From contig NC_019738.1 in NCBI RefSeq assembly GCF_000317515.1, positions 5,854,001 to 5,918,000 on the forward strand: 64,000 bases of DNA, given 5' to 3'. The notes under the pieces were generated by a model, which made no database searches, was not told the origin of the DNA, and was given only the letters and a program-made list of their open reading frames with translations. The position numbers and the translations under genes are program-made. Below, piece after piece: positions 1 to 64,000 of this stretch (position 1 is the stretch's first letter; each line of letters starts with the position of its first letter). Source of the stretch: Allocoleopsis franciscana PCC 7113 (GTDB lineage Bacteria > Cyanobacteriota > Cyanobacteriia > Cyanobacteriales > Coleofasciculaceae).

Positions 1-122
1 TCCAGGCTGTCTCCGTAAACTTGTTCGGGTCTGTGGGCTGCATTTCCTAATAATGAATTCCAATTAAAAACTATCTCCCCAGTCGCAGTATAACAATCTC
101 CTCTACTCAACTCGGTATCCAT
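1..122 (-). CDS. Partial unidentified protein, N-terminal part only
   Basis: An open frame on the minus strand starts at an ATG (positions 122-120) and runs off the left edge. It encodes about 40 residues beginning MDTELSRGDCY and continuing through an IVFNWNSLLG segment. I do not recognise a family with confidence. The frame is also open for some 14 codons upstream of the ATG before a TGA, so the start is not certain. The gene is followed upstream by a short dispersed-repeat-like stretch and then by the end of ispH. Confidence 0.4.
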   Translation of the reverse strand, partial: MDTELSRGDCYTATGEIVFNWNSLLGNAAHRPEQVYGDSL

Positions 123-204
123 TAAGCGGGAAATATGGATGGGGAAGGATGAGCGAGGATTAGGTCAAGACTTACCTATTCTCTGGCTTAATACATCATG
201 TTCA

Positions 205-235
205 TAGGAGCAAGGCATACCTTGCCCCTACATGT
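205..235. repeat. Dispersed cyanobacterial repeat fragment (GCATACCTTGCCCCTAC type)
   Basis: The segment GGCATACCTTGCCCCTAC resembles a second copy near 60838-60868, where GTAGGGGCATGGCATACC and GTGCCCCTAC form a hairpin. Variants with TGTAGGGGCGAAGC occur near 19703 and 50910. It lies in the short gap between ispH and the partial gene at the left edge. No coding role is visible. Confidence 0.5.
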
Positions 236-243
236 AGAAAACC

Positions 244-1449
244 CTAAACCACCGCCACCGCCTTCAGCGCAAAAATCTTCTCGATCGCATCCTCCACCAC
301 TTTATCCGGTGTGGATGCTCCAGAAGTAACCCCGACAACAATTTTTCCAGCAGGAAGCCAGTTTTGGGTCATTTCCAAATCACGCCCTAATGGCTTATGT
401 TCCACCTGATTTTCTGACCCTATTCGGGCCGCACTATCGATGTGATAGGAAGGAATCCCCCGCTCAATTGCAATTTGTTGCAGTTGGGTGGTGTTGGAGG
501 AGTTGAAGCCGCCAATCACCACCATCAAGTCTAACTTTTGTTCAACTAGCCCCAACATGGCATCTTGCCGCTCTTGGGTGGCATCACAGATGGTGTTAAA
601 GCTGTGGAAGTGATTGTTTAAGTCCGTCGGGCCATACTTCTTCATCATCGTGCGCTCAAATAGCTTACCAATCTGCTCGGTTTCGCTTTTGAGCATGGTG
701 GTTTGGTTGGCAATGCCAATTTGCTCTAAATCCCGATCCGGGTCAAACCCTGAAGAACAAGCGCGACTAAACTTGGTCATAAACTCGTCACGATTTCCGC
801 CGTGGAGAATATAATCCGCGACATACTCTGCCTCTTTTAGATTGAGTACCACTAAGTATTTCCCGGCAAAGGAACTGGTGGCGACGGTTTCTTCGTGTTT
901 GTACTTACCGTGAATAATCGAGGTGTAGTCTTTTTTCTTGTGCTTCTCAACGGTATTCCAAACTTTGGACACCCAGGGACAGGTGGTATCGACAATTTTG
1001 CAGTTTTTGTCGTTTAACAACTGCATTTCCTGGACACTAGCACCAAAAGCTGGTAGTATTACCACGTCACCGCTATCGACAACGGAAAAGTCTTTTTTCC
1101 CGCCCTGAACTGGAATAAACCCGACTTCCATTTCCTGCAAGCGCTGATTCACGGATGGGTTATGAATGATTTCATTAGTCATCCAAATGCGCTCAGTGGG
1201 GAAGTGTTGACGAGCTTCATAAGCCATCGCCACGGCTCGCTCTACCCCCCAACAAAAGCCAAAGGCTTCCGCCAGTAAGATGGTAACTTCTCCCCGCTGA
1301 AGTCGATAGTTGTTGCTACGAATTTCTTGAATCAGGTTACTTTGATATTCTGACTGTAGCTGAGTGGCAACTTCGGCTTCGTGACCAAATCCCTTGCGAT
1401 GGTAATTTTCTGAACTATGGAGCGATCGCTTAAAGGCTTTTGTATCCAT
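244..1449 (-). CDS. ispH: 4-hydroxy-3-methylbut-2-enyl diphosphate reductase (IspH/LytB)
   Basis: This 401-residue enzyme catalyses the last step of the MEP isoprenoid pathway, reducing HMBPP to IPP and DMAPP with a [4Fe-4S] cluster. The three cluster cysteines are visible at C66 (in GFCWGVERA), C157 (in DTTCPWV) and C288 (in [10 protein letters not shown]). The conserved C-terminal [10 protein letters not shown] motif is also present. The length, about 90 residues longer than the E. coli protein, fits the cyanobacterial/plastid type with an N-terminal extension. In cyanobacteria the electrons come from ferredoxin. The next gene upstream is also on the minus strand, 90 bases away, so cotranscription is possible but unproven. 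Confidence 0.97.
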
Positions 1450-1539
1450 GCAGCGTGTCCTACCTTTCGGATTGTAAATAACTCTTAATTCCCCTTGATC
1501 ATAGAATGTCAGAGTCTTGTTACTGGGAGAGTTACCTGT

Positions 1540-2382
1540 TCACTTCACCGCGACGGGTTCAAGAACGAGTTGGTTGAGGACTAAGAGAGCATTGCGCCAG
1601 ACGAAGTAGCCTTGAGGATTGAGGTGCAAGCCATCAGTACTGAGTTCAGTCTTCAGGTTACCATCGGTGTCGGCAAATAGAGGGTAAAGGTCGAGGAAAA
1701 TCACATTTTCCTCTTTGGCGATCGCCCTCAGCCGTTCGTTTAGTTCTCGGATACGAGGATTGGGAATAGCCAGAAGGCGATCGCGTCCTTCCCAGGTGAC
1801 GCTTTCAGCACTGTGGGGCAAAATCGATTGCACCACTATCTTGCTGCGAGGATGACTTCGCCGTAAATAGCGAATAATTAGCTCTTGGTTAGCCAAAATG
1901 GTTTCGTCTGTGATTCCCCGAATTAGATCATTAATCCCGATCATCACAAAAATCATCTCCGGTTCAGTTTTGTCGAATAGAGCCAATCGATTCAACAAAC
2001 CCTTCGAGGTTTCGCCGGAAATCCCTTGATTTAGCCAAGTGCGCTCTGGGGGCAATATCTCGCTGGGAAACCACAACGAGAGGGAATCTCCAGCGAGGAT
2101 GGTCAAATGTTTGGGTTGCTGTCGTGCGACCACATCCGCTTCTCGCCCTAGCAATTCTACCCACTGTTGGTAATTCAGCAGATGGCGGGGTCCTAATTCA
2201 GGCACTGAGTCAGACGGTTTCGAGTCCAATAAGCGTGTTGCTGCCGCTGAGTGGATCACGGGAGAGGCCATTGACCAATCGTATTTGCGTAGTAATACTA
2301 AGGCGATCGCTAACATGAGTAACCCATTAGCCGCGAGGGAAAAGAACGCCCAAGTCGGAAAAGTCTTCGAGTGAGTGGACAC
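1540..2382 (-). CDS. SGNH/GDSL-family hydrolase, membrane-anchored
   Basis: This 280-residue protein has an N-terminal hydrophobic segment (about residues 9-31), suggesting an uncleaved anchor or signal peptide, followed by an SGNH hydrolase fold. Block I is GDS with S100, block II is around G123, block III is GIND with N151, and block V is DGLHLN with D250 and H253. All catalytic positions are therefore intact. Such enzymes hydrolyse esters, often acetyl groups on polysaccharides or lysophospholipids; the substrate cannot be told from sequence. The gene lies upstream of ispH in the same direction. Confidence 0.88.
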   Translation of the reverse strand: MSTHSKTFPTWAFFSLAANGLLMLAIALVLLRKYDWSMASPVIHSAAATRLLDSKPSDSVPELGPRHLLNYQQWVELLGREADVVARQQPKHLTILAGDSLSLWFPSEILPPERTWLNQGISGETSKGLLNRLALFDKTEPEMIFVMIGINDLIRGITDETILANQELIIRYLRRSHPRSKIVVQSILPHSAESVTWEGRDRLLAIPNPRIRELNERLRAIAKEENVIFLDLYPLFADTDGNLKTELSTDGLHLNPQGYFVWRNALLVLNQLVLEPVAVK

Positions 2383-2829
2383 TTGATCAATCTAGCATCG
2401 GGTTTGAATCAGATTTTAGTGGTATTCTACTCATCCACTCAAACAAACTTTTCTTTGCCACTTTTTCCAACCTGCTCAAAGTGCCCCACTTTTGATGGCA
2501 AAGTCTCTAAGTGCCCAGGTGTTTGCTCGGTACAACAGACAGGTTAACGCAATTCCCCAGAGGCTCCAGCCAGACCAAATCCGGATGTAAATTCCTCCCT
2601 TAAGGTTCCATCGCCCAGTCACAAGACCCTTCCCTTGTTCACGGCTGTCTCTATCTGGAGCCACAGGAATGAGTGAAGAGGGGGTTGGAAGGAACAGTCA
2701 TCTTGAGTAATGCAGAATTTGCATGAGAATCTTTCCTCCTGTTCATCTTCTCAACCATCGGAGGATGGACATCGAGCTGGATAGAAGGCATATAATAGTA
2801 TCATAAGCTACAGAATTTGTCTTTATTTT
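2383..2829. other. 447-bp intergenic region without a convincing gene
   Basis: This gap separates divergently transcribed genes. A 62-codon minus-strand frame at 2476-2664 has a hydrophobic core but no recognisable family or strong ribosome site, so I do not call it. An AT-rich stretch around 2785-2828 (ATATAATAGTATCATAAG) precedes the next plus-strand gene and could contain its promoter. Confidence 0.4.
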
Positions 2830-3378
2830 GTGATTTTCCAACGATTGGAAAAGATTTTAAGTACGCATAGGCAAGTTGAAAGCGAATTTTTAACTCCTCC
2901 AGCAGCGGAACTTATACCTCAAGCCCCTATGAAGCGTAAATTTTTTAGTGTTATTTTTGTCACCTGCGCCACTTCACTATGGCTAGCACCCACGCCAGAA
3001 GCCTTCGCCCATAGTATCGAGCCTCAGGCGAATGTAGATGCGTCACAGGCGTTGCTGTCTGAGAAAGGCAACAGTAAAAGTGAGAGTAGTGCCTTAACGG
3101 ACGATCAAGGATTGAGACTAGAATCTCAATCCACAGCCGAGACTACAGCCTCTGTTGTTGCTACTGCTTCTGAGACTCGTGAGTCGAGTCAGCCAAGCTC
3201 CTCTACTCAAACCGTTCAGGTCAATAAAATCGTAGGAGGAATTTTCGGTATCTTCCTCTTAATTGGCTACATCTTAGGAGGGCTTCAGTATAGAAAATAT
3301 CGTTCTCGTCGGGCGACAGTTCTACTTCGGCAAATTGAAACCTTAGAAAGAATCTGGAAGATGGAACATTATCGTTAG
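2830..3378 (+). CDS. Hypothetical secreted or membrane protein, single C-terminal TM
   Basis: The frame opens at a GTG (2830) giving 182 residues. An internal ATG at 2929 (residue 34) gives a product beginning MKRKFFSVIFVTCATSLWLA, which is a good Sec signal peptide ending near AFAHS. The internal start may therefore be the true one, giving 149 residues. A low-complexity Ser/Thr/Glu linker follows, then one transmembrane helix at about residues 136-157 and a short basic cytoplasmic tail ending near KMEHYR. I recognise no domain. The arrangement is that of a small bitopic membrane protein of unknown function. Confidence 0.6.
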   Translation: MIFQRLEKILSTHRQVESEFLTPPAAELIPQAPMKRKFFSVIFVTCATSLWLAPTPEAFAHSIEPQANVDASQALLSEKGNSKSESSALTDDQGLRLESQSTAETTASVVATASETRESSQPSSSTQTVQVNKIVGGIFGIFLLIGYILGGLQYRKYRSRRATVLLRQIETLERIWKMEHYR

Positions 3379-3474
3379 CTCAAGAGGATCACTAGACTTG
3401 CGATCGCAACAATAACCACTTTGCCAGAGATTTAGCCTCAGATCATTCCCAGGTTTTTCCCCAAACAACAGAAA

Positions 3475-3501
3475 GAGTGGCTTCAACCTGAAAACCACTC
3501 C
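3475..3501. terminator. Possible bidirectional hairpin between convergent genes
   Basis: GAGTGG and CCACTC form a 6-bp stem around a 14-base loop, followed by CTTTATG rather than a clean T run. It lies between the small membrane protein and the convergent amt gene. This is a weak terminator candidate. Confidence 0.3.
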
Positions 3502-3634
3502 TTTATGCATTGACTAAGATAAGCATGAACCAAAGTTGCTACGACTTTCACGGATGCCTTAACAACTGAAGGTTTTTCTTCGACCCATCAAGCCATTAGG
3601 CTTAGGAAATAAGGCCTGTCTTTCTACTTAACGT

Positions 3635-5308
3635 TTACCGCATGGGGCTATCAATTACATTGCCCGTACTACCCGTCATACCACTGGACATGCTATGTAT
3701 GCCACCTGCACCCGTTTCTTTGAGAAAACCACTGTAGGCTTCCATGCCATGTTCGCCAATATCTAAACCTTCTAGTTCCTCTTCTGGAGTCACACGGATA
3801 CCCAGGGTGGCCTTGAGTGCCAACCAGAAGATAGTACTCAGAAGAACCGTCATACCTGCGACTGTAACAATTCCGACAATTTGATGCAGCAGTTGGGTGA
3901 AGTTACCTCCAAAAAACAATCCGGCAGCCGGCCCTGCGGTGTAGAGTGGAGCGCCTCCCCGTAGTTCAACATTCGGTCCGACGCTAAATAAACCTACTGC
4001 CAACGTTCCCCACACCCCACAAACGAGGTGGACTGAAGTCGCACCTACGGGGTCATCAATTTTGATTCGGTCAAAGAAGGTAACAGCGAAAACAACCAAG
4101 ATGCCCGCCACAATGCCAATAATTGCAGAGGACGGAATGTTAATCCAAGCACAACTGGCTGTCACTCCAACTAAGCCCGCCAAGATACCGTTAATAATCA
4201 TGGAGAGGTCTGGCTTGCCAAGATACAGCCAAGCCGTAGCTGTAGCAGCTACTCCACCAAATGCTGCTGCTGTATTAGTTGTGATGGCAATATGAGCGAT
4301 CGCACCAGGGTCAACTGCCATGGTAGAACCTGGGTTAAAGCCAAACCATCCTAGCCAGAGAATTAAGCAACCTAAAGTGGCAATACTCATATTGTGACCA
4401 GGAAGTGCCGTTATTCGACCATCCTGATATTTACCCAAGCGAGGCCCCAAGAAGGCCGCTCCCATCAGAGCTGCCCAGCCTCCAACGGAGTGAACCACCG
4501 TAGAACCCGCAAAATCCCAGAAGCCTAATTTAGCCAGCCAGCCACCTCCCCAGATCCAGTGTCCGGTGATCGGATAAGCAAGCCCCACCAATAAGATGCT
4601 GAAAATCAAGAAGTCAGTGAACTTAATCCGCTCAGCCACAGCACCAGATACAATCGTGGCGGCTGTTCCAGCAAAGGCTAATTGGAAGAAGAACTTAGCC
4701 ATGAGTGGCACTCCAGTCCAATTGAGCGAACCGAAGATTCCCTTGTAAGCATCTCCGATTGCAGGACTGTTATCCGCTCCACTTAAAAAGAATCCGCCAG
4801 TGCCCATAAAGGCATTACCATCGCTGAACATTAAACCAAATCCAATGATCCAGAAAGCGATGGTAGACAGAGCAAACACGATCAAGTTTTTGGCCAAAAC
4901 GTTGACGGCATTCTTTTGGCGGCAGAAACCCGTTTCTAACATCCCAAAGCCAGCGTTCATAAAGAACACCAACATGCCAGCAACCATCACCCACATGGTG
5001 TCTAGACCCACCTTTAGGTTGGCTAATTGCTCTTCGGTGCTCGGAGGAGCCTGAGCAACAGCGGCATAACTCCAAACCAAGAAAATAATTGAGGCAAGGG
5101 GGATGCAGGCTTTCCAACTCGGACTCAGCCGCTTAATTCCAGTAGCCAATTTCTGGAAAAATAAAGATGTGCCCAAAAATTGGCTGGGTTGACTTGCTGT
5201 GTGTCGCCTCCTTTGATTTGGCGATTTTTTCTTCTTGAAATTTTTTTTGAATCTTAGTCTAGACATCTTCACTGAACTTTCCTTAATGTGTGAAACACAT
5301 CCCAACAT
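3635..5308 (-). CDS. amt: Ammonium transporter, Amt family
   Basis: This 557-residue polytopic protein has the Amt/MEP/Rh signatures: [38 protein letters not shown], a first-pore-histidine region [34 protein letters not shown] and the second histidine in [15 protein letters not shown]. It conducts ammonium across the inner membrane. The N-terminus is long: about 65 residues, rich in K and R, precede a hydrophobic signal-like segment. A start at residue 15 (MSRLRFKK) is as plausible as the first ATG. I looked upstream for an NtcA box (GTAN8TAC) and did not find one. No glnB/glnK gene lies beside it here. Confidence 0.96.
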
Positions 5309-5957
5309 TTAGCCAAAAAGCTGTAAATCAATCCAAATATAATTGGCAATCACAGCTTACTTGATAGAATCTGCACGAGATAACTCCGCTCCTCTTTACA
5401 GGTTCTACTGTCAGTTGTTAGAGCACTGCTAGCTTAAGGAAGCGGTAAGTTTTCTAAGCTGAATTGTCATCTATAAGACAAAACCGTACAAATAACTGGG
5501 GAGATAGTCAAGAGGCTGAATTCCTCTGAATAGAAGGTTATTCAGAGTTTGGAACTTTCAAGTTTTGTACGTTCTCAATCTGGTTTTCTGTATCAAAATA
5601 TACTTTTTGCCCTAGAGACTCTAAACCTTTAGCAAGTCTTAGAGGGGAGAGAAATATCTTAGGCAGCTTGCTTAGTTGCAAATAGCTCTGAGAAGAAGAA
5701 TGGTAACGGTTATATGTCGTCAATACAATATTTAGCTTTTTGGTCAATTTTTTGGGAAATTTCGTGTAGGTTTTGGCAGCTCTTTTAAGCAATGAATGGC
5801 AAATTTAAAATACTACATTTTCTATGCTGGTAGTTTTTTTCCAGCTTTTTGTAAGAAAAATTAACAAATCGGAACTTTTCTGGTCTCCCTTTCGTCTCTC
5901 TGTGGAAAGAGTGAACGCAAAGTCTTTGAACCTCCCGAAAGCCAAAATTTCGGTAAG
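5309..5957. other. Long intergenic region upstream of amt and the SLH gene
   Basis: About 650 bases separate these divergent genes. It probably holds both promoters. An 84-codon minus-strand frame at 5538-5792 is Lys/Leu-rich without a recognisable domain; I treat it as doubtful and do not annotate it. No RNA gene or repeat was seen. Confidence 0.4.
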
Positions 5958-5990
5958 GTGAAAGAATTCTTTTTTAGAGGACAGTGGTCT

Positions 5991-7241
5991 ATGTCTCGTT
6001 TGTCTGCTTGGAACTCAGGAAGCTCTACCCTGTTGGTCTTGGGATTAGCGGTTGGTGCTACCGCGCCCATTGTAATGTCAGCACCAGCGACAGCCGCCAA
6101 CTTTGTAGATATTCAACGTCACTGGGCGCAACCCTTCATTGAAGCCCTGGCGCAAGAAAACTTAATTAATGGATTTTCAGATCAAACCTTTAGACCTGAC
6201 CAGCCCGTGACTCGTGCTCAGTTTGCGGCGATGATTCAGCAAGCCTTTGACGAAAATAACGTACAGTTGTCACGAGAGTTCGATGAGGCGGCGGCTGACT
6301 ATTGGATCAGTCGGGATTTGGACAATAACAGCTCGTCGAACCGTCAATTACGCTTATCTGACCCGCTTTCTAGAGGGCAAGTACTTGCTGCCCTAGCTGA
6401 TGGTTTAGGTTTGTCTCCCAGAGGTTCAGCCGATAATATCTTAAACTTCTACAGAGATGCCTCACAAATTCCTCGTGCAGCACGAGAACCCGTAGCCGCT
6501 GCAACACAACAGGGGATTGTTGTCAATTATCCTGATGTGAGCTATCTCGATCCCATGAAAACGGCAACCCGCGCTGATGTTGCCGCCTTTATTTATCAAG
6601 CCTTAGCGAATGAAGGAGTACTAGCTCCCATTTCCAACCGAACACAAGCCTTTAACTATATTGTTCGGGTGAATTCTGGAACCAATCAAGCCATAAACAA
6701 TCGCTCTAATAATCAAACAATAACCAACAATAGAAATACCAGAACGGCACAATACAAAGTGGCAAGAGGTACACCCCTTAATGTTGAATACCCACAGTCA
6801 GACCAGATCATTTTAGCTCCTGGCGAAACCCGAAATTTAACCTTAGTGGTTGCCGAAGATATTAAAAACTCACAAGGAGAAATTGTAATTCCCAGGAATA
6901 GTGAGATAGAGGGTCAAATTGTACCGCGTTATAGTGGCTCTCAGTTTCTAGGCGCTCAGTTTGTGGCTCAAAGATTGATGATTGGTGGTGAATCCTACAA
7001 CAATATCAACGTAACATCCTCACTTCTGACGGCTCAGCAACCAGAAGCTCCCAAACCACCCCGAAGCTTAGGAGATGCTGCACTGAGTGTATTGACTGGC
7101 GTTTTAACAGGTCGGTCTTCTACAGCTAACCAACAACAGAAACCGATTGTTATTGACCCAAGTAGTGATTTACAGTTGACCGTTGGTTCTGACTTCTATG
7201 TGAATAGCATTACCCCCACCTCAATGCCATCGGCAAGATGA
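5991..7241 (+). CDS. S-layer homology (SLH) domain surface protein
   Basis: The ATG at 5991 is preferred over a GTG at 5958 because AGAGGA sits 9 bases ahead and the product begins MSRLSAWNSG with a typical signal peptide ending at ATAAN. The roughly 416-residue protein then has three SLH-like repeats. The first contains HWAQPFIEALAQENLINGF and RPDQPVTRAQFAAMI; the second is around LSDPLSRGQVLAALADGL; the third includes MKTATRADVAAFIYQAL. SLH repeats bind pyruvylated cell-wall polymers. An Asn-rich linker (about residues 220-240) leads to a C-terminal domain rich in beta strands with LNVEYPQSDQIILAPGETR. It is probably periplasmic or cell-surface; the partner of the C-terminal domain is unknown. 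Confidence 0.88.
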   Translation: MSRLSAWNSGSSTLLVLGLAVGATAPIVMSAPATAANFVDIQRHWAQPFIEALAQENLINGFSDQTFRPDQPVTRAQFAAMIQQAFDENNVQLSREFDEAAADYWISRDLDNNSSSNRQLRLSDPLSRGQVLAALADGLGLSPRGSADNILNFYRDASQIPRAAREPVAAATQQGIVVNYPDVSYLDPMKTATRADVAAFIYQALANEGVLAPISNRTQAFNYIVRVNSGTNQAINNRSNNQTITNNRNTRTAQYKVARGTPLNVEYPQSDQIILAPGETRNLTLVVAEDIKNSQGEIVIPRNSEIEGQIVPRYSGSQFLGAQFVAQRLMIGGESYNNINVTSSLLTAQQPEAPKPPRSLGDAALSVLTGVLTGRSSTANQQQKPIVIDPSSDLQLTVGSDFYVNSITPTSMPSAR

Positions 7242-7301
7242 AGAAAGCATCCCTAACGCCATGATTTAACCCTTCTCTATAACACAAGGTTTTCTATTGG
7301 C

Positions 7302-7829
7302 TTAGGGCATTTTCGTTAAGTATTGTTGGTAGCCCAGTTCATCGAGCTGGGCTTGCTTATCTAGAACAGATTGAGCTAAGTTTTGGCGATACTGCTGTAC
7401 TTTTTCGAGTAATTCTGGTTGGTGAGATGCCAAAATCTGCACGGCTAATAAACCTGCATTTTTAGCATTGCCGATCGCCACTGTAGCCACTGGAATCCCC
7501 GCAGGCATTTGTACAATTGAGTAGAGGGAATCAACACCTTGTAAATGACGAGTGGCTACAGGAACACCAATCACCGGCAAAGGCGTGAGAGACGCTACCA
7601 TTCCCGGCAGATGGGCGGCTCCTCCAGCACCGGCGATAATTACCTTGAGTCCGCGTTGATGGGCTTCTTGGGCGTATTTCACCATCTGTTCCGGCGTGCG
7701 GTGGGCAGAAACAATCGCCACTTCACAGGGCACGCTGAATTCTTCACAAACCGCGATCGCACCCTGCATTGTGGGTAAATCGGAATCGCTGCCCATAATA
7801 ATGCCAACTAAAGGTTTGTCTGTCGTCAT
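7302..7829 (-). CDS. purE: 5-(carboxyamino)imidazole ribonucleotide mutase (PurE class I)
   Basis: This 175-residue protein converts N5-CAIR to CAIR in de novo purine synthesis. It shows the PurE signatures [12 protein letters not shown] near the N-terminus, [14 protein letters not shown] with the catalytic His-Arg, and [15 protein letters not shown]. The length matches the family. It is transcribed divergently from nagA, 112 bases away; no purK is adjacent. Confidence 0.96.
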
Positions 7830-7839
7830 GGTTCAAACA

Positions 7840-7863
7840 GTTGAAGGTTGAGGGTTGAAAGTT
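7840..7863. repeat. GGTTGAA-type short tandem repeat
   Basis: A run of GTTGAAGG, TTGAGGG and TTGAAAG units lies between purE and nagA. The same heptamer-like pattern recurs near 23400-23416 and 25506-25548. It fits the short tandemly repeated repetitive (STRR) sequences known from filamentous cyanobacteria. Confidence 0.55.
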
Positions 7864-7941
7864 ATAAGCTGCAACCTGCTATAGCAAAGCGGTAGCGAAG
7901 TTAGCACATCACCTTCAACCAAAGGAAAGGATAAAGCACAA

Positions 7942-9141
7942 ATGTCTCCCAATCTGGATATTATCAATGCTCGTGTGCCCGGTTATCAGGGTTTGCAGCA
8001 AATTAGGGTCGATGAGCAAGGCATGATTGCCTGCATTGAGCCAATGGAGAGCAACTTATCTATCGGGGTAGCTGATGAATCGTCACGGCTTGATGTGGCT
8101 GGGGATTGGGTGTCACTGGGCGGTGTTGATTTACAAATTAATGGGGGATTGGGCTTAGCGTTCACAGACTTGAGTCTAGATGATGAATACACATTAAAAA
8201 AAATTTGTCAATACCTATGGAATCAGGGCGTTGATGCTTTCCTGCCGACTCTCGTCACGACTTCGGTGGAAAATATTCAGCGATCGCTTGGTGTCATGGA
8301 TGAGTTTGTCGCATCTTACCCCCTCCTTAGTAAGGGGGGGCAAGAAGGAGTCGGAGTTGCTCAGATTTTGGGTGTCCATTTAGAAGGGCCATTTCTCAAT
8401 CCCCAAAAGCGGGGAGCTCATCCTGCCGAGTACTTGCTGCCGTTGACGATTGATCAGGTGAAGCGGGTGTTGGGGGATTATGCCCATGTTGTGAAAGTGA
8501 TGACGCTGGCACCGGAATTAGACACAACGGGAGAGGTAATTCCTTATTTGCGATCGCTTGGGATTACCGTGAGTTTGGGACACTCTCAGGCAACCGCAAC
8601 CCAAGCCGAGGATGCCTTTAAACTAGGAGCATCAATGGTGACTCATGCCTTTAATGCCATGCCGGGACTGCACCACCGAGAACCGGGACTTTTAGGTGCC
8701 GCCCTTGTCCATCCCGGCGTCTACTGTGGTCTAATTGCGGATGGTCAGCATGTCAGTCCGACCATGATGCAGCTACTGTTACGTGCCGGTTGCTACGAAA
8801 AAGGGCTGTTTTTGGTGAGCGATGCCTTGGCACCCATCGGATTATCGGATGGAGTTTACCCTTGGGATATGCGCCAAATTGAAGTGAAAAATGGTACAGC
8901 ACGATTAGCCGATGGTACCTTGGCGGGGACAACGTTGCCGTTGTTGGTGGGGGTAGAAAATTTGGTGCAGTGGGGGATGTGTGGAGTAGAAGAAGCGATC
9001 GCACTGGCGACGGAAGCACCTCGACGTGCGATCGATCTACCTGGAATTGCTGTGAATCAAGCCGCAAAGCTGTTGCGTTGGCATCTATATGAAGCAACAT
9101 CCAAACTCACCTGGCAACGCTTAATCTTGGAAAAAAGCTAA
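7942..9141 (+). CDS. nagA: N-acetylglucosamine-6-phosphate deacetylase
   Basis: This 399-residue amidohydrolase-superfamily enzyme removes acetate from GlcNAc-6-P in amino-sugar recycling. Metal and substrate motifs are visible: LGVHLEGPFLNPQKRGAH, LGHSQAT, THAFNAM and the catalytic Asp in LVSDALAPIG. An unusual in-frame insert, SYPLLSKGGQEGVGVA, at about residues 124-140 is encoded by a G/C-run dispersed repeat (8316-8345) found elsewhere in the window. It lies in a surface-loop position just ahead of the HLEGP metal motif, and the frame is preserved. No nagB is adjacent. Confidence 0.95.
   Translation: MSPNLDIINARVPGYQGLQQIRVDEQGMIACIEPMESNLSIGVADESSRLDVAGDWVSLGGVDLQINGGLGLAFTDLSLDDEYTLKKICQYLWNQGVDAFLPTLVTTSVENIQRSLGVMDEFVASYPLLSKGGQEGVGVAQILGVHLEGPFLNPQKRGAHPAEYLLPLTIDQVKRVLGDYAHVVKVMTLAPELDTTGEVIPYLRSLGITVSLGHSQATATQAEDAFKLGASMVTHAFNAMPGLHHREPGLLGAALVHPGVYCGLIADGQHVSPTMMQLLLRAGCYEKGLFLVSDALAPIGLSDGVYPWDMRQIEVKNGTARLADGTLAGTTLPLLVGVENLVQWGMCGVEEAIALATEAPRRAIDLPGIAVNQAAKLLRWHLYEATSKLTWQRLILEKS
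8316..8345. repeat. G/C-run dispersed repeat domesticated inside nagA
   Basis: The core CCCCCTCCTTAGTAAGGGGG is nearly the same as the core of the MITE at 11057-11157 and related to copies at 32953-32986, 47733-47778 and 60404-60441. Here it is read in frame as PLLSKGGQEGV. Confidence 0.7.
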
Positions 9142-9238
9142 ATCATTGAAACTGCGTTTGTGCAAGCCTACTTAGACTGAATCATTCGATTAATCACCCG
9201 ATGAATTGCATAAGAGGCAGAGGTTAGTGAGATAAGTA

Positions 9239-10909
9239 GGGTTTGCTGTAAAAACCGGAAACCCTTAGCTATAAATAGTTTGAGCGGTCTTGAAAGTTGT
9301 TCAGCTCCCAGGAAATCTGGTAGAATCCCACAAAATCCTTGTACCAAGAGCAGGGAAAATGTACAGAAAAGCTTCCTCAAGCCCGACCCCACCGGAAAAC
9401 TTTGAGCTGCCCTTTGAGGGAAAGTTATCACAAGATAACCGTTGGGTAATCATGGCAAATCTGATACCCTGGGATGAATTTGAAGAGGAATACGCCAAAA
9501 TTTTTTCTATTGATATGGGGGCACCTGCGCTGCCATTTCGGATGGCATTGGGTTCATTAATAATCAAAGAAAGATTAGGAATAAGCGATCGGGAAACAGT
9601 AGAACAAATAAAAGAAAACCCTTACTTACAATACTTTATAGGGAGAAAGCATTACAGCAACGAAGCCCCTTATGATGCCTCACTTTTGGTAAGATTTAGA
9701 GAAAGGATAAATGTTGATTTAGTAAATCAAATAAATCAAAGAATGGTAAAGAAGATTCAGGAAGAAACAGAGGAGGAATCTAAAAAAAAAGCTCACTCTC
9801 AGAAAGGCAAGAAACAAGAGAAAGCCCGAATCAAGGGAAATTAATTCTGGATGCTACCTGTGCGCCAGGAGATATCAGCTATCCCAATGACTTGGGTCTA
9901 TTAAATCAAGCCAGAGTCAAAACGGAAAAGATAATAGATACTCTCTATAAGCCCCTAAAAGGGAGACTAAAGAAAAAGCCAAAAACTTATAGAAACCTCG
10001 CTCGGAAAGATTACTTGAAAGTCGCCAAAAAACGGAGATCGTCAAGAAAAGAGAGAAGAAAAGCTATAAAAAAACAACTGAAATATATAAAAAGAAATTT
10101 ATCACACATTGACCAGCTCCTTCAGACAGGAGAAGCACTTGAGGGTTTGAGCATCTCTCAATATAAGAGCTTGCTGGTGGTGGCGGAAGTTTACCGTCAA
10201 CAGCAATGGATGTATGAGAATAAAGCCCAGAGAATTGACGACAGAATAGTCAGTTTAAGTCAGCCCCATATCCGTCCAATTGTGAGAGGAAAAGCCGGAA
10301 AACCTGTAGAATTTGGAGCTAAACTAGCAGCAAGCGTCAGAGATGGATATGTCTTTTTAGACCGTATAAGCTGGGATAACTTTAATGAAGCCGGAGACTT
10401 AAAAGCCCAAATAGAAGCATTTAAACAGCACACAGGAGTCTATCCCGAATCAGTACATGTAGATAGAATTTATCGAAATCGCGAGAATCGAGCATTCTGT
10501 AAAGAAAGAGGGATTAGAATAAGTGGCCCCCCCTTAGGCAGACCTCCAGCTAATGTCAGCTCAGACAAAAAGAAACAAGCCTTAGACGACGAGAAGGTTC
10601 GCAATGCTATTGAAGGAAAATTTGGCATCTCAAAGCGAAGATTTAGCTTGAATCGCGTCATGGCTAAACTGCCTCATACTTCTCAAACGGCTATTGCTAT
10701 CACTTTTTTAGTCATGAATCTTTCCACCCTGCTACGGCAGTTTTTTTGTCTTTTTTTGTGCAATACACAACATCACGCCTTTTTTCTCGATAACTATTAA
10801 TTCGGCTTATGCTTGTGGGAATTAACAACAACAAAAGCTCATTATTATTCCAGGATTAAATAACTGATTAATCCATCGGTTGTTTTTCGCCGACTTATTC
10901 AGCAAGCCC
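9239..10909 (+). mobile_element. IS5/IS1182-like insertion sequence with intact ends and 6-bp target repeats
   Basis: The 1,671-bp element is bounded by terminal inverted repeats. The left end, GGGTTTGCTGTAAAAACCGG (9239-9258), matches the complement of the right end (10890-10909, GGGCTTGCTGAATAAGTCGG) at 15 of 20 positions. Immediately outside, TAAGTA occurs on both sides (9233-9238 and 10910-10915), which is the expected target-site duplication. It carries one transposase in two overlapping frames. It lies between nagA and an interrupted M50 protease gene, 33 bases ahead of the latter's ATG. Confidence 0.9.
9359..10800 (+). CDS. DDE transposase, IS5/IS1182-like, read in two frames joined by a -1 shift
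   Basis: The first frame (9359-9844, start MYRKASSSPTPPENFELPF) carries the N-terminal InsH/DUF772-type region through YLQYFIGRKHY and DASLLVRFRERI. The second frame continues with GKLILDATCAPGDISYP (first catalytic Asp), VHVDRIYRNRENRAFCKERG (second Asp) and IEGKFGISKRRFSLNRVMAK (Glu), ending in TFLVMNL. The two frames overlap downstream of a run of nine A (9782-9790). In the minus-one frame that region reads KKSSLSERQETRESPNQGKL straight into the catalytic domain. Either programmed slippage at A9 or a one-base indel explains this. The intact ends favour a functional, slippage-expressed element, but decay is not excluded. Confidence 0.85.
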
Positions 10910-10947
10910 TAAGTACTACAGGTACTGTCTACTCCTAAACACGACCC

Positions 10948-11657
10948 ATGTTAATTGAACAGTTGGTCATCAACCCCTTAGTCTTCTTCCGGATTATCGT
11001 CATTGTCATCGCCTCGGTTTGCCTCCACGAACTCGCTCACGGATGGGCGGCTGTTATACCAATTCACTAAATGCTTGCTACAGATAGTTTTCTTGTTCCC
11101 CCCTTAGTAAGGGGGGCTAGGGGGGTCGATGTGTAACGGATTAAAAGTGAAATGGTATTAGCCAGGGCGATGATACGCCTAGAAAAGCTGGTCATTTAAC
11201 GCTCAATCCAGTCGTTCACATGGGTTGGTACTCGATCATCTTCCTCTGTATTGGTGGCATTTACTGGGGTCAAATGCCTGTAAACCCGTCTAAGTTTCGC
11301 TCTCCGAAGTGGGGAAATATTCTGGTATCTGCCGCAGGACCATTACTCAATCTCTCTCTGGGGATTTTGTTCCTGATACTACTCAAGGTATCTTCCAGTT
11401 CACCTTTAGCGGAACTTGTAAGTTCTCAATTTCTGTTGCTAGGAGCACGAATCAATTTGATATTATTTCTGTTTAATCTTCTCCCCATTCCACCACTCGA
11501 TGGGTTTCATGTGTTTAGTGAGTTTTTCCCTAGCTTTAAACCGCTCGAAAACAGCCCTTATGGGTTGTTGGCTTTGATGATTATCTTTAGTACTGGTTTG
11601 ACATCGGGGCTGGCAGACGTTGCCGATTTAATGATTAGAGCCGTGAGTGGAATGTGA
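10948..11657 (+). pseudogene. M50-family site-2 protease, split by a 101-bp MITE
   Basis: The ATG at 10948 starts a membrane protease whose zinc motif HELAH is in SVCLHELAHGWAAV. After codon 36 the frame runs into the insertion and stops. When the insert plus one TTA repeat (104 bases) is removed, reading continues as V-SQGDDTPRKAGHLTLNP and then MGWYSIIFLCIGGIYWG, SAAGPLLNL and LLPIPPLDGFHV, the usual later M50 motifs. The downstream frame alone (from 11220) lacks the zinc site, so the locus is probably inactive. Upstream, an insertion sequence also sits 33 bases ahead of the ATG and may have removed the promoter. Confidence 0.9.
11057..11157. mobile_element. 101-bp MITE inserted in the M50 protease gene
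   Basis: Ends TACCAATTCACT and AGTGAAATGGTA are inverted repeats with one mismatch, and TTA flanks both sides (11054-11056 and 11158-11160). Excision of the element and one TTA restores the protease frame exactly. The middle contains the core CCCCCCTTAGTAAGGGGGG followed by CTAGGGGGG, a repeat found at several other sites in the window. It has no coding capacity and needs a transposase in trans. Confidence 0.9.
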
Positions 11658-11909
11658 TTCACTCAATAGTTCTGCGATCGCTTGAAATTATTAAATCGAA
11701 TATTACCCAAAAAGACAAAAAATTACGTCATGTTATTAACAGGTTGAGTGGTATGGGCTGGGTGAGGAATCAGGGTAACCAGGACAATCTTGCTCTTACC
11801 CTCAACCTCCACTCCCACAAGGGGGAGAGTCGGAGCAGGATTGACCCTCTATGGGTAACAACTGGTAAAGTAAGTAACCGTGCCCAATTCCTCATGACAA
11901 TCCAACTTT

Positions 11910-12596
11910 ATGAACACCATTGATGACAAAATCGTTGTCAAAGAATATTTTAATGCGACGGGATTTGACCGTTGGCGGCGGATTTACGGCGATGGCGAGG
12001 TAAATAAAGTCCAGCTCGATATCCGCACTGGACATCAGCAAACCGTCGATACTGTCCTCAGTTGGCTTGAGGCAGACGGCAATTTATCCGGTTTGTCCAT
12101 CTGTGATGCGGGTTGTGGCGTTGGTAGCCTGAGTATTCCCTTGGCGAAATCGGGTGCTAAAGTCTTTGGCAGCGATATCTCGGAAAAAATGGTGGAGGAA
12201 GCCAAAGACAGAGCCAAGGAGAGTTTGGGTAATGTGGACAATCTGACGTTTGCCGCACAGGATTTAGAGGGATTGAGTGGCAAATACAACACCGTCATTT
12301 GCCTGGATGTGTTGATTCACTATCCCCAAGATAAAGCCGCCCAAATGATTGCCCATCTTGCCTCGCTTGCCGAGTCTCGCCTGATTCTCAGCTTTGCTCC
12401 CAAAACCTTGTGCTACAGTTTGCTCAAGAAAGTTGGAGAGTTCTTCCCAGGACCGAGTAAAGCCACCCGCGCCTACTTGCATCGTGAAGCCGACATCATC
12501 AAAATCTTGGAAGATAACGGCTTTTCAATTCAGCGCAATGCGATGACGAGTACTCGATTTTACTTCTCTCGTCTTCTGGAAGCTACCCGTCAATGA
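11910..12596 (+). CDS. chlM: Magnesium-protoporphyrin IX methyltransferase (ChlM)
   Basis: This 228-residue enzyme transfers a methyl group from SAM to Mg-protoporphyrin IX in chlorophyll synthesis. The start region VVKEYFNATGFDRWRRIYGD is characteristic of BchM/ChlM. The class I SAM site is ICDAGCGVGSLSIPLA, followed by VFGSDISEKMVEEA and the acidic VICLDVLIHYP motif. The length agrees with cyanobacterial ChlM. It stands alone in the plus direction between the broken protease gene and a broken small membrane-protein gene. Confidence 0.96.
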   Translation: MNTIDDKIVVKEYFNATGFDRWRRIYGDGEVNKVQLDIRTGHQQTVDTVLSWLEADGNLSGLSICDAGCGVGSLSIPLAKSGAKVFGSDISEKMVEEAKDRAKESLGNVDNLTFAAQDLEGLSGKYNTVICLDVLIHYPQDKAAQMIAHLASLAESRLILSFAPKTLCYSLLKKVGEFFPGPSKATRAYLHREADIIKILEDNGFSIQRNAMTSTRFYFSRLLEATRQ

Positions 12597-12913
12597 GGTT
12601 AGAATTTTGGTGGCATTCATGCAATAACTAAAGCCATGAAGCTCATCAAGAAATTGTCAGCAGGCTTCCTACTCACGCTAGGAAGTATGTGTTTGATCGC
12701 CGCAGCTTATGCCCCATTTAATCACGAAATTAGCCCGGAGGAGCAACGCAGCGATGCGATCGCTTGTCTCCTCCTTGGCTTACCTGTGACTAGCGCAGGC
12801 GGATGGATGGCTTGGTGGTTGCATCAACAAGGGAAGAAAGAAAAACGCGATCGCCTCCAATCTATCTTCTAGGGAGCATCCCAATTTTGCAAGAAGGCAA
12901 GAGAACGGGAAGT

Positions 12914-12940
12914 TTATTCGCGATTTTTACTCGCGAATAA
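12914..12940. repeat. Hairpin, TTATTCGCGA arms, copy 1 in the ISKra4-like element
   Basis: Perfect 10-base arms TTATTCGCGA and TCGCGAATAA flank a 7-base spacer, upstream of the transposase frames. Related hairpins lie at 14119-14139 and 14580-14604, so both internal gene units are bracketed by them. Confidence 0.75.
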
Positions 12941-13000
12941 AGGCCGACTAGGCGGATGTTGCCCTAACTGCGACAATTTAATTAGTTAGGGAGCCTCTTT

Positions 13001-14078
13001 ATGACAATGACACCAGAAGACAAAAAACTTTTAGCCGACCATATCAAGGCGATAGCTAAAATTCTCTATAAAAATACTCCACAAGAGAAAATTGAGACGT
13101 TAGAGGGTATTGAAACAGCGGTGCGCGACCAAGTGCTAGAACATGTCAGCCCCCAAATAACCTTTTTTTTATCGGAGAAAAGACGGGAACAGAATCGGGA
13201 CGCATCCGAACGATAAGAAGTTGTGTGGGTCGGATAAAAATCACTCAAAAACAAGCGTCACGTTTAGGAATTGAGCCGTATCGACGGTTAAGTCCTCTTC
13301 TGGAAAAATGCTGTTTATTACTTGCAGCAAATGAATCATTTCAAGATGCAGAGAATGACCTGAAAGTCTTGACCGGGGTAGAAGTAGGTCACAGCACTCA
13401 TCATCGCCAAGCCCAGAAAGTAGAGCTATCGCCACCTAATATTAAACAAAACTGACAGAAGTTTGTCTCGATGGTGGGAAAGTGCGTTTACGCTCACAGG
13501 AAAAAGGTAAACCCGCCTACTGGAAGGAGTATAAAACCGGACGACTACAAGGAATATATTACGGAGCCTTCTTTCAAGATAATTTTTCTCTAATTAATTG
13601 GGTGAACAGCCAAAACCTGGCTCGAACCATTTATTGCTTGGGTGATGGACACGATGGGGTGTGGAACCTATTTGCACAAATAGCCGACGACCAGACCCGA
13701 CAAGAAATTCTTGACTGGTATCATTTGAAAGAGAACCTCTATAAAATTCAGGCATCGAAAAAGTTTTTAGAACAAATCGAAGCAGATTTGTGGCAAGGAG
13801 TGGTCGAAGAAGCGATTAGTAAACTCCGGAAAACTAACTATGTCGGGGCTACTAACTTTATAAGTTATCTACGTAAACATAGGCATCGCTTAGTCAATTA
13901 TATGTACTTTCAAGCCGAACAATTAAGTTCGATTGCTTCGGGAGCTGTAGAGTCTGCGGTCAAACAGATAGACAAGCGGCTACAAATAGTCGGCGCTCAA
14001 TGGAAGTCCCAAAATTTACCGCAAATGCTGCAACTGCGGTGCGCTTATCTGAATCGACAGCTTGCTCCAAGCGCTTAA
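13001..14078 (+). pseudogene. ISKra4-family transposase, two apparent -1 frame breaks
   Basis: Three successive frames make one transposase: 13001-13216 (MTMTPEDKKLLADHI...), 13225-13455 (IKITQKQASRLGIEPYRRLS...) and 13482-14078. The joins read through as FFIGEKTGTESGRIRTIRSC across a run of eight T (13163-13170), and as LTEVCLDGGKVRLRSQEKG after a CAAAAC stretch near 13448. The DGGKVRLR segment carries the first catalytic Asp. LGDGHDGVWNL and ILDWYHLKENLYK carry later motifs, and SGAVESAVKQIDKRLQ the C-terminal Glu region. The T8 site could be a slippage site, but the second break has no slippery heptamer, so the gene is probably decayed. Confidence 0.85.
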
Positions 14079-14118
14079 AAAACCCAAAAACAGTATGAAA
14101 AGAAGCACGCTGCTTTTT

Positions 14119-14139
14119 TTCGCGAGTTACAATCGCGAA
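14119..14139. repeat. Hairpin, TTCGCGA arms, copy 2 in the ISKra4-like element
   Basis: TTCGCGA and TCGCGAA flank a 7-base spacer, preceded by a T run, just after the transposase stop. Its position suggests it could end the transposase transcript while separating it from the accessory gene. Confidence 0.7.
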
Positions 14140-14157
14140 TAATTAGGATTTATCTTT

Positions 14158-14568
14158 ATGCCTCGAAAGACTTCCAAGGATATTGAGCGAGATAAACTCG
14201 CTCGATTTGAGCGTATTAAAAAGGCGATAGCAGCGTTAGAAAAACAACAAAGACAAATATTAAAACAGGGTGAGCTGGCTCCATCCGGGGCTTGGGTAGC
14301 GCGTTATCAAGTTCGGCAAAATAATAAGAAATATTGGTACTACAAATTACAAGTGCCGACTCCATACTTCCCATGCGCGACCTCCGAAGAGTTGAGTAAA
14401 TACAAGCATCTGGGGAAAGCTGGTACTACTGACCATATAGATGCTGTCATGTCTGTTTTTAGGCGTTCTGTTATCGATGAGATACAGAAGCTCATCCGTT
14501 CCCTAGATGATTGCTTGCTGGATATTACTTCTGGAGCCGAGCAGGAGGAAGAAAAACCGCAGGATTGA
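14158..14568 (+). CDS. Accessory gene inside the ISKra4-like element, unknown function
   Basis: This 136-residue basic protein lies downstream of the transposase but inside the terminal repeats. The N-terminal half (MPRKTSKDIERDKLARFERI, then KKAIAALEKQQRQILKQG) looks helical and coiled-coil-like. The middle, VARYQVRQNNKKYWYYKLQ, resembles a small beta-sheet segment of the type that binds DNA or RNA. The acidic tail ends EEEKPQD. I do not know its function; a role in transposition or regulation is inferred only from position. It is intact although the transposase is broken. Confidence 0.7.
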   Translation: MPRKTSKDIERDKLARFERIKKAIAALEKQQRQILKQGELAPSGAWVARYQVRQNNKKYWYYKLQVPTPYFPCATSEELSKYKHLGKAGTTDHIDAVMSVFRRSVIDEIQKLIRSLDDCLLDITSGAEQEEEKPQD

Positions 14569-14579
14569 ATCTCCCGAAG

Positions 14580-14604
14580 TATTCGCGATTATTACTCGCG
14601 AATA
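14580..14604. repeat. Hairpin, TATTCGCGA arms, copy 3 in the ISKra4-like element
   Basis: TATTCGCGA and TCGCGAATA flank a 7-base spacer, immediately after the accessory gene and about 40 bases from the right terminal repeat. Confidence 0.75.
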
Positions 14605-14960
14605 ATGGCTGTCCCTTTATTTTTGCACAATTGGGATGCTCCCATCTTCTATGAGTTTCTAAAACAAAGCAAAGGGCAAATTACGCTTCTCCAGTTTGCA
14701 ATGGAGGCAAAGTTAACTGGAACCGAAGCAAGGCAATTTCTGGAAGAACAAGCTAGAGAGTTCAATGCTAATTTTGAGGTAAACGATCAGGGCGAAATTT
14801 TTTATTTTTTTAACATGGGATCTACTAATTCTCAACCTCAATATTTAGAGGCTTCAAATCATACAACTAATAGGGTTGATACTGCTTTACCCAAAAAAAA
14901 GAAGCGCAAAAGAAAAAGAGGTTTAAACTAAATAGAACTAATCCAGCCCGAATTGGAACC

Positions 14961-15362
14961 ATGAAGCCATTCAAAAAAATCTCTGCGGGTTTACTTCTCA
15001 CCATTGGATTTGTCTTTTTGATGGTTCCAGTGGTGGTACTAACGAGACAAGATGCAACCCCAGAGGATCGGATGGATGCCATAGGCGGTTTTGTGATTGG
15101 TTTTCCAGCGGCTGTCTGGGGAGGGTGGTTAGCCTTGAGCCTCAAGCGCCAAAATCAAAATGAAGGATGCGATCGCCTTCACTCTACGTTTTACCGATTG
15201 CTCCAACAAGGGAATGGGCAAATCACTGTCATGCGGTTTGCAATGGAGGCAAACTTGCCTGCGGCTACGGCAAAGCAATATTTAGATGAGAAAGCGAAAG
15301 AGTTTGATGCTGATTTTGGTGTAAGTGAAGCAGGGGGAATTTTTTATGACTTTATTCTTTAG
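14961..15362 (+). CDS. Small membrane protein, intact paralogue of the split gene
   Basis: This 133-residue protein starts MKPFKKISAGLLLTIGFVFL, giving one N-terminal transmembrane helix and a second near FVIGFPAAVWGGWLALSL. A cytoplasmic domain follows with FYRLLQQGNGQITVMRFAMEA and a helix-turn-helix-like LPAATAKQYLDEKAKEFDAD. It closely resembles the reconstructed product of the upstream gene split by the ISKra4-like element, so the two are a tandem duplication. The pattern of two helices plus a small winged-helix-like tail recurs in cyanobacteria, but I know of no assigned function. Confidence 0.75.
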   Translation: MKPFKKISAGLLLTIGFVFLMVPVVVLTRQDATPEDRMDAIGGFVIGFPAAVWGGWLALSLKRQNQNEGCDRLHSTFYRLLQQGNGQITVMRFAMEANLPAATAKQYLDEKAKEFDADFGVSEAGGIFYDFIL

Positions 15363-15379
15363 ATGCTAAAACTTGATTT

Positions 15380-15757
15380 ATGACTCGAATTTTTATAGTA
15401 ATTGCTGCCATTCTTGCTGGCTTAGCCGTGGCTGCTGGAGCGTTTGCCGGCCATGCCCTAAAAGAAAAGCTAACTGAGCGTGCCTTGGAAATTTTTGAGA
15501 CAGGTGCTCGTTATCAGATGTATCACGCCTTAGCGCTGCTGATGGTGGCATTGTTGTTAACCCGTGCTGAAACCTCGCAAAATTTCTTGACAGCATCGGG
15601 TTCGGCTTTTATTGTCGGCGTTGCTCTGTTTTCGGGTAGTCTATACGCCTTGAGTTTGAGTGGGATTAAGTGGCTGGGTGCCATTACGCCGTTGGGCGGT
15701 GTGGCGTTTATGGTGGGTTGGGGATGTCTGGCGATCGCGGCTTGGGGTTTCAAGTAA
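15380..15757 (+). CDS. DUF423 family inner-membrane protein
   Basis: This 125-residue protein has four predicted transmembrane helices and the DUF423 hallmarks: an N-terminal GAFAGHALKEKL, ARYQMYHALALLMVALL and an LFSGSLYALSLSG segment, ending with AITPLGGVAFMVGW. It belongs to the YgdD-like small membrane family, whose function is unknown. It starts 17 bases after the preceding gene and may be cotranscribed. Confidence 0.9.
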   Translation: MTRIFIVIAAILAGLAVAAGAFAGHALKEKLTERALEIFETGARYQMYHALALLMVALLLTRAETSQNFLTASGSAFIVGVALFSGSLYALSLSGIKWLGAITPLGGVAFMVGWGCLAIAAWGFK

Positions 15758-15818
15758 GGCAAAAGTGCGATCGCTCTAGTGAAAGATCAGCCGAGCGCAC
15801 CCTGTAGCCAAGTCAAAT

Positions 15819-15864
15819 GCGATCGCACTTTCCGCTAGTGGTTAGTTGGATGAAGTGCGATCGC
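15819..15864. repeat. 46-bp palindrome-ended repeat, copy 1
   Basis: A 46-base segment opens with GCGATCGCACTT and closes with AAGTGCGATCGC, giving perfect 12-base inverted arms that include the HIP1 octamer. An identical copy lies at 16898-16943. The two copies bracket the SMI1/KNR4 and Uma2 genes. Confidence 0.9.
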
Positions 15865-15869
15865 GCATC

Positions 15870-16196
15870 CTAGGTAAAAGACGAAGCTGACTGTATATGA
15901 TCTTGGGCAATCCGTTGCTCTTGCTCGGTAATAACTCGATCTGAAGACCACAAGATCAGACCCCACTGCCCATAGGTTACATCCTCAAACAAACGTAAGC
16001 CGGAGGTTTTATCCCAGAGGTGGACGAGTGCCAAGGGCAAAGTAATTCCAAGTGACTCCTCAAATGCTTTTTTATCCCAAGGTTGAGGTGGTAAAACCTG
16101 ACAATGCATTGGCATTGGCATGGATACATCTGGAGAATCGACAATGCCTATAGATTCAATGGCATGAATTAATTTATCGATGTCTTGTTGTTCCAT
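15870..16196 (-). CDS. SMI1/KNR4-like small protein
   Basis: This 108-residue protein contains a central FEESLGITLPLALVHLWDKT segment and GLRLFEDVTYGQWGLILWSS, matching the N-terminal half of the SMI1/KNR4 (SUKH) fold. SUKH proteins are usually about 140-180 residues, so this one is short and may be a truncated or minimal member. SUKH proteins often act as immunity proteins against contact-dependent toxins, but no toxin gene is adjacent. It is followed downstream by a 46-bp repeat that lies close to its stop. Confidence 0.6.
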   Translation of the reverse strand: MEQQDIDKLIHAIESIGIVDSPDVSMPMPMHCQVLPPQPWDKKAFEESLGITLPLALVHLWDKTSGLRLFEDVTYGQWGLILWSSDRVITEQEQRIAQDHIQSASSFT

Positions 16197-16241
16197 ATTT
16201 AACTGCTACCAGTCCCGCCTGAAGGCTACGTGCTAGGACTT

Positions 16242-16805
16242 TTATCGGATCGATAACCCTGCTTTTCGGAAAATTTGCTCCGGCGTCAGTTGCAGTTCGG
16301 GGAAAATCGGATCTGCCAGTGACGTTGTTCCCGTGCAGGTTTGAGGGGGCGCATCTGGATAAAAAACGGTGATACTTCTAGCTTGCGTATCAACAATCCA
16401 AACTCTTAGGACACCAGCAGCTAAGTAGTCGGTAGCTTTGGCGGTGAGTTCTCCAAAGGTTTGTCCCGGAGAAATAATCTCGATCGCGAGTTCGCAAGGG
16501 GTAGGACAAGCTTCATCCCGCAACCAGTCTGTTGGTAGACGTTCGTAGGAGATGTAGAGGAGGTCTGGTGCTGGCACCCAGTCTTTCCCTTGGCGTTTCA
16601 AGGTTACTGCCCATTCTGGCTCAATTCGACCTCGATCTTCACTCCAGGGGTCGAGGAGGAGTAACAGAGCTTTTTGCACACTAGAGTGAAAAAATTTAGG
16701 AGACATCTTGGGTACTGCCTGACCATCGATTAACTCATAAGCCACATCATTGTCCGGCAGTGCGAGAAATTCTTCTAGGGTGAGTTGGCTTTGAGATTTG
16801 ACCAT
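16242..16805 (-). CDS. Uma2 family (DUF820) PD-(D/E)XK-like protein
   Basis: This 187-residue protein has the Uma2 pattern: TLEEFLALPDNDVAYELIDG at the N-terminus, FFHSSVQKALLLLL, the acidic APDLLYIS, ELAIEIISPGQT and the VLRVWIVD block. These give the restriction-endonuclease-like fold residues. The family is strongly expanded in cyanobacteria and its role is unclear. The C-terminus LTPEQIFRKAG is standard. It is transcribed toward the SMI1-like gene 45 bases away. Confidence 0.92.
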   Translation of the reverse strand: MVKSQSQLTLEEFLALPDNDVAYELIDGQAVPKMSPKFFHSSVQKALLLLLDPWSEDRGRIEPEWAVTLKRQGKDWVPAPDLLYISYERLPTDWLRDEACPTPCELAIEIISPGQTFGELTAKATDYLAAGVLRVWIVDTQARSITVFYPDAPPQTCTGTTSLADPIFPELQLTPEQIFRKAGLSIR

Positions 16806-16897
16806 TTTGGGTGTGTCTAGATGTGTGTGGTTGGGCGCTCATACTTTTGCATAGTAGATGAGATGAAGCGCGATCGCACGGCTAGCTAGATAAACAA

Positions 16898-16943
16898 GCG
16901 ATCGCACTTTCCGCTAGTGGTTAGTTGGATGAAGTGCGATCGC
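16898..16943. repeat. 46-bp palindrome-ended repeat, copy 2
   Basis: This is identical over 46 bases to the segment at 15819-15864 and in the same orientation, with 12-base inverted arms ending in HIP1 octamers. It lies upstream of the Uma2 gene start. Size and structure are those of a non-coding palindromic repeat or small MITE. Confidence 0.9.
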
Positions 16944-17014
16944 TTTTTATGCTGGCAAAAGTGAGCTTTTAAAAAATTATGTGCATAACCCCAAAATGGC
17001 AATTAACGGAAGAT

Positions 17015-17476
17015 TCATACCTTCTTAGAAGCAAGGGTATTATTCTTTCTCGGTCGCCCTCCTTTTTTGCCATTTTTCCGTGCCGCTGCGGATTTGGTAC
17101 TTGAAGTTGCTTGCCCTCCCTTGCGGCCTAGTTCAGCCATCCAGGATTTTGTACCAAATATACCTGCCACAAGTTCGGGAATGCTGAAGTCAACATCTAA
17201 GCTTTCCCAGTGGACACTACTTCCAGAAGGAGGCATCCAAATATCGGCAAGTTGCTCTGGAGAAGCATTCTTTAAACCTTGTGCCAGCCTTGGGGGAAAA
17301 CTGAAAATGGCACCGTTTCTCAACCTGATGACAATTAAATCATCAGACTTGTCATAATGCACAGATTCAGCGCGTGGTTGTGTGGCATCAGCCTTTTCTC
17401 CAGCTGCCTTTGCTCTGGCAATCTCTTCCTTTAAATTTTCCTCTGTTAACTCAATCTCCCAGTTCTTGAATGCCAT
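17015..17476 (-). CDS. DUF2442 domain protein with KGG-type tail
   Basis: This 153-residue protein has a DUF2442 core, seen as DDLIVIRLRNGAIFSFPPRL, then LADIWMPPSGSSVHWESLDVDFSIPELVAGIFG. The C-terminus is basic and repeats Gly-Gly motifs (GRKGGQATSS, RKNGKKGGRPRKN), which could bind nucleic acid. Its start overlaps the end of the DUF4160 gene by 26 bases, indicating one transcript and coupled translation. The two domains are often encoded side by side, and the pair has been suspected of toxin-antitoxin-like behaviour. That suggestion is not established. Confidence 0.88.
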   Translation of the reverse strand: MAFKNWEIELTEENLKEEIARAKAAGEKADATQPRAESVHYDKSDDLIVIRLRNGAIFSFPPRLAQGLKNASPEQLADIWMPPSGSSVHWESLDVDFSIPELVAGIFGTKSWMAELGRKGGQATSSTKSAAARKNGKKGGRPRKNNTLASKKV

Positions 17477-17735
17477 GTATTTCTTGCCATTTTCTTAACA
17501 GCATTTCTTGATTAGCAGCTACTAGCTTTAGGGCATCTATTATATCTTTGTTTTTCATATTGGGGTTGGCAACAACTACAGAAGGACGTTCTTCTTCGCT
17601 GCCAATATTTATTTTGACTTCCTTTTGATTGGTGTCATTTTTCCGGCCTTTAAAGACATGGACATGACAGGGAATGTGGTCATTGGTATAGATATAGACG
17701 AAAAGATTTTTCTTTAAATCTTCTAGTACTTTCAT
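17451..17735 (-). CDS. DUF4160 domain protein
   Basis: This 94-residue protein has the DUF4160 signature: FVYIYTNDHIPCHVHVFKG, with the HxPxHVHV segment, followed by a short beta region and a helix ending LLRKWQEIHG. It precedes and overlaps the DUF2442 gene. It would be the first gene of the two-gene unit; its upstream region carries an inverted repeat (17842-17906). Confidence 0.9.
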   Translation of the reverse strand: MKVLEDLKKNLFVYIYTNDHIPCHVHVFKGRKNDTNQKEVKINIGSEEERPSVVVANPNMKNKDIIDALKLVAANQEMLLRKWQEIHGIQELGD

Positions 17736-17841
17736 TATTTCCTTGGTAAAACATAATAAATATATCCTTCATGGATTTGCTTCGTGGTGATAGTTGAGAG
17801 TTTTAAAAGGCTTACTTTTCAAGAGTCTCAGCCCTTGTCTG

Positions 17842-17906
17842 CCAGTAGAAGGCTCTCACAAAACGAAAATTATATTGAACTTTCGGCTATGTAAGGCTTC
17901 TACTGG
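17842..17906. repeat. Inverted repeat upstream of the DUF4160/DUF2442 pair
   Basis: CCAGTAGAAGGCT (17842-17854) and AGGCTTCTACTGG (17894-17906) are inverted repeats with one mismatch around a 39-base AT-rich spacer. It lies 107 bases upstream of the DUF4160 start. It may be a small mobile repeat, a terminator of the upstream HTH gene or an operator. Confidence 0.55.
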
Positions 17907-18044
17907 TCAAAACTAGCTACTTGGCTCGAATACTGACAAGCATTATTCGTGACCTCTCTTTAAGATAACCTAACGCTTGGGTTTATGTCCATACCTGCAC
18001 GATACTCCACGAGCAGCACAGCAATCACAGCAATCATTGCTAAC

Positions 18045-18296
18045 CTATTCGCCCTCGGATTGCGATCGCACTGCGCCAAAGTCATCGGGCATTTCTTCTA
18101 AAGTCCACTTCAGTAGCCGACAAAGCGCTTTGACTTCGCGAGGAGTCATCTTCGGCTCATATAGGCCTGTCTCCCAATTGCTTATAGTTTGATCGGTCTT
18201 ACCCAGAGCTAGGGCTATGTCTCTTTGAGTTAAGCCTAGTTCCTCTCTCCGCTTTCTTAAGGGTGACTCTCGCTCTTGCTGTCGTTCTTCCGTCAT
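18045..18296 (-). CDS. XRE-family helix-turn-helix regulator
   Basis: This 83-residue protein consists of a single HTH_XRE domain: PLRKRREELGLTQRDIALAL, GKTDQTISNWETG, then an EVKALCRLLKWTLEEMPDD helix. It is a DNA-binding repressor type with no sensing domain. A perfect palindrome with 17-base arms lies 16-61 bases upstream of its start and is a strong candidate for its own operator. It is oriented toward the DUF4160/DUF2442 pair and 309 bases from it. Confidence 0.9.
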   Translation of the reverse strand: MTEERQQERESPLRKRREELGLTQRDIALALGKTDQTISNWETGLYEPKMTPREVKALCRLLKWTLEEMPDDFGAVRSQSEGE

Positions 18297-18311
18297 TCTT
18301 TCTAAGCCATA

Positions 18312-18357
18312 TTATCCAAGCAGACTTGACAAAGCAATTACAAGTCTGCTTGGATAA
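18312..18357. promoter_or_regulatory. Perfect 17-bp-arm palindrome, candidate operator
   Basis: TTATCCAAGCAGACTTG (18312-18328) and CAAGTCTGCTTGGATAA (18341-18357) are exact complements around a 12-base spacer. The site lies directly upstream of the HTH regulator gene, where an autorepressor would bind. It could alternatively form a hairpin in the 5' leader. Confidence 0.75.
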
Positions 18358-18499
18358 GATATATAGGATAAACAAGTAGGTAATCTGGAAAGCCTAAGTC
18401 TGGAGCTGTCGCTTCCAGTGTTTCTCAGATGCCTGCCCATTCCTCAGTGTCTTACATAACCGTCATTCCACCAACACCTAGAAAGTCATGCCTTCTCGG

Positions 18500-18640
18500 T
18501 GAATGCCAGTTACCCACAGACTGGAAGTCTGGGGCTATACAAACAAAGCCTGCCTTCGCAGGCTCAAGAAAATTCTGAATTTCAATAGTCCGCGCAGGCG
18601 GACTTGGTTTGTGTAGCCGCAGGTTTCAACCTGTCGGCGA
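18500..18640. repeat. Cluster of short hairpin repeats
   Basis: The segment contains AGACTGGAAGTCT, AGCCTGCCTTCGCAGGCT and TCCGCGCAGGCGGA, a string of small palindromes typical of dispersed repeats in cyanobacterial intergenic DNA. It fills most of the 379-base gap between the HTH gene and the next plus-strand operon. Confidence 0.6.
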
Positions 18641-18675
18641 TTGGCTCACCCATCCATCTAATCAATCCAATACCC

Positions 18676-18963
18676 ATGAGGAAATCAAAAGCGACCGAAG
18701 CCTTACGAGTCGCGACAGACGTTGCTGCCATCCGAGCCGCACTTCATAAACGCGGCTACACAATTCGTAAACAACCCAAACAAGCAGCCTGGGCTATTTC
18801 TGTCACGCCCAACGAGTGCTATCTCCTAACCTATCAACCCGCCCCCATTAGCGCCTGGGTACTCCATCCCCAAAGCAACGAACCCAACCGCCAAACCCTC
18901 CTCACCCTCATTCAAAACACATTAGCCAAACAGCCCAAAACCACTATCAGCAAAGTCTCATGA
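18676..18963 (+). CDS. Unknown small protein, first gene of a coupled trio
   Basis: I choose the ATG at 18676 (MRKSKATEALRVATDVAAIR) because the longer frame from 18604 runs through repeat DNA. This gives 95 residues: an N-terminal helix, then IRAALHKRGYTIRKQPKQAA and a beta-rich CYLLTYQPAPISAWVLHP. No family is recognised. Its stop overlaps the ATG of the next gene (ATGA), so the two are translationally coupled. Confidence 0.65.
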   Translation: MRKSKATEALRVATDVAAIRAALHKRGYTIRKQPKQAAWAISVTPNECYLLTYQPAPISAWVLHPQSNEPNRQTLLTLIQNTLAKQPKTTISKVS

Positions 18964-19298
18964 ACTACAAAGCTCAACTATATCCCTGGTGCATCATCCG
19001 CCCCTTCCCCAACATGCGGACTCAAATCGTCGGACGCTTCCGCAACCGCAGTGACGCTGAAGGACATCTGCGAGTCCTCAAGCGAATGATTCCAAGTGTT
19101 GCCTACCAAATCATGTTCGACATCACGCTAGAAGACTCAGAGAGGGAAGACCTAACCCTCCCAACCTCCTCATCCTCACATTCGGCTCCGGTCGCTCCGG
19201 TTCCCTGCAAGGGAAGGGTGGAGGAAGATCTCGGCTCCCCCTCTCCTGGCAGGAGAGGGGCTGGGGGAGAGGTCAACCGAGGAGTGAAACCATCATGA
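18960..19298 (+). CDS. Unknown small protein with repeat-derived C-terminus, second gene of the trio
   Basis: This 112-residue product has a plausible globular core, YPWCIIRPFPNMRTQIVGRF, then RNRSDAEGHLRVLKRMIP and YQIMFDITL. From about residue 65 the frame passes through G/C-rich dispersed repeat DNA and encodes SPSPGRRGAGGEV, so the last third is probably an unstructured, repeat-derived tail. It overlaps both neighbours by ATGA. Homologous cores are, as far as I recall, frequent in cyanobacteria, but I know no function. Confidence 0.7.
   Translation: MNYKAQLYPWCIIRPFPNMRTQIVGRFRNRSDAEGHLRVLKRMIPSVAYQIMFDITLEDSEREDLTLPTSSSSHSAPVAPVPCKGRVEEDLGSPSPGRRGAGGEVNRGVKPS
19199..19280. repeat. G/C-rich dispersed repeat read as coding sequence
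   Basis: CTCCCCCTCTCCTGGCAGGAG, followed by AGGGGCTGGGGGAGAGGTC, is an imperfect palindrome of the type that recurs in cyanobacterial genomes. Here it lies inside the 3' third of the second gene of the trio and keeps the frame open. Confidence 0.65.
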
Positions 19299-19705
19299 CC
19301 CGATTATTCCGCCGCCTCCAACCTGCTCAGAAATTCCGAATTACAGTAGGAGCGATTGCCCAAGGGGCACCAGCAAAGCTGATCGCACAACTCCTAAAAA
19401 TCCCCAAACACCTGATTGTGCGCGTTGAATGCTGGGCGTATGTCCTCTTTGTCCATCGCGGGGATCGCGGCGGACAATTCATCTGTTATCGCCAACTGCG
19501 ACAGTGGCAAAATGCCGTTGCCTGCCAGATTCAAAACTGCTCAACCTGGCAAGAACTGCGATCGCTATGGCTTGCGATCGAACACGATTACACCAAGTAC
19601 AAGGAGCAGTACCCCGATGAACATTACCCATTTTTGTGCCAAATCTGGACAAAACACTGGGATATGGTGTGGAACGAGCCAGAATCATCACCCACAGGAT
19701 TGTAG
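19295..19705 (+). CDS. Unknown protein, third gene of the trio
   Basis: This 136-residue product, MTRLFRRLQPAQKFRITVGA and onward, is followed by AKLIAQLLKIPKHLIVRVEC and ends with a Trp/Tyr-rich helical part (HYPFLCQIWTKHWDMVWN). It starts at an ATGA overlap with the preceding gene. Its composition and the LLKIPKHLIVRVE segment could suit a small helix-turn-helix-like fold, but I recognise no family. The three genes are compactly arranged and probably work together. Confidence 0.7.
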   Translation: MTRLFRRLQPAQKFRITVGAIAQGAPAKLIAQLLKIPKHLIVRVECWAYVLFVHRGDRGGQFICYRQLRQWQNAVACQIQNCSTWQELRSLWLAIEHDYTKYKEQYPDEHYPFLCQIWTKHWDMVWNEPESSPTGL

Positions 19706-19833
19706 GGGCGAAGCATTCGGGCGAGCATTTTTGCTGTTCCACCAAGATTTTGATATCCGAATGATTCGCCCTGCCACTGGGGAAGGGCAAAGACAATTTT
19801 TTATTTTGACTTTTGAATGCGTGACTTTTGACT

Positions 19834-21225
19834 TTAAAACTCCGCACTCAACGGCGTCCGAGGGAACGGAATCACATCACGGATATTCCCCATACCCGTC
19901 ATAAACTGCACCACCCGCTCAAATCCCAAACCAAACCCAGCGTGAGGTACAGTACCGTAGCGACGTAAATCCAGATACCACCATAAATCCTCTGGATTCA
20001 TCCCCTGACTTTTAATCCGCCTCTCCAAAACATCGAGCCGTTCTTCCCGCTGAGAACCCCCAATAATCTCACCAATCTTAGGAGCAAGAACATCCATTGC
20101 AGAGACGGTTTTCTCGTCATCGTCCAAACGCATATAGAATGCTTTGATCCCCACGGGGTAATTGCTGACGATCACGGGTTTCTTAAACAATTCTTCTGCC
20201 AAGTACCGCTCATGTTCAGATTGCAAATCTGCACCCCACTCAACGGGAAACTCAAACTTGCGATCCGCTTTTTCCAAAAGTGCGATCGCATCCGTATAAG
20301 TAATCCGCTCAAACTGGTTATTAATAATATTCTCCGCCGTAGCGAGAACCGTATTATCAATCCGCTGATTGAAAAACTCCATGTCCTCTGGACACTTCTC
20401 CAGCACCGACTTAAAGATGTACCGGAGGAACTCCTCCGCCAAGTCCATGTCTCCTTGCAAATCGCAGAAAGCCATTTCAGGTTCCACCATCCAAAACTCT
20501 GCCAGATGTCGGGACGTGTTAGAGTTTTCCGCCCGGAACGTGGGGCCAAAGGTGTAAACATTGGAAAATGCCATTGCCATCACCTCAGCTTCCAATTGCC
20601 CACTGACGGTGAGGTAAGCGCGGCGTCCAAAAAAGTCCTGGCTAAAATCAATCTCTTGATTGTCAGTCTTAGGAACGTCTTTTAAGTTCAGGTTGGTAAC
20701 AGTAAACAACTCACCTGCCCCTTCACAGTCACTTGCTGTGATAATCGGGGTGTGTACCCACAAAAACTCTCGTTCTTGAAAAAACTGATGGATCGCATTG
20801 GCACAAGCATTGCGGACGCGGAAAACTGCGCCAAGGGTATTAGTACGCGATCGCAAATGCCCAATCTCCCGCAAAAACTCAAAGGAATGGCGTTTCTTTT
20901 GCAATGGGTATTTTTCGGGATCAGCCTCGCCATATACCTTCACACTGGATGCCTTCAACTCAATTCGCTGTCCTTTCGCCGGAGACTCTACCAACACACC
21001 CGTCACTTCTACAGAAGCGCCAGTGTTCACTTGCTTGAGTACAGCTTCATACTCTGGCAAGTCAGAATTGAGTACAACTTGCAAATTAGCCATCGATGAG
21101 CCATCGTTGACCTCGATAAAAGCAAATCCCTTCAATTCCCGTTTCGTGCGTACCCAGCCTTTGATGGTTACCGATTCGTCAGGCTGACCATTTCGTAATA
21201 GTTCTACAATCCGTTGAGTCACCAT
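19834..21225 (-). CDS. asnS: Asparaginyl-tRNA synthetase
   Basis: This 463-residue class IIb synthetase charges tRNA-Asn. The N-terminal OB-fold anticodon domain begins [20 protein letters not shown]. Motif 2 is [16 protein letters not shown] and motif 3 is [16 protein letters not shown], ending DVIPFPRTP. The length matches bacterial AsnRS. The presence of AsnRS implies direct charging of tRNA-Asn. It is transcribed convergently with the trio of unknown genes upstream. Confidence 0.97.
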
Positions 21226-21381
21226 GTTTCAGACAATCCCCAATAGGTCAATCTAATAAACAATACAAAATACTAAGAAAACCAATCAGCATTAACCTCA
21301 GTTTAATCACTATCTTCGGCGGGGATCGAAGGAAAACTGAGAGCGCTGAAACAATTTTGAGCAAAAGGAAGGATAAATGCT

Positions 21382-21819
21382 GTGGAGCCAGATATTAGAT
21401 TACGAATCAGTGTTATGGGTTTATTTATCCAATCTGACACTGTACTCATGATTCACAAAATGACAGGGCCAGAACCCGACTGCTGGGATTTACCCGGCGG
21501 CGGACTCCAACCCGGTGAACCTATCATTCAAGCTTTAAAGCGAGAAATCCGGGAAGAGACGGGTTTAAGTGAGATTAGAGTCGGAAAACTCTTAACCCTT
21601 GTGGAAGGTTTTTTTCCCAATTGGCGAGGACAGCTTTTACATTCTTTGAGCATCATCTACCAATGTGCGGTTGAGAGTGACTCTGTTGTTTACCCAACTG
21701 GCGATCGCGAAGTAGGAACGAAGGGAGTCCAGTGGCTACCCGTGGCTGAGTTAACTCCTGATCTGTGCTCAACTCGTAGCTGGAAAGCCTTGCAAGCTCT
21801 TGACCTGATTAAAACCTAA
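21382..21819 (+). CDS. NUDIX hydrolase
   Basis: This 145-residue protein starts at a GTG (21382) preceded by GGAAGGAT. The Nudix box GX5EX7REUXEEXGU is intact: GGGLQPGEPIIQALKREIRE followed by ETGL. It hydrolyses a nucleoside diphosphate linked to another moiety; the substrate is not evident from sequence. The C-terminal region ending SWKALQALDLIKT is short, as in housecleaning-type members. It is transcribed away from asnS. Confidence 0.93.
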   Translation: MEPDIRLRISVMGLFIQSDTVLMIHKMTGPEPDCWDLPGGGLQPGEPIIQALKREIREETGLSEIRVGKLLTLVEGFFPNWRGQLLHSLSIIYQCAVESDSVVYPTGDREVGTKGVQWLPVAELTPDLCSTRSWKALQALDLIKT

Positions 21820-21822
21820 AAG

Positions 21823-22215
21823 TTAGCCAGCACAAGACTTCAGTATCCAGCCAACAACCACACCTAGTCCTCCAAAGCGGACGGCTTGCCAAAAGGGTTC
21901 CTTAAGGCTGCCCCAAGAAAATAATCGGCTTTCTAAATTTAGTTCTATCGTTTCCAGTTGCTGTTTTATTTGCTTTAATTCCGCTTGCCTCAGTTGCCGA
22001 GTGCTACTGTGCCGCAGTTCTTTTCTTATTTGCTCTCGACGTTGCTGGAGTTCGGCTTGCCGTTTGCGATCACGCTGCACCTGCTCGTAACGTTCTTTCA
22101 AGGCTTGTAGATCTCGCTCTACTTCTGATAAGGCTTGCTCAAACTCATCTGCATCACTATCCGGCTGGTTGGAGTCTGAACCAGAAGGCGATCGCTGTAA
22201 TGGCTCTTCAGGCAT
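21823..22215 (-). CDS. Coiled-coil protein with C-terminal membrane anchor
   Basis: I start at the ATG at 22215 (MPEEPLQRSPSGSDSNQPDS), because the upstream 53 codons of the open frame overlap the start of the divergent gene at 22264. The 130-residue product has a long charged coiled coil (ERDLQALKERYEQVQRDRKR through about ETIELNLESRL) and one C-terminal transmembrane segment with GGLGVVVGWILKS. It is not assigned to a family. It converges with the NUDIX gene, separated by 3 bases. Confidence 0.7.
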   Translation of the reverse strand: MPEEPLQRSPSGSDSNQPDSDADEFEQALSEVERDLQALKERYEQVQRDRKRQAELQQRREQIRKELRHSSTRQLRQAELKQIKQQLETIELNLESRLFSWGSLKEPFWQAVRFGGLGVVVGWILKSCAG

Positions 22216-22263
22216 CTTTAAATTTGCAGTAAAGTAAGAGTAATTGAGAATGAGCCTGAAGTC

Positions 22264-22557
22264 ATGCCTGAACCCACCCCACTGACCAAAACGAATACTC
22301 TCAGTGAACTTAGTACCTTGGAACTCGCGCAGGCGCTTGCAGAGCGTCTGACCATCACGCCCAATGATTGGCACCGATTAAAGTCTAATCGTAAAGCGAG
22401 AGCTTGTGAACAAGCTACTGCCGCCTTAGTATTCCTGCTGAAGGAGCAGCCCGAAGAAGCTCTGATTCGATTCCAACAGGCGTCAGGATGGCTGGATCGC
22501 TCAATCTCTGCGCCTCCCTGCCCCTCTCATGGGGATCATGGCAGATCAGGGAATTAA
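22264..22557 (+). CDS. Conserved small cyanobacterial protein (DUF6439-like)
   Basis: This 97-residue protein begins MPEPTPLTKTN, has an ELAQALAERLTITPNDWHRL segment followed by KARACEQATAALVFLLKEQP and ends with the Cys-Pro tail DRSISAPPCPSHGDH. From memory this conserved pattern corresponds to a small DUF known only from cyanobacteria (DUF6439); the number should be verified. Function is unknown. Its last 12 bases overlap the convergent kinase gene. Confidence 0.75.
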   Translation: MPEPTPLTKTNTLSELSTLELAQALAERLTITPNDWHRLKSNRKARACEQATAALVFLLKEQPEEALIRFQQASGWLDRSISAPPCPSHGDHGRSGN

Positions 22558-22995
22558 GGGTAACCGAGAGCGGCTGTTTACCTGCTTACAGAGTCTTAGT
22601 TCTGTCCCTTGGCGATTCCAATGAACTCGATCAAAAATTTGGTGGAGAAGACACAACCCTCTACCATTTTCTGACTCATCACACGGCAGGATGCAGCCCT
22701 CTTCATCATGATTACAACTGTCCTGGGAAAAACCAGAGCCTTCGTCTGATATTACCCACCAATATTCGTCATGAACAACTGAAAATTGAACCACTACTGC
22801 CTTGCTTGGGTCTAAATTATTGCCGTGCTTTGCCGCATTCACTAAAGCCTCTTGTAGTCCAAGCCTGATTTCCGGCTGCCATTGACGGGGGATCTGTTCA
22901 AGAAGCAAATCGAGAATTGGGGCAAGGTAGAGGGTAGAAGCGAAGCTAATCGTTCCCCAGTTACGTCCAATCGGACGTGTTGATATAGCAATCAC
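22546..22995 (-). CDS. RsbW-like anti-sigma regulatory kinase (HATPase)
   Basis: This 149-residue protein carries a GHKL ATPase domain of the anti-sigma factor type. The N box is RLGLQEALVNAAKHGNN, the G1 box is ISDEGSGFSQDS, and the G2 region is SENGRGLCLLHQIFD, with VHWNRQGTELRL at the end. Such proteins phosphorylate an STAS anti-sigma antagonist and bind a sigma factor or another partner. No STAS or PP2C gene lies beside it here, so its partners must be elsewhere. Confidence 0.9.
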   Translation of the reverse strand: MIAISTRPIGRNWGTISFASTLYLAPILDLLLEQIPRQWQPEIRLGLQEALVNAAKHGNNLDPSKAVVVQFSVVHDEYWWVISDEGSGFSQDSCNHDEEGCILPCDESENGRGLCLLHQIFDRVHWNRQGTELRLCKQVNSRSRLPLIP

Positions 22996-23483
22996 TCAAA
23001 AAACCTCTAGCTTTTATTTGGTGGACTCGATACTTTACACAGCTAGCTGCCGTGCCTAGTTGCCGTGCCAATTTTAGTCTCAGCTTTCCTAAACCAGACG
23101 CTCCAGCTCAGGCATCACTAAGTTGTCTGGGCTATTGAGCATCACCTCCAAAAACCTTGAGAATCTACACAAACTAGCGTGGAGATTGGGTGATTGTTTG
23201 GAGCTGCTCTACAACCTTTTCCGTGGATTGGCTACAGCGACTGTTTGCTTTCCAACGGATAGTAATGAAGTGCGCTAACTTCTTGCCTCTAGAGGAGTAG
23301 ATGTTCTCTCGTTTATTAGCGAGGAACCTTTACTTTCCATTGTATCGAAACACTTTCTTAAACACCAGCGCTATGCCTCAAATCAGTCTAGAGACTGGGT
23401 TGAAGGTTGAACGTTCCCAACTTTGGTCGGGGTCTTTTTCCCCTGTGCTAACTTTCAACTCTTCTTCCCGATCTCTTCCTGGC
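22996..23483. other. 488-bp intergenic region with repeat DNA
   Basis: A 64-codon frame at 23301-23495 and an overlapping frame at 23423-23608 have no plausible domain and overlap rlmD on the other strand. The region contains a GGTTGAAGGTTGAACGTT repeat (near 23398-23413). No RNA gene was recognised. Confidence 0.45.
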
Positions 23484-24893
23484 TCAGCGCACTAAAAAGG
23501 CAGCACACTCAACATGAGGCGTTTGGGGAAAGAAGTCAGCCGGCTGGACATGGGTTAGTTGGTAGCCGCCAGTATGACACAGGAGTTTCAGATCCCGTGC
23601 CAAGGTAGCAGGCTTACAGCTAACGTACACAATTTGTTTTGGAGCCGTTACCAGCAGAGCTTCGATGACAACCCGATCACATCCCTTACGCGGTGGATCG
23701 AGTAATACGACATCTGGGTTGATTTCGAGTTGAGGCAGCAGGGTTTCTACTGCTCCAGTCTTAAACGTCACATTACTGATCCCGTTGAGTTGGGCATTGA
23801 GTTGTGCTTGCTCCACGGAGGCTGGGTGTACTTCTAAACCCATCGCCTGCCGAACGCGCTGTGCTAGGGGTAGGGTGAACGTACCGATGCCACAGTAGGC
23901 ATCGACTAGGATTTCATCCCCTTTGAGGGCTAGCTGTTCCACAATCGCAGCTAGCAGCGCCTCAGCCACTTCGGTATTGACTTGGAAAAACGTTTCCGGT
24001 TTCAGTTGTAGCTGAAGACCCGCAAATTCTTCCTGTAAATAAGGTTGACCTGCAATACAACGAGTTTCATGCCCAAAAATTACATTCGTGCGGTTTGGGT
24101 TTCGATTCACGCAGATGCCCATCAGTTTGGGATAGCGAGTCAGCCACTGTTGGGCTTGGGCATCAAGGTTCTGTAATCTCCAGTCCGTTGTTACCAATGT
24201 CAACAACATTTCCCCTGTCCGCCGTCCAATCCGCAGTGACAGGTGACGCAACCGTCCCTGATGGCGCTCTTCGTTATAAACCGACCACCCCAACTGCTCG
24301 ATGTCTTGCTTAATTTCTGCTAACAGGGGGTTCAATCGCGCATCTTGTACAGGGCATTGATTGAGATTAATCAACTGGTGGCTGCCTTGGTGGTAATAAC
24401 CGGCCTGAACTTGACCCGTTGCTGACCGTTTCAAGGGATAGGTTGCCTTATTGCGATAGGCAAGAGACGTTTCAGTGGTTAAGATTGGGGCGACATGGGG
24501 TGAGGTGAATCCACCAATGTGTTCTAGAGCTTGGATGACTAAGTTTTGTTTCGTTTCTTGCTGGTAGTGGTAATCAATATGTTGCCACTGACAGCCGCCG
24601 CACTTATCCGCCACGATGCAGTTCGGTCGGATGCGGTGGGGAGACGGCTCCAACAGTTGGTGAAGCTTACCATTGGCATAGTTGGATTTGACGCGCACGA
24701 GGCGAACTAAAACGCGATCGCCCGTTACGGTATCGGGCACAAAAATGACCCGACCTTCAAGGCGTCCAACGCCTTCGCCCGTATCATTTAGGTCTGTAAT
24801 CGTCACCTCCACGAGCTGACCTTGTTGCCAAAAGTCTGGGGTGGGATCGCGACTTTTTTGATTGGTATTACCAGTTAGCGGGGTTGTAGACAC
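23484..24893 (-). CDS. rlmD: 23S rRNA (uracil-C5)-methyltransferase, RlmD/RumA type
   Basis: This 469-residue protein methylates uridine in 23S rRNA using SAM. It has an N-terminal TRAM domain (GQLVEVTITDLNDTGEGVGR), a CIVADKCGGCQWQH iron-sulfur cysteine cluster, the SAM-binding VDAYCGIGTFTLPLAQ, the LDPPRKGCD motif and the catalytic cysteine in IVYVSCKPATLARDL. The length matches the family. In some cyanobacterial annotations it is called rumA; which uridine is methylated cannot be settled from sequence. It is transcribed away from apcD. Confidence 0.93.
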   Translation of the reverse strand: MSTTPLTGNTNQKSRDPTPDFWQQGQLVEVTITDLNDTGEGVGRLEGRVIFVPDTVTGDRVLVRLVRVKSNYANGKLHQLLEPSPHRIRPNCIVADKCGGCQWQHIDYHYQQETKQNLVIQALEHIGGFTSPHVAPILTTETSLAYRNKATYPLKRSATGQVQAGYYHQGSHQLINLNQCPVQDARLNPLLAEIKQDIEQLGWSVYNEERHQGRLRHLSLRIGRRTGEMLLTLVTTDWRLQNLDAQAQQWLTRYPKLMGICVNRNPNRTNVIFGHETRCIAGQPYLQEEFAGLQLQLKPETFFQVNTEVAEALLAAIVEQLALKGDEILVDAYCGIGTFTLPLAQRVRQAMGLEVHPASVEQAQLNAQLNGISNVTFKTGAVETLLPQLEINPDVVLLDPPRKGCDRVVIEALLVTAPKQIVYVSCKPATLARDLKLLCHTGGYQLTHVQPADFFPQTPHVECAAFLVR

Positions 24894-24966
24894 AGTCTTC
24901 TCCTCCCTTTATTTGTGTCGCCTTGAGTCGTTAAACTACAAATGTTACCTAAGTTAACCCGATAAG

Positions 24967-25452
24967 ATGAGCGTAGTTAGCCAAGTTATTCTCAGAGCAG
25001 ACGACGAACTCCGATATCCGAGCTCCGGCGAACTCAAGAGTATCAATGAGTTTTTGAAAACGGGCGAACAGCGGACGCGGATTGCTTCCACGCTAGCTGA
25101 AAATGAAAAAAAGATCGTGCAAGAGGCCAGTAAGCAGCTTTGGCAGAAACGTCCCGACTTCATCTCTCCCGGCGGAAATGCCTATGGAGAGAAGCAACGG
25201 GCGCTATGCTTACGCGACTATGGCTGGTATTTACGACTGATTACCTATGGGGTGTTGTCTGGTGACAAAGAACCGATTGAAAAAATCGGTCTGATTGGGG
25301 TGCGGGAAATGTACAACTCCCTCGGCGTCCCCGTCGCTGGGATGGCTGAATCAATCCGTTGCTTAAAAAATGCTTCTGTGAGCTTGCTGAGCCAGGAAGA
25401 TGCCTTAGCAGCGGCTCCTTACTTTGATTTCATCATTCAAGCCATGTCCTAA
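24967..25452 (+). CDS. apcD: Allophycocyanin alpha-B subunit
   Basis: This 161-residue phycobiliprotein is the terminal-emitter alpha subunit of the phycobilisome core. It starts [20 protein letters not shown], as ApcD does, and keeps the phycocyanobilin attachment cysteine C81 in [14 protein letters not shown]. The following [14 protein letters not shown] and [10 protein letters not shown] are also typical. ApcD directs energy toward photosystem I in state transitions. It stands alone, away from the apcABC operon, as is usual for apcD. A 73-base gap separates it from the divergent rlmD gene and must contain its promoter. Confidence 0.96.
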
Positions 25453-25956
25453 TTTTTGGGCAAGGCCAGCCTTGTTGTTAGTCAATAGTAACCCGTTCAA
25501 AGCCCGGTTGAAAGTTGGCAGGTTGAAAGGTTGGCAGGTTGGAAAGTGTTACTTCCCTTGTTGTTACGGTCAGTTGATACGTTCTAACCTTCTAACCTTT
25601 AACGTTCTAATCTTCAACCGGCTAGCCTGCCCTACTTCTAACCTTGAGCAACAGCTATGTCGAACAGAAAACACCTGTGGCGAACTAACCCTTGAGCCAT
25701 GACTCCATACAAAACACCGACAGCTTCTACAGGAGAATCTGTCGGCTCATTGTGTGTTCCCTATTGATGACTCGCGTCGAGTTCAGTCGTTCTTTAGTAT
25801 GCAAAAGCCTGTAATGTGTATAGGGCGATCTGGATCAGCCGACCTTTGTGAATCTGATCACTCTCAAAAGCTCCCAAACAAGCATATTCACGGTTTTCGA
25901 CTCTGCTTTTCGGAAACGATTACACTCGTCATAGCTCACTTTGATCCCTGTCGCTC
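25453..25956. other. 504-bp intergenic region with STRR repeats and a hairpin
   Basis: TTGAAAGTTGGCAGG, TTGAAAGGTTGGCAGG and TTGGAAAG units (about 25510-25548) are followed by CTAACCTT-type units on the other strand (about 25580-25650). A strong hairpin, CCGACAGCTTCT and AGAATCTGTCGG around ACAGG (25717-25745), may end the apcD transcript. The 68-codon frame at 25754-25960 has no recognisable content. Confidence 0.55.
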
Positions 25957-26406
25957 GTGAAGAAATTGCCTTGGACTTCACTGCTGCTTCTGCTGTGTAC
26001 CTATAGCATCTTTGGTTGGTTGCTCACAGCCTCGGATAGCTCTGAGTTAATTTGGCTGATGGGAGCAACGTATACTTTGCTAATTACTTCTGCCATGACA
26101 GCTCCTTGGGAGCTGCTTAAAGGATTTTATGGCAATTTCCTGCAATCTGATAGCAGAGCGTTTGTATCTGTGATTGTTGGAGCTTTTGTAGCTGTTGTCA
26201 TCATGCATTGGATCGAGGTTTTTTTCCGAATTCTGGTTCTGATCTCCGCTAGTGCGTTGGCTCGGTTAGATCTTCAGACGGAAAGTTACAGCAAATGGGA
26301 AGCCTTTGGGATTCTCCTTGTTGTTTCCCTAACGGGTTTTGGTTTAGGTATATTGGCGAAGCTGTGGGATTGGCCGATTGACACCAAGAATTTACTGCCT
26401 CGGTGA
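25957..26406 (+). CDS. Polytopic membrane protein of unknown function
   Basis: This 149-residue protein starts at a GTG and has four predicted transmembrane helices: TSLLLLLCTYSIFGWLL, WLMGATYTLLITSAM, FVSVIVGAFVAVVIM and GILLVVSLTGFGLGILA. No domain is recognised. It looks like a conserved small membrane protein of cyanobacteria and is convergent with the next gene, with a hairpin in the gap between them. Confidence 0.65.
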   Translation: MKKLPWTSLLLLLCTYSIFGWLLTASDSSELIWLMGATYTLLITSAMTAPWELLKGFYGNFLQSDSRAFVSVIVGAFVAVVIMHWIEVFFRILVLISASALARLDLQTESYSKWEAFGILLVVSLTGFGLGILAKLWDWPIDTKNLLPR

Positions 26407-26408
26407 AG

Positions 26409-26443
26409 AGGCTACGGCTTCCGAAGAAAATGGCCTGTAGCCT
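26409..26443. terminator. Hairpin between convergent genes
   Basis: AGGCTAC (26409-26415) and GTAGCCT (26437-26443) form a 7-bp stem; TTATT follows on the plus strand. It lies between two convergent stops and probably serves as a terminator for the plus-strand gene. Confidence 0.5.
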
Positions 26444-26461
26444 TATTAGAGGTATTGAAGC

Positions 26462-27277
26462 TCAATCGTCCTGTGGTGGTCGAATCTTTACTTCTCCTTG
26501 GGGTGTTACAATCACTTGACCCCCTAATGCTTCAATGCGAGATATAACAATTTGGCGAGTACGCTCATCCGTTACATTACTGAATATCATTGCCCAAGCT
26601 CCCACTTGAGCCGACTTACTTAAGGGGTTACGGGCTAGGAACTGAGCCGTTTGGCGTGAAAAGGCGGCGATTTTCTGACTTTCTGGATCGGGATAAAGGC
26701 TTGCCCACTCGGCTGCTTTCTCAAAGGATTGTCTTGCTGCCTGAGGATTGCCTAAAAACAACAACTCATCAATTCCCTTAAGACGCCAAACGTAATAGGA
26801 CTTGGGGGGAGACTTAGGAGACATGGACTTTAACCCCTTCTCCATCAACGCGACTGACAACTCTGGCTTGGCGGCGTACAAAGAAATACTGGTAGAAAGA
26901 GGGATGTAAGCACCTAAAAACCGGGAGTCGCGAGCAATAATGATTTTGAAGTACTCTGGAGAGAGAGCATAACCTGTCTGTAAGCGAGCATTATCATCCC
27001 CGAAGTATTGTAGGAAATTCAGGAAGACCCAATCTGCCAGCAGATTATCAAAGCCAAATGCCGGAGTTCGCTCAAGGAGATTGAGGCGCAACTTTTCTAA
27101 GTTGACTTCTTGCTGGAGGGCTTCAGGTGTTGTGTTTTGGGTTCTACTCTTGAGGTCATTCAGTTGAGGCACCTGTAGCATCCCAACGACTACAACACAC
27201 ACTACAGCAATAATAGATGTGGTGACCACTTGATTTAGGCGGTGACGAGATGGGGAAAGCATAAACACATCAGTCAA
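26462..27277 (-). CDS. Membrane-anchored protein with TPR-like helices
   Basis: This 271-residue protein has one N-terminal transmembrane segment (about residues 17-36, TTSIIAVVCVVVVGMLQV). An exposed alpha-helical domain follows, with FDNLLADWVFLNFLQYFGDD and repeated helix pairs around residues 150-215 resembling TPR units. I know this as a conserved cyanobacterial protein without assigned function. It is transcribed divergently from another small TPR-like protein 211 bases away. Confidence 0.65.
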   Translation of the reverse strand: MTDVFMLSPSRHRLNQVVTTSIIAVVCVVVVGMLQVPQLNDLKSRTQNTTPEALQQEVNLEKLRLNLLERTPAFGFDNLLADWVFLNFLQYFGDDNARLQTGYALSPEYFKIIIARDSRFLGAYIPLSTSISLYAAKPELSVALMEKGLKSMSPKSPPKSYYVWRLKGIDELLFLGNPQAARQSFEKAAEWASLYPDPESQKIAAFSRQTAQFLARNPLSKSAQVGAWAMIFSNVTDERTRQIVISRIEALGGQVIVTPQGEVKIRPPQDD

Positions 27278-27488
27278 CTACTGAGCGATTATAGTTTTCA
27301 GCAGGCATGACTCAGCTAGCACTGTTGAAGCTTTAAGTCACACTGATTACCTATAGCACCGAATTTGCCTGATCGCTAAATGCCATGAACTGGGTAAGTT
27401 AAAGATAGCTCTTTCACCGAACCCCAAGGTGTATGAACAAGCCAAAAAGCTCAATGATCCATAACCTGACATAACTTTAGATTAGGGC

Positions 27489-27893
27489 ATGACTCAAAAT
27501 ACATCATCTCAGAAACCTTTGATGCGGTTTCTCATTATTCTTTCCGGCTTAGCCTTTGCTGGTACCTCAATATTTGGTATGGCTGAGCTATTCATGAAGG
27601 GCTTCCAAGAACCACCCAAAAATGCTCAGACAGCTACCCCATCGCCCAACTCTCAACTGAAAGAGATAGAAAAGGGATATGAACGGGTTTTACAGCGGGA
27701 ACCAGAGAATCAGTTCGCTTTGCAAAAGTTAGTGGAGATTCGCCTGCAAATGAACGATCTTCAGGGAGCAATACCACTCATGGAGAAGCTGGTTAAGCTC
27801 AATCCAGATAATGCTCAATACAAAGCACTACTAGAGGGAATCAAGCAGCGCGTTGGTACAGAGGGTACAACGGAGAAAAAGGGCGGGCGTTAA
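27489..27893 (+). CDS. Small membrane-anchored TPR protein
   Basis: This 134-residue protein has an N-terminal transmembrane helix (about residues 12-33) and one pair of TPR repeats: YERVLQREPENQFALQKLVEI and LVKLNPDNAQYKALLEGI. TPR units bind partner proteins; the partner is not known. This pattern of a single TM helix plus a short TPR tail is common in cyanobacterial membrane assembly factors, but no specific role is claimed. Confidence 0.75.
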   Translation: MTQNTSSQKPLMRFLIILSGLAFAGTSIFGMAELFMKGFQEPPKNAQTATPSPNSQLKEIEKGYERVLQREPENQFALQKLVEIRLQMNDLQGAIPLMEKLVKLNPDNAQYKALLEGIKQRVGTEGTTEKKGGR

Positions 27894-28089
27894 TCGAGCT
27901 TCACCACAGTATTTCCTAAAATTTAAGAATAAAAGCACAAAATCAACTGAGATAAGCTATTCAGCCTTAAATCGCTTATTCTAATTTGCTGTCAAAATTC
28001 AGACGTAAGACATTAGAGTTTTACTCATATCCCGTTTAGATGCCTAACAGTTTCAGAGAAAATCTACTTAACTCAATTTTCTAGTTACT

Positions 28090-31000
28090 ATGTCTAACTC
28101 TAAACTTGATCAAATAATTCCTCCAGAAATTAAAAATGATGAATTTTATACTCTTATTAAAAGAATCTCTGAGGAAGAGGATATAAAAACTGTTCTAGAG
28201 ATAGGTTCATCTTCAGGGGAAGGAAGCACTGAAGCTTTGGTAGCGGGCTTACGAAACAACCCAAATCAGCCCATATTATTTTGTATGGAAGTTTCAAAAA
28301 CTAGATTCACTGAGTTACAAAAACGTTATCAGACCGATTCTTTTGTTAAGTGTTACAATATCTCATCTATTTCTATAGAACAATTTCCTGATAAAAATGA
28401 AATCATTGAATTTTATAATACAATTCCGACTAATTTAAATCATTATCCTCTAGCACAAATTCTAGGTTGGTTGAACCAGGATATTGAGTATGTCAAAAAG
28501 AATAACGTCTCTGAAAATGGCATTAAAAAAATCAAAGAAGAGAATAATATAGAATATTTCGACTTGGTGTTGATAGATGGCTCTGAATTTACGGGCAAAG
28601 TTGAATTTGCGGAAGTATACGGAGCTAAAATTATCGCTTTAGATGATATTAATAGCTTTAAAAACTATCAAACTTGGAAAAAACTTTGTACTGATTCAAA
28701 TTATGCTCTCATTGCTCAAAACTTTCATGTACGTAATGGCTACGCCGTTTTCCAAAGGCAGACAAATCCACACCTTAATTATCAATCTGTTAAATCGGCT
28801 GTTGAAATCATAGAAGGTTTCATGGTTCCGGGGCAGGAAGAGTATCTCTTTAATAAGATAAAATCTCTTCCTACTGATGCCGTAATTGTAGAAATTGGCT
28901 CCTATAAAGGTCGTTCTACAGTAGCAATGGCTTATGCCTGTGTAGGAACTCAGCGAAAAATCTTTTGCATCGATACCTGGGACGGGAATGACTCCGATTT
29001 TTTAGCTCGAAACTTTTTCGATATTTGGCAAGAGAATATTCAAAAAAATAATCTTGAGCAATATGTAGAGCCGTTGCAGGGTCAGTCTCATGACATTTTA
29101 AGTCGATGGAGTGAACTGACGAATGAAAAAAAAATTGATTTTATTTTTATAGATGGTTCTCATGAGTATTTAGATGTATTACGCGATTTTGAACTGTCAT
29201 ATCCTCTTGTGAAAGAGGGAGGATGGATAGCTTTTCACGATGTCGTCCAGACATGGCCTGGGCCGGAAAGAGTATGGTACAACACAGCTCAATTTTACCT
29301 GACCAACCATGAGTATTCATCAACTCTTGCTTGTGGTCGCAAGGTTTCTAGTCTGTACACGAGTGCACAATCATTACCTATTCACTTTTTTACCATAGTT
29401 CTTAATGGTGAACCCTTTATTCGCTACCATATTGAAGTTTTTAAGCAACTGTCCTTCAAATGGCATTGGCATATTATTGAGGGTGTAGCCGACTTGAAGC
29501 ATGACACAGCTTGGAGCCTTCAACTCGGTGGACAAATTACTAATCAATTCCATCGTAATGGACGCAGCAATGATGGCACTTCAGAATACTTAGACGAATT
29601 ATCGCGGCTATATCCTGACAATGTTACTGTTTACCGCAAGCCAGACGGAGTTTTTTGGAACGGAAAACAGGAAATGGTGAATGCTCCATTGACCGAAATT
29701 CAGGAGGAATGTTTACTATGGCAGGTAGATGTAGATGAACTATGGACTGTTGAACAACTATGTGTTGGACGACAGATGTTCATCAATAACCCTGAAAAAA
29801 CAGCAGCTTTCTACTGGTGCTGGTATTTTGTCGGAGGAAATTTAATTATCAGCACTCGTTACTGTTATGGAGAAAATCCGAACCAGGAGTGGTTACGAAC
29901 TTGGAGGTATAAACCTGGGGCTGTTTGGCTAGCTCATGAACCGCCCAGATTAGCGGAATCTTTGCCGAATGGTGAATGGAGAGACGTAGCATCGATTTCA
30001 CCTTTCTTGCATTCAGAGACAGAACAGCTTGGTTTGGTATTTCAACACTTTGGTTATACGACCCCAGAACAGTTGCGTTTTAAAGAGCAATACTATGGTT
30101 ATAAAAACGCCATTTCATCTTGGGAAGCTTTACAGGTACAGACAAAGTTTCCGGTTTTATTGCGTGAATATTTTCCGTGGGTTGGTGATGACACGATGGT
30201 TGATGCGGCCCAATCAATTGGGGTTGTACCAATCGCAAAAAGGGAAGAATTCAACGCAGGTTGGCGGTTTTTGACCCCTAAGGAAGTCCAGGTAGAAGCG
30301 GCTAAAGTACTTCAGAAACCATCACCGAAAATTATTATTGATGGTGTATTTTTCCAGCTTTATCAAACTGGAATTGCTCGTGTCTGGAGATCATTACTGG
30401 AAGAGTGGGTAGAAGATGGATTTGCTCAACATCTTATTGTCCTTGACCGAGCTGGCATGGTACCCAAAATTTCTGGGATTCGCTATCGAGCTGTACCACT
30501 CTATGACTACAACAATACCGACGCTGACCGTGAAATGTTGCAGCAAGTTTGTGATGCAGAGGGGGCAGATTTATTTATTTCAACTTACTACACTACACCC
30601 CTATCTACGCCTTCGGTATTCATGGCGTATGATCTGATTCCAGAGTTCCTAGGATGGGATCTTAACAATCCTATGTGGATAGAAAAACATTATGGAATTC
30701 GACAGGCGTGTGCCTATATTGCTATCTCTCGCAATACAGCAGTTGATCTGGAAAAGTTTTTTCCTAATATTCCTCTAGAGTCGATAACAATTGCACACCC
30801 TGGCGTTAAAGCTCCTTTTTCGCAAGCTAGTATTCAAGAAATTAATAATTTCAGAAATAAGTATGGAATTACTAAGCCATACTTTATCCTAGTAGGTGCT
30901 GGTGGCGGTTATAAAAACACCATTTTATTTCTAAAAGCTTTTGCCCAACTTTTTAGTAAACAGGGATTTGAGATTGTTTGTACAGGCAGTGGCTTAGTAT

Positions 31001-31776
31001 TAGAACCTAAGTATAGAGACTATACCTCGGGTAGCGTTGTCCATATGCTGCAACTTACTGATGAAGAATTGAGAGTTGCTTATTCGGGGGCTGTTGCTTT
31101 AGTGTACCCCTCACAATATGAAGGGTTTGGGCTGCCTTTACTGGAGGCTATGGCTTGTGGTTGTCCAGTGATTACTTGCCCCAATGCTTCTATTTCGGAA
31201 GTAGCCGGGGAAGCTGCTCTGTATGTAAATGATAATGATGTTAATGGACTTGCAAATGCCCTTTGCGATATCCAAAAGCCTGAGATTCGTAACTCATTAA
31301 TAGCCAATGGCTTAGAGCAAGCAAGAAAATTCTCATGGTCAAATATGGCAACAAGAGTTAGATCAGCTCTAATTGATGCTACCCTTTTGCGTTTAAATCT
31401 AAAGGATATAAATTTAATTATTTTCCCAGATTGGTCTAAACCCGAAGAGTCCTTGAATTCGGATTTAGAACGAGTACTCGCTGCGATCGCAACTCATGCT
31501 GACAGAAGCCGTACTACCCTGCTAATCGACACCAGCAGCATTTCTGAGGAAGATGCTAATCTGTTTTTGTCTGGCGTGGCAATGAATCTTTTCATGCAAG
31601 AAGACTTAGATATTACTGAGGAATTTGTAATTTCCCTGGTCGGAAAGTTGGGGCAAATTCAATGGCAAGCTCTCTTGCCTCGCCTTAAGGCTCGAATTGT
31701 CTTAGAGTGCGAAAGCCAGGAGGCGATCGGGGAGGCAGGAGCAGAAACTGTTCCAATTTCTAAACTTATACCGTGA
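28090..31776 (+). CDS. Giant multidomain glycosyltransferase with two methyltransferase-like domains
   Basis: This 1,228-residue protein has at least five parts. Residues 30-230 form a Rossmann fold with VLEIGSSSGEGSTE and LVLIDGSEFTG. Residues 260-400 form a second methyltransferase-like unit with VEIGSYKGRSTVAMAYACVG and FIDGSHEYLDVLRDFE. Residues 430-740 resemble a family-2-type transferase (FFTIVLNGEPFIRYHIEVFK, then LLWQVDVDELW). Residues 747-1125 form a GT4-like GT-B domain with EGFGLPLLEAMACGCPV. Residues 1135-1228 form a module also present at the end of the next protein. The product probably builds an extracellular polysaccharide or glycoprotein glycan. It ends with a GTGA overlap with the next gene. 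Confidence 0.82.
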   Translation: MSNSKLDQIIPPEIKNDEFYTLIKRISEEEDIKTVLEIGSSSGEGSTEALVAGLRNNPNQPILFCMEVSKTRFTELQKRYQTDSFVKCYNISSISIEQFPDKNEIIEFYNTIPTNLNHYPLAQILGWLNQDIEYVKKNNVSENGIKKIKEENNIEYFDLVLIDGSEFTGKVEFAEVYGAKIIALDDINSFKNYQTWKKLCTDSNYALIAQNFHVRNGYAVFQRQTNPHLNYQSVKSAVEIIEGFMVPGQEEYLFNKIKSLPTDAVIVEIGSYKGRSTVAMAYACVGTQRKIFCIDTWDGNDSDFLARNFFDIWQENIQKNNLEQYVEPLQGQSHDILSRWSELTNEKKIDFIFIDGSHEYLDVLRDFELSYPLVKEGGWIAFHDVVQTWPGPERVWYNTAQFYLTNHEYSSTLACGRKVSSLYTSAQSLPIHFFTIVLNGEPFIRYHIEVFKQLSFKWHWHIIEGVADLKHDTAWSLQLGGQITNQFHRNGRSNDGTSEYLDELSRLYPDNVTVYRKPDGVFWNGKQEMVNAPLTEIQEECLLWQVDVDELWTVEQLCVGRQMFINNPEKTAAFYWCWYFVGGNLIISTRYCYGENPNQEWLRTWRYKPGAVWLAHEPPRLAESLPNGEWRDVASISPFLHSETEQLGLVFQHFGYTTPEQLRFKEQYYGYKNAISSWEALQVQTKFPVLLREYFPWVGDDTMVDAAQSIGVVPIAKREEFNAGWRFLTPKEVQVEAAKVLQKPSPKIIIDGVFFQLYQTGIARVWRSLLEEWVEDGFAQHLIVLDRAGMVPKISGIRYRAVPLYDYNNTDADREMLQQVCDAEGADLFISTYYTTPLSTPSVFMAYDLIPEFLGWDLNNPMWIEKHYGIRQACAYIAISRNTAVDLEKFFPNIPLESITIAHPGVKAPFSQASIQEINNFRNKYGITKPYFILVGAGGGYKNTILFLKAFAQLFSKQGFEIVCTGSGLVLEPKYRDYTSGSVVHMLQLTDEELRVAYSGAVALVYPSQYEGFGLPLLEAMACGCPVITCPNASISEVAGEAALYVNDNDVNGLANALCDIQKPEIRNSLIANGLEQARKFSWSNMATRVRSALIDATLLRLNLKDINLIIFPDWSKPEESLNSDLERVLAAIATHADRSRTTLLIDTSSISEEDANLFLSGVAMNLFMQEDLDITEEFVISLVGKLGQIQWQALLPRLKARIVLECESQEAIGEAGAETVPISKLIP

Positions 31777-32912
31777 AGGTTATGCAGAATCCAGTTACGA
31801 AAGTCTTATTTTCCGTTGGGATAGGAAAGCTGAAAGCTCCCTTTACATACCTCTCCAGTCCTCGGTTCAAACAGTATGCCGAGTACCACGGTTTTGAATA
31901 TTGTGAAATTACTGAATATACTGCTGTCACCCATCGAGATCCAAAGTGGATAAAAATTCACTATATTCTACAGCTTTTAGATGAGCTAAACTCGGGTGAC
32001 TTAATCTCTTTTTTGGATGCTGATATTGCTGTTGTGCGTGGTGATATAGAGTTGACGACTAACAAGAGCATAGCTTTTGCCGTTGACTCTGGCGGCACGG
32101 TCAATACTGGTGTCTTGGTAGTTCGAGTAACTCAATTTAGTAAGCAATTCTTTGAAGCAGTTTGGAATAGAACGGATTGTGAAGAACACATCTGGCAAGA
32201 TAACCTTGCGGCTATTAAAGTGCTACATGAATTAGGGCAAGACGAATTAGATCAGTATATTGAAATCCTGCCCAACTGTCTAAATACTACCCTGGTAAAA
32301 GGAGAATATTTGCCCTATGACCAATACTTAATAAATCCCTGTCTAGAACCAATTCGTTTTAGACATTTTGCAGGAGGGCAGCCTTGGTTTGAGGAGTACT
32401 TCTCACAACCAATTGTTTTTGATTGTGTTAGTGAGTCTCATCTGGGAACCCCCCAGACTTTAGTTATGGATGCCTTAGATGAGACAACACTACAGCCCTT
32501 AAATCTTAAGGCAAACAATTATATTATTTTCCCCAATTGGCAAGCTCCGGAAAAGGCTGTATACTCCGAGTTGGCTGAAGTAATCAAACACTTTGCTACT
32601 CATCCTCCAGACATTAAAACGGCTCTGTGGATAGATACTAGTGGTATTTCAGACGAGGATGCGGGCCTGATTTTATCAGACGTAGTAATGAAGCTGCTGG
32701 TGGAGTCAGATTTAGAGGTGAGTGAAGAACTTGAAATTTCGTTAATTGGCAAGCTCGAAGCCATTCAGTGGCAAGCCCTCCTGCGGCGGATACCGGTGAG
32801 AATTGTCTTGAAACATGAAAATCAACAAGCGCTTGCACAGCTAAGAGGACAATTGGCTTCTTTCTATCCCATACTTTGGACAGGTACAGATGACAGCCTC
32901 GCCTATTCCTAA
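31773..32912 (+). CDS. DxD glycosyltransferase with the shared C-terminal module
   Basis: This 379-residue protein starts at a GTG overlapping the stop of the previous gene. The N-terminal part (FSVGIGKLKAPFTYLSSPRF, then LISFLDADIAVV with the DxD motif and TVNTGVLVVRV) resembles galactosyl- or mannosyltransferase families that use UDP- or GDP-sugars. From about residue 250 it carries the same module as the neighbouring giant protein, seen as YIIFPNWQAPEKAVY, then ALWIDTSGISDEDA and SLIGKLEAIQWQALL. The translation overlap and the shared module suggest the two act together. Confidence 0.8.
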   Translation: MKVMQNPVTKVLFSVGIGKLKAPFTYLSSPRFKQYAEYHGFEYCEITEYTAVTHRDPKWIKIHYILQLLDELNSGDLISFLDADIAVVRGDIELTTNKSIAFAVDSGGTVNTGVLVVRVTQFSKQFFEAVWNRTDCEEHIWQDNLAAIKVLHELGQDELDQYIEILPNCLNTTLVKGEYLPYDQYLINPCLEPIRFRHFAGGQPWFEEYFSQPIVFDCVSESHLGTPQTLVMDALDETTLQPLNLKANNYIIFPNWQAPEKAVYSELAEVIKHFATHPPDIKTALWIDTSGISDEDAGLILSDVVMKLLVESDLEVSEELEISLIGKLEAIQWQALLRRIPVRIVLKHENQQALAQLRGQLASFYPILWTGTDDSLAYS

Positions 32913-33015
32913 TACCATTTTCCCCAGTATGTGCAACAGATCTCATTGTTCTCCCCCCTTTTTTAGGGAGGGTTAGGGAGGATGGAATGTGTAGCATACT
33001 CACGGGAAATTGCTA
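32913..33015. mobile_element. Degenerate MITE-like copy between convergent genes
   Basis: About 103 bases share the layout of the 101-bp MITE at 11057-11157: a TACCA end, a GC-ACAGAT block, TTGTTC, a CCCCCCTT core, an AGGG-GGG-TAGGG run, ATGTGTA and a GAAAT end. Terminal arms TACCATTTTCC and GGAAATTGCTA match at 9 of 11 positions. It runs from the base after the upstream stop to inside the last five codons of the convergent GT41 gene and supplies that gene's TGA. Confidence 0.6.
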
Positions 33016-35243
33016 AAACTTGCATTTAGATATCTTTGCCACATTTGCTCGTAGGCATCTTCCAAGTCACGAGTGAACTGTTTGGCATTCCATAAGGGTG
33101 AGGTTTGCCTTGACTTTCTCAGTTTCCAGACAATTTGTTGGCGTAGCAATTCATCTTTACCCAAGCGAATCCCCCACTCCACATATTCTTCATCCGTCCA
33201 AGCAATGCCTTCGGTAATGCCTGCATTCATCATCATGGTATAGCTGTTTCGAGCGGCAAATTGCTCTCCCACTCGCGTCACCAAGGGAACACCCATCCAC
33301 AGTGTTTCTAGAGTTGTTGTCGCGCCATTGTAGGGGTAAGTATCGAGTACCACATCCGCAATGCCCAAATTAGCACGGTGAGTCGCTTCGGAAAACACTC
33401 CTGGGAGAAATCGTAGGCGATCGCTTTCTACCCCTTCCGCTTCGGCTAATTCCTTAAAGAAAGCTTCAATAGCTTCTTCATCCGCACCACCTTTGATCAG
33501 AAAGTAACTATTGGGCACTTCTTTGAGAATCTGCATTTGCAGCCGTGCTGTATCAGGATGACGTTTAAATCCGCGTTGAGAACTAAAATAAATCACCGCA
33601 TCACTGGGAATATCGAGTTGATCACGGCGTAGAGTGGGTACATTAACCTCAAAACCATCTACGGCAATATAGGTGTGTGGTAAACGCCAAATTTTTTCGG
33701 TGTAATACTCTTGAGCCGATTCCGGCAATATATAAGGATCGCCAAGAAAGTAATCAATCGCCGGAATGCCAGAGGCATCCCAACCCAACCAGCTAACTTG
33801 AACGGGTGCGGGTTTTCGTGCCACCACTAGACAGCTAGTATCCAATGTGATGCTATCGAGATCAATAAGAATATCGATTTCATCTTGATAAATCTGCTCG
33901 GCAATTTCTCGATAACTGTTGGATTTGAAGACGTTAGGAATCTGGTTAACATACCACAGGTGTAAGGGATCGTTCGGGGGGTCACAAATCACGAAGTAGC
34001 CATAAAGATCGAAACGTTCGCGATTATGGTGTTGAAATACCCATCGTGCTAACCAACCCACTGAATGCGATCGGAAACAATAGGATAAGTATCCAATCTT
34101 GAGCGGTTTGGTTAAATTCCCCAACTGGCGGCGCTTTTCATGTCGCTCCTTGTATCGCCCAACAGTCTGTTGATCTTCCAATTGAACAGCCGTTTGGCAC
34201 AACTGAGCGATTCGGTTACGAATTTCACAATAGGCTTGGGGTTGATCCTCCAGATAGGGAACAAAGCTATTGGCATTAAACAGCCGTGAAATCTGGAGAT
34301 GGGTTGGTTGTGTTGCAGGTTCCTCAACCAGTGACTTTAGAAGTAATTGTTGTTGCTCATTAATTGGGTAGGCTTGTTGCCAATAAGTTCCGCCAGCCGT
34401 GAGTAAGGCTTTTAGCTGTAAGTAATTGGCAAAAATAATATCCGGGACTTCGTGGGAAAGGGAATGGCACAACTTAGCCGTCTCGATACCCTGTGGGTAT
34501 TCACCTGCCAGAGTATAAAGTGCAGCTAAATGGTACAAAATCTCTCGGTTTTGAGGGTCGAGGCGTAACGCTAGTTCGGCAAGACTAACCCCCATGGGGG
34601 TGCATTTTTTAATATAGGCAGTCTCAATTGCAGCTTTCTGTAAGATGTTAATTAACGCCGAAGCCTGCTCTATAGTTTGAGCATAAGCCACACAAGCCTC
34701 TGCTAACTCTAATGAGGGGGGGTGCAATGGCGCATACTGCAAAATTTTTTTTAAGGTTGACATTAATTGGTCTAAGTCTACGGCATCTCGTTGCTCACCA
34801 ATGCTGTCAATGATGCCTAATTCTGTTAACTCATCACCCGTATAAGTCTGCTGCTCAATGGCTAGTTCAATTAACCGTAAATTGTTATTAATATCATTCG
34901 GACAAATTTCCGCCAGTTGTTGACGGATGGATAAAGCAATCGCTGGCTCATCCAGAGATTCTCGCCTGGTCGCTTCTTGGATTAAGATCGCCCTGAGTTC
35001 CTCTGTCCACAGCTCAACCTGAGCGGGTTCACCCTCCACCATCCCCATCAGCCAAGTGGTTTGAGCTTCTGCAACTTGCCCCTGCAACAATAGCACCAAT
35101 CCCAAATACCAATAGGGAGTTTTCAGCTCAGGTTCAGTGCTAATTGCCTGTTCGTAGAGCATCGCTGCCTGATTGTAATTTCCCTGGAGCAGGCATTGAT
35201 AAGCGTTAGATACAGATTGAACATTCATCACAAAAGCCCCCAA
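33000..35243 (-). CDS. TPR-GT41 O-linked GlcNAc transferase-like protein (SPINDLY type)
   Basis: This 747-residue protein has an N-terminal half of TPR-like helices (YQCLLQGNYNQAAMLYEQAI onward) and a C-terminal GT41 catalytic domain from about residue 378. The latter shows LKIGYLSYCFRSHSVGWLAR, DILIDLDSITLDTS, PAPVQVSWLGWDASG, YFSSQRGFKRHPDTARLQ and DVVLDTYPYNGATTTLETLW, then GVPLVTRVGEQFAARNS. Such enzymes transfer GlcNAc or other sugars to proteins, here perhaps to surface proteins such as the pilin encoded next. The start could be at residue 6 (MNVQSVSNAY). The last codons overlap a MITE-like repeat. Confidence 0.9.
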   Translation of the reverse strand: MGAFVMNVQSVSNAYQCLLQGNYNQAAMLYEQAISTEPELKTPYWYLGLVLLLQGQVAEAQTTWLMGMVEGEPAQVELWTEELRAILIQEATRRESLDEPAIALSIRQQLAEICPNDINNNLRLIELAIEQQTYTGDELTELGIIDSIGEQRDAVDLDQLMSTLKKILQYAPLHPPSLELAEACVAYAQTIEQASALINILQKAAIETAYIKKCTPMGVSLAELALRLDPQNREILYHLAALYTLAGEYPQGIETAKLCHSLSHEVPDIIFANYLQLKALLTAGGTYWQQAYPINEQQQLLLKSLVEEPATQPTHLQISRLFNANSFVPYLEDQPQAYCEIRNRIAQLCQTAVQLEDQQTVGRYKERHEKRRQLGNLTKPLKIGYLSYCFRSHSVGWLARWVFQHHNRERFDLYGYFVICDPPNDPLHLWYVNQIPNVFKSNSYREIAEQIYQDEIDILIDLDSITLDTSCLVVARKPAPVQVSWLGWDASGIPAIDYFLGDPYILPESAQEYYTEKIWRLPHTYIAVDGFEVNVPTLRRDQLDIPSDAVIYFSSQRGFKRHPDTARLQMQILKEVPNSYFLIKGGADEEAIEAFFKELAEAEGVESDRLRFLPGVFSEATHRANLGIADVVLDTYPYNGATTTLETLWMGVPLVTRVGEQFAARNSYTMMMNAGITEGIAWTDEEYVEWGIRLGKDELLRQQIVWKLRKSRQTSPLWNAKQFTRDLEDAYEQMWQRYLNASFSNFP

Positions 35244-35371
35244 AAAACTAAGTGAGTAGTTTGAATTTCAGACTACTCACTTCTTAAAAAACAGCTTAAA
35301 TTAGTATCAGCAGGCAAGACTGAGGGTTAGGCTCCCCATAGTCTGACCTGTGCCTGATAAATTTCTATAGC

Positions 35372-35959
35372 CTAGTTCCTCTTACCGGATAGGTTTCTAA
35401 AGTCAGCCGGACACTTCATAATCGTGGTGCTGCCTGAAGTCTCAAATTCCGGTGTTTGCAGTGCAGCAACCTGGCCTTCATTTCCGACTTTGGTACTCTC
35501 ACAAGCTGCCGCAATCGTCAGTGCCTCACTGGTTTGATTGTTCCCTTGAACGGTACCATTGAGTCCTAAATAGCTTTTCAGCGTTTTACCGGGTGATTGG
35601 TCTGCTACATTGGTGTTTGCGTTGGCAATGTTATTTGCTACCTGACTAGTATCGTTTGTCAAAATCGTATACAAGTAGTTGCCGCCGCCGCCAACAGCCA
35701 CACCTAAAAGTGTAGTATCCGTAGAAAACGTACCAAATTCCAGGTAAGTCGCCTGTTGTGCCCGGTTCAAAGCACCAATATTGTTTCTAGCTTCAGATTG
35801 CTTGGCTTTATTCACCTGACCCAGTAGGGATGGTAGAGCGATCGCCGCCAGAATCCCAATAATAATAATCACAACCAGCAGTTCAATCAGCGTGAACCCT
35901 TCTTGTGACTTCTTCTTGTTCAGGTGTTGCAGGAACTTGGCTTGAAATTCCAGCTTCAT
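35372..35959 (-). CDS. Type IV pilin-like protein (PilA family)
   Basis: This 195-residue prepilin has a 21-residue leader ending QEG, followed by FTLIELLVVIIIIGILAAIA. The glycine before the cut and the glutamate at position +5 of the mature chain are both present. The remainder is a Ser/Thr/Asn-rich globular part with C-terminal cysteines typical of cyanobacterial pilins. It lies just upstream (in transcription terms) of the GT41 glycosyltransferase gene, compatible with glycosylation of the pilin, but that is inference. Confidence 0.93.
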   Translation of the reverse strand: MKLEFQAKFLQHLNKKKSQEGFTLIELLVVIIIIGILAAIALPSLLGQVNKAKQSEARNNIGALNRAQQATYLEFGTFSTDTTLLGVAVGGGGNYLYTILTNDTSQVANNIANANTNVADQSPGKTLKSYLGLNGTVQGNNQTSEALTIAAACESTKVGNEGQVAALQTPEFETSGSTTIMKCPADFRNLSGKRN

Positions 35960-36089
35960 ATTCGTTCTCCTATCCTAATGGCCTGTTCTGTAAATGCTTG
36001 GTTTATAACGCCTGGATGTAACTTACCCACTTCTTCTCTTTTTCCTATCACTCCCTGCAAAAATTTTTATTGAGAGCCGCATAATCCGC

Positions 36090-37418
36090 TTAGGATAAAT
36101 GTTCCAGCAGGATATACCCGGATTCTTCTAACCCAGCCAGCGCCTGTTTCACAATGTCAAACGCTTCTTCTGGAGTGGTTGATTCTCCGGTGACGGGATG
36201 GACCGGGCGTAATTTTTGCCAACGTTCCACCAGAGAAGGAAATAACTGCGCCGACTCCCACAAGGGCAACAGACAAGCGGCAATACTACTATCGATCAGG
36301 CTCGACTGTCCAGTGACGGGTAGATACTTGCTGATTTCAAACGGTTGTAACTGGGTAATACATCTCACCAGTTCAGTTTTGGTGTTGGGGGTTCTCAACT
36401 GGGGATGCAAGTGAACTTGGGCGTTTTCCCAATCGACGGTTGTCCATTCGGCAATCGGTACAAAAGGCTGAGCTTGGTCGGGATGTCCGCACCAGAAGTC
36501 TAATAATCGATGGATGGGATGTAAAAGTTCAAATAAACGTAGCTGCTCTTCTATAGAAGCCTCTGACAATATCATGGCGAGAGATACAGGTAAATTATCT
36601 GGCTCTCTAAACAAATCCATTAATTTCCATTGTCGCCAGTTGACCATACTGATAAATTCTAAATCAGCATTTCTTAGTGCTGTAAATAATTCCGAAATGG
36701 TGTAACCTTTATCACCTTGGAACAAATAATTCATCAAAACCGCTTCTTTCTGGTTTTCTCCTTCATAATTGGAGTCCCAAGTTTTAACCTTGAGGTCAAC
36801 ACCGTTCTTCAGAGCTTTCATGAAATCCAAGGTAATTTCAATCTCCATATCCTCCGGATTATCCTCCATTAACCCGATCATTTTAAAAATTTCTTGAGCG
36901 CGGAAAAATCCGACTCGCTGTATTGAACTGTGGAGATTGCTGCGAATCATTCCCTGGGGTTTTAACACTGATTTCATGGCCTGCAAGGCGATGGCTGGTT
37001 CCGGAAATAGATAAAGTAATTCATCGCAATTAATATAGTCAAACTCTAATCCTAGCTGAGGTAAATCATAAATAGAAAGTACATGGAATTCTGCTGTTTC
37101 AACTCCATGATGTTTGAAGCGCTCTCGTGCTAACTCCAGGGAATTTTCTGAAAGATCAATTCCTACCACTTTTGCCCCCGGATTGGCTTGAGCTAAGATT
37201 AATGCTTTGTAACCGCTACCACATCCAGCATCTAAAATAAGTTTGTTTTCTGTATTAATAAATTTTTGATTTCTTAAATAATAAGGTGTGACTAAGTTAT
37301 GAATATAAAGCCCGCTGATCTCCTCTTGAGGAGATCGGTCAATAGGAATCCTGGGATAAGGACCAAAGTTAAACTGTTGACGAATTTTTTCTTGTAATTC
37401 AGAAGCTTGTTCATCCAT
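36090..37418 (-). CDS. SAM-dependent methyltransferase with C-terminal regulatory-type domain
   Basis: This 442-residue protein begins with FNFGPYPRIPIDRSPQEEIS. A class I SAM domain follows: LILDAGCGSGYKALILA, VVGIDLSENSLELARERF and FDYINCDELLYLF. The segment FMKALKNGVDLKVKTW leads into a C-terminal domain of unclear fold (about residues 245-440), with QLRLFELLHPIHRLLDFWCG. I recall this arrangement from cyanobacterial glycan clusters, without a defined substrate. Its place between the pilin and the thioredoxin reductase gives no further clue. Confidence 0.85.
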   Translation of the reverse strand: MDEQASELQEKIRQQFNFGPYPRIPIDRSPQEEISGLYIHNLVTPYYLRNQKFINTENKLILDAGCGSGYKALILAQANPGAKVVGIDLSENSLELARERFKHHGVETAEFHVLSIYDLPQLGLEFDYINCDELLYLFPEPAIALQAMKSVLKPQGMIRSNLHSSIQRVGFFRAQEIFKMIGLMEDNPEDMEIEITLDFMKALKNGVDLKVKTWDSNYEGENQKEAVLMNYLFQGDKGYTISELFTALRNADLEFISMVNWRQWKLMDLFREPDNLPVSLAMILSEASIEEQLRLFELLHPIHRLLDFWCGHPDQAQPFVPIAEWTTVDWENAQVHLHPQLRTPNTKTELVRCITQLQPFEISKYLPVTGQSSLIDSSIAACLLPLWESAQLFPSLVERWQKLRPVHPVTGESTTPEEAFDIVKQALAGLEESGYILLEHLS

Positions 37419-37550
37419 AACTCGCTTGTTCCTGATGATGAGGTGGGTTTACCACCAGCCTACACTAAGGGCAAACCGACTACCGAATCGGCTGAAAAGC
37501 CGCTATGCTATACTTTAATAAAGTGTAGTCGTTATGAGTTTATTTAATTG

Positions 37551-38951
37551 ATGTCCAACCCAACCGTAGAAAATCTAGTGATCATCGGCTCTGGCCCTGC
37601 TGGATATACAGCAGCTATCTATGCCGCACGGGCGAATCTGAAGCCTGTGATGTTTGAAGGGTTTCAAGCTGGAGGGCTTCCTGGTGGGCAGTTAATGACC
37701 ACGACGGAAGTAGAAAACTTTCCAGGCTTTCCGGAAGGCATTACCGGACCTCAACTAATGGATCGGATGAAAGCACAGGCAGAACGCTGGGGGACACAGT
37801 GCTATACCGAAGATGTCACCTTTGTAGATTTGAGCCAACGCCCGTTTATTGTCCGTTCCTCAGAACGCGAGGTTAGAACTCATAGCCTGGTAATTGCTAC
37901 GGGGGCAACCGCGAAACGGTTGGGACTTCCCTGTGAAGGAGAGTTCTGGAGTCGTGGCATCTCTGCCTGTGCGATTTGTGATGGGGCTACCCCAATTTTT
38001 CACGCTGCGGAACTTGCGGTAGTCGGCGGTGGTGACTCAGCGGCTGAAGAAGCCGTTTATTTAACGAAGTATGGCTCTCACGTCCACCTACTGGTACGCC
38101 GGGATGAAATGCGGGCAAGTAAAACCATGCAAGATCGGGTTTTGAATAACCCTAAAATTACAGTGCATTGGAATACTGAGCCAGTGGATGTGTTTGGTGA
38201 GAATGGTCGGATGACAGGCGTGAAAGTCCGTGATCCGAGAACGGGTGAAGAACGGGACTTACGGGTTAAGGGTTTATTTTATGCGATCGGTCATAAACCC
38301 AATACCGCCTTATTTGAAGGGCAATTAGAACTCGATGATGTAGGTTATATTGTCACCAAACCGGGGTCAGTGGAGACAAGCGTAGAAGGGGTTTTTGCGG
38401 CTGGCGATGTCCAAGATCACGAGTTTCGTCAGGCAATCACGGCGGCGGGTACGGGTTGTATGGCGGCAATGCTCTCAGAACGTTGGCTTTCTGTCAATCA
38501 CTTGATTACTGAGTACCATCAGCAGTTACAGTCGTCTGAAACTCCACCAGCAGCACAAGTAAGCGAAGAAGCGACCTCGGAAAAACCGGAAGAGGACTTT
38601 AATATTAACCAAACACGGCATGAAGGGGGTTATGCGCTGCGGAAGTTGTTCCACGAGAGCGATCGCCTGATTGTAGTAAAATATGTCTCACCAAGCTGCT
38701 CTCCTTGTCGTATGCTTAAGCCAATTCTCAACAAAGTAGTCGATGAGTTTGAGGGCAAAATTCACTTTGTCGAAATTGACATTACCCAAGATCCAGATAT
38801 TGCCGAGAATGCTCAGGTGATGGGGACGCCAACTATTCAATTCTTCAAGGACAAGGAATTGTTAGAAAACAGTCAAGGCGTGAAACAAAAGAGCGAGTAT
38901 CGCAGGCTGATTGAAAGGTATCTGCCAGCAAGTGCTTCCTTAGATAAGTAA
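37551..38951 (+). CDS. NADPH-thioredoxin reductase/thioredoxin fusion (NTRC type)
   Basis: I take the ATG at 37551 rather than the preceding TTG. The 466-residue protein has an NTR domain: FAD site [20 protein letters not shown], active-site pair C140-A-I-C143, NADPH site [19 protein letters not shown] and [11 protein letters not shown] thioredoxin domain follows after about residue 350 with active site C383-S-P-C386. The usual plant and cyanobacterial NTRC motif, as I recall it, is CGPC, so the Ser is a small deviation. The fusion reduces 2-Cys peroxiredoxin and other targets with NADPH, important in the dark. A strong terminator follows. Confidence 0.94.
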
Positions 38952-39003
38952 CATTCGCTAAGCTAAATGGGCAGGCTCCGCTAAATTACTGGATTTTACA
39001 AAA

Positions 39004-39035
39004 ACAGGACTTACAGGAACGTAAGTTCTGTTTTT
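39004..39035 (+). terminator. Rho-independent terminator after the NTRC gene
   Basis: ACAGGACTTAC and GTAAGTTCTGT form an 11-bp stem with one G-T position and a 6-base loop, directly followed by TTTT. This is a textbook intrinsic terminator for the reductase gene. Confidence 0.85.
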
Positions 39036-39077
39036 AAGAGAATAAAAATCTCTTTTTGTCTCGTCCTTGTTTCCTAG

Positions 39078-39923
39078 TTAGGCTTCGATAACAGTCTTTA
39101 AGTAATCTGTCTCAATACGTTGACTCATGAGATTAAATCCAGCTTCAGCAATGCTAGTTCTATCTTCATTTCGTGACAAAAAGTCTAAACATGTTGTTAC
39201 TAAATCATCGTAATCTGCAAAGACGACCCCCGATGCAAACCCAGCTTCTTCTCTAGCATTTATCCCGCGTTCTGAAATAACAAACCGTTGATTTGCTAGT
39301 AAGTATGAGACTCGAACAATTTCAAAAACTTTGGCTTCATAAAAATGAATATTAAGTACTATCTTTGAACGACCAATGATTGAATCTCGTTCAGCTCCAT
39401 AAACGCCAAATAAAGCATGAACTTTAACTCCATGAGCTTTTAGTTCCTGGAGTATGGACAAGCGACGCTCATTTACCGAGCCGTAAAATAGCACATCAAT
39501 ATCTTCTTCGGCTTTAGGAATTCGAGATAGCTGAGGAACATACCCAATAGGTACATGCTGGACGGACGTAATTCCTAAGCGAGCGAGCTGTTCTATATTG
39601 CTCTGGCTATAGTCCCATACTACATATTGCCGTAAAATATCTAATATATTAGGTTGAAACCATGGTGAATCTGGAGACACCTGTTCTAAGTTATAAATAA
39701 TAGAATTTACAGGTATTTTTATATTACAAAAGGGTAACAAATTAGAACCTAAAATAATATGCTGGCGAGCAGGGATATTAATCTGAGATGTTAATAATGA
39801 ATCATGCCCCATTTCTAATAAAGCGTAGTGGATAGTTTCTCCAATTTCCCGAAATGCTTCACTGTGTACATAATCAGGGAGGCTAACAATTAATACAGCA
39901 AATTTCATGGATAGCTCATTCAC
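39078..39923 (-). CDS. Glycosyltransferase-like protein of the GT-B type
   Basis: This 281-residue protein starts at a GTG (39923), with an ATG at 39908 (MKFAVLIVSLPDYVHSEAFR) as a good alternative. It shows SIIYNLEQVSPDSPWF, VLFYGSVNERRLSILQELKA and LNIHFYEAKVFEIVRVSYLL, the usual pattern of glycan-forming GT-B proteins with the GxxFEixR-type C-terminal motif in which a hydrophobic stretch precedes R. It lies next to and is divergent from the GT2-TPR gene. Enzymatic class is inferred and the substrate is unknown. Confidence 0.72.
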   Translation of the reverse strand: MNELSMKFAVLIVSLPDYVHSEAFREIGETIHYALLEMGHDSLLTSQINIPARQHIILGSNLLPFCNIKIPVNSIIYNLEQVSPDSPWFQPNILDILRQYVVWDYSQSNIEQLARLGITSVQHVPIGYVPQLSRIPKAEEDIDVLFYGSVNERRLSILQELKAHGVKVHALFGVYGAERDSIIGRSKIVLNIHFYEAKVFEIVRVSYLLANQRFVISERGINAREEAGFASGVVFADYDDLVTTCLDFLSRNEDRTSIAEAGFNLMSQRIETDYLKTVIEA

Positions 39924-40034
39924 TTTGGATTAGAAGAAAGAATATAATTTATTTTATTTTAATAGCATAATGCCAAATATATTATTCTATTTTTCATTAT
40001 TTATCAAAATTAATTTAAGGGCAATATCAAGAAA

Positions 40035-41198
40035 ATGAATCATCCTGAACATTTATTAAAAAAGACAAACTTGTCCCTTTGTATGATTGTAAAGAATGAA
40101 AGAGAGAATTTGTCACGATGCTTAGCGAGTGCTCAATCTTATGTTAGTGAAATCGTTGTAGTTGATACCGGATCTGAAGATGAGACCCCAGAAATTGCTA
40201 AACAATTTGGAGCCAAACTTGAATACTTTGAATGGTGTAATGATTTTGCAGCGGCTCGTAATTATGCACTCTCTAAAGTAACAGGTGACTGGATTTTAGT
40301 CTTGGATGCAGATGAAGAACTGATCGTTACCTCTGAGGATTTTTTAATTCAACTCACCTCATCACCAGAAATCATTGCTTACTCTTTAAGTCTAACGGAT
40401 GTTGATAGCCCACAAAGAATGACTCCGTTACAGACTCCGAGATTATTCCGGAATAAAGAAGAATTCAGATATGTTAGCGGTTATCATGAACAACTCACCT
40501 ACCAAGGTCGAGCTATTAGTCATAATCTCATTGGGCAACTAGATGGCTTAGAAATTTTACATTATGGATATGGGGTTAATCAGATATATCAGAAGAATGT
40601 TAACCGTAATATTCCAATTTTAGAAAGCATTCGGCAGCAAGAAGGACTCAGCATTATGCTTTTGTACTGCCTTGCTGGCATGTATAGTGATACTCAGCAA
40701 ATAGAAAAAGCTCAGGAATGCTATGCAGAAGCGTTTGATAAGTTACTTCCCGATTTGATGGATGGAACAGTGCCAAAACAATCTGGCTTTGTTCCTTCAT
40801 TGATGTTTATCTTAGGAACACAATTCCTCCAAGAGGAAGACTATGAAACGGTAAGATTAATATGTCAGCGAGGACTTGAATGGTTTCCTAACCATCCACC
40901 ATTAAACTACTTAACGGGTTCAGCTCTAAAAATACTAGGATTCCCCCTTGGCGCAAGTGTATATTTTAAAACTTGCCTGGAATTAAATCGAAATAATAAC
41001 TACTACAAAGGGGAGCCATTTGAACAGAGATATATGACAACCTATCCAGCTTACGATCTAGGGCGCATATACATTGAGTTGGAACAACCACAAGAAGCAT
41101 TAGCTGCCTTTGAATTGGTACTTTCCTTTGATGCTAACTTTATGGATGCTCAGCAAAAAGTAGATATGATTAAACAATATTTAGCTACTCAAGCTTAG
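40035..41198 (+). CDS. GT2 glycosyltransferase with C-terminal TPR helices
   Basis: This 387-residue protein starts MNHPEHLLKKTNLSLCMIVK. The GT-A catalytic part has IVVVDTGSEDETPEIAKQFG and LVLDADEEL, with DxD. The C-terminal region (about residues 190-385) forms helical repeats such as CYAEAFDKLLPDL and LGASVYFKTCLELNRNN, likely TPRs. Bacterial relatives of this type transfer sugars to cysteine or serine of peptides (SunS-like) or act in glycoprotein synthesis. The exact acceptor is not known. Confidence 0.87.
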   Translation: MNHPEHLLKKTNLSLCMIVKNERENLSRCLASAQSYVSEIVVVDTGSEDETPEIAKQFGAKLEYFEWCNDFAAARNYALSKVTGDWILVLDADEELIVTSEDFLIQLTSSPEIIAYSLSLTDVDSPQRMTPLQTPRLFRNKEEFRYVSGYHEQLTYQGRAISHNLIGQLDGLEILHYGYGVNQIYQKNVNRNIPILESIRQQEGLSIMLLYCLAGMYSDTQQIEKAQECYAEAFDKLLPDLMDGTVPKQSGFVPSLMFILGTQFLQEEDYETVRLICQRGLEWFPNHPPLNYLTGSALKILGFPLGASVYFKTCLELNRNNNYYKGEPFEQRYMTTYPAYDLGRIYIELEQPQEALAAFELVLSFDANFMDAQQKVDMIKQYLATQA

Positions 41199-41219
41199 CT
41201 TTCATCCACTCATTGAGCT

Positions 41220-42098
41220 ATGACCCCGACTCGACTTCGATTGCCCCGCTTTTTGCAATCTTCTGAACGTCCCAGCCTCTCGATGCAATTGATGGGAGTG
41301 GGATTAATGATTACTCTGTTATTCGTATTAATCGCTATTTTCGCTCCCACCTTTCAGGCTTGGGGATGGCTGCAAAACCCGATAGAATCACTCACTAACC
41401 CCATCCATGAACCTCCAGGAGCAAAGCACTGGTTCGGTACAACTAACCAAGGTTATGATGTCTTCTCTCGCACATTGTTTGCTTCTCAAGCCGCCTTGCG
41501 AGTCGTATTGCTGGCGACAACCCTGAGTCTGATTATCGGTGTTCCCTTAGGTTTAGTCAGTGGTTATTTGGGTGGAAAATTAGACCGGGTGTTGTTGTTT
41601 TTCATGGACACCATCTACACCCTACCCGGACTGCTGCTGTCGGTAACACTAGCCTTTGTGGTAGGGCGGGGGATATTGAATGCCGCGATCGCACTTAGCA
41701 TTTCCTACATTCCTCAGTATTATCGGGTCGTCCGCAACCATACCGCTAGTGTGAAAAACGAACTCTTCATCGAAGCCGCGCAAGCCATGGGCGCTTCTAC
41801 AAACCGAGTGCTGTCTCGCTACTTGTTTCTCAACGTGATTCAGAGCGTACCTGTATTATTTACCCTCAATGCAGCGGATGCCATCTTGATTTTAGGTGGC
41901 TTGGGATTTTTAGGACTGGGACTGCCCGAACAGACGCCAGAATGGGGGCAAGATTTACGTCTAGCACTCAGTGCTCTCCCTACGGGAATTTGGTGGACAG
42001 CTCTTTTTCCCGGTTTAGCCATGACATTGATGGTGGTGGGATTGTCCCTTTTAGGAGAGGGATTGAGTGAATTTATCAACCCCCACGGGCGTCGTTAA
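41220..42098 (+). CDS. ABC transporter permease, DppC/OppC family
   Basis: This 292-residue permease has about six transmembrane helices and the family features: HWFGTTNQGYDVFSRTLFAS near the N-terminus, LGLVSGYLGGKLDRVLLFFM and the cytoplasmic EAA loop with FIEAAQAMGASTNRVLSRYL. The final GLAMTLMVVGLSLLGEGL is also typical. It imports peptides, nickel or sugars depending on partners. The partner permease, ATPase and binding protein are not beside it, which is frequent in cyanobacteria, where dpp genes are scattered. Confidence 0.93.
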   Translation: MTPTRLRLPRFLQSSERPSLSMQLMGVGLMITLLFVLIAIFAPTFQAWGWLQNPIESLTNPIHEPPGAKHWFGTTNQGYDVFSRTLFASQAALRVVLLATTLSLIIGVPLGLVSGYLGGKLDRVLLFFMDTIYTLPGLLLSVTLAFVVGRGILNAAIALSISYIPQYYRVVRNHTASVKNELFIEAAQAMGASTNRVLSRYLFLNVIQSVPVLFTLNAADAILILGGLGFLGLGLPEQTPEWGQDLRLALSALPTGIWWTALFPGLAMTLMVVGLSLLGEGLSEFINPHGRR

Positions 42099-42227
42099 AT
42101 TTGAACCGATATTATCGGTTGGGAATTGAGGCAAAATACGGATTATTAGCCATGATCCGAAAGGCACACAGGCGCTCAAAAGGCGCTAAGATGCTTTATT
42201 CAGTAAGAAATTAGGGAATAGCAGAGC

Positions 42228-43130
42228 GTGGTTGAGTCCGAGGTCATTGGCATCGATTTAGGGGGAACTGCAATCAAGCTGGGACGATTTCACACAGATG
42301 GGACTTGTGTACAGTCTTTAAGTGTGGCAACACCGCAACCCGCAACACCAACGGCGGTTGTGGAGGCAATCACCCAAGCCATTACCCAACTTACTTCTAA
42401 TCACTCAATTATTGCAGCGATCGGTGTGGGTACTCCTGGCCCCACGGATGCAGCCGGTCGCATTGCTAGAGTTGCCATTAACCTATCAGGTTGGAACGAT
42501 GTCCCCCTAGCTGAGATGTTAGAAGCCAAGACGGGTTGCCCTACCGTGATCGCTAATGATGCCAACTGTGCCGGGTTGGGAGAAGCTTGGTTAGGCGCGG
42601 GGCGTCGGTTTCGCCATCTGATTTTGTTGACGTTAGGCACAGGGGTTGGCGGTGCAATTATTCTGGATGGTAAACTCTTTACCGGTCATCAGGGGGCTGC
42701 CGGGGAGTTGGGGTTAATTACGTTGAATCCAGATGGCCCAATGTGTAATAGCGGAAATCGAGGTTCTTTGGAGCAATATGTCTCGGTTCAGGCCATTCGA
42801 CGCCGTACTGGAAAGGAACCCGCTGAACTTGGTGCTATGGCGAAAGAGGGCGATAAGTCCGCTTTGGAATTTTGGCAAAGCTATGGACGCAATTTAGGAA
42901 TTGGGTTAGCTAGCCTCATCTATATCCTGACTCCGGAAGCGATTGTGATTGGCGGTGGAGTCAGTGCGAGTGCGGAGTTTTTCTTTCCTGCGGCTTTAGC
43001 TGAAATTGAGCAACGAGTATTGCCGAGTTCCCGTGCTGGGTTAAAGTTACTGGTGGCTGAGTTGGGCAATCAGGCTGGAATGGTGGGGGCGGCAAAATTG
43101 GCTTGGCAAATGGTGGAAATTGGCGGTTAG
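42228..43130 (+). CDS. ROK-family kinase (glucokinase type)
   Basis: This 300-residue protein starts at a GTG. It has the phosphate-binding loop VIGIDLGGTAIKLGRF, the catalytic NDANCAGLGEAWLGAG region and the ROK signature around LGTGVGGAIILDGKLFTGHQ. In most ROK proteins a zinc site C-x-C-G-x2-G-C follows; here the corresponding segment is PMCNSGNRGSLEQYVS, with two of three Cys replaced by Ser. This version appears familiar in cyanobacteria but would not bind zinc in the standard way. The substrate is probably glucose or a related sugar. Confidence 0.9.
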   Translation: MVESEVIGIDLGGTAIKLGRFHTDGTCVQSLSVATPQPATPTAVVEAITQAITQLTSNHSIIAAIGVGTPGPTDAAGRIARVAINLSGWNDVPLAEMLEAKTGCPTVIANDANCAGLGEAWLGAGRRFRHLILLTLGTGVGGAIILDGKLFTGHQGAAGELGLITLNPDGPMCNSGNRGSLEQYVSVQAIRRRTGKEPAELGAMAKEGDKSALEFWQSYGRNLGIGLASLIYILTPEAIVIGGGVSASAEFFFPAALAEIEQRVLPSSRAGLKLLVAELGNQAGMVGAAKLAWQMVEIGG

Positions 43131-43132
43131 GG

Positions 43133-43538
43133 TTAGCCGTTTTCTGTTGACTCGGAACTCTGATTTTTGAGCTGCGGATACAGGTTTTGATACCGCTTCC
43201 AAGCCTCCAATAGTGCTAGTTCATCCGGGTTAGGAGTTGCCGCCAGCGTTGGCGTTGATGTTAAATTAACTGTACTAATCCAGGCTCTACCAATCCATTG
43301 CCCAGCGCGGCTGCTGCCGTATCCGCCGCACCTGCAATCACGGGTAGACTAACGGGTAAGCCAAGATGTTCTGAAGCCCTCGCTGTCAAGTAACCAGCGA
43401 TATTGAATTACTCTCAGCCCATCCAGGATGCGGTACTTTGACGCCATAAGAACTCGATGCCTCACTCATCACAGTTCCATCTATATCCAGAAGCAAAGCT
43501 TTAGCAGATCCAGTACCTAAATCAATGCCTAGTAGCAT
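43133..43538 (-). pseudogene. FGGY carbohydrate kinase (xylulokinase-like) remnant
   Basis: On the minus strand an ATG at 43538 opens MLLGIDLGTGSAKALLLDID, the FGGY N-terminal phosphate loop, continuing to KVPHPGWAESNS before a stop. A second fragment in another frame reads SEHLGLPVSLPVIAGAADTA and ALGNGLVEPGLVQL, the FGGY C-terminal motif. A third piece reads NPDELALLEAWKRYQNLYPQ and ends at the TAA near 43133. The middle of the roughly 500-residue gene is missing. This is a decayed gene reduced to about 400 bases. Confidence 0.88.
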
Positions 43539-43539
43539 C

Positions 43540-44162
43540 TTTTTTTGTGCCGTTTCGAGGAAGTTACTGAGGATTTTCTCTATGATTCCTCAACCATAAA
43601 TTGAATCCTTACAGGAGTAAAAGACGGCTATTTATACAATCGGGATTAGAAGTTAGGCATTTTCACAAAATCTTCACAATATAGCCGTCTAATTTTCCCA
43701 CGGATAAAGCTGAAAGCTGGGAATTATAAAATTTTAAATCATTGTTTTTTTCAATCGAATATTGCAATCCTCTCAACTCCTGAACCAAACTCAGCAGATA
43801 GGAGGCTTTAGCCACTGGGAGCCGAAAAAACTTCACACATCATGAGGATTTACGTCTAAAGTAGTAGATATAGGTACACCAAAAAGGGTAAGGGAAAATT
43901 CTTCAGTGCTTTTGAGCAGACTGTGTTGTGAGTCCAAAGTATTTGAACTTAGAGCTGAACGAGTTACAGATGTAGAGGTACTCCCTTGCTTGAAACTGCC
44001 AAATTATTGATCGGTTAATACGAAAGCACCAGGCAACTTCAACGAAAATTCAGCCTCGCCCATCGCTAGCGATACTTAGCGACGATTGAGGCTAACAGTT
44101 ATTGAGAATCGAGAATTGGTACTCGCTGTTGACATTAAGACAACAGTACAAATACGTTATTT
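43540..44162. other. 623-bp intergenic region with one imperfect hairpin
   Basis: No gene is visible. An imperfect stem-loop (GCCTCGCCCATCGCTA and TAGCGACGATTGAGGC, about 44054-44093) lies 70-110 bases upstream of the histidine kinase start and may be part of its leader. Confidence 0.4.
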
Positions 44163-46805
44163 ATGCGAACAAGCGAACAGATCAAGGCAGAAATTGAGGA
44201 AAAGTTGGGATTTTTTCCACCCTTCTTTAGTCCGGCACTACAGACTCCACAGGTGCTAGAAAATCTATGGCATCAGACCATAAATGCCTATCTCAATAAT
44301 CCACTGCCCGATCTATTTAAGGAGAGGCTATCTGCTTACCTCTCGCGCTTCTGTGTGGTTCCTTATTGCATGATTTGCCACAGTTGTTCATTGTATTTTT
44401 TGGGGGTGCAGGCACGGGAGGTGTTGGAACTCCTTGAATCGCCTCTCCCGACCCAAACTGATATTGATGAACACCTGAGTTTGCTAGCGACGCAGCTAAA
44501 TGGTCTAACACTATGGCCAGAGTCGAACTCGCCACTCGAAAAAAGTTTATTATACTGCTCAATTTTTATCACCCTAGAAAGAGACGAAGCTCAACATTGC
44601 CGTAGGGAATTGCGGCGTCTGTTGGGTTGTGTAAACTACCAGTATTTAGTGACATTTATCGCTTACGTAAAAAGCTGTCATCTGTGGATGGAAGCCCATC
44701 CGGAGGTAAGTTATTTAGCTGACAATCGTGTGAGCGCTCATTTTGATACTTTGGTTAAAGAAGAGCCAGGTTTGGCTGACTTCTTCAAAAACTACTGGGA
44801 AAGAGCCAAACGAGAACAGCGCAGTTGGACGGAACAGTTGGCAGCAAACGCTCTGCGCCAGCGTCATGAACAGGAGTTGCAGAAGGCAGCCGTAGAGAAT
44901 CTGCGACTTGCCCGTGCGATCGCATCCGTCTCCGATGGGGTTTTGATTACAGATCCAAAGCAACCCGACAACCCAATTATCTACTCAAACCCAGCGTTTT
45001 CCAAGATTACCGGCTATCAACCCGAAGAGATTTTTGGTCGCAACTGTCGCTTCTTGCAAGGTGCCGAGACTGACTCAGAAGCCCTCAGAACGATTCGTCA
45101 TGCGATCACCCAACGACAAGAAGTGAAAGCGACACTGCTGAACTATCGCAAAAATGGTCAGTCCTTCTGGAATGAGTTGAAAATCTCGCCCGTCTTCTCA
45201 GAGCAAGGTGATTTACTTTACTTTATTGGCATTCAAACTGATATCACCGAACGCAAACAGGCTGAAGAGAAAATTCGTTTCCAAGCGGCTCTGCTCGATA
45301 TCACAACCGACGCTATTCTGGTGCGAGATTTACAAGACCAAATCTTATTTTGGAACCAAGGAGCAAGTCGGTTATACGGCTGGCAGGCGGAGGAAGTTTT
45401 TGGCAAGAAAGCTCAACATCTGTTGAACGAAGAAAAAACACCTCAACTTGCAGCTATGCTTTCAACCGTTGCGATGAAAGGCAATTGGCAGAGTGAGTTG
45501 CATCAAGTTAATAAAGATGGCAAGAAAATTCTTGTCGAAAGTCGATGGACGCTGATGTACGATGAGGAGAATAAACCTCAAGCTTTTTTAGTTGTTAATA
45601 CTGATATTACCGAAAAAAAACAACTCGAAGCACAGTTTTTTCGTACTCAACGATTAGATAGTATCGGTACACTGGCTAGCGGCATCGCCCATGACTTAAA
45701 CAATGTGCTAGCACCCATTCTGATGTCGGCTCAACTGCTTTCACAGCCTCAACTTTCGGAGAAAAAAAAGCCAGATCTGCTAAAGACGATTGAAAGTAGT
45801 GCTAAACGTGGGGCGGCTTTGGTCAAACAAGTTTTATCATTTGCACGGGGTGTTGAGGGGCAGCGGACAACGATTCAAATGAAGCATTTAATTTCAGAGA
45901 TTCGGCAAATTGTCAACAATACCTTTCCTAAATTTATTGAGACTCACACAGATATTTCCCAAGATTTGTGGATGGTTTCGGGAGATGCAACACAGCTACA
46001 TCAGGTTTTAATCAATCTGTGTGTTAATGCTCGTGATGCGATGCCAAGAGGTGGCACTTTGAGTATCAGTGCTAGCAATATGGTCATCGATGAAAGCTAT
46101 GCCCGAATGAATATTGATGCTCATGCGGGAGCTTATGTGGTGTTCACAGTTAAAGATACGGGAGTCGGTATGCCTCCTGAAGTTGTGGAGCGAATTTTTG
46201 AGCCATTCTTTACAACAAAAGAGCTAGGGAAAGGCACCGGATTAGGACTTTCAACGGTACTGACTATTGTGAAAAGCCATGGGGGTTTTTTGGAAGTGAC
46301 AAGTACCTTAGACGAAGGAACACAAATTTCGGTCTACTTACCTGCAAGCGAGGCAACCAAAATTCCCAAAATTTTAGATAGTGAATTCTTTCAAGGGCAG
46401 GGTGAATTAATATTAGTGGTGGATGACGAAGCGGCGATTCGTGAAACGAGTAAAACTTCGTTAGAAACTTACAATTATCGGGTAATGACAGCCAATGATG
46501 GAATTGATGCGATCGCGTTATACGCCCAACACCAACAGGAAATAAGCTTAGTGTTGATTGATATGATGATGCCTTTGATGGATGGATCTACCACAATCCG
46601 CACCTTGAAAAAAATTAATCCCCATGTCAAGATTATTGCGGTTAGTGGCCTTATATCCAGCAATCGACTGACTCAATCCACGAACTATGGCGCTCAAGCC
46701 TTTTTGGCGAAACCCTACACCACAACTGACTTATTAAAAACAATCAACGAGGTTATTCCTAGTCTAGTCAGGTGCCAGATCACAGTTGAAGCTGAACAAA
46801 AATAA
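44163..46805 (+). CDS. Hybrid histidine kinase with AhpD-like and LOV-type PAS domains
   Basis: This 880-residue protein has an unusual order. Residues 1-210 are an alkylhydroperoxidase/AhpD-like fold with VPYC69MIC72HSC75, the redox motif. Residues 250-365 are a PAS domain with the LOV signature GRNC295RFLQGAETDSEA, placing the flavin-adduct cysteine at C295. A second PAS spans about residues 380-495. HisKA has H510 in GIAHDLNNVLAPIL, and the HATPase has VNARDAMPRGG and FTTKELGKGTGLGLSTV. A C-terminal receiver has phosphoacceptor D800 in LVLIDMMMPLMDG. It is probably a blue-light sensor coupled to a peroxide-type domain. Its partner is unknown. Confidence 0.92.
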   Translation: MRTSEQIKAEIEEKLGFFPPFFSPALQTPQVLENLWHQTINAYLNNPLPDLFKERLSAYLSRFCVVPYCMICHSCSLYFLGVQAREVLELLESPLPTQTDIDEHLSLLATQLNGLTLWPESNSPLEKSLLYCSIFITLERDEAQHCRRELRRLLGCVNYQYLVTFIAYVKSCHLWMEAHPEVSYLADNRVSAHFDTLVKEEPGLADFFKNYWERAKREQRSWTEQLAANALRQRHEQELQKAAVENLRLARAIASVSDGVLITDPKQPDNPIIYSNPAFSKITGYQPEEIFGRNCRFLQGAETDSEALRTIRHAITQRQEVKATLLNYRKNGQSFWNELKISPVFSEQGDLLYFIGIQTDITERKQAEEKIRFQAALLDITTDAILVRDLQDQILFWNQGASRLYGWQAEEVFGKKAQHLLNEEKTPQLAAMLSTVAMKGNWQSELHQVNKDGKKILVESRWTLMYDEENKPQAFLVVNTDITEKKQLEAQFFRTQRLDSIGTLASGIAHDLNNVLAPILMSAQLLSQPQLSEKKKPDLLKTIESSAKRGAALVKQVLSFARGVEGQRTTIQMKHLISEIRQIVNNTFPKFIETHTDISQDLWMVSGDATQLHQVLINLCVNARDAMPRGGTLSISASNMVIDESYARMNIDAHAGAYVVFTVKDTGVGMPPEVVERIFEPFFTTKELGKGTGLGLSTVLTIVKSHGGFLEVTSTLDEGTQISVYLPASEATKIPKILDSEFFQGQGELILVVDDEAAIRETSKTSLETYNYRVMTANDGIDAIALYAQHQQEISLVLIDMMMPLMDGSTTIRTLKKINPHVKIIAVSGLISSNRLTQSTNYGAQAFLAKPYTTTDLLKTINEVIPSLVRCQITVEAEQK

Positions 46806-46854
46806 ACCTCGGTTCTCTCACAACTCACAAGCCGTTGGAAGGTTACTCTTATCC

Positions 46855-49800
46855 CTATAGCGGTTGTCCTTCTTTGCGATTCGATTCCTCTCTCCACTCG
46901 CCCTGTAGGGTAAAAGCTGCCCAGTAATAGGGGGCTTGCCATTGCTTTTGTTCCCACATTTCTATCTGTGCCGCTCTCAAAGCGGCTGCTGGTTTCAGCC
47001 CATCTTGCAGCATTTTTTTGTAAAATTTCACCATCAGCTCCGATGTGGCTCGATCGCCCACACTCCACAAACTCACCACAACTCGCGGACTACCAGCATA
47101 CATAAAGCCTCTTGTCAAGCCCACCAATCCCTCTCCCTTGACTTCCTTACCCAGTCCGGTTTCACAGGCACTCAGGACAACGAGTTCGGCTGGCAGGTTG
47201 AGGTTGAAGATATCGCGCAGTTGCAAAAAACCATTTTGCAGCGTCCCTTTTTCATCCACTAGCGACAGCACGACTCCTGATAATTCGGGTTGCGTACTAT
47301 TGAGGATGCCATGAGTCGCCAAATGAACAATGCGATAGTTTTGGAGTTCAGGGTTGGTTGCGATCGCACGATTGGCAGCAAAATCAAATGCCTGCATTCG
47401 CTCCGTTGCAGGGACTAGCGCCAAAATCTGCTCAGCTTCTTTACGGGTAAAGGGTAAACGATTAAAGCTAATATTAGCCGTTGTAGCCGATAACTCCAAG
47501 GCTCGGCGGTTGATATTAATGTCTTCCGGTTGCGTACCGGAAGCTTGCCCTAAACTTGACTTCAGACGTGGATCGTTCTTACCAAAGACAGGATCGGCAA
47601 GAACTGCGATCGCTTTGGCAGCACTTTTGCGATCGCTTGTTTCCTTCCGCAACACGGCTAGTGTTGAGGCTGAGGGCAAGTTAATGATTTCGTGTTCTAC
47701 CAACAGTGGCACCAAATCCTGACTTACTCCCCCCTGGCTTGCTCCCCCCTTAATAAGGGGGGTTGGGGGGGTAGGCAGTGCCGCGAACGGCAAATACTGC
47801 AACGCACCATCACTGACGACAAGTAAGCGCTTGTTTCTCAATTGTGTAGCCACAGGTGCGAGGAGCATCTGGCTCAACTTGGTAGCGACTTTGTTGGTAT
47901 CGAGGGACGAACCTGGACGCCCTTCAACCCCAAGCCCTCTTTGCGTTCCCAGGCGATAGGCTTGGTTTTTCAGTAGCTGATAGAATTCCTTTGCAGCGTT
48001 TTCAATTTCCTCGCGTTTGGGCAATTCATAACTACTGATACTGGTTGTAGTGACTGCCCAGAGGTAGCTGCGCTCTTCCCCTAATGAGTATTCCAACAGC
48101 ATCGTATCGTCATCGAGTACCTGTTGCTGAATTTCTGCCAGTGTCAGCGGTTGGGGTTGAGTCAGTGCCGCATAGCGCGGACTGGTGCGGCGGATTTGTT
48201 CTTGGACTTGCCGATACTCTGCCAGAAGTGCTGCTGTTTCTTTTTCTATCGCTTGTACCTGTGCATCGGTATATTGTCCGCTAAATAGCTCGATACGGCG
48301 TTTTTCAAGGGCATCGAGTTTTTGCTGCAAGGTGCGTTCTTGTTCCAGCAGCTTTGGCTCGACACCTTGGCGGATATTGGCGTTAGCTTCTGTGAGGAGT
48401 TCCAAAAGACTCCGGGCGCGGGCGCGTTCCGAGGCGTGCAGTGCTAGAGCATCGTACCCTTGAGATGGGTCTTTTTTGTGCAGTTGCATCAGCACGTCGA
48501 TGTAGAATTGGTAATAATTCTGCACGGAGGCAAAGTAGGAAGTACGCAGTTCCTGGCTGGTGACTCTGGTGCGGATGTCCTCAACAATCTTGACCGCTTC
48601 TTCGATTTGGGTACGGGCTGCGTTGAGATTACCCCGATCGCGTTGTGTAATCGCAACGTTATAGAGTGTATCGGCTTCTCCCGTGCGATCGCCCAACTCC
48701 CGCCACAGTACTAGAGCGCGATCGTAGGTTGAGAGCGCTTTTTCATACTGCCTCAATGCATTGTAGACCTTACCCAGGTTGTGTACAGCATTGGCTTCTC
48801 CTCGGCGAAACCCCACCTTCTGGTACCCAATCACTGCCTGTTGAGTGGCTTCCCGTGCTTTATGATAAGCTCCCGATTTCAGATACACTCTACCGCTCAT
48901 AGCTAAGGCAAGGGCTTCCCGATAGCTATCATGCTGTTGGCGCGACAGTGAGAGGGTTTGGTTAGCGGCATCAAGTGCCTTGGGATAATCATTTAATGAT
49001 TCATAAGCTTTAACCATAGAGAGGAGTACACTGGCTTGCTGCCAGAAATTGTTATTGTTTCTTGCCAAAGCTAGCGCTTGGTTGTGATAGTCCAGCGACT
49101 TCTGATAATCTTTTGCTGCTTGGTAGACACTGCCAATATTGTCAAGAGTTGAAACTTGTCTAGGGCGATCGCCAATGCTTTTAAATATCTCTAACGCTTG
49201 GGTGTTTGTATCGATACTGAGTTGATAATCCCCTAATGACTTGTAGACTCCAGCGATGCTGTTGAGCGTGATGGCTTCTCCAGAGCGATCCTTCACCCGA
49301 CGCTGGATGTCTAGGGCTTGGTTATAGGAATCCAAAGCCTTCTGCGGCTCACCCATAGAATGATAGATATCAGCGATGTTACCCCAGGTAAAAGCCTCTC
49401 CTTCGGGAGCGGAAATGGCACGCCACAGCACGAGCGCTTGATTCAAAACGCCGAGGGCATTCTGTATTTCTCCCAATTGATTGTAGACAGAGCCGATACC
49501 CAACAGAAGTGACGCTTCTCCATATTGGTTTCCCGCCTTTTGGTAAAGCGATCGCGCTTGGTTATACAATTCCAGCGCTTTAGAATAATCACCAAATCCC
49601 GATGAGGCGTAGGTGCCAGCGATACCTGTAAGAATCAGAGCTTGCTGAGAAAGGTTGAAGGTTAAAGCTGTTCCTGATAAATTTCCCTGTGCTGCTTGCC
49701 AGAGTTTTAGCGCTTGGTTATAGGAATCCAAAGCCTTCTGATACTCACCCAATGAGTAGTGAAGCGCACCAATTCTGGTGAGGATATCTGCTTGCCCTGA

Positions 49801-50733
49801 AAAATCCTGCCTTTGCTGTTGGATTTCCAGCGCTTGAGTATAAGCGGCAAGTGCCTTTTGCGATTCGCCCAAGTTGGCGTTGATCCGAGCAATAGCCTGG
49901 AGTGTTTGGGCTTGTACAGCGGTATCCTTCTCGGCACGTTGGATTTCCAGTGCTTGCTCATAGGCATCGAGTGCTTTTTGAGCTTCGCCTAAATTAAAGT
50001 AAGCATGACCGATGTTGCTTAGCGTCATCGCTTCACTAGCGGGTTTTTTCTCAGCCCGAAACAGCGACTCGGCTTGTTTGAAATATTCGATCGCTTTTTG
50101 ATTTTCGCCCAAGCTGGAGTAAGCACTGCCGATAGAATCGAGCAGGTTAGCTTCCGCAAAGTTGGTGTTTGCGAGTGATTGCTTGTACGAGTCGAGCAGT
50201 TTCTGCTTGTCGTCCGAGTTGGTGCCAGTATTATCCGTAGAGACGCGAGCAATTACCTGCTGAAGGCGGTTTTTCAACTCGCGGCTGACAACTAGCCCCC
50301 CATTAAAATAGTCTAGTGCCTTTTGAGGCTCGTTCTGGGCATAGTAAATCGTGCCGATCACCAGAAGAGTCGTAGCTTCAAAACTTTTAGCTATATAGGG
50401 AGGAGCTTCATTAACAGCCAATTTCTGCCAGATAGAGAGTGCTTCTTGGTATTTAGCAAGTGCTTGTTGCCGAGATTCTGCTGTTCCTTGCTCCTGTAGT
50501 TGCTGTGCTTGCTCGAACAGTTGCTGTGCCTGTGCAAAGGCTTGTTGTTCATCAGTAGTATTGGTATTTGGCGAGGAAGTCGCTGGCTGCTGGGCAATGG
50601 AAACGCTTGTTGCCGTCGCCGTTGCCGCTACCGATGACAGCAACATAATGCTGAGCGGTATTCCCAGGAGCAATTTCCTTATACTCCGGCTGCCACCCAT
50701 TTCTTGAATCACCCAACACCTCTTCTCTTGCAA
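46855..50733 (-). CDS. Large secreted TPR-CHAT protein
   Basis: This 1,292-residue protein starts MQEKRCWVIQEM; a start at residue 12 (MGGSRSIRKLLLGIPLSIML) is equally possible and leads directly into a signal peptide ending near VSIAQQ. About 15 TPR units follow, each with the pattern A-x-x-x-Y-x-Q-A-L, for instance GEYQKALDSYNQALKLW. The C-terminal CHAT protease domain has the dyad H1141 (LATHGILN) and C1190 (VLSACETGLG), then EGLVGLTRGFMYAGSPRVVV. CHAT proteins are caspase-like peptidases. An in-frame insert PTPPTPLIKGGASQGGVSQ at about residues 983-1001 is encoded by dispersed repeat DNA. Confidence 0.93.
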   Translation of the reverse strand: MQEKRCWVIQEMGGSRSIRKLLLGIPLSIMLLSSVAATATATSVSIAQQPATSSPNTNTTDEQQAFAQAQQLFEQAQQLQEQGTAESRQQALAKYQEALSIWQKLAVNEAPPYIAKSFEATTLLVIGTIYYAQNEPQKALDYFNGGLVVSRELKNRLQQVIARVSTDNTGTNSDDKQKLLDSYKQSLANTNFAEANLLDSIGSAYSSLGENQKAIEYFKQAESLFRAEKKPASEAMTLSNIGHAYFNLGEAQKALDAYEQALEIQRAEKDTAVQAQTLQAIARINANLGESQKALAAYTQALEIQQQRQDFSGQADILTRIGALHYSLGEYQKALDSYNQALKLWQAAQGNLSGTALTFNLSQQALILTGIAGTYASSGFGDYSKALELYNQARSLYQKAGNQYGEASLLLGIGSVYNQLGEIQNALGVLNQALVLWRAISAPEGEAFTWGNIADIYHSMGEPQKALDSYNQALDIQRRVKDRSGEAITLNSIAGVYKSLGDYQLSIDTNTQALEIFKSIGDRPRQVSTLDNIGSVYQAAKDYQKSLDYHNQALALARNNNNFWQQASVLLSMVKAYESLNDYPKALDAANQTLSLSRQQHDSYREALALAMSGRVYLKSGAYHKAREATQQAVIGYQKVGFRRGEANAVHNLGKVYNALRQYEKALSTYDRALVLWRELGDRTGEADTLYNVAITQRDRGNLNAARTQIEEAVKIVEDIRTRVTSQELRTSYFASVQNYYQFYIDVLMQLHKKDPSQGYDALALHASERARARSLLELLTEANANIRQGVEPKLLEQERTLQQKLDALEKRRIELFSGQYTDAQVQAIEKETAALLAEYRQVQEQIRRTSPRYAALTQPQPLTLAEIQQQVLDDDTMLLEYSLGEERSYLWAVTTTSISSYELPKREEIENAAKEFYQLLKNQAYRLGTQRGLGVEGRPGSSLDTNKVATKLSQMLLAPVATQLRNKRLLVVSDGALQYLPFAALPTPPTPLIKGGASQGGVSQDLVPLLVEHEIINLPSASTLAVLRKETSDRKSAAKAIAVLADPVFGKNDPRLKSSLGQASGTQPEDININRRALELSATTANISFNRLPFTRKEAEQILALVPATERMQAFDFAANRAIATNPELQNYRIVHLATHGILNSTQPELSGVVLSLVDEKGTLQNGFLQLRDIFNLNLPAELVVLSACETGLGKEVKGEGLVGLTRGFMYAGSPRVVVSLWSVGDRATSELMVKFYKKMLQDGLKPAAALRAAQIEMWEQKQWQAPYYWAAFTLQGEWREESNRKEGQPL
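47733..47778. repeat. G/C-run dispersed repeat domesticated inside the CHAT gene
   Basis: The stretch contains CCCCCCTTAATAAGGGGGG followed by TTGGGGGGG, the same core as the MITE at 11057-11157. It is read in frame on the minus strand as PTPPTPLIKGGASQGG, between the helical region and the CHAT core. Confidence 0.75.
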
Positions 50734-50997
50734 ACGTCAATTGCCATGAACCAGTAGTAATGTATCTCCCCAGCCTCTTACCCTTATGCAGCTACAGTCA
50801 CTTTGTTTAAACTCTTGCAGCATTCCCGGTGAACCATAAGACTTACCCGGAAGTTAATGACGCCTTGATTCAATTAACGAGGGGACAAGCTCGACACCTA
50901 TAAAATCGGTTGTAGGGGCGAAGCAAAAGGACGATTCTCTATTAGGTAATTCTCTATATCTTTGTTTCCTTTTGCTTCGCCCTCCCCCAATACTCTC
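50734..50997. other. 264-bp gap with a TGTAGGGGCGAAGC-type repeat
   Basis: TGTAGGGGCGAAGCAAAAGG (near 50911-50930) and CCTTTTGCTTCGCCCT (near 50968-50983) form a 14-16-bp inverted repeat. The same 5' sequence occurs near 19703. This is a dispersed cyanobacterial hairpin repeat without coding content. Confidence 0.65.
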
Positions 50998-51417
50998 CTA
51001 AGGCAGCACATGCCCCGTTTTTCGAGCAATAAAGTCTATCAGCTTTTGATAAGCATCTGGGTCTTTTTGCTCATTAATCACGATGGGAATAGAACTATCG
51101 GGCAACCAAAACGAGATCCGGCTAGCAGGGGTGTAACAAAAACTACCAATACGGTTGAGGTCGATTACATAATCATTTCGCTCGTAGCTCAAATGAATCC
51201 ACGAACTCGAAAGGGAATGAGCAGATACCTGTTGAATGTAGTCCAGAACTTGTTGATAACCCTCTGGATTACTCTGCTGGTTGATGATAATCGGCACAGC
51301 ACTATTGGGCAACCAGAAGGTTATCTTGCCATTGGGAGCACAGGCAAATGCACTGAGACCATCAAGATCGACAATGTATTCATTGCGCTCGTAATTCACT
51401 TTGATCCAGTACGCCAC
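50998..51417 (-). CDS. Unknown protein made of two tandem ~68-residue repeats
   Basis: This 139-residue product consists of two repeats. The first contains WIKVNYERNEYIVDLDGLSA and ITFWLPNSAVPIIINQQ. The second contains WIHLSYERNDYVIDLNRIGS and ISFWLPDSSIPIVINEQ. Both end with a Y-Q-x-L-[ILV]-[DN]-[YF]-I helix. The match is strong enough to be an internal duplication. I do not know the family; such beta-rich tandem repeats are consistent with a small ligand- or protein-binding unit. The gene is 50 bases downstream of pyrG in the same direction. Confidence 0.75.
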   Translation of the reverse strand: MAYWIKVNYERNEYIVDLDGLSAFACAPNGKITFWLPNSAVPIIINQQSNPEGYQQVLDYIQQVSAHSLSSSWIHLSYERNDYVIDLNRIGSFCYTPASRISFWLPDSSIPIVINEQKDPDAYQKLIDFIARKTGHVLP

Positions 51418-51466
51418 ACAACCTCCTCTCTCAAAGGGCGAGTTCTGGCACTACACACGTTTGGGG

Positions 51467-53194
<1,728 letters not shown>

Positions 53195-53277
53195 TCAATT
53201 GTGCCACACTCTTCAAAAGTTGTTGGCTGCTAGGGCAATGCTTAAAGCCCCATCAATGGAACAAACTTACTATATTA

Positions 53278-53291
53278 GCCCTTCCGGGCTG
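53278..53291. repeat. Short perfect hairpin upstream of pyrG
   Basis: AGCCC and GGGCT flank TTCC, giving a small stable hairpin about 120 bases upstream of the pyrG start. Its role in leader regulation or as a terminator is not decided. The following 53340-53400 stretch (CTCTGCGTGAACTCTGTG) resembles dispersed repeat DNA. Confidence 0.4.
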
Positions 53292-53435
53292 GAATGGGTA
53301 ATTTAATCTCTTGCTGGCTAGCTCTGGCTCATAACCCTAAATATGAACTTCTCTCTCATTCTTTTCTCTGCGTGAACTCTGTGTTCTCTGTGGTTAATAA
53401 AACAAAACTCTAAATCCCATCAAATCACTATATCA

Positions 53436-55250
53436 ATGGCTAATTTTATTCTGATTATCGATCCCGATCTAGAACGGCGATCGCATTTCGCTCAAACCAT
53501 AGAACCTCTGTTACCTCCAGTTACAGGACTCATCACCAATTCCTGCACTACAGGAGATTTCTATGCGGGTTGGGCTGCTAGTCCTCATGCTCCCATTAGC
53601 TGGGATACTGACCATAATGGAGCTACCATTATTTGGGGAGACGCCATTAAGTCCGTCGAAGCCACCAGAATTGATAGCCGAGAATTGAGAACTCTCTGGA
53701 ACGATTCTCTTAATACGAGTGTGCCTTGTTTTGATGGCTTTTATGCAGCCGTTGCCTATCGTCCCGATTTCGGTTTGACTGTAGGAGCCGACCTCCTGGG
53801 ACTGTTCCCCGTATACTACTATACTTACCGCGACATTATCCTCGTCGGCTCAAGTCCAGAACTTTTCCAACACCATCCTCTATTTAAGAAAGCCTTTAAT
53901 CCGGCTGGACTGGTTGGTATTTTGCTGACGAATGGACTCATTGATGGTCAAACTTTATGGCAAAATGTTCGACGCCTCAATGCGGGACATTCGCTAATCT
54001 GGCAACCGTCCGTAGCTCCGACTGAAGTCAAGCAGTATCAAATTCTCAGCTCGGCACCAGATGACTCTTACAAAAATCTTTCCTTCTCCGAGCATTTGAA
54101 CATTGTAGAGCAAGTCCTCGACCAAGCTCTAAGAAGTCAAATACCCACCGGAGAACGATGTAGTTTGATGCTTTCCGGAGGGCTAGATTCTCGGATGATC
54201 GCAGGGTTCCTCCACCGACAAGGTGTGGAAACCGTAGCCTTAACCTTGGGGAAACCTTCTGATATAGAAATGCAGTGTGCGATTCCCGTTGCTCGTACCC
54301 TTGGATTAAAACATTACAAAATAGAGATTTCGCGCGATCGCTATCCTCTCTATGCCGATCCATTCATTAAATGGGAGCATTTAGCAAACGGTGGCAACGG
54401 ACTTATGCGTTGGGGAATTCATCCTCATTTAACCAAGTTGGCTCCAAGAGTAGTATCAGGCTACCTGATAGATCGAATAATAGGAGGCAAATGGACTTAC
54501 TCACTCCCAACCCAGGCTCTCTCATTCGACACGTATTTTAGTCAGATTAATTTATGGGGCTTTGCCCCTCAATTGCTAGAAACACTTCTACATAAAGATG
54601 TGTTTGGCGATTTGGTTCAAGATACCCTAGAGGTTATTCGGAAAATCTACAACAGCTATTCCGACCTTGACTTCAAACGTACTTTGTGCTTTGAACTTTA
54701 CCATCGGCAACGGTTTCATATTGGTTCAATACCTTGGCAACTGTGTTTTGGAGCATGGCCTGTTCTGCCATTTCTCTCCAAGCAGCTACTAGAAACAACG
54801 GCGGCAATACCTGTAGAGTCGCTCATGCAGCGACGAATGCAAAAAGAACTCGTTTGTCAGCGATTTGGGCAACTCGCTGCCCTACCATTAGACCGCAACG
54901 ACTACAACACAGAACCTCTAAAACCCCGCCAGCGTCGTCCTTCCATCGCTCGCCTCTATCGCTTACAACAACGATTGCAACAACGATGGAGACGGTTAGA
55001 GCAAAAACTAGGATACGAGCGACGCTACTACTACCGAATTTACGACATCAATCACCCTGGATGGCAAGCCGTGCGACAACAGGCAGAACCCTACCGTCCC
55101 CTAGTCCGGCATCTTTTTGACGAACAGGTTTTTGATTCCCTACTACCCCCTCCCGATGTTCCTGTACAGTTTCGGTATGATGCAATTACCGAAGCCTCTG
55201 GAATTAAAGCGTTGTTAGGATTCTTGCTCTGGTCAAAGGAACACCTGTAA
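53436..55250 (+). CDS. Asparagine-synthetase-like ATP-dependent ligase
   Basis: This 604-residue protein has a PP-loop adenylating domain of the asparagine synthetase B type: S247-G-G-L-D-S252 in CSLMLSGGLDSRMIAGFL. An N-terminal glutaminase-like fold precedes it (FDGFYAAVAYRPDFGLTVGA), but the frame starts MANFILIIDPDLERRS. The residue after Met is therefore not the Cys needed for glutamine hydrolysis. Proteins of this kind form amide or lactam bonds in natural-product pathways as well as in amino-acid metabolism. Its stop overlaps the next gene (TAATG), so the two are probably made together. Confidence 0.85.
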   Translation: MANFILIIDPDLERRSHFAQTIEPLLPPVTGLITNSCTTGDFYAGWAASPHAPISWDTDHNGATIIWGDAIKSVEATRIDSRELRTLWNDSLNTSVPCFDGFYAAVAYRPDFGLTVGADLLGLFPVYYYTYRDIILVGSSPELFQHHPLFKKAFNPAGLVGILLTNGLIDGQTLWQNVRRLNAGHSLIWQPSVAPTEVKQYQILSSAPDDSYKNLSFSEHLNIVEQVLDQALRSQIPTGERCSLMLSGGLDSRMIAGFLHRQGVETVALTLGKPSDIEMQCAIPVARTLGLKHYKIEISRDRYPLYADPFIKWEHLANGGNGLMRWGIHPHLTKLAPRVVSGYLIDRIIGGKWTYSLPTQALSFDTYFSQINLWGFAPQLLETLLHKDVFGDLVQDTLEVIRKIYNSYSDLDFKRTLCFELYHRQRFHIGSIPWQLCFGAWPVLPFLSKQLLETTAAIPVESLMQRRMQKELVCQRFGQLAALPLDRNDYNTEPLKPRQRRPSIARLYRLQQRLQQRWRRLEQKLGYERRYYYRIYDINHPGWQAVRQQAEPYRPLVRHLFDEQVFDSLLPPPDVPVQFRYDAITEASGIKALLGFLLWSKEHL

Positions 55251-56458
55251 TGCAGCAAACTCATATCTGGTCAGAAGAAGCGGTTGAAGCCGATGGTTCC
55301 ATAACTCTCAGCATCACGATTGAGTATCCTAACGAACAACCTCGCTCTCGTTTGTGGTATAAGATTCCTGCTGAGTTCGGTTCTCTGCTGACGGATAGTT
55401 CCGATCCGTTTGTAGTAGCGATGATTCTGCCAGCAATGTTTTACGCAGCGCCATTAATCGTTCATGGCAAAGTTTCACCCTCACTCCTCCAAAATTTAGA
55501 AGAGTTTCAAGCGGCTTGGGCTTGCTGGCGTCCGAACTTTTACAAACCCATTGAAATCTCTGCCGAAGTCGAGCAAGAAGCGCAAAAGCCTCCTTCAGAA
55601 ATTGCTATTGCAGCCTTCTCTGGTGGGGTGGATAGTTGTTTTACAGCATTCCGTCATCATGCCAATCCCAGCCGGAGATTTCAGCGCAATTTACAAGCTG
55701 GTTTAATGGTTCACGGATTTGATATTCCTTTAGAAGAACAGCAGGCGTTTGACGGAGCAGCACAAAAATCAAGGGCAATTCTCAGTAGCTTGGGACTAAA
55801 ATTAATCGCGATCGCTACAAATTACCGACAGATTGAACAAAAACTAAGATGGGAGGATGCTTACGGGCCGGCAGTTGCTTCAAGTTTAATGTTGTTCCAG
55901 AATACCTATAGTATCGGTCTGATTGCTAGCGCGTTTTCTTATCACAATTTACTTTTGCCTCGCGGTTCAAATCCAGTCACTGACACGCTCCTTTCCAATA
56001 AAGCGTTTCAACTTATTCATGATGGCGCTGGCTATACTCGCCTAGAAAAAATTCGAGAAATTGGCAATTGGAAAGAAGCAAGACAAAACTTAAGAGTTTG
56101 CTGGCAAGGTAGCCAAAAAGACCGCAATTGTGGGCAATGCGAGAAATGTATTCGGACAATTCTAGGCTTTCGAGTTTTGGGTCTGGGGTTACCGGCTTGT
56201 TTTGAGCAAGATGTAACCGATAGCCAAATTTCAGGAATCCAGGGATTATCCGAAATTCAGAGGTATGACCTCGAGCTTATCTTAAAAGCTGCAAAAGATT
56301 CGATTTCTGATTCCTGGGTAACCGCACTGAAAACATGCATCGTTGGCAACCGATCTGGAGGTATAAAACCCGATAAATGGGCGATTCTGAAACAAAGGTT
56401 ACCGCCATCGCTGCTCAAGCCGTTAGGGACGTTGCGATCGCGCCTATTCTCTAAATAA
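55250..56458 (+). CDS. QueC-like PP-loop protein with zinc-binding cysteines
   Basis: This 402-residue protein begins at an ATG overlapping the previous stop. The adenylating loop is S124-G-G-V-D-S129 (AAFSGGVDSCFTAFRHH). Near the C-terminus four cysteines, C284 (VCWQG), C294, C297 and C300 (NCGQCEKCIRTI), match the zinc site of QueC (7-cyano-7-deazaguanine synthase). The protein is much longer than QueC (about 230 residues), with extra N-terminal and C-terminal parts. I infer an ATP-dependent amide- or nitrile-forming activity on an unknown substrate. No other queuosine gene is present here. Confidence 0.8.
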   Translation: MQQTHIWSEEAVEADGSITLSITIEYPNEQPRSRLWYKIPAEFGSLLTDSSDPFVVAMILPAMFYAAPLIVHGKVSPSLLQNLEEFQAAWACWRPNFYKPIEISAEVEQEAQKPPSEIAIAAFSGGVDSCFTAFRHHANPSRRFQRNLQAGLMVHGFDIPLEEQQAFDGAAQKSRAILSSLGLKLIAIATNYRQIEQKLRWEDAYGPAVASSLMLFQNTYSIGLIASAFSYHNLLLPRGSNPVTDTLLSNKAFQLIHDGAGYTRLEKIREIGNWKEARQNLRVCWQGSQKDRNCGQCEKCIRTILGFRVLGLGLPACFEQDVTDSQISGIQGLSEIQRYDLELILKAAKDSISDSWVTALKTCIVGNRSGGIKPDKWAILKQRLPPSLLKPLGTLRSRLFSK

Positions 56459-56597
56459 GTTAAAAGTACTTGCCACGGATTGACAGTGGTGCTACTTGTG
56501 AAAGGAGACAAAGCTTAATCATGCATCAGGCGAATCGCACCAGTCAAACCAGTGCGAGCGCTACTTTCGCTTGCCATTCATCAGGGGGTACCAACTT

Positions 56598-58001
56598 ATG
56601 ACTACTGAGCTAAAAAATCCCGTTAATAACGACCTATTGGCAGAACTCAATAATAAGCATTATTTAATCGTCCATAACTTTACACAAAAGCAGTTTTATT
56701 ATGACTCTATCAAACAGATGATTTTTGACGGAATTGAACAAATTGAAGGAGTTGAATGCCGCCGCTCTATTGAAAAACATGGCTTGGCTACCATGCACAA
56801 ATATTTTCCTGTAGATAAAGTTTTCTACTTAGATATATTTATTAGAAAGCATATTCACCGATTGCAGATGGAGCTAGCTTACTCATTCTGCAAAAATGAT
56901 TTGAAGGTATCTACTGAGTTTTTTATAGCGCCAGAGGCTTTAGTAGTTAAAATTTGTTATCCATTTGAGGTAGCTGTAAAATCAAAAGTTACTTACCAGC
57001 AATACGAACAATATCAAGCTCAACAATTAAAGTTATCAAAACCATTTAACCTTAAAGAATCTCTAAAAGCCGTTAAAGTCAAGACCAAAAATCTGCTCCA
57101 AAAACCTCAGACTCACGTTGGTTATCACGACCATTATCCCTATGCTGCTCATGCTTATGCTCCTCATTTAGATAGTTGGTATAGAGTTCCATTAAATGGG
57201 ATAAATCTGTGGTGGGCGATTGCGGGTGTCCAAGAAGATAATAGTATGGTTTTTTATCCGGAAGCCTTTGGAAGGTATATTCAGTATCAGCGAGATATTG
57301 CTTATATTCCTCCCGGAAATACACTGCCTAAACCACATAAATTACAGCTTCAAGATGGGAGTATTTTTGTATTTAATTCCGATTTATTACATGGAAGTCA
57401 CTTGAATATTTCAAACCTCACCAGAATTGCGCTCAGTCCCCGAGTAATTTTGCAAAAACCTACCTTTTATCCTGATTCTTCAAACCGAGAATATAGTGGC
57501 TGGCATTCCTCTAAAGATATTGGTAGAGGAGAGTTTGAAAAACTGATTAAGTTTCCTAAAAAGGAGAACTGGGGTACTCTCTATGAAGGTAGACAAAAGC
57601 CTTATGTAGAAAAACGGATATCCATTACACTAAACTCTAGCCTTTCTGAAGTAACACCGATCGCTTTGTGTCCTTCGGATACTCTTAGCGTTGGCGAAAA
57701 AATGCTAGTGAATTTCCGCCGAGAAAGTATTGTCATTCTCAGAACCATTGAAGGACTAAGAGCTGTGAGTGCGCTTTGCCCTCATCTCAAGGCTAACTTA
57801 ATTGATGGGTTTCATGATGAACAGCATATTTATTGTCCGGGACATGCCGTTACCTTTTCTTTAACCGATGGTTCATCTAAGTGCAACTTACTCAAGGTAC
57901 GGGTTTATAACGTGTATGATCACGATGGTCAAATCTTAATCGAGAAAGCCGTAAATCAATTGGATGCCCATCTCGACAAAAGCCATTGCACTGAACTCTA
58001 A
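56598..58001 (+). CDS. Fe(II)/2OG-type dioxygenase fused to a Rieske domain
   Basis: I take the ATG at 56598 because AGGGGG lies 9 bases ahead; an upstream TTG at 56571 is less likely. The 467-residue product has a phytanoyl-CoA-dioxygenase-like domain with HxD at H190-L-D192 and a distal His (H265 or H268 in LLHGSHLN). A Rieske [2Fe-2S] site follows, C394-P-H396 and C413-P-G-H416, spaced as usual. It is an oxygenase with a built-in electron carrier, possibly hydroxylating the product of the two ligases encoded ahead of it. The 139-base gap before it still allows a common operon. Confidence 0.83.
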   Translation: MTTELKNPVNNDLLAELNNKHYLIVHNFTQKQFYYDSIKQMIFDGIEQIEGVECRRSIEKHGLATMHKYFPVDKVFYLDIFIRKHIHRLQMELAYSFCKNDLKVSTEFFIAPEALVVKICYPFEVAVKSKVTYQQYEQYQAQQLKLSKPFNLKESLKAVKVKTKNLLQKPQTHVGYHDHYPYAAHAYAPHLDSWYRVPLNGINLWWAIAGVQEDNSMVFYPEAFGRYIQYQRDIAYIPPGNTLPKPHKLQLQDGSIFVFNSDLLHGSHLNISNLTRIALSPRVILQKPTFYPDSSNREYSGWHSSKDIGRGEFEKLIKFPKKENWGTLYEGRQKPYVEKRISITLNSSLSEVTPIALCPSDTLSVGEKMLVNFRRESIVILRTIEGLRAVSALCPHLKANLIDGFHDEQHIYCPGHAVTFSLTDGSSKCNLLKVRVYNVYDHDGQILIEKAVNQLDAHLDKSHCTEL

Positions 58002-58334
58002 CTTGGAGAGTTAATAGGAAAATTTGGTGAACGACTCTTATCAATAAGCTTGCTGATATCGCTAGACGGCCTTACATCAGTCAAGAGCGAATAGAATAGA
58101 CGCGATCGCACACTAGCGCAATGGAAGGTTCAAGCTGTACGTTGCTAAACAAACTCTCCTGTTCTTGACAAGGACTGAAGGCAGACAAGGCTTGGAAAAC
58201 CAGCACAGGAACGCGAAATTCCCGGATCAGGTAGGGAAATCCGAATCACTCTTAGGGGGTAATCCGAGGAACAAAACCCCCTGCGATCGCACAAAATCAC
58301 ACTTGAAGACCTTTTAAATCACTAAACTACACCT
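58002..58334. other. 333-bp region upstream of htpG
   Basis: No gene is apparent. HIP1 sites occur near 58103 and 58283. The region should contain the htpG promoter; I see no CIRCE-type inverted repeat. Confidence 0.4.
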
Positions 58335-60362
58335 ATGACGATCCTAGAACAGGGCAATATCACTATTCATACAGAAAATATCTTTCCCATTATCAAGAAG
58401 TCGCTCTACACCGACCACGAAATCTTCTTGCGGGAACTGATCTCTAATTCCGTCGATGCCATCCAAAAGTTGAAAATGGTCTCCTACGCCGGCGAAGTTG
58501 ACGGTGAGTTGGAAGAACCAGAAATTGTTATCACCATTGATAAAGACAACAAAACCCTATCCATCTCTGATAATGGGATTGGCATGACCGCCGATGAGGT
58601 GAAAAAATACATTAACCAAGTCGCCTTTTCCAGTGCCGAGGAATTTATCCAGAAATATCAAAAAGACGCTGATCAACAGATTATCGGTCACTTCGGTTTA
58701 GGCTTCTACTCCTCCTTCATGGTGGCGAAGAAGGTGGAAATTGATACCCTCTCCTATAGAGCAGGAGCGCAGGCGGTACACTGGTCTTGTGACGGTTCCC
58801 CAGCTTTTGAGTTAACCGATTCCACCCGTACCCAGCGCGGGACGACTGTAACTCTGACCCTGCAAGACGAGGAACAGGAATACATTGAAGCGATGCGGAT
58901 TAAGCAGTTGGTGAAAGCCTACTGTGATTTTATGCCCGTGTCGATCAAGCTCGATGGCGAACAAATTAACAAGCAGCGGGCACTTTGGAAGGAATCACCG
59001 CAAAGCCTGACCACAGAAGATTATTTAGAGTTCTATCGTTATCTTTACCCTTTCCAAGAAGACCCGCTACTGTGGGTGCATCTGAACACAGACTATCCTT
59101 TCCTGCTTAACGGCATTCTCTACTTCCCCAAACTCAAGCCCGATGTGGATGTGACAAAGGGTAACATCAAGCTGTTCTGCAATCAGGTGTTTGTCAGTGA
59201 CCACTGCGAAGAAGTCATTCCCAAATTTTTGATGCCGTTGCGGGGGGTGATTGATAGTCCGGATATTCCCTTAAACGTTTCCCGTAGCGCCCTGACTAAT
59301 GATCGCACCGTGCGGCGCATTGCGGACTTCATTGCCAAAAAAGTCGGCGATCGCTTAAAGTCTCTCTACAATGAAGGGCGCGACGAATACATTCGCTGTT
59401 GGCAAGATGTCGGCACCTTCGTCAAATTTGGCTCTCTCAACGACGATAAGTTCAAGAAGCAAGTCGAAGACATCATTATTTATCGCACCACCCATGAGGC
59501 AGGGGAGCAAGGGAGCAAGGGAACAGGGGAGCAAGCCAGCAACCCAGAAACTCCGACCGTTGAGGTGCAATCCCAAGAAGGCGATGCTTGGCAAGAGGTC
59601 ACTCCTAGCAATACAGAAGACAATCCCAAATCCAACACCCAAAAATCCACATCGAACTACACTACCCTCAAGGAGTATCTAGAGCGCAACAAGGAACACC
59701 ACGAAAACCGTGTTTTCTACTGCAACGATGAAGCGTCCCAAGCCACTTATGTAGAATTACACAAAAATCAAGGTTTGGAAGTCCTGTTTATGGACTCCTT
59801 CATCGACCCTCACTTCATCAGCTTTTTAGAGCGCGAGTATTCGGATGTCAAGTTCTCGCGGGTAGACTCTGACTTAGATCAAACCCTGATTGATCAGGAT
59901 AAAGAGAAAGAGATTGTTGACCCCAAAACTAACAAAACCCGCAGCGAAGTGATCAAAGAGCTGTTTGAGAAATCACTCAATAAGCCAAAAGTCAACATCA
60001 AAACTCAAGCACTGAAGTCTGATGACGCCCAAGGAACACCACCCGCAATGGTGTTGTTACCGGAGGCGATGCGGCGTCTGCGGGAGATGACAGCGCTGCT
60101 TCAGCAGCAAAATGCCGAGTTCCCCGAAGAGCATGTGTTAATCGTGAATACCTCTCACCCACTGATTGAGAATCTTTATGAGCTGAGTCAGGGAAGTATC
60201 GTTCAAAGTAGTGGTCAGTCGCCTTCCGGGGAGTTGGCGAATCTGATTTGTCAGCATGTCTATGACTTAGCCTTGATGGCTCAGAAAGGGTTCGATGCTG
60301 AAGGGATGAAGTCGTTTGTTGAGCGTTCTAACCAGGTACTTACCCGCTTGACGCAACGTTAA
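58335..60362 (+). CDS. htpG: Molecular chaperone HtpG (Hsp90)
   Basis: This 675-residue chaperone begins MTILEQGNITIHTENIFPII and has the GHKL ATPase motifs LRELISNSVDAIQKL, ISDNGIGMTADEV and GHFGLGFYSSFMVAKKV. It then shows RGVIDSPDIPLNVSRSALTN. An unusual linker at about residues 388-437 (EAGEQGSKGTGEQASNPETP and on to a Ser/Thr/Asn-rich stretch) is encoded by a short repetitive run of GGGAGCAAG units. Such a linker is not part of E. coli HtpG and lies at the middle-to-C-terminal domain junction. Otherwise the protein is intact. Confidence 0.95.
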   Translation: MTILEQGNITIHTENIFPIIKKSLYTDHEIFLRELISNSVDAIQKLKMVSYAGEVDGELEEPEIVITIDKDNKTLSISDNGIGMTADEVKKYINQVAFSSAEEFIQKYQKDADQQIIGHFGLGFYSSFMVAKKVEIDTLSYRAGAQAVHWSCDGSPAFELTDSTRTQRGTTVTLTLQDEEQEYIEAMRIKQLVKAYCDFMPVSIKLDGEQINKQRALWKESPQSLTTEDYLEFYRYLYPFQEDPLLWVHLNTDYPFLLNGILYFPKLKPDVDVTKGNIKLFCNQVFVSDHCEEVIPKFLMPLRGVIDSPDIPLNVSRSALTNDRTVRRIADFIAKKVGDRLKSLYNEGRDEYIRCWQDVGTFVKFGSLNDDKFKKQVEDIIIYRTTHEAGEQGSKGTGEQASNPETPTVEVQSQEGDAWQEVTPSNTEDNPKSNTQKSTSNYTTLKEYLERNKEHHENRVFYCNDEASQATYVELHKNQGLEVLFMDSFIDPHFISFLEREYSDVKFSRVDSDLDQTLIDQDKEKEIVDPKTNKTRSEVIKELFEKSLNKPKVNIKTQALKSDDAQGTPPAMVLLPEAMRRLREMTALLQQQNAEFPEEHVLIVNTSHPLIENLYELSQGSIVQSSGQSPSGELANLICQHVYDLALMAQKGFDAEGMKSFVERSNQVLTRLTQR

Positions 60363-60403
60363 GCAGAGTGACAGTCCCCGTCAAATCCAAAGCGCAGAAT
60401 CCT

Positions 60404-60441
60404 CTGACTTCTCCCCCCTTTTCAAGGGGGGTGAGGGGGGA
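60404..60441. repeat. G/C-run dispersed repeat after htpG
   Basis: CTCCCCCCTTTTCAAGGGGGG, followed by TGAGGGGGG, is the same core as the MITE at 11057-11157, lacking the ends. It lies in the intergenic gap between htpG and rpmB and may also act as a hairpin terminator. Confidence 0.7.
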
Positions 60442-60539
60442 TCTCCCGTGTTGAACTTCATGCTTTTGAGCCGTATCGCCCCCTGTCCTCACTCCCTCAA
60501 AGATATGATGGATGACGGACTACTATCTGGAGATTAACT

Positions 60540-60776
60540 ATGGGACGCAAATGTCAGCTGACTGGGAAAACGGCAAACAATGCTTTTGCCATCTCTCACT
60601 CTCACCGCCGTACCAAGAAGGTACAGGAAGCTAACTTACAGTGGAAGCGCATTTGGTGGCCCCAAGGTAACCGCTGGGTTAGACTACGGCTTTCGACTAA
60701 GGCAATCAAAACCTTAGACAAGCTAGGTTTGCAAGCAATGGCGAAGCAAGCTGGGATTGACCTGAATCGCTTGTAA
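60540..60776 (+). CDS. rpmB: 50S ribosomal protein L28
   Basis: This 78-residue protein begins [20 protein letters not shown], continues [19 protein letters not shown] and ends [17 protein letters not shown]. These are the usual L28 motifs, including the conserved basic SHRRTKK segment that binds 23S rRNA. The length is normal for cyanobacterial L28. It is in the same direction as htpG, 177 bases downstream, and is not in a ribosomal operon here. Confidence 0.97.
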
Positions 60777-60837
60777 GATGTTGTGATCGGCAAGCCTCGG
60801 CGGTCTTCGCAAGAGTGCGATCGCATGACCATCAATT

Positions 60838-60868
60838 TGTAGGGGCATGGCATACCGTGCCCCTACAG
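60838..60868. repeat. TGTAGGGGCATGGCATACC hairpin repeat
   Basis: GTAGGGGCATGG and its near complement CCGTGCCCCTAC around ATA form a hairpin with arms of about 10 bp. It is related to the fragment at 205-235. Confidence 0.65.
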
Positions 60869-61428
60869 AATTTCCTGGGATCTGGAATTGGGTTTGATCA
60901 GCTAACGTGCATTGAAATTGCATCTTCTGAAAACAGGCTAAAAGCGCTCAATTCAGCTCCCCGACTCCCCAACTCCCCAGCTCCTCAGCTCCCCCGCTCC
61001 CCCCTTCTCCCACTTATTTTTCTTTGGGGTGATAAGTTTTTCCAAACAAGTGGGTAGGATAAGTCCAGTTAGCCTATCGCAAACTGGTCGTTAAGCTGTG
61101 TCCGATTCTATTACTACTTTTAAAATCATTTGTCAACCCTAAGCGGGTCTAAAAATATCCGCTTTTGGAGACATAGACCGATAGAGTATACCTGGCTCCA
61201 AATCATTTGGAGAAGGATTAATCACAAAAGGGAATCAGTCTTGCCGACTGAGTTTCTGATTTCTGCTTAATAACACAGCTAAGGATGGCGATCACCACAG
61301 TATATCGTTTAGCGATTACTGTAGGAAATAGGGGTGTGAGCCATTTGCCAACTCAGCGCCAATCAGCTTAACGCCAGGGTGCTGCTATTAAACTCCAGAA
61401 CTATTCAACGCTTGACAGGAAAGTCACC
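60869..61428. other. 560-bp region with heptamer repeats upstream of hpsA
   Basis: At 60956-61011 ACTCCCC, GCTCCCC and GCTCCTC units repeat with a 7-to-9-base spacing, a cyanobacterial STRR-like run. Small frames here (60815-61057) are only repeat translation. The remaining 370 bases form a long leader before hpsA; no riboswitch was recognised. Confidence 0.5.
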
Positions 61429-64000
61429 ATGTCAACTCGCAAAAAGCCAACAAATTTTGTCCAGCGTCTCCTGAAAAGGGTTTGGCGATCCTTTAATGTT
61501 CTCTTCAAGGCACTGCTCAATGGGGTTTTGCGGGGTTTAAGGGTAAACAAACGCCGCTCACGCCAAACTCAAGCGGGTTTTGTGCTACCTACGGTGGTGA
61601 TGGTGGTGCTAGTGGTGGCGCTGCTCACGACGGCGATCGTGATTCGGTCATTTGATCGGGCTAAAAACGCCAGTAACTTCCGCGTGGATCAAGCGGTTCT
61701 GAATGCAGCAACACCTGCCATTGATAGAGCTAAGGCCAAAATAGAGCGCTTGTTATCACCGGATGAAAACCGACTGGCAGGAAGCCCTCCCGGCGAAGGA
61801 AAATCAATCGCCGATAATGGGACAATCTCTTATGTCCTAAGTCAACCTCAATATACATTTGGGGATGAGACGCAGCTCAAGCTGGTCTATAACAATCCAA
61901 ATGCCGAGCCTCCAGATGATCCAGCCAAACAAACCCTAGAAACAGTTTGGAAGTTTCCGGTCGATACGGATAATAACGGAAAGTACGACACATTTACCCT
62001 GTACGGGATTTATTTCCGCAATCCCCCAGTCGAGACCAATGGTACTCCCAAAAGAGCACGCACCCCGGTAGAAGCGAGAGCACTCCCACAGGCGACTGGA
62101 ACGGGTGGTACTTGCGCTGCCAATAGTGGGGGTGCAGCGAGTGGCACAAGTGGTTGGTATGACACTGATGGTCAGTTGAAAAAAGCCTTTTTTGTCTATG
62201 TTGCTAATGTGCCTATTGCTCAAGCCGACATTAATCTAATCCCGGCAGCAGGACAAACCAAGTATGAACCTTATAAAGGGAATAAAGGCTTCTCTGCCTT
62301 AGAAATGCAGGAAGACCAGGCGAGAATTTCCCTGGATAACAATGCGGTGTGGTACGACGATGACTTGGTGATATCCAACGTTCCAACCTTTAGGGTGAAT
62401 GGTCGGATACATACCAACAGCAACTTGATGACAGTTAACCCATCGAATGCAATTATTTTCTACCAAGTCAGTGCTCTTGCCTCATGCTATTACACCAAAG
62501 AAAACGGTTTAATAACTGTAGGAGGTAACGTGCTTGCTGGCGATATCGCCAGTAGTACGAATAGTACTAATGAACAAGTTAACGTTCATCTGTATCAGGG
62601 GGAAGATGGTCCAAATCCCAATACAAATCCCGCCTTCATTGATGACTCACCTGCAAACGCAACTACTACCACGATTCCGAAAGAAGCAGCCTCTAATAGT
62701 GGAGCTTATGATAAGCGGTTAAATCTGTTAGTCCAAGGTGCGTTGTATTTGTACGACCAGAGCTACACAGAGGTAAATGACACCAATGTCAATGCTTTCG
62801 GTCGCTTCCCTCCTGAGGTGAGAAGCGATTTCAGTAGTAAATATGACACTACCAGTCCGGCATCCGGGAGAAGTATCTTAACTCAGGTTTTAACCTCCTA
62901 CTTTGCGAAGCGTATTCGTCGAGTCTCCTATAAAGAAGTGCCGTTTGGAGGCAATCCCTACGTTCCGTTGGCGGCTACTACAAAACCTGCGGATGCTAAC
63001 AGCTTTTTAACCAACCCGATAGACCCGCCAGTGCAGTGGATGTCTCAGATCCCTCCACTTCCACCTGACGCGAACGTGCCTCCGGTTCTTTCTAATTTAC
63101 CGACAAGCAATCCCCAGGAAGAGGAGGAACAGGAAATAGGCGATCGCATCTCAGTGGGAAATGCACTACCCACGGAGTGGTTGAAGTCAGCGCCACCCAC
63201 CGCCACCTATGCCAAGGAAGGAGAACCACAGGACATTACGGGCGCTACTGGACAGGGACCGACAAAGCGCGAGAGCCAAGTTCAACAGCTCGATGACTTA
63301 GGCGACACCTCTCGCGGCGGGTTCTGGGAAGAAGCCGCAGCCTACAGTGGTAACGCCGCGAAAAATTATCAAGAACTGGCTGGTGGCTTACGGATAGTCA
63401 CAGGAGCTGGGATTTATATTGACGGCGAGGCGATGAGCAATGGGGTAGGGACTGGTAAGCGTGGGGTGAATTCCTTCTTGCCAGCACCACCCACAGTGGC
63501 TCAACTCAAACAGATAGCAGCAAGCGATACAAACGGTGTCAAGCTCCCACCGGAAATTCAGAACGCAACTGCTCCAACTAATTTAGTGGTATGGCCGGAC
63601 ACGATGCCCATGTTCAGGTGGGATAAACAGCCCACTAACAACACAGGTCTTTATGATTGGGCGGCCGGAGAAGTTAAACGAGGCGATCTGCAAATGAGAG
63701 CTACAGTGGTTTACCACCATGCCAAGCATCAAGGAACTGACCAAGAACCTATTGCTTGTGTCGCCACTTTTTACGACCCGACTAACGCGGACACCGCACA
63801 GAACGCGATTATATTCGGTGCCGACAAGCAATTGCCTGACCTAAAGACCACACAATATGGGACATCTGTCAATGGAATCACCTTTGACGCATCCACTCTA
63901 AAGGGCTTAAGAGCAGGATCGAATAATGATGTCCTCAAAAGACAGGCGAATATGATCTTCCCCAACGGGCGGTGGGTGAACAAACCGCTCAAAGATGCTC
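61429..64000 (+). CDS. hpsA: HpsA-like hormogonium polysaccharide protein, 5' part
   Basis: An open frame from the ATG at 61429 continues to the right edge without a stop, giving at least 857 residues. The N-terminus is basic (MSTRKKPTNFVQRLLKRVWR) and leads to a pilin-like segment, QTQAGFVLPTVVMVVLVVAL, then TTAIVIRSFDRAKNASNFRV and DQAVLNAATPAIDRAKAK. These are, as I recall, signature stretches of HpsA, a protein required for hormogonium polysaccharide and gliding in Nostoc. The rest is Pro/Thr/Asn-rich and probably secreted. The prepilin-like GF-type segment implies handling by the type IV pilus system. Downstream hps genes are outside the window. Confidence 0.88.
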   Translation, partial: MSTRKKPTNFVQRLLKRVWRSFNVLFKALLNGVLRGLRVNKRRSRQTQAGFVLPTVVMVVLVVALLTTAIVIRSFDRAKNASNFRVDQAVLNAATPAIDRAKAKIERLLSPDENRLAGSPPGEGKSIADNGTISYVLSQPQYTFGDETQLKLVYNNPNAEPPDDPAKQTLETVWKFPVDTDNNGKYDTFTLYGIYFRNPPVETNGTPKRARTPVEARALPQATGTGGTCAANSGGAASGTSGWYDTDGQLKKAFFVYVANVPIAQADINLIPAAGQTKYEPYKGNKGFSALEMQEDQARISLDNNAVWYDDDLVISNVPTFRVNGRIHTNSNLMTVNPSNAIIFYQVSALASCYYTKENGLITVGGNVLAGDIASSTNSTNEQVNVHLYQGEDGPNPNTNPAFIDDSPANATTTTIPKEAASNSGAYDKRLNLLVQGALYLYDQSYTEVNDTNVNAFGRFPPEVRSDFSSKYDTTSPASGRSILTQVLTSYFAKRIRRVSYKEVPFGGNPYVPLAATTKPADANSFLTNPIDPPVQWMSQIPPLPPDANVPPVLSNLPTSNPQEEEEQEIGDRISVGNALPTEWLKSAPPTATYAKEGEPQDITGATGQGPTKRESQVQQLDDLGDTSRGGFWEEAAAYSGNAAKNYQELAGGLRIVTGAGIYIDGEAMSNGVGTGKRGVNSFLPAPPTVAQLKQIAASDTNGVKLPPEIQNATAPTNLVVWPDTMPMFRWDKQPTNNTGLYDWAAGEVKRGDLQMRATVVYHHAKHQGTDQEPIACVATFYDPTNADTAQNAIIFGADKQLPDLKTTQYGTSVNGITFDASTLKGLRAGSNNDVLKRQANMIFPNGRWVNKPLKDA

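Follow-up and report, generated by a model that had tools for sequence, protein, structure and literature searches.

In the cyanobacterium Allocoleopsis franciscana PCC 7113, an asparagine-synthetase-fold protein (NS) and a QueC-like PP-loop protein (QC) form a conserved pair of ATP-using enzymes that is non-housekeeping and has no description in the literature searched, in agreement with a previous sequence-only reading that knew of no pathway with these enzymes. It is proposed, with a probability of roughly 0.5, that NS and QC belong to a cluster for the decoration of surface glycans and are the half of it that ligates nitrogen; a carboxylate on a pyruvylated glycan would undergo ATP-dependent N-modification, and the accompanying oxygenases would be interchangeable. 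That the cluster modifies a glycan is likely. That the reaction is carboxylate amidation as such is considerably more doubtful, and amidation of the pyruvate ketal itself is unlikely.

The window, by which is meant the whole 64,000-nucleotide stretch of DNA that was analysed (contig NC_019738.1, positions 5,854,001 to 5,918,000 of the forward strand), had been read as containing a three-gene operon, with a PhyH-Rieske oxygenase (DR) as the third member. All three open reading frames were found at the places described and on one strand. The features are the following, G388 being a genome of the same genus:

51467..53155, minus strand: pyrG (CTP synthase), flank outside the cassette, placed beside NS by inversion
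53334..53342, no strand: breakpoint of an inversion of about 61 kb, whose far breakpoint is at genome positions 5845709-5846088, outside the window
53342..58229, plus strand: divergent, putatively exchangeable cassette with NS, QC and the oxygenase, mostly unalignable DNA versus G388
53436..55250, plus strand: NS, 604 aa, asparagine-synthetase-fold ligase without N-terminal catalytic Cys
54174..54191, plus strand: PP-loop SGGLDS of NS, residues 247-252
55250..56458, plus strand: QC, 402 aa, QueC-like PP-loop protein with N- and C-terminal extensions
55616..55636, plus strand: PP-loop FSGGVDS of QC, residues 123-129
56099..56149, plus strand: probable zinc site of QC, C284-x9-C294-xx-C297-xx-C300
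56598..58001, plus strand: DR, 467 aa, fusion of a PhyH-like Fe(II) dioxygenase with a Rieske [2Fe-2S] domain
57165..57173, plus strand: HxD of the DR dioxygenase site, H190 and D192
57777..57845, plus strand: complete Rieske motif of DR, C-x-H-x16-C-x2-H
58335..60362, plus strand: htpG, flank and ancestral downstream neighbour of the cluster

The reading frames of NS and QC overlap by TAATG, as had been noticed, and a gap of 139 nt separates QC from DR, for which the ATG at 56598 (467 aa) was preferred over the TTG at 56571. The adjacency of the three genes across genomes, which had been put forward as a check, was borne out for NS and QC and failed for DR. Orthologues of NS occur at 13 loci, in cyanobacteria and one Chloroflexota genome, and QC is adjacent at 12 of them (the window, Kastovskya, two Symploca, G388, G389, G393, two in G180, G287, an Anaerolineae bin and an uncultured bacterium, the last with the gene order reversed). 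DR is missing from every other NS–QC locus and adjoins the pair only in the window, so the operon does not hold as a three-gene unit.

One NS copy departs from the NS–QC adjacency, the third of G180 (L147:4877-10579), which lies near a Rieske oxygenase and a FAD-dependent oxidase-like gene. At other loci, QC-like genes stand as tandem pairs or triplets without NS (L053:11457-15520, L072, L078 and L079), and at two (L042:1452-3274 and L069:1905-3712) a frameshift or an assembly error interrupts NS. A search for NS on plasmids gave only distant asparagine synthases.

The earlier description of NS, with an SGGLDS loop and no N-terminal catalytic Cys, was confirmed. The protein starts with MANF, so that position 2 is not Cys, and Ala2 is invariant across all aligned orthologues. 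The structural model of NS (pLDDT 87.7) gave whole-length fold matches with Z scores in the range 22-26, comprising TsnB9 (7ylz, 26.1), beta-lactam synthetase (23.9) and AsnB (23.4, spanning residues 2-604), and NS shares the fold and the PP-loop with these enzymes. However, it differs from the AsnB-type asparagine synthetase in lacking the glutaminase Cys and perhaps also in the residue at the catalytic Lys position, since AsnB K449 aligns to NS E471, a position not conserved as Lys in the orthologues (an uncertain assignment from two alignments at about 18% identity). The glutaminase Cys is likewise absent from beta-lactam synthetases. A Glu at the catalytic-Lys position may mean that NS uses other catalytic residues or is a non-catalytic partner, possibly inactive as a ligase.

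Related enzymes are known both from surface glycans and from specialised metabolism. WbpS, which is asparagine-synthase-like, forms a uronamide in P. gingivalis (PMC7468200). Both NS and the WbpS or TIGR03108 amidotransferases lie in glycan clusters, but WbpS is described as an amidotransferase, whereas NS has no Cys2 and reaches 52.2 bits against the TIGR03108 cut-off of 816.9. Asparagine-synthetase-like enzymes are also common in natural-product pathways, and one of the family, PesC, is nitrile-forming (PMC13060819).

In QC, the four zinc-site Cys residues that had been pointed out (284, 294, 297 and 300) are invariant in 57 homologues, as part of a QC-specific invariant set comprising G126, N191, R264, C284, N293, C294, C297, K299 and C300. 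The protein is indeed nearly twice the length of QueC, with about 170 residues more than the 231 aa of the canonical QueC encoded elsewhere in the same genome (E 1.2e-77). While QC shares the PP-loop and the four-Cys zinc site with canonical QueC (PF06508, PDB 3bl5), it scores 16.9 bits against a curated PF06508 cut-off of 22, and an E value of 0.01 is reached by 9 of the 57 homologues. The QueC substrate motifs YxQxHxxE, VPxRN and YPDC, defined like those of QatC after PMC13329287 and PMC13279940, are all present in the own-genome QueC and absent from QC; they were found in 0, 1 and 0 of the 57 homologues, respectively.

Ordinary housekeeping, namely asparagine and queuosine synthesis, is what the weak family matches (TIGR01536 at 2e-18 for NS, QueC at 0.005 for QC) would suggest at face value. 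The likelihood of this reading is close to nil, as QC falls under the curated QueC cut-off, NS falls far under the curated NCBIfam cut-offs, and QC has a patchy distribution, being found in 19 of 388 cyanobacterial genomes and in 11 of 20 within the window genome's own family. A housekeeping queC role for QC was rejected because the canonical QueC is present elsewhere in the genome. The unrelated housekeeping roles that the sequence-only reading had set against its own proposal were not found for NS and QC.

The AF2 model of QC (pLDDT 94.5) has QatC as its best fold match (Z 16.5, rmsd 4.8, 294 residues, QC 1-363), with core-only matches to QueC (Z 13.1, residues 116-314) and Cap9 (Z 12.2). 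A Foldseek search by itself found nothing significant for QC, the QatC match coming from a second structural comparison, and PDB sequence searches with NS, QC and DR gave weak matches for all three. QC shares with QatC of the qatABCD system (PDB 9y02/9y01) the PP-loop QueC core, the N-terminal alpha/beta extension and the C-terminal helical extension. In contrast, identity is 11%, the zinc spacing is different, and of the tested QatC motifs only the PP-loop is kept, with D4R7WxR, P4TK and the zinc variant C(x)19CGxCxxRR present in 0 of 57 QC homologues.

QatC and Cap9 target protein N-termini (PMC13279940, PMC13329287). Together with a fold match that runs over nearly the whole length of QC, extensions included, this raises the reading that QC likewise modifies a partner protein at its N-terminus and that the cluster serves in defence or protein modification. 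Such a role is quite improbable: the QatC signature motifs are absent, PADLOC gave no match for NS, QC or DR, and inspection of the loci by translation recognised no small MG-motif partner, qatA or qatD beside QC, whose neighbours are glycosyltransferases and a pyruvyl transferase. Membership of QC in qatABCD itself was rejected by motifs and context, as qatA, qatB and qatD belong to the QatC operon and none of them was recognised in the translations of the genes around NS–QC. A search for QC in phages gave no match. A further PP-loop protein with a zinc tetracysteine is LpNASAT, a WbpG-type N-acetyl sugar amidotransferase of LPS biosynthesis (PMC10607449); its CxxC-xn-[GN]xCxxC arrangement is, however, absent from 57 of 57 QC members.

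The glycan reading is carried by the gene neighbourhood. In relatives, the cluster consists of one or more GT2 glycosyltransferases, a polysaccharide pyruvyl transferase (PPT), NS and QC, directly before htpG, with a SAM methyltransferase at some loci or an oxygenase as variable extra genes. PPT and GT2 were confirmed in the loci by HMM scan, and Wzm/Wzt-type ABC exporter genes, identified by reading translations, stand beside QC in L059 and L060. The sequence-only reading had proposed an uncharacterised metabolite or peptide system; NS–QC is uncharacterised, as it held, and its guess at the target gives way to this setting of glycosyltransferases, PPT and exporters. The precursor peptide that it had suggested looking for was not found: there is no conserved small gene near NS–QC, of the kind by which a RiPP cluster is recognised, and the genes stand too close together to admit one, the intergenic ORFs of the window having only 15-51 codons and the gaps in relatives measuring 0-300 bp.

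PPT matches Pfam PF04230 over the full profile (1-280/280, E 1e-33), and eight core PPTs all conserve R146, R309, H311 and K332, in the pattern of R148, R306, H308 and K328 of CsaB. With the PEP-binding Arg, Arg-x-His and Lys kept, as in CsaB-type pyruvyl transferases, PPT probably adds pyruvate. No QueC-like or NS-like partner of CsaB is described in the literature searched, which also held nothing on a combination of a PP-loop protein with a pyruvyl transferase, and no cluster tied to pyruvyl transferases is described in the accessible part of the published PF06508 family survey.

The linkage between PPT and QC was assessed by searching PF04230 in 28 QC-bearing genomes, which hold 35 QC loci and 1-9 PPT matches each. 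In 16 of the 27 other genomes, PPT and QC are no more than 7 kb apart, against 0.24 of the 35 loci expected by chance, an estimate that ignores shared descent, with proximity flags assigned by hand and cases spanning several cyanobacterial families. No PPT lies near QC in the other 11, partly owing to short contigs. The PPT–QC pair also occurs outside cyanobacteria, in Chloroflexota, Kiritimatiellota and Pseudomonadota, and on Azospirillum plasmids it stands alone, without glycosyltransferases. A contig titled as a Klebsiella pneumoniae MAG (L061) carries the pair; the genes around it do not resemble Klebsiella genes, and the contig is probably mis-binned.

On plasmids of Gloeothece PCC 7822 and PCC 7424 (L165 and L166), the order GT-GT-GT-PPT-QC is found beside NRPS genes, and these are possible glycosylated lipopeptide loci; that of PCC 7424 also carries sulfotransferases. 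If the cluster as a whole decorated a glycosylated specialised metabolite, such as a lipopeptide or glycolipid, rather than a surface polymer, the NRPS genes of both plasmids, the few glycosyltransferases at some loci and the frequency of asparagine-synthetase-like enzymes in natural-product pathways would fit. This is nevertheless unlikely, since no NRPS or PKS gene was recognised at the NS loci and the exporters in L059 and L060 are of the polysaccharide type.

Under the surface-glycan proposal, the GT2 enzymes would assemble a short sugar unit, which PPT would cap with a pyruvate ketal bearing a free carboxylate. QC would then adenylate a carboxylate, of the pyruvate ketal or of a uronate, leading to an amide-type group, and NS, unable to make ammonia from glutamine, would couple an amine or support QC. 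The product would finally be hydroxylated by DR or, in the sister genome, by a JmjC oxygenase, yielding strain-specific surface variants. Several points run against glycan amidation: QC lacks the QueC substrate motifs, NS may be inactive as a ligase, no sugar-nucleotide genes were found in the cluster, 11 of the 27 genomes lack a PPT near QC, and the Azospirillum pair has no glycosyltransferases. Amide-type groups on, or amidation of, a pyruvate ketal have no description in the literature searched. A broader idea, to which a low probability is given, is that QC represents a widespread undescribed QueC/QatC-fold branch working with pyruvyl transferases, which would convert the pyruvate-ketal carboxylate of glycans into an amide, substituted amide or nitrile, a new sugar modification; QatC would then share its architecture by common origin from a sugar- or protein-modifying ligase.

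The glycosyltransferase half of the cluster is also present in the window genome. PPT is encoded at 5850138-5851250, just outside the window, and is 56% identical to the Kastovskya PPT. Four GT2 genes come next, in the same orientation. The order in G388 is ClpB-PPT-GT2x4-NS-QC-JmjC_2-htpG, and DNA alignment shows that genome positions 5846088-5907334 run in the opposite direction to G388 489597-564872. The outer flanks on either side are collinear, and one breakpoint lies about 94 bp upstream of NS. The inversion is derived in the window genome, because other relatives keep PPT-NS-QC together next to htpG. This inversion of about 61 kb carried PPT and the four GT2 genes away from NS–QC, and neither half was deleted.

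The DNA of window positions 53342-58229 is hardly alignable to G388, whereas the flanks are 91-94% identical. Across this block the proteins are about 60% identical to their G388 counterparts (62% for NS and 58% for QC), and the oxygenase slot is occupied by DR in the window and by a JmjC_2 protein in G388. The block NS-QC-oxygenase thus appears to be an exchangeable tailoring cassette, the pattern being that expected of a swapped surface-glycan cassette.

The domain composition of DR is as originally read, an HxD...H oxygenase joined to a complete Rieske site. Pfam matches are Rieske (1.3e-10) and PhyH (0.001), the dioxygenase residues are H190-L-D192 with His265 as the candidate distal His, and the Rieske site is C394-x-H396 ... 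C413-xx-H416. A literature search on Rieske-PhyH fusions gave nothing relevant. Three cyanobacterial genomes (L148:7643-9844, L149:8089-10256 and L150:8594-10825) have a close DR homologue (42-52% identity) beside a gene for a CpeS-like chromophore lyase, which may point to oxygenases of this type having a separate role in the vicinity of bilin proteins. Distant paralogues are located in exopolysaccharide-type clusters; one lies in a second cluster of this type in the same genome (L151, G000:C1:4820000-4839999), with GT2 genes and another PPT-like gene.

It is only a little short of an even chance that DR came in between QC and htpG as an unrelated passenger. Its absence from all the other NS–QC loci, its GC content of 37.5% (45-47% for QC and NS) and the CpeS-like neighbours of its closest homologues argue for this, while its co-directional position inside the same swapped block, the different oxygenase in the equivalent slot of the sister genome and the glycan clusters of its distant paralogues argue for a part in the cassette.

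QueC-fold enzymes have recently been found in immunity (Cap9 and QatC). The QC family has a QatC-like extended architecture and, in several phyla, a link to pyruvyl transferases, thus offering tractable relatives for the chemistry of the extended QueC fold, including the two-gene PPT–QC unit of Azospirillum. The proposed cluster is a candidate for a bacterial means of removing or masking the negative charge on pyruvylated glycans. In Allocoleopsis it is a probable surface-glycan locus in which blocks appear to have been exchanged and which an inversion has split.
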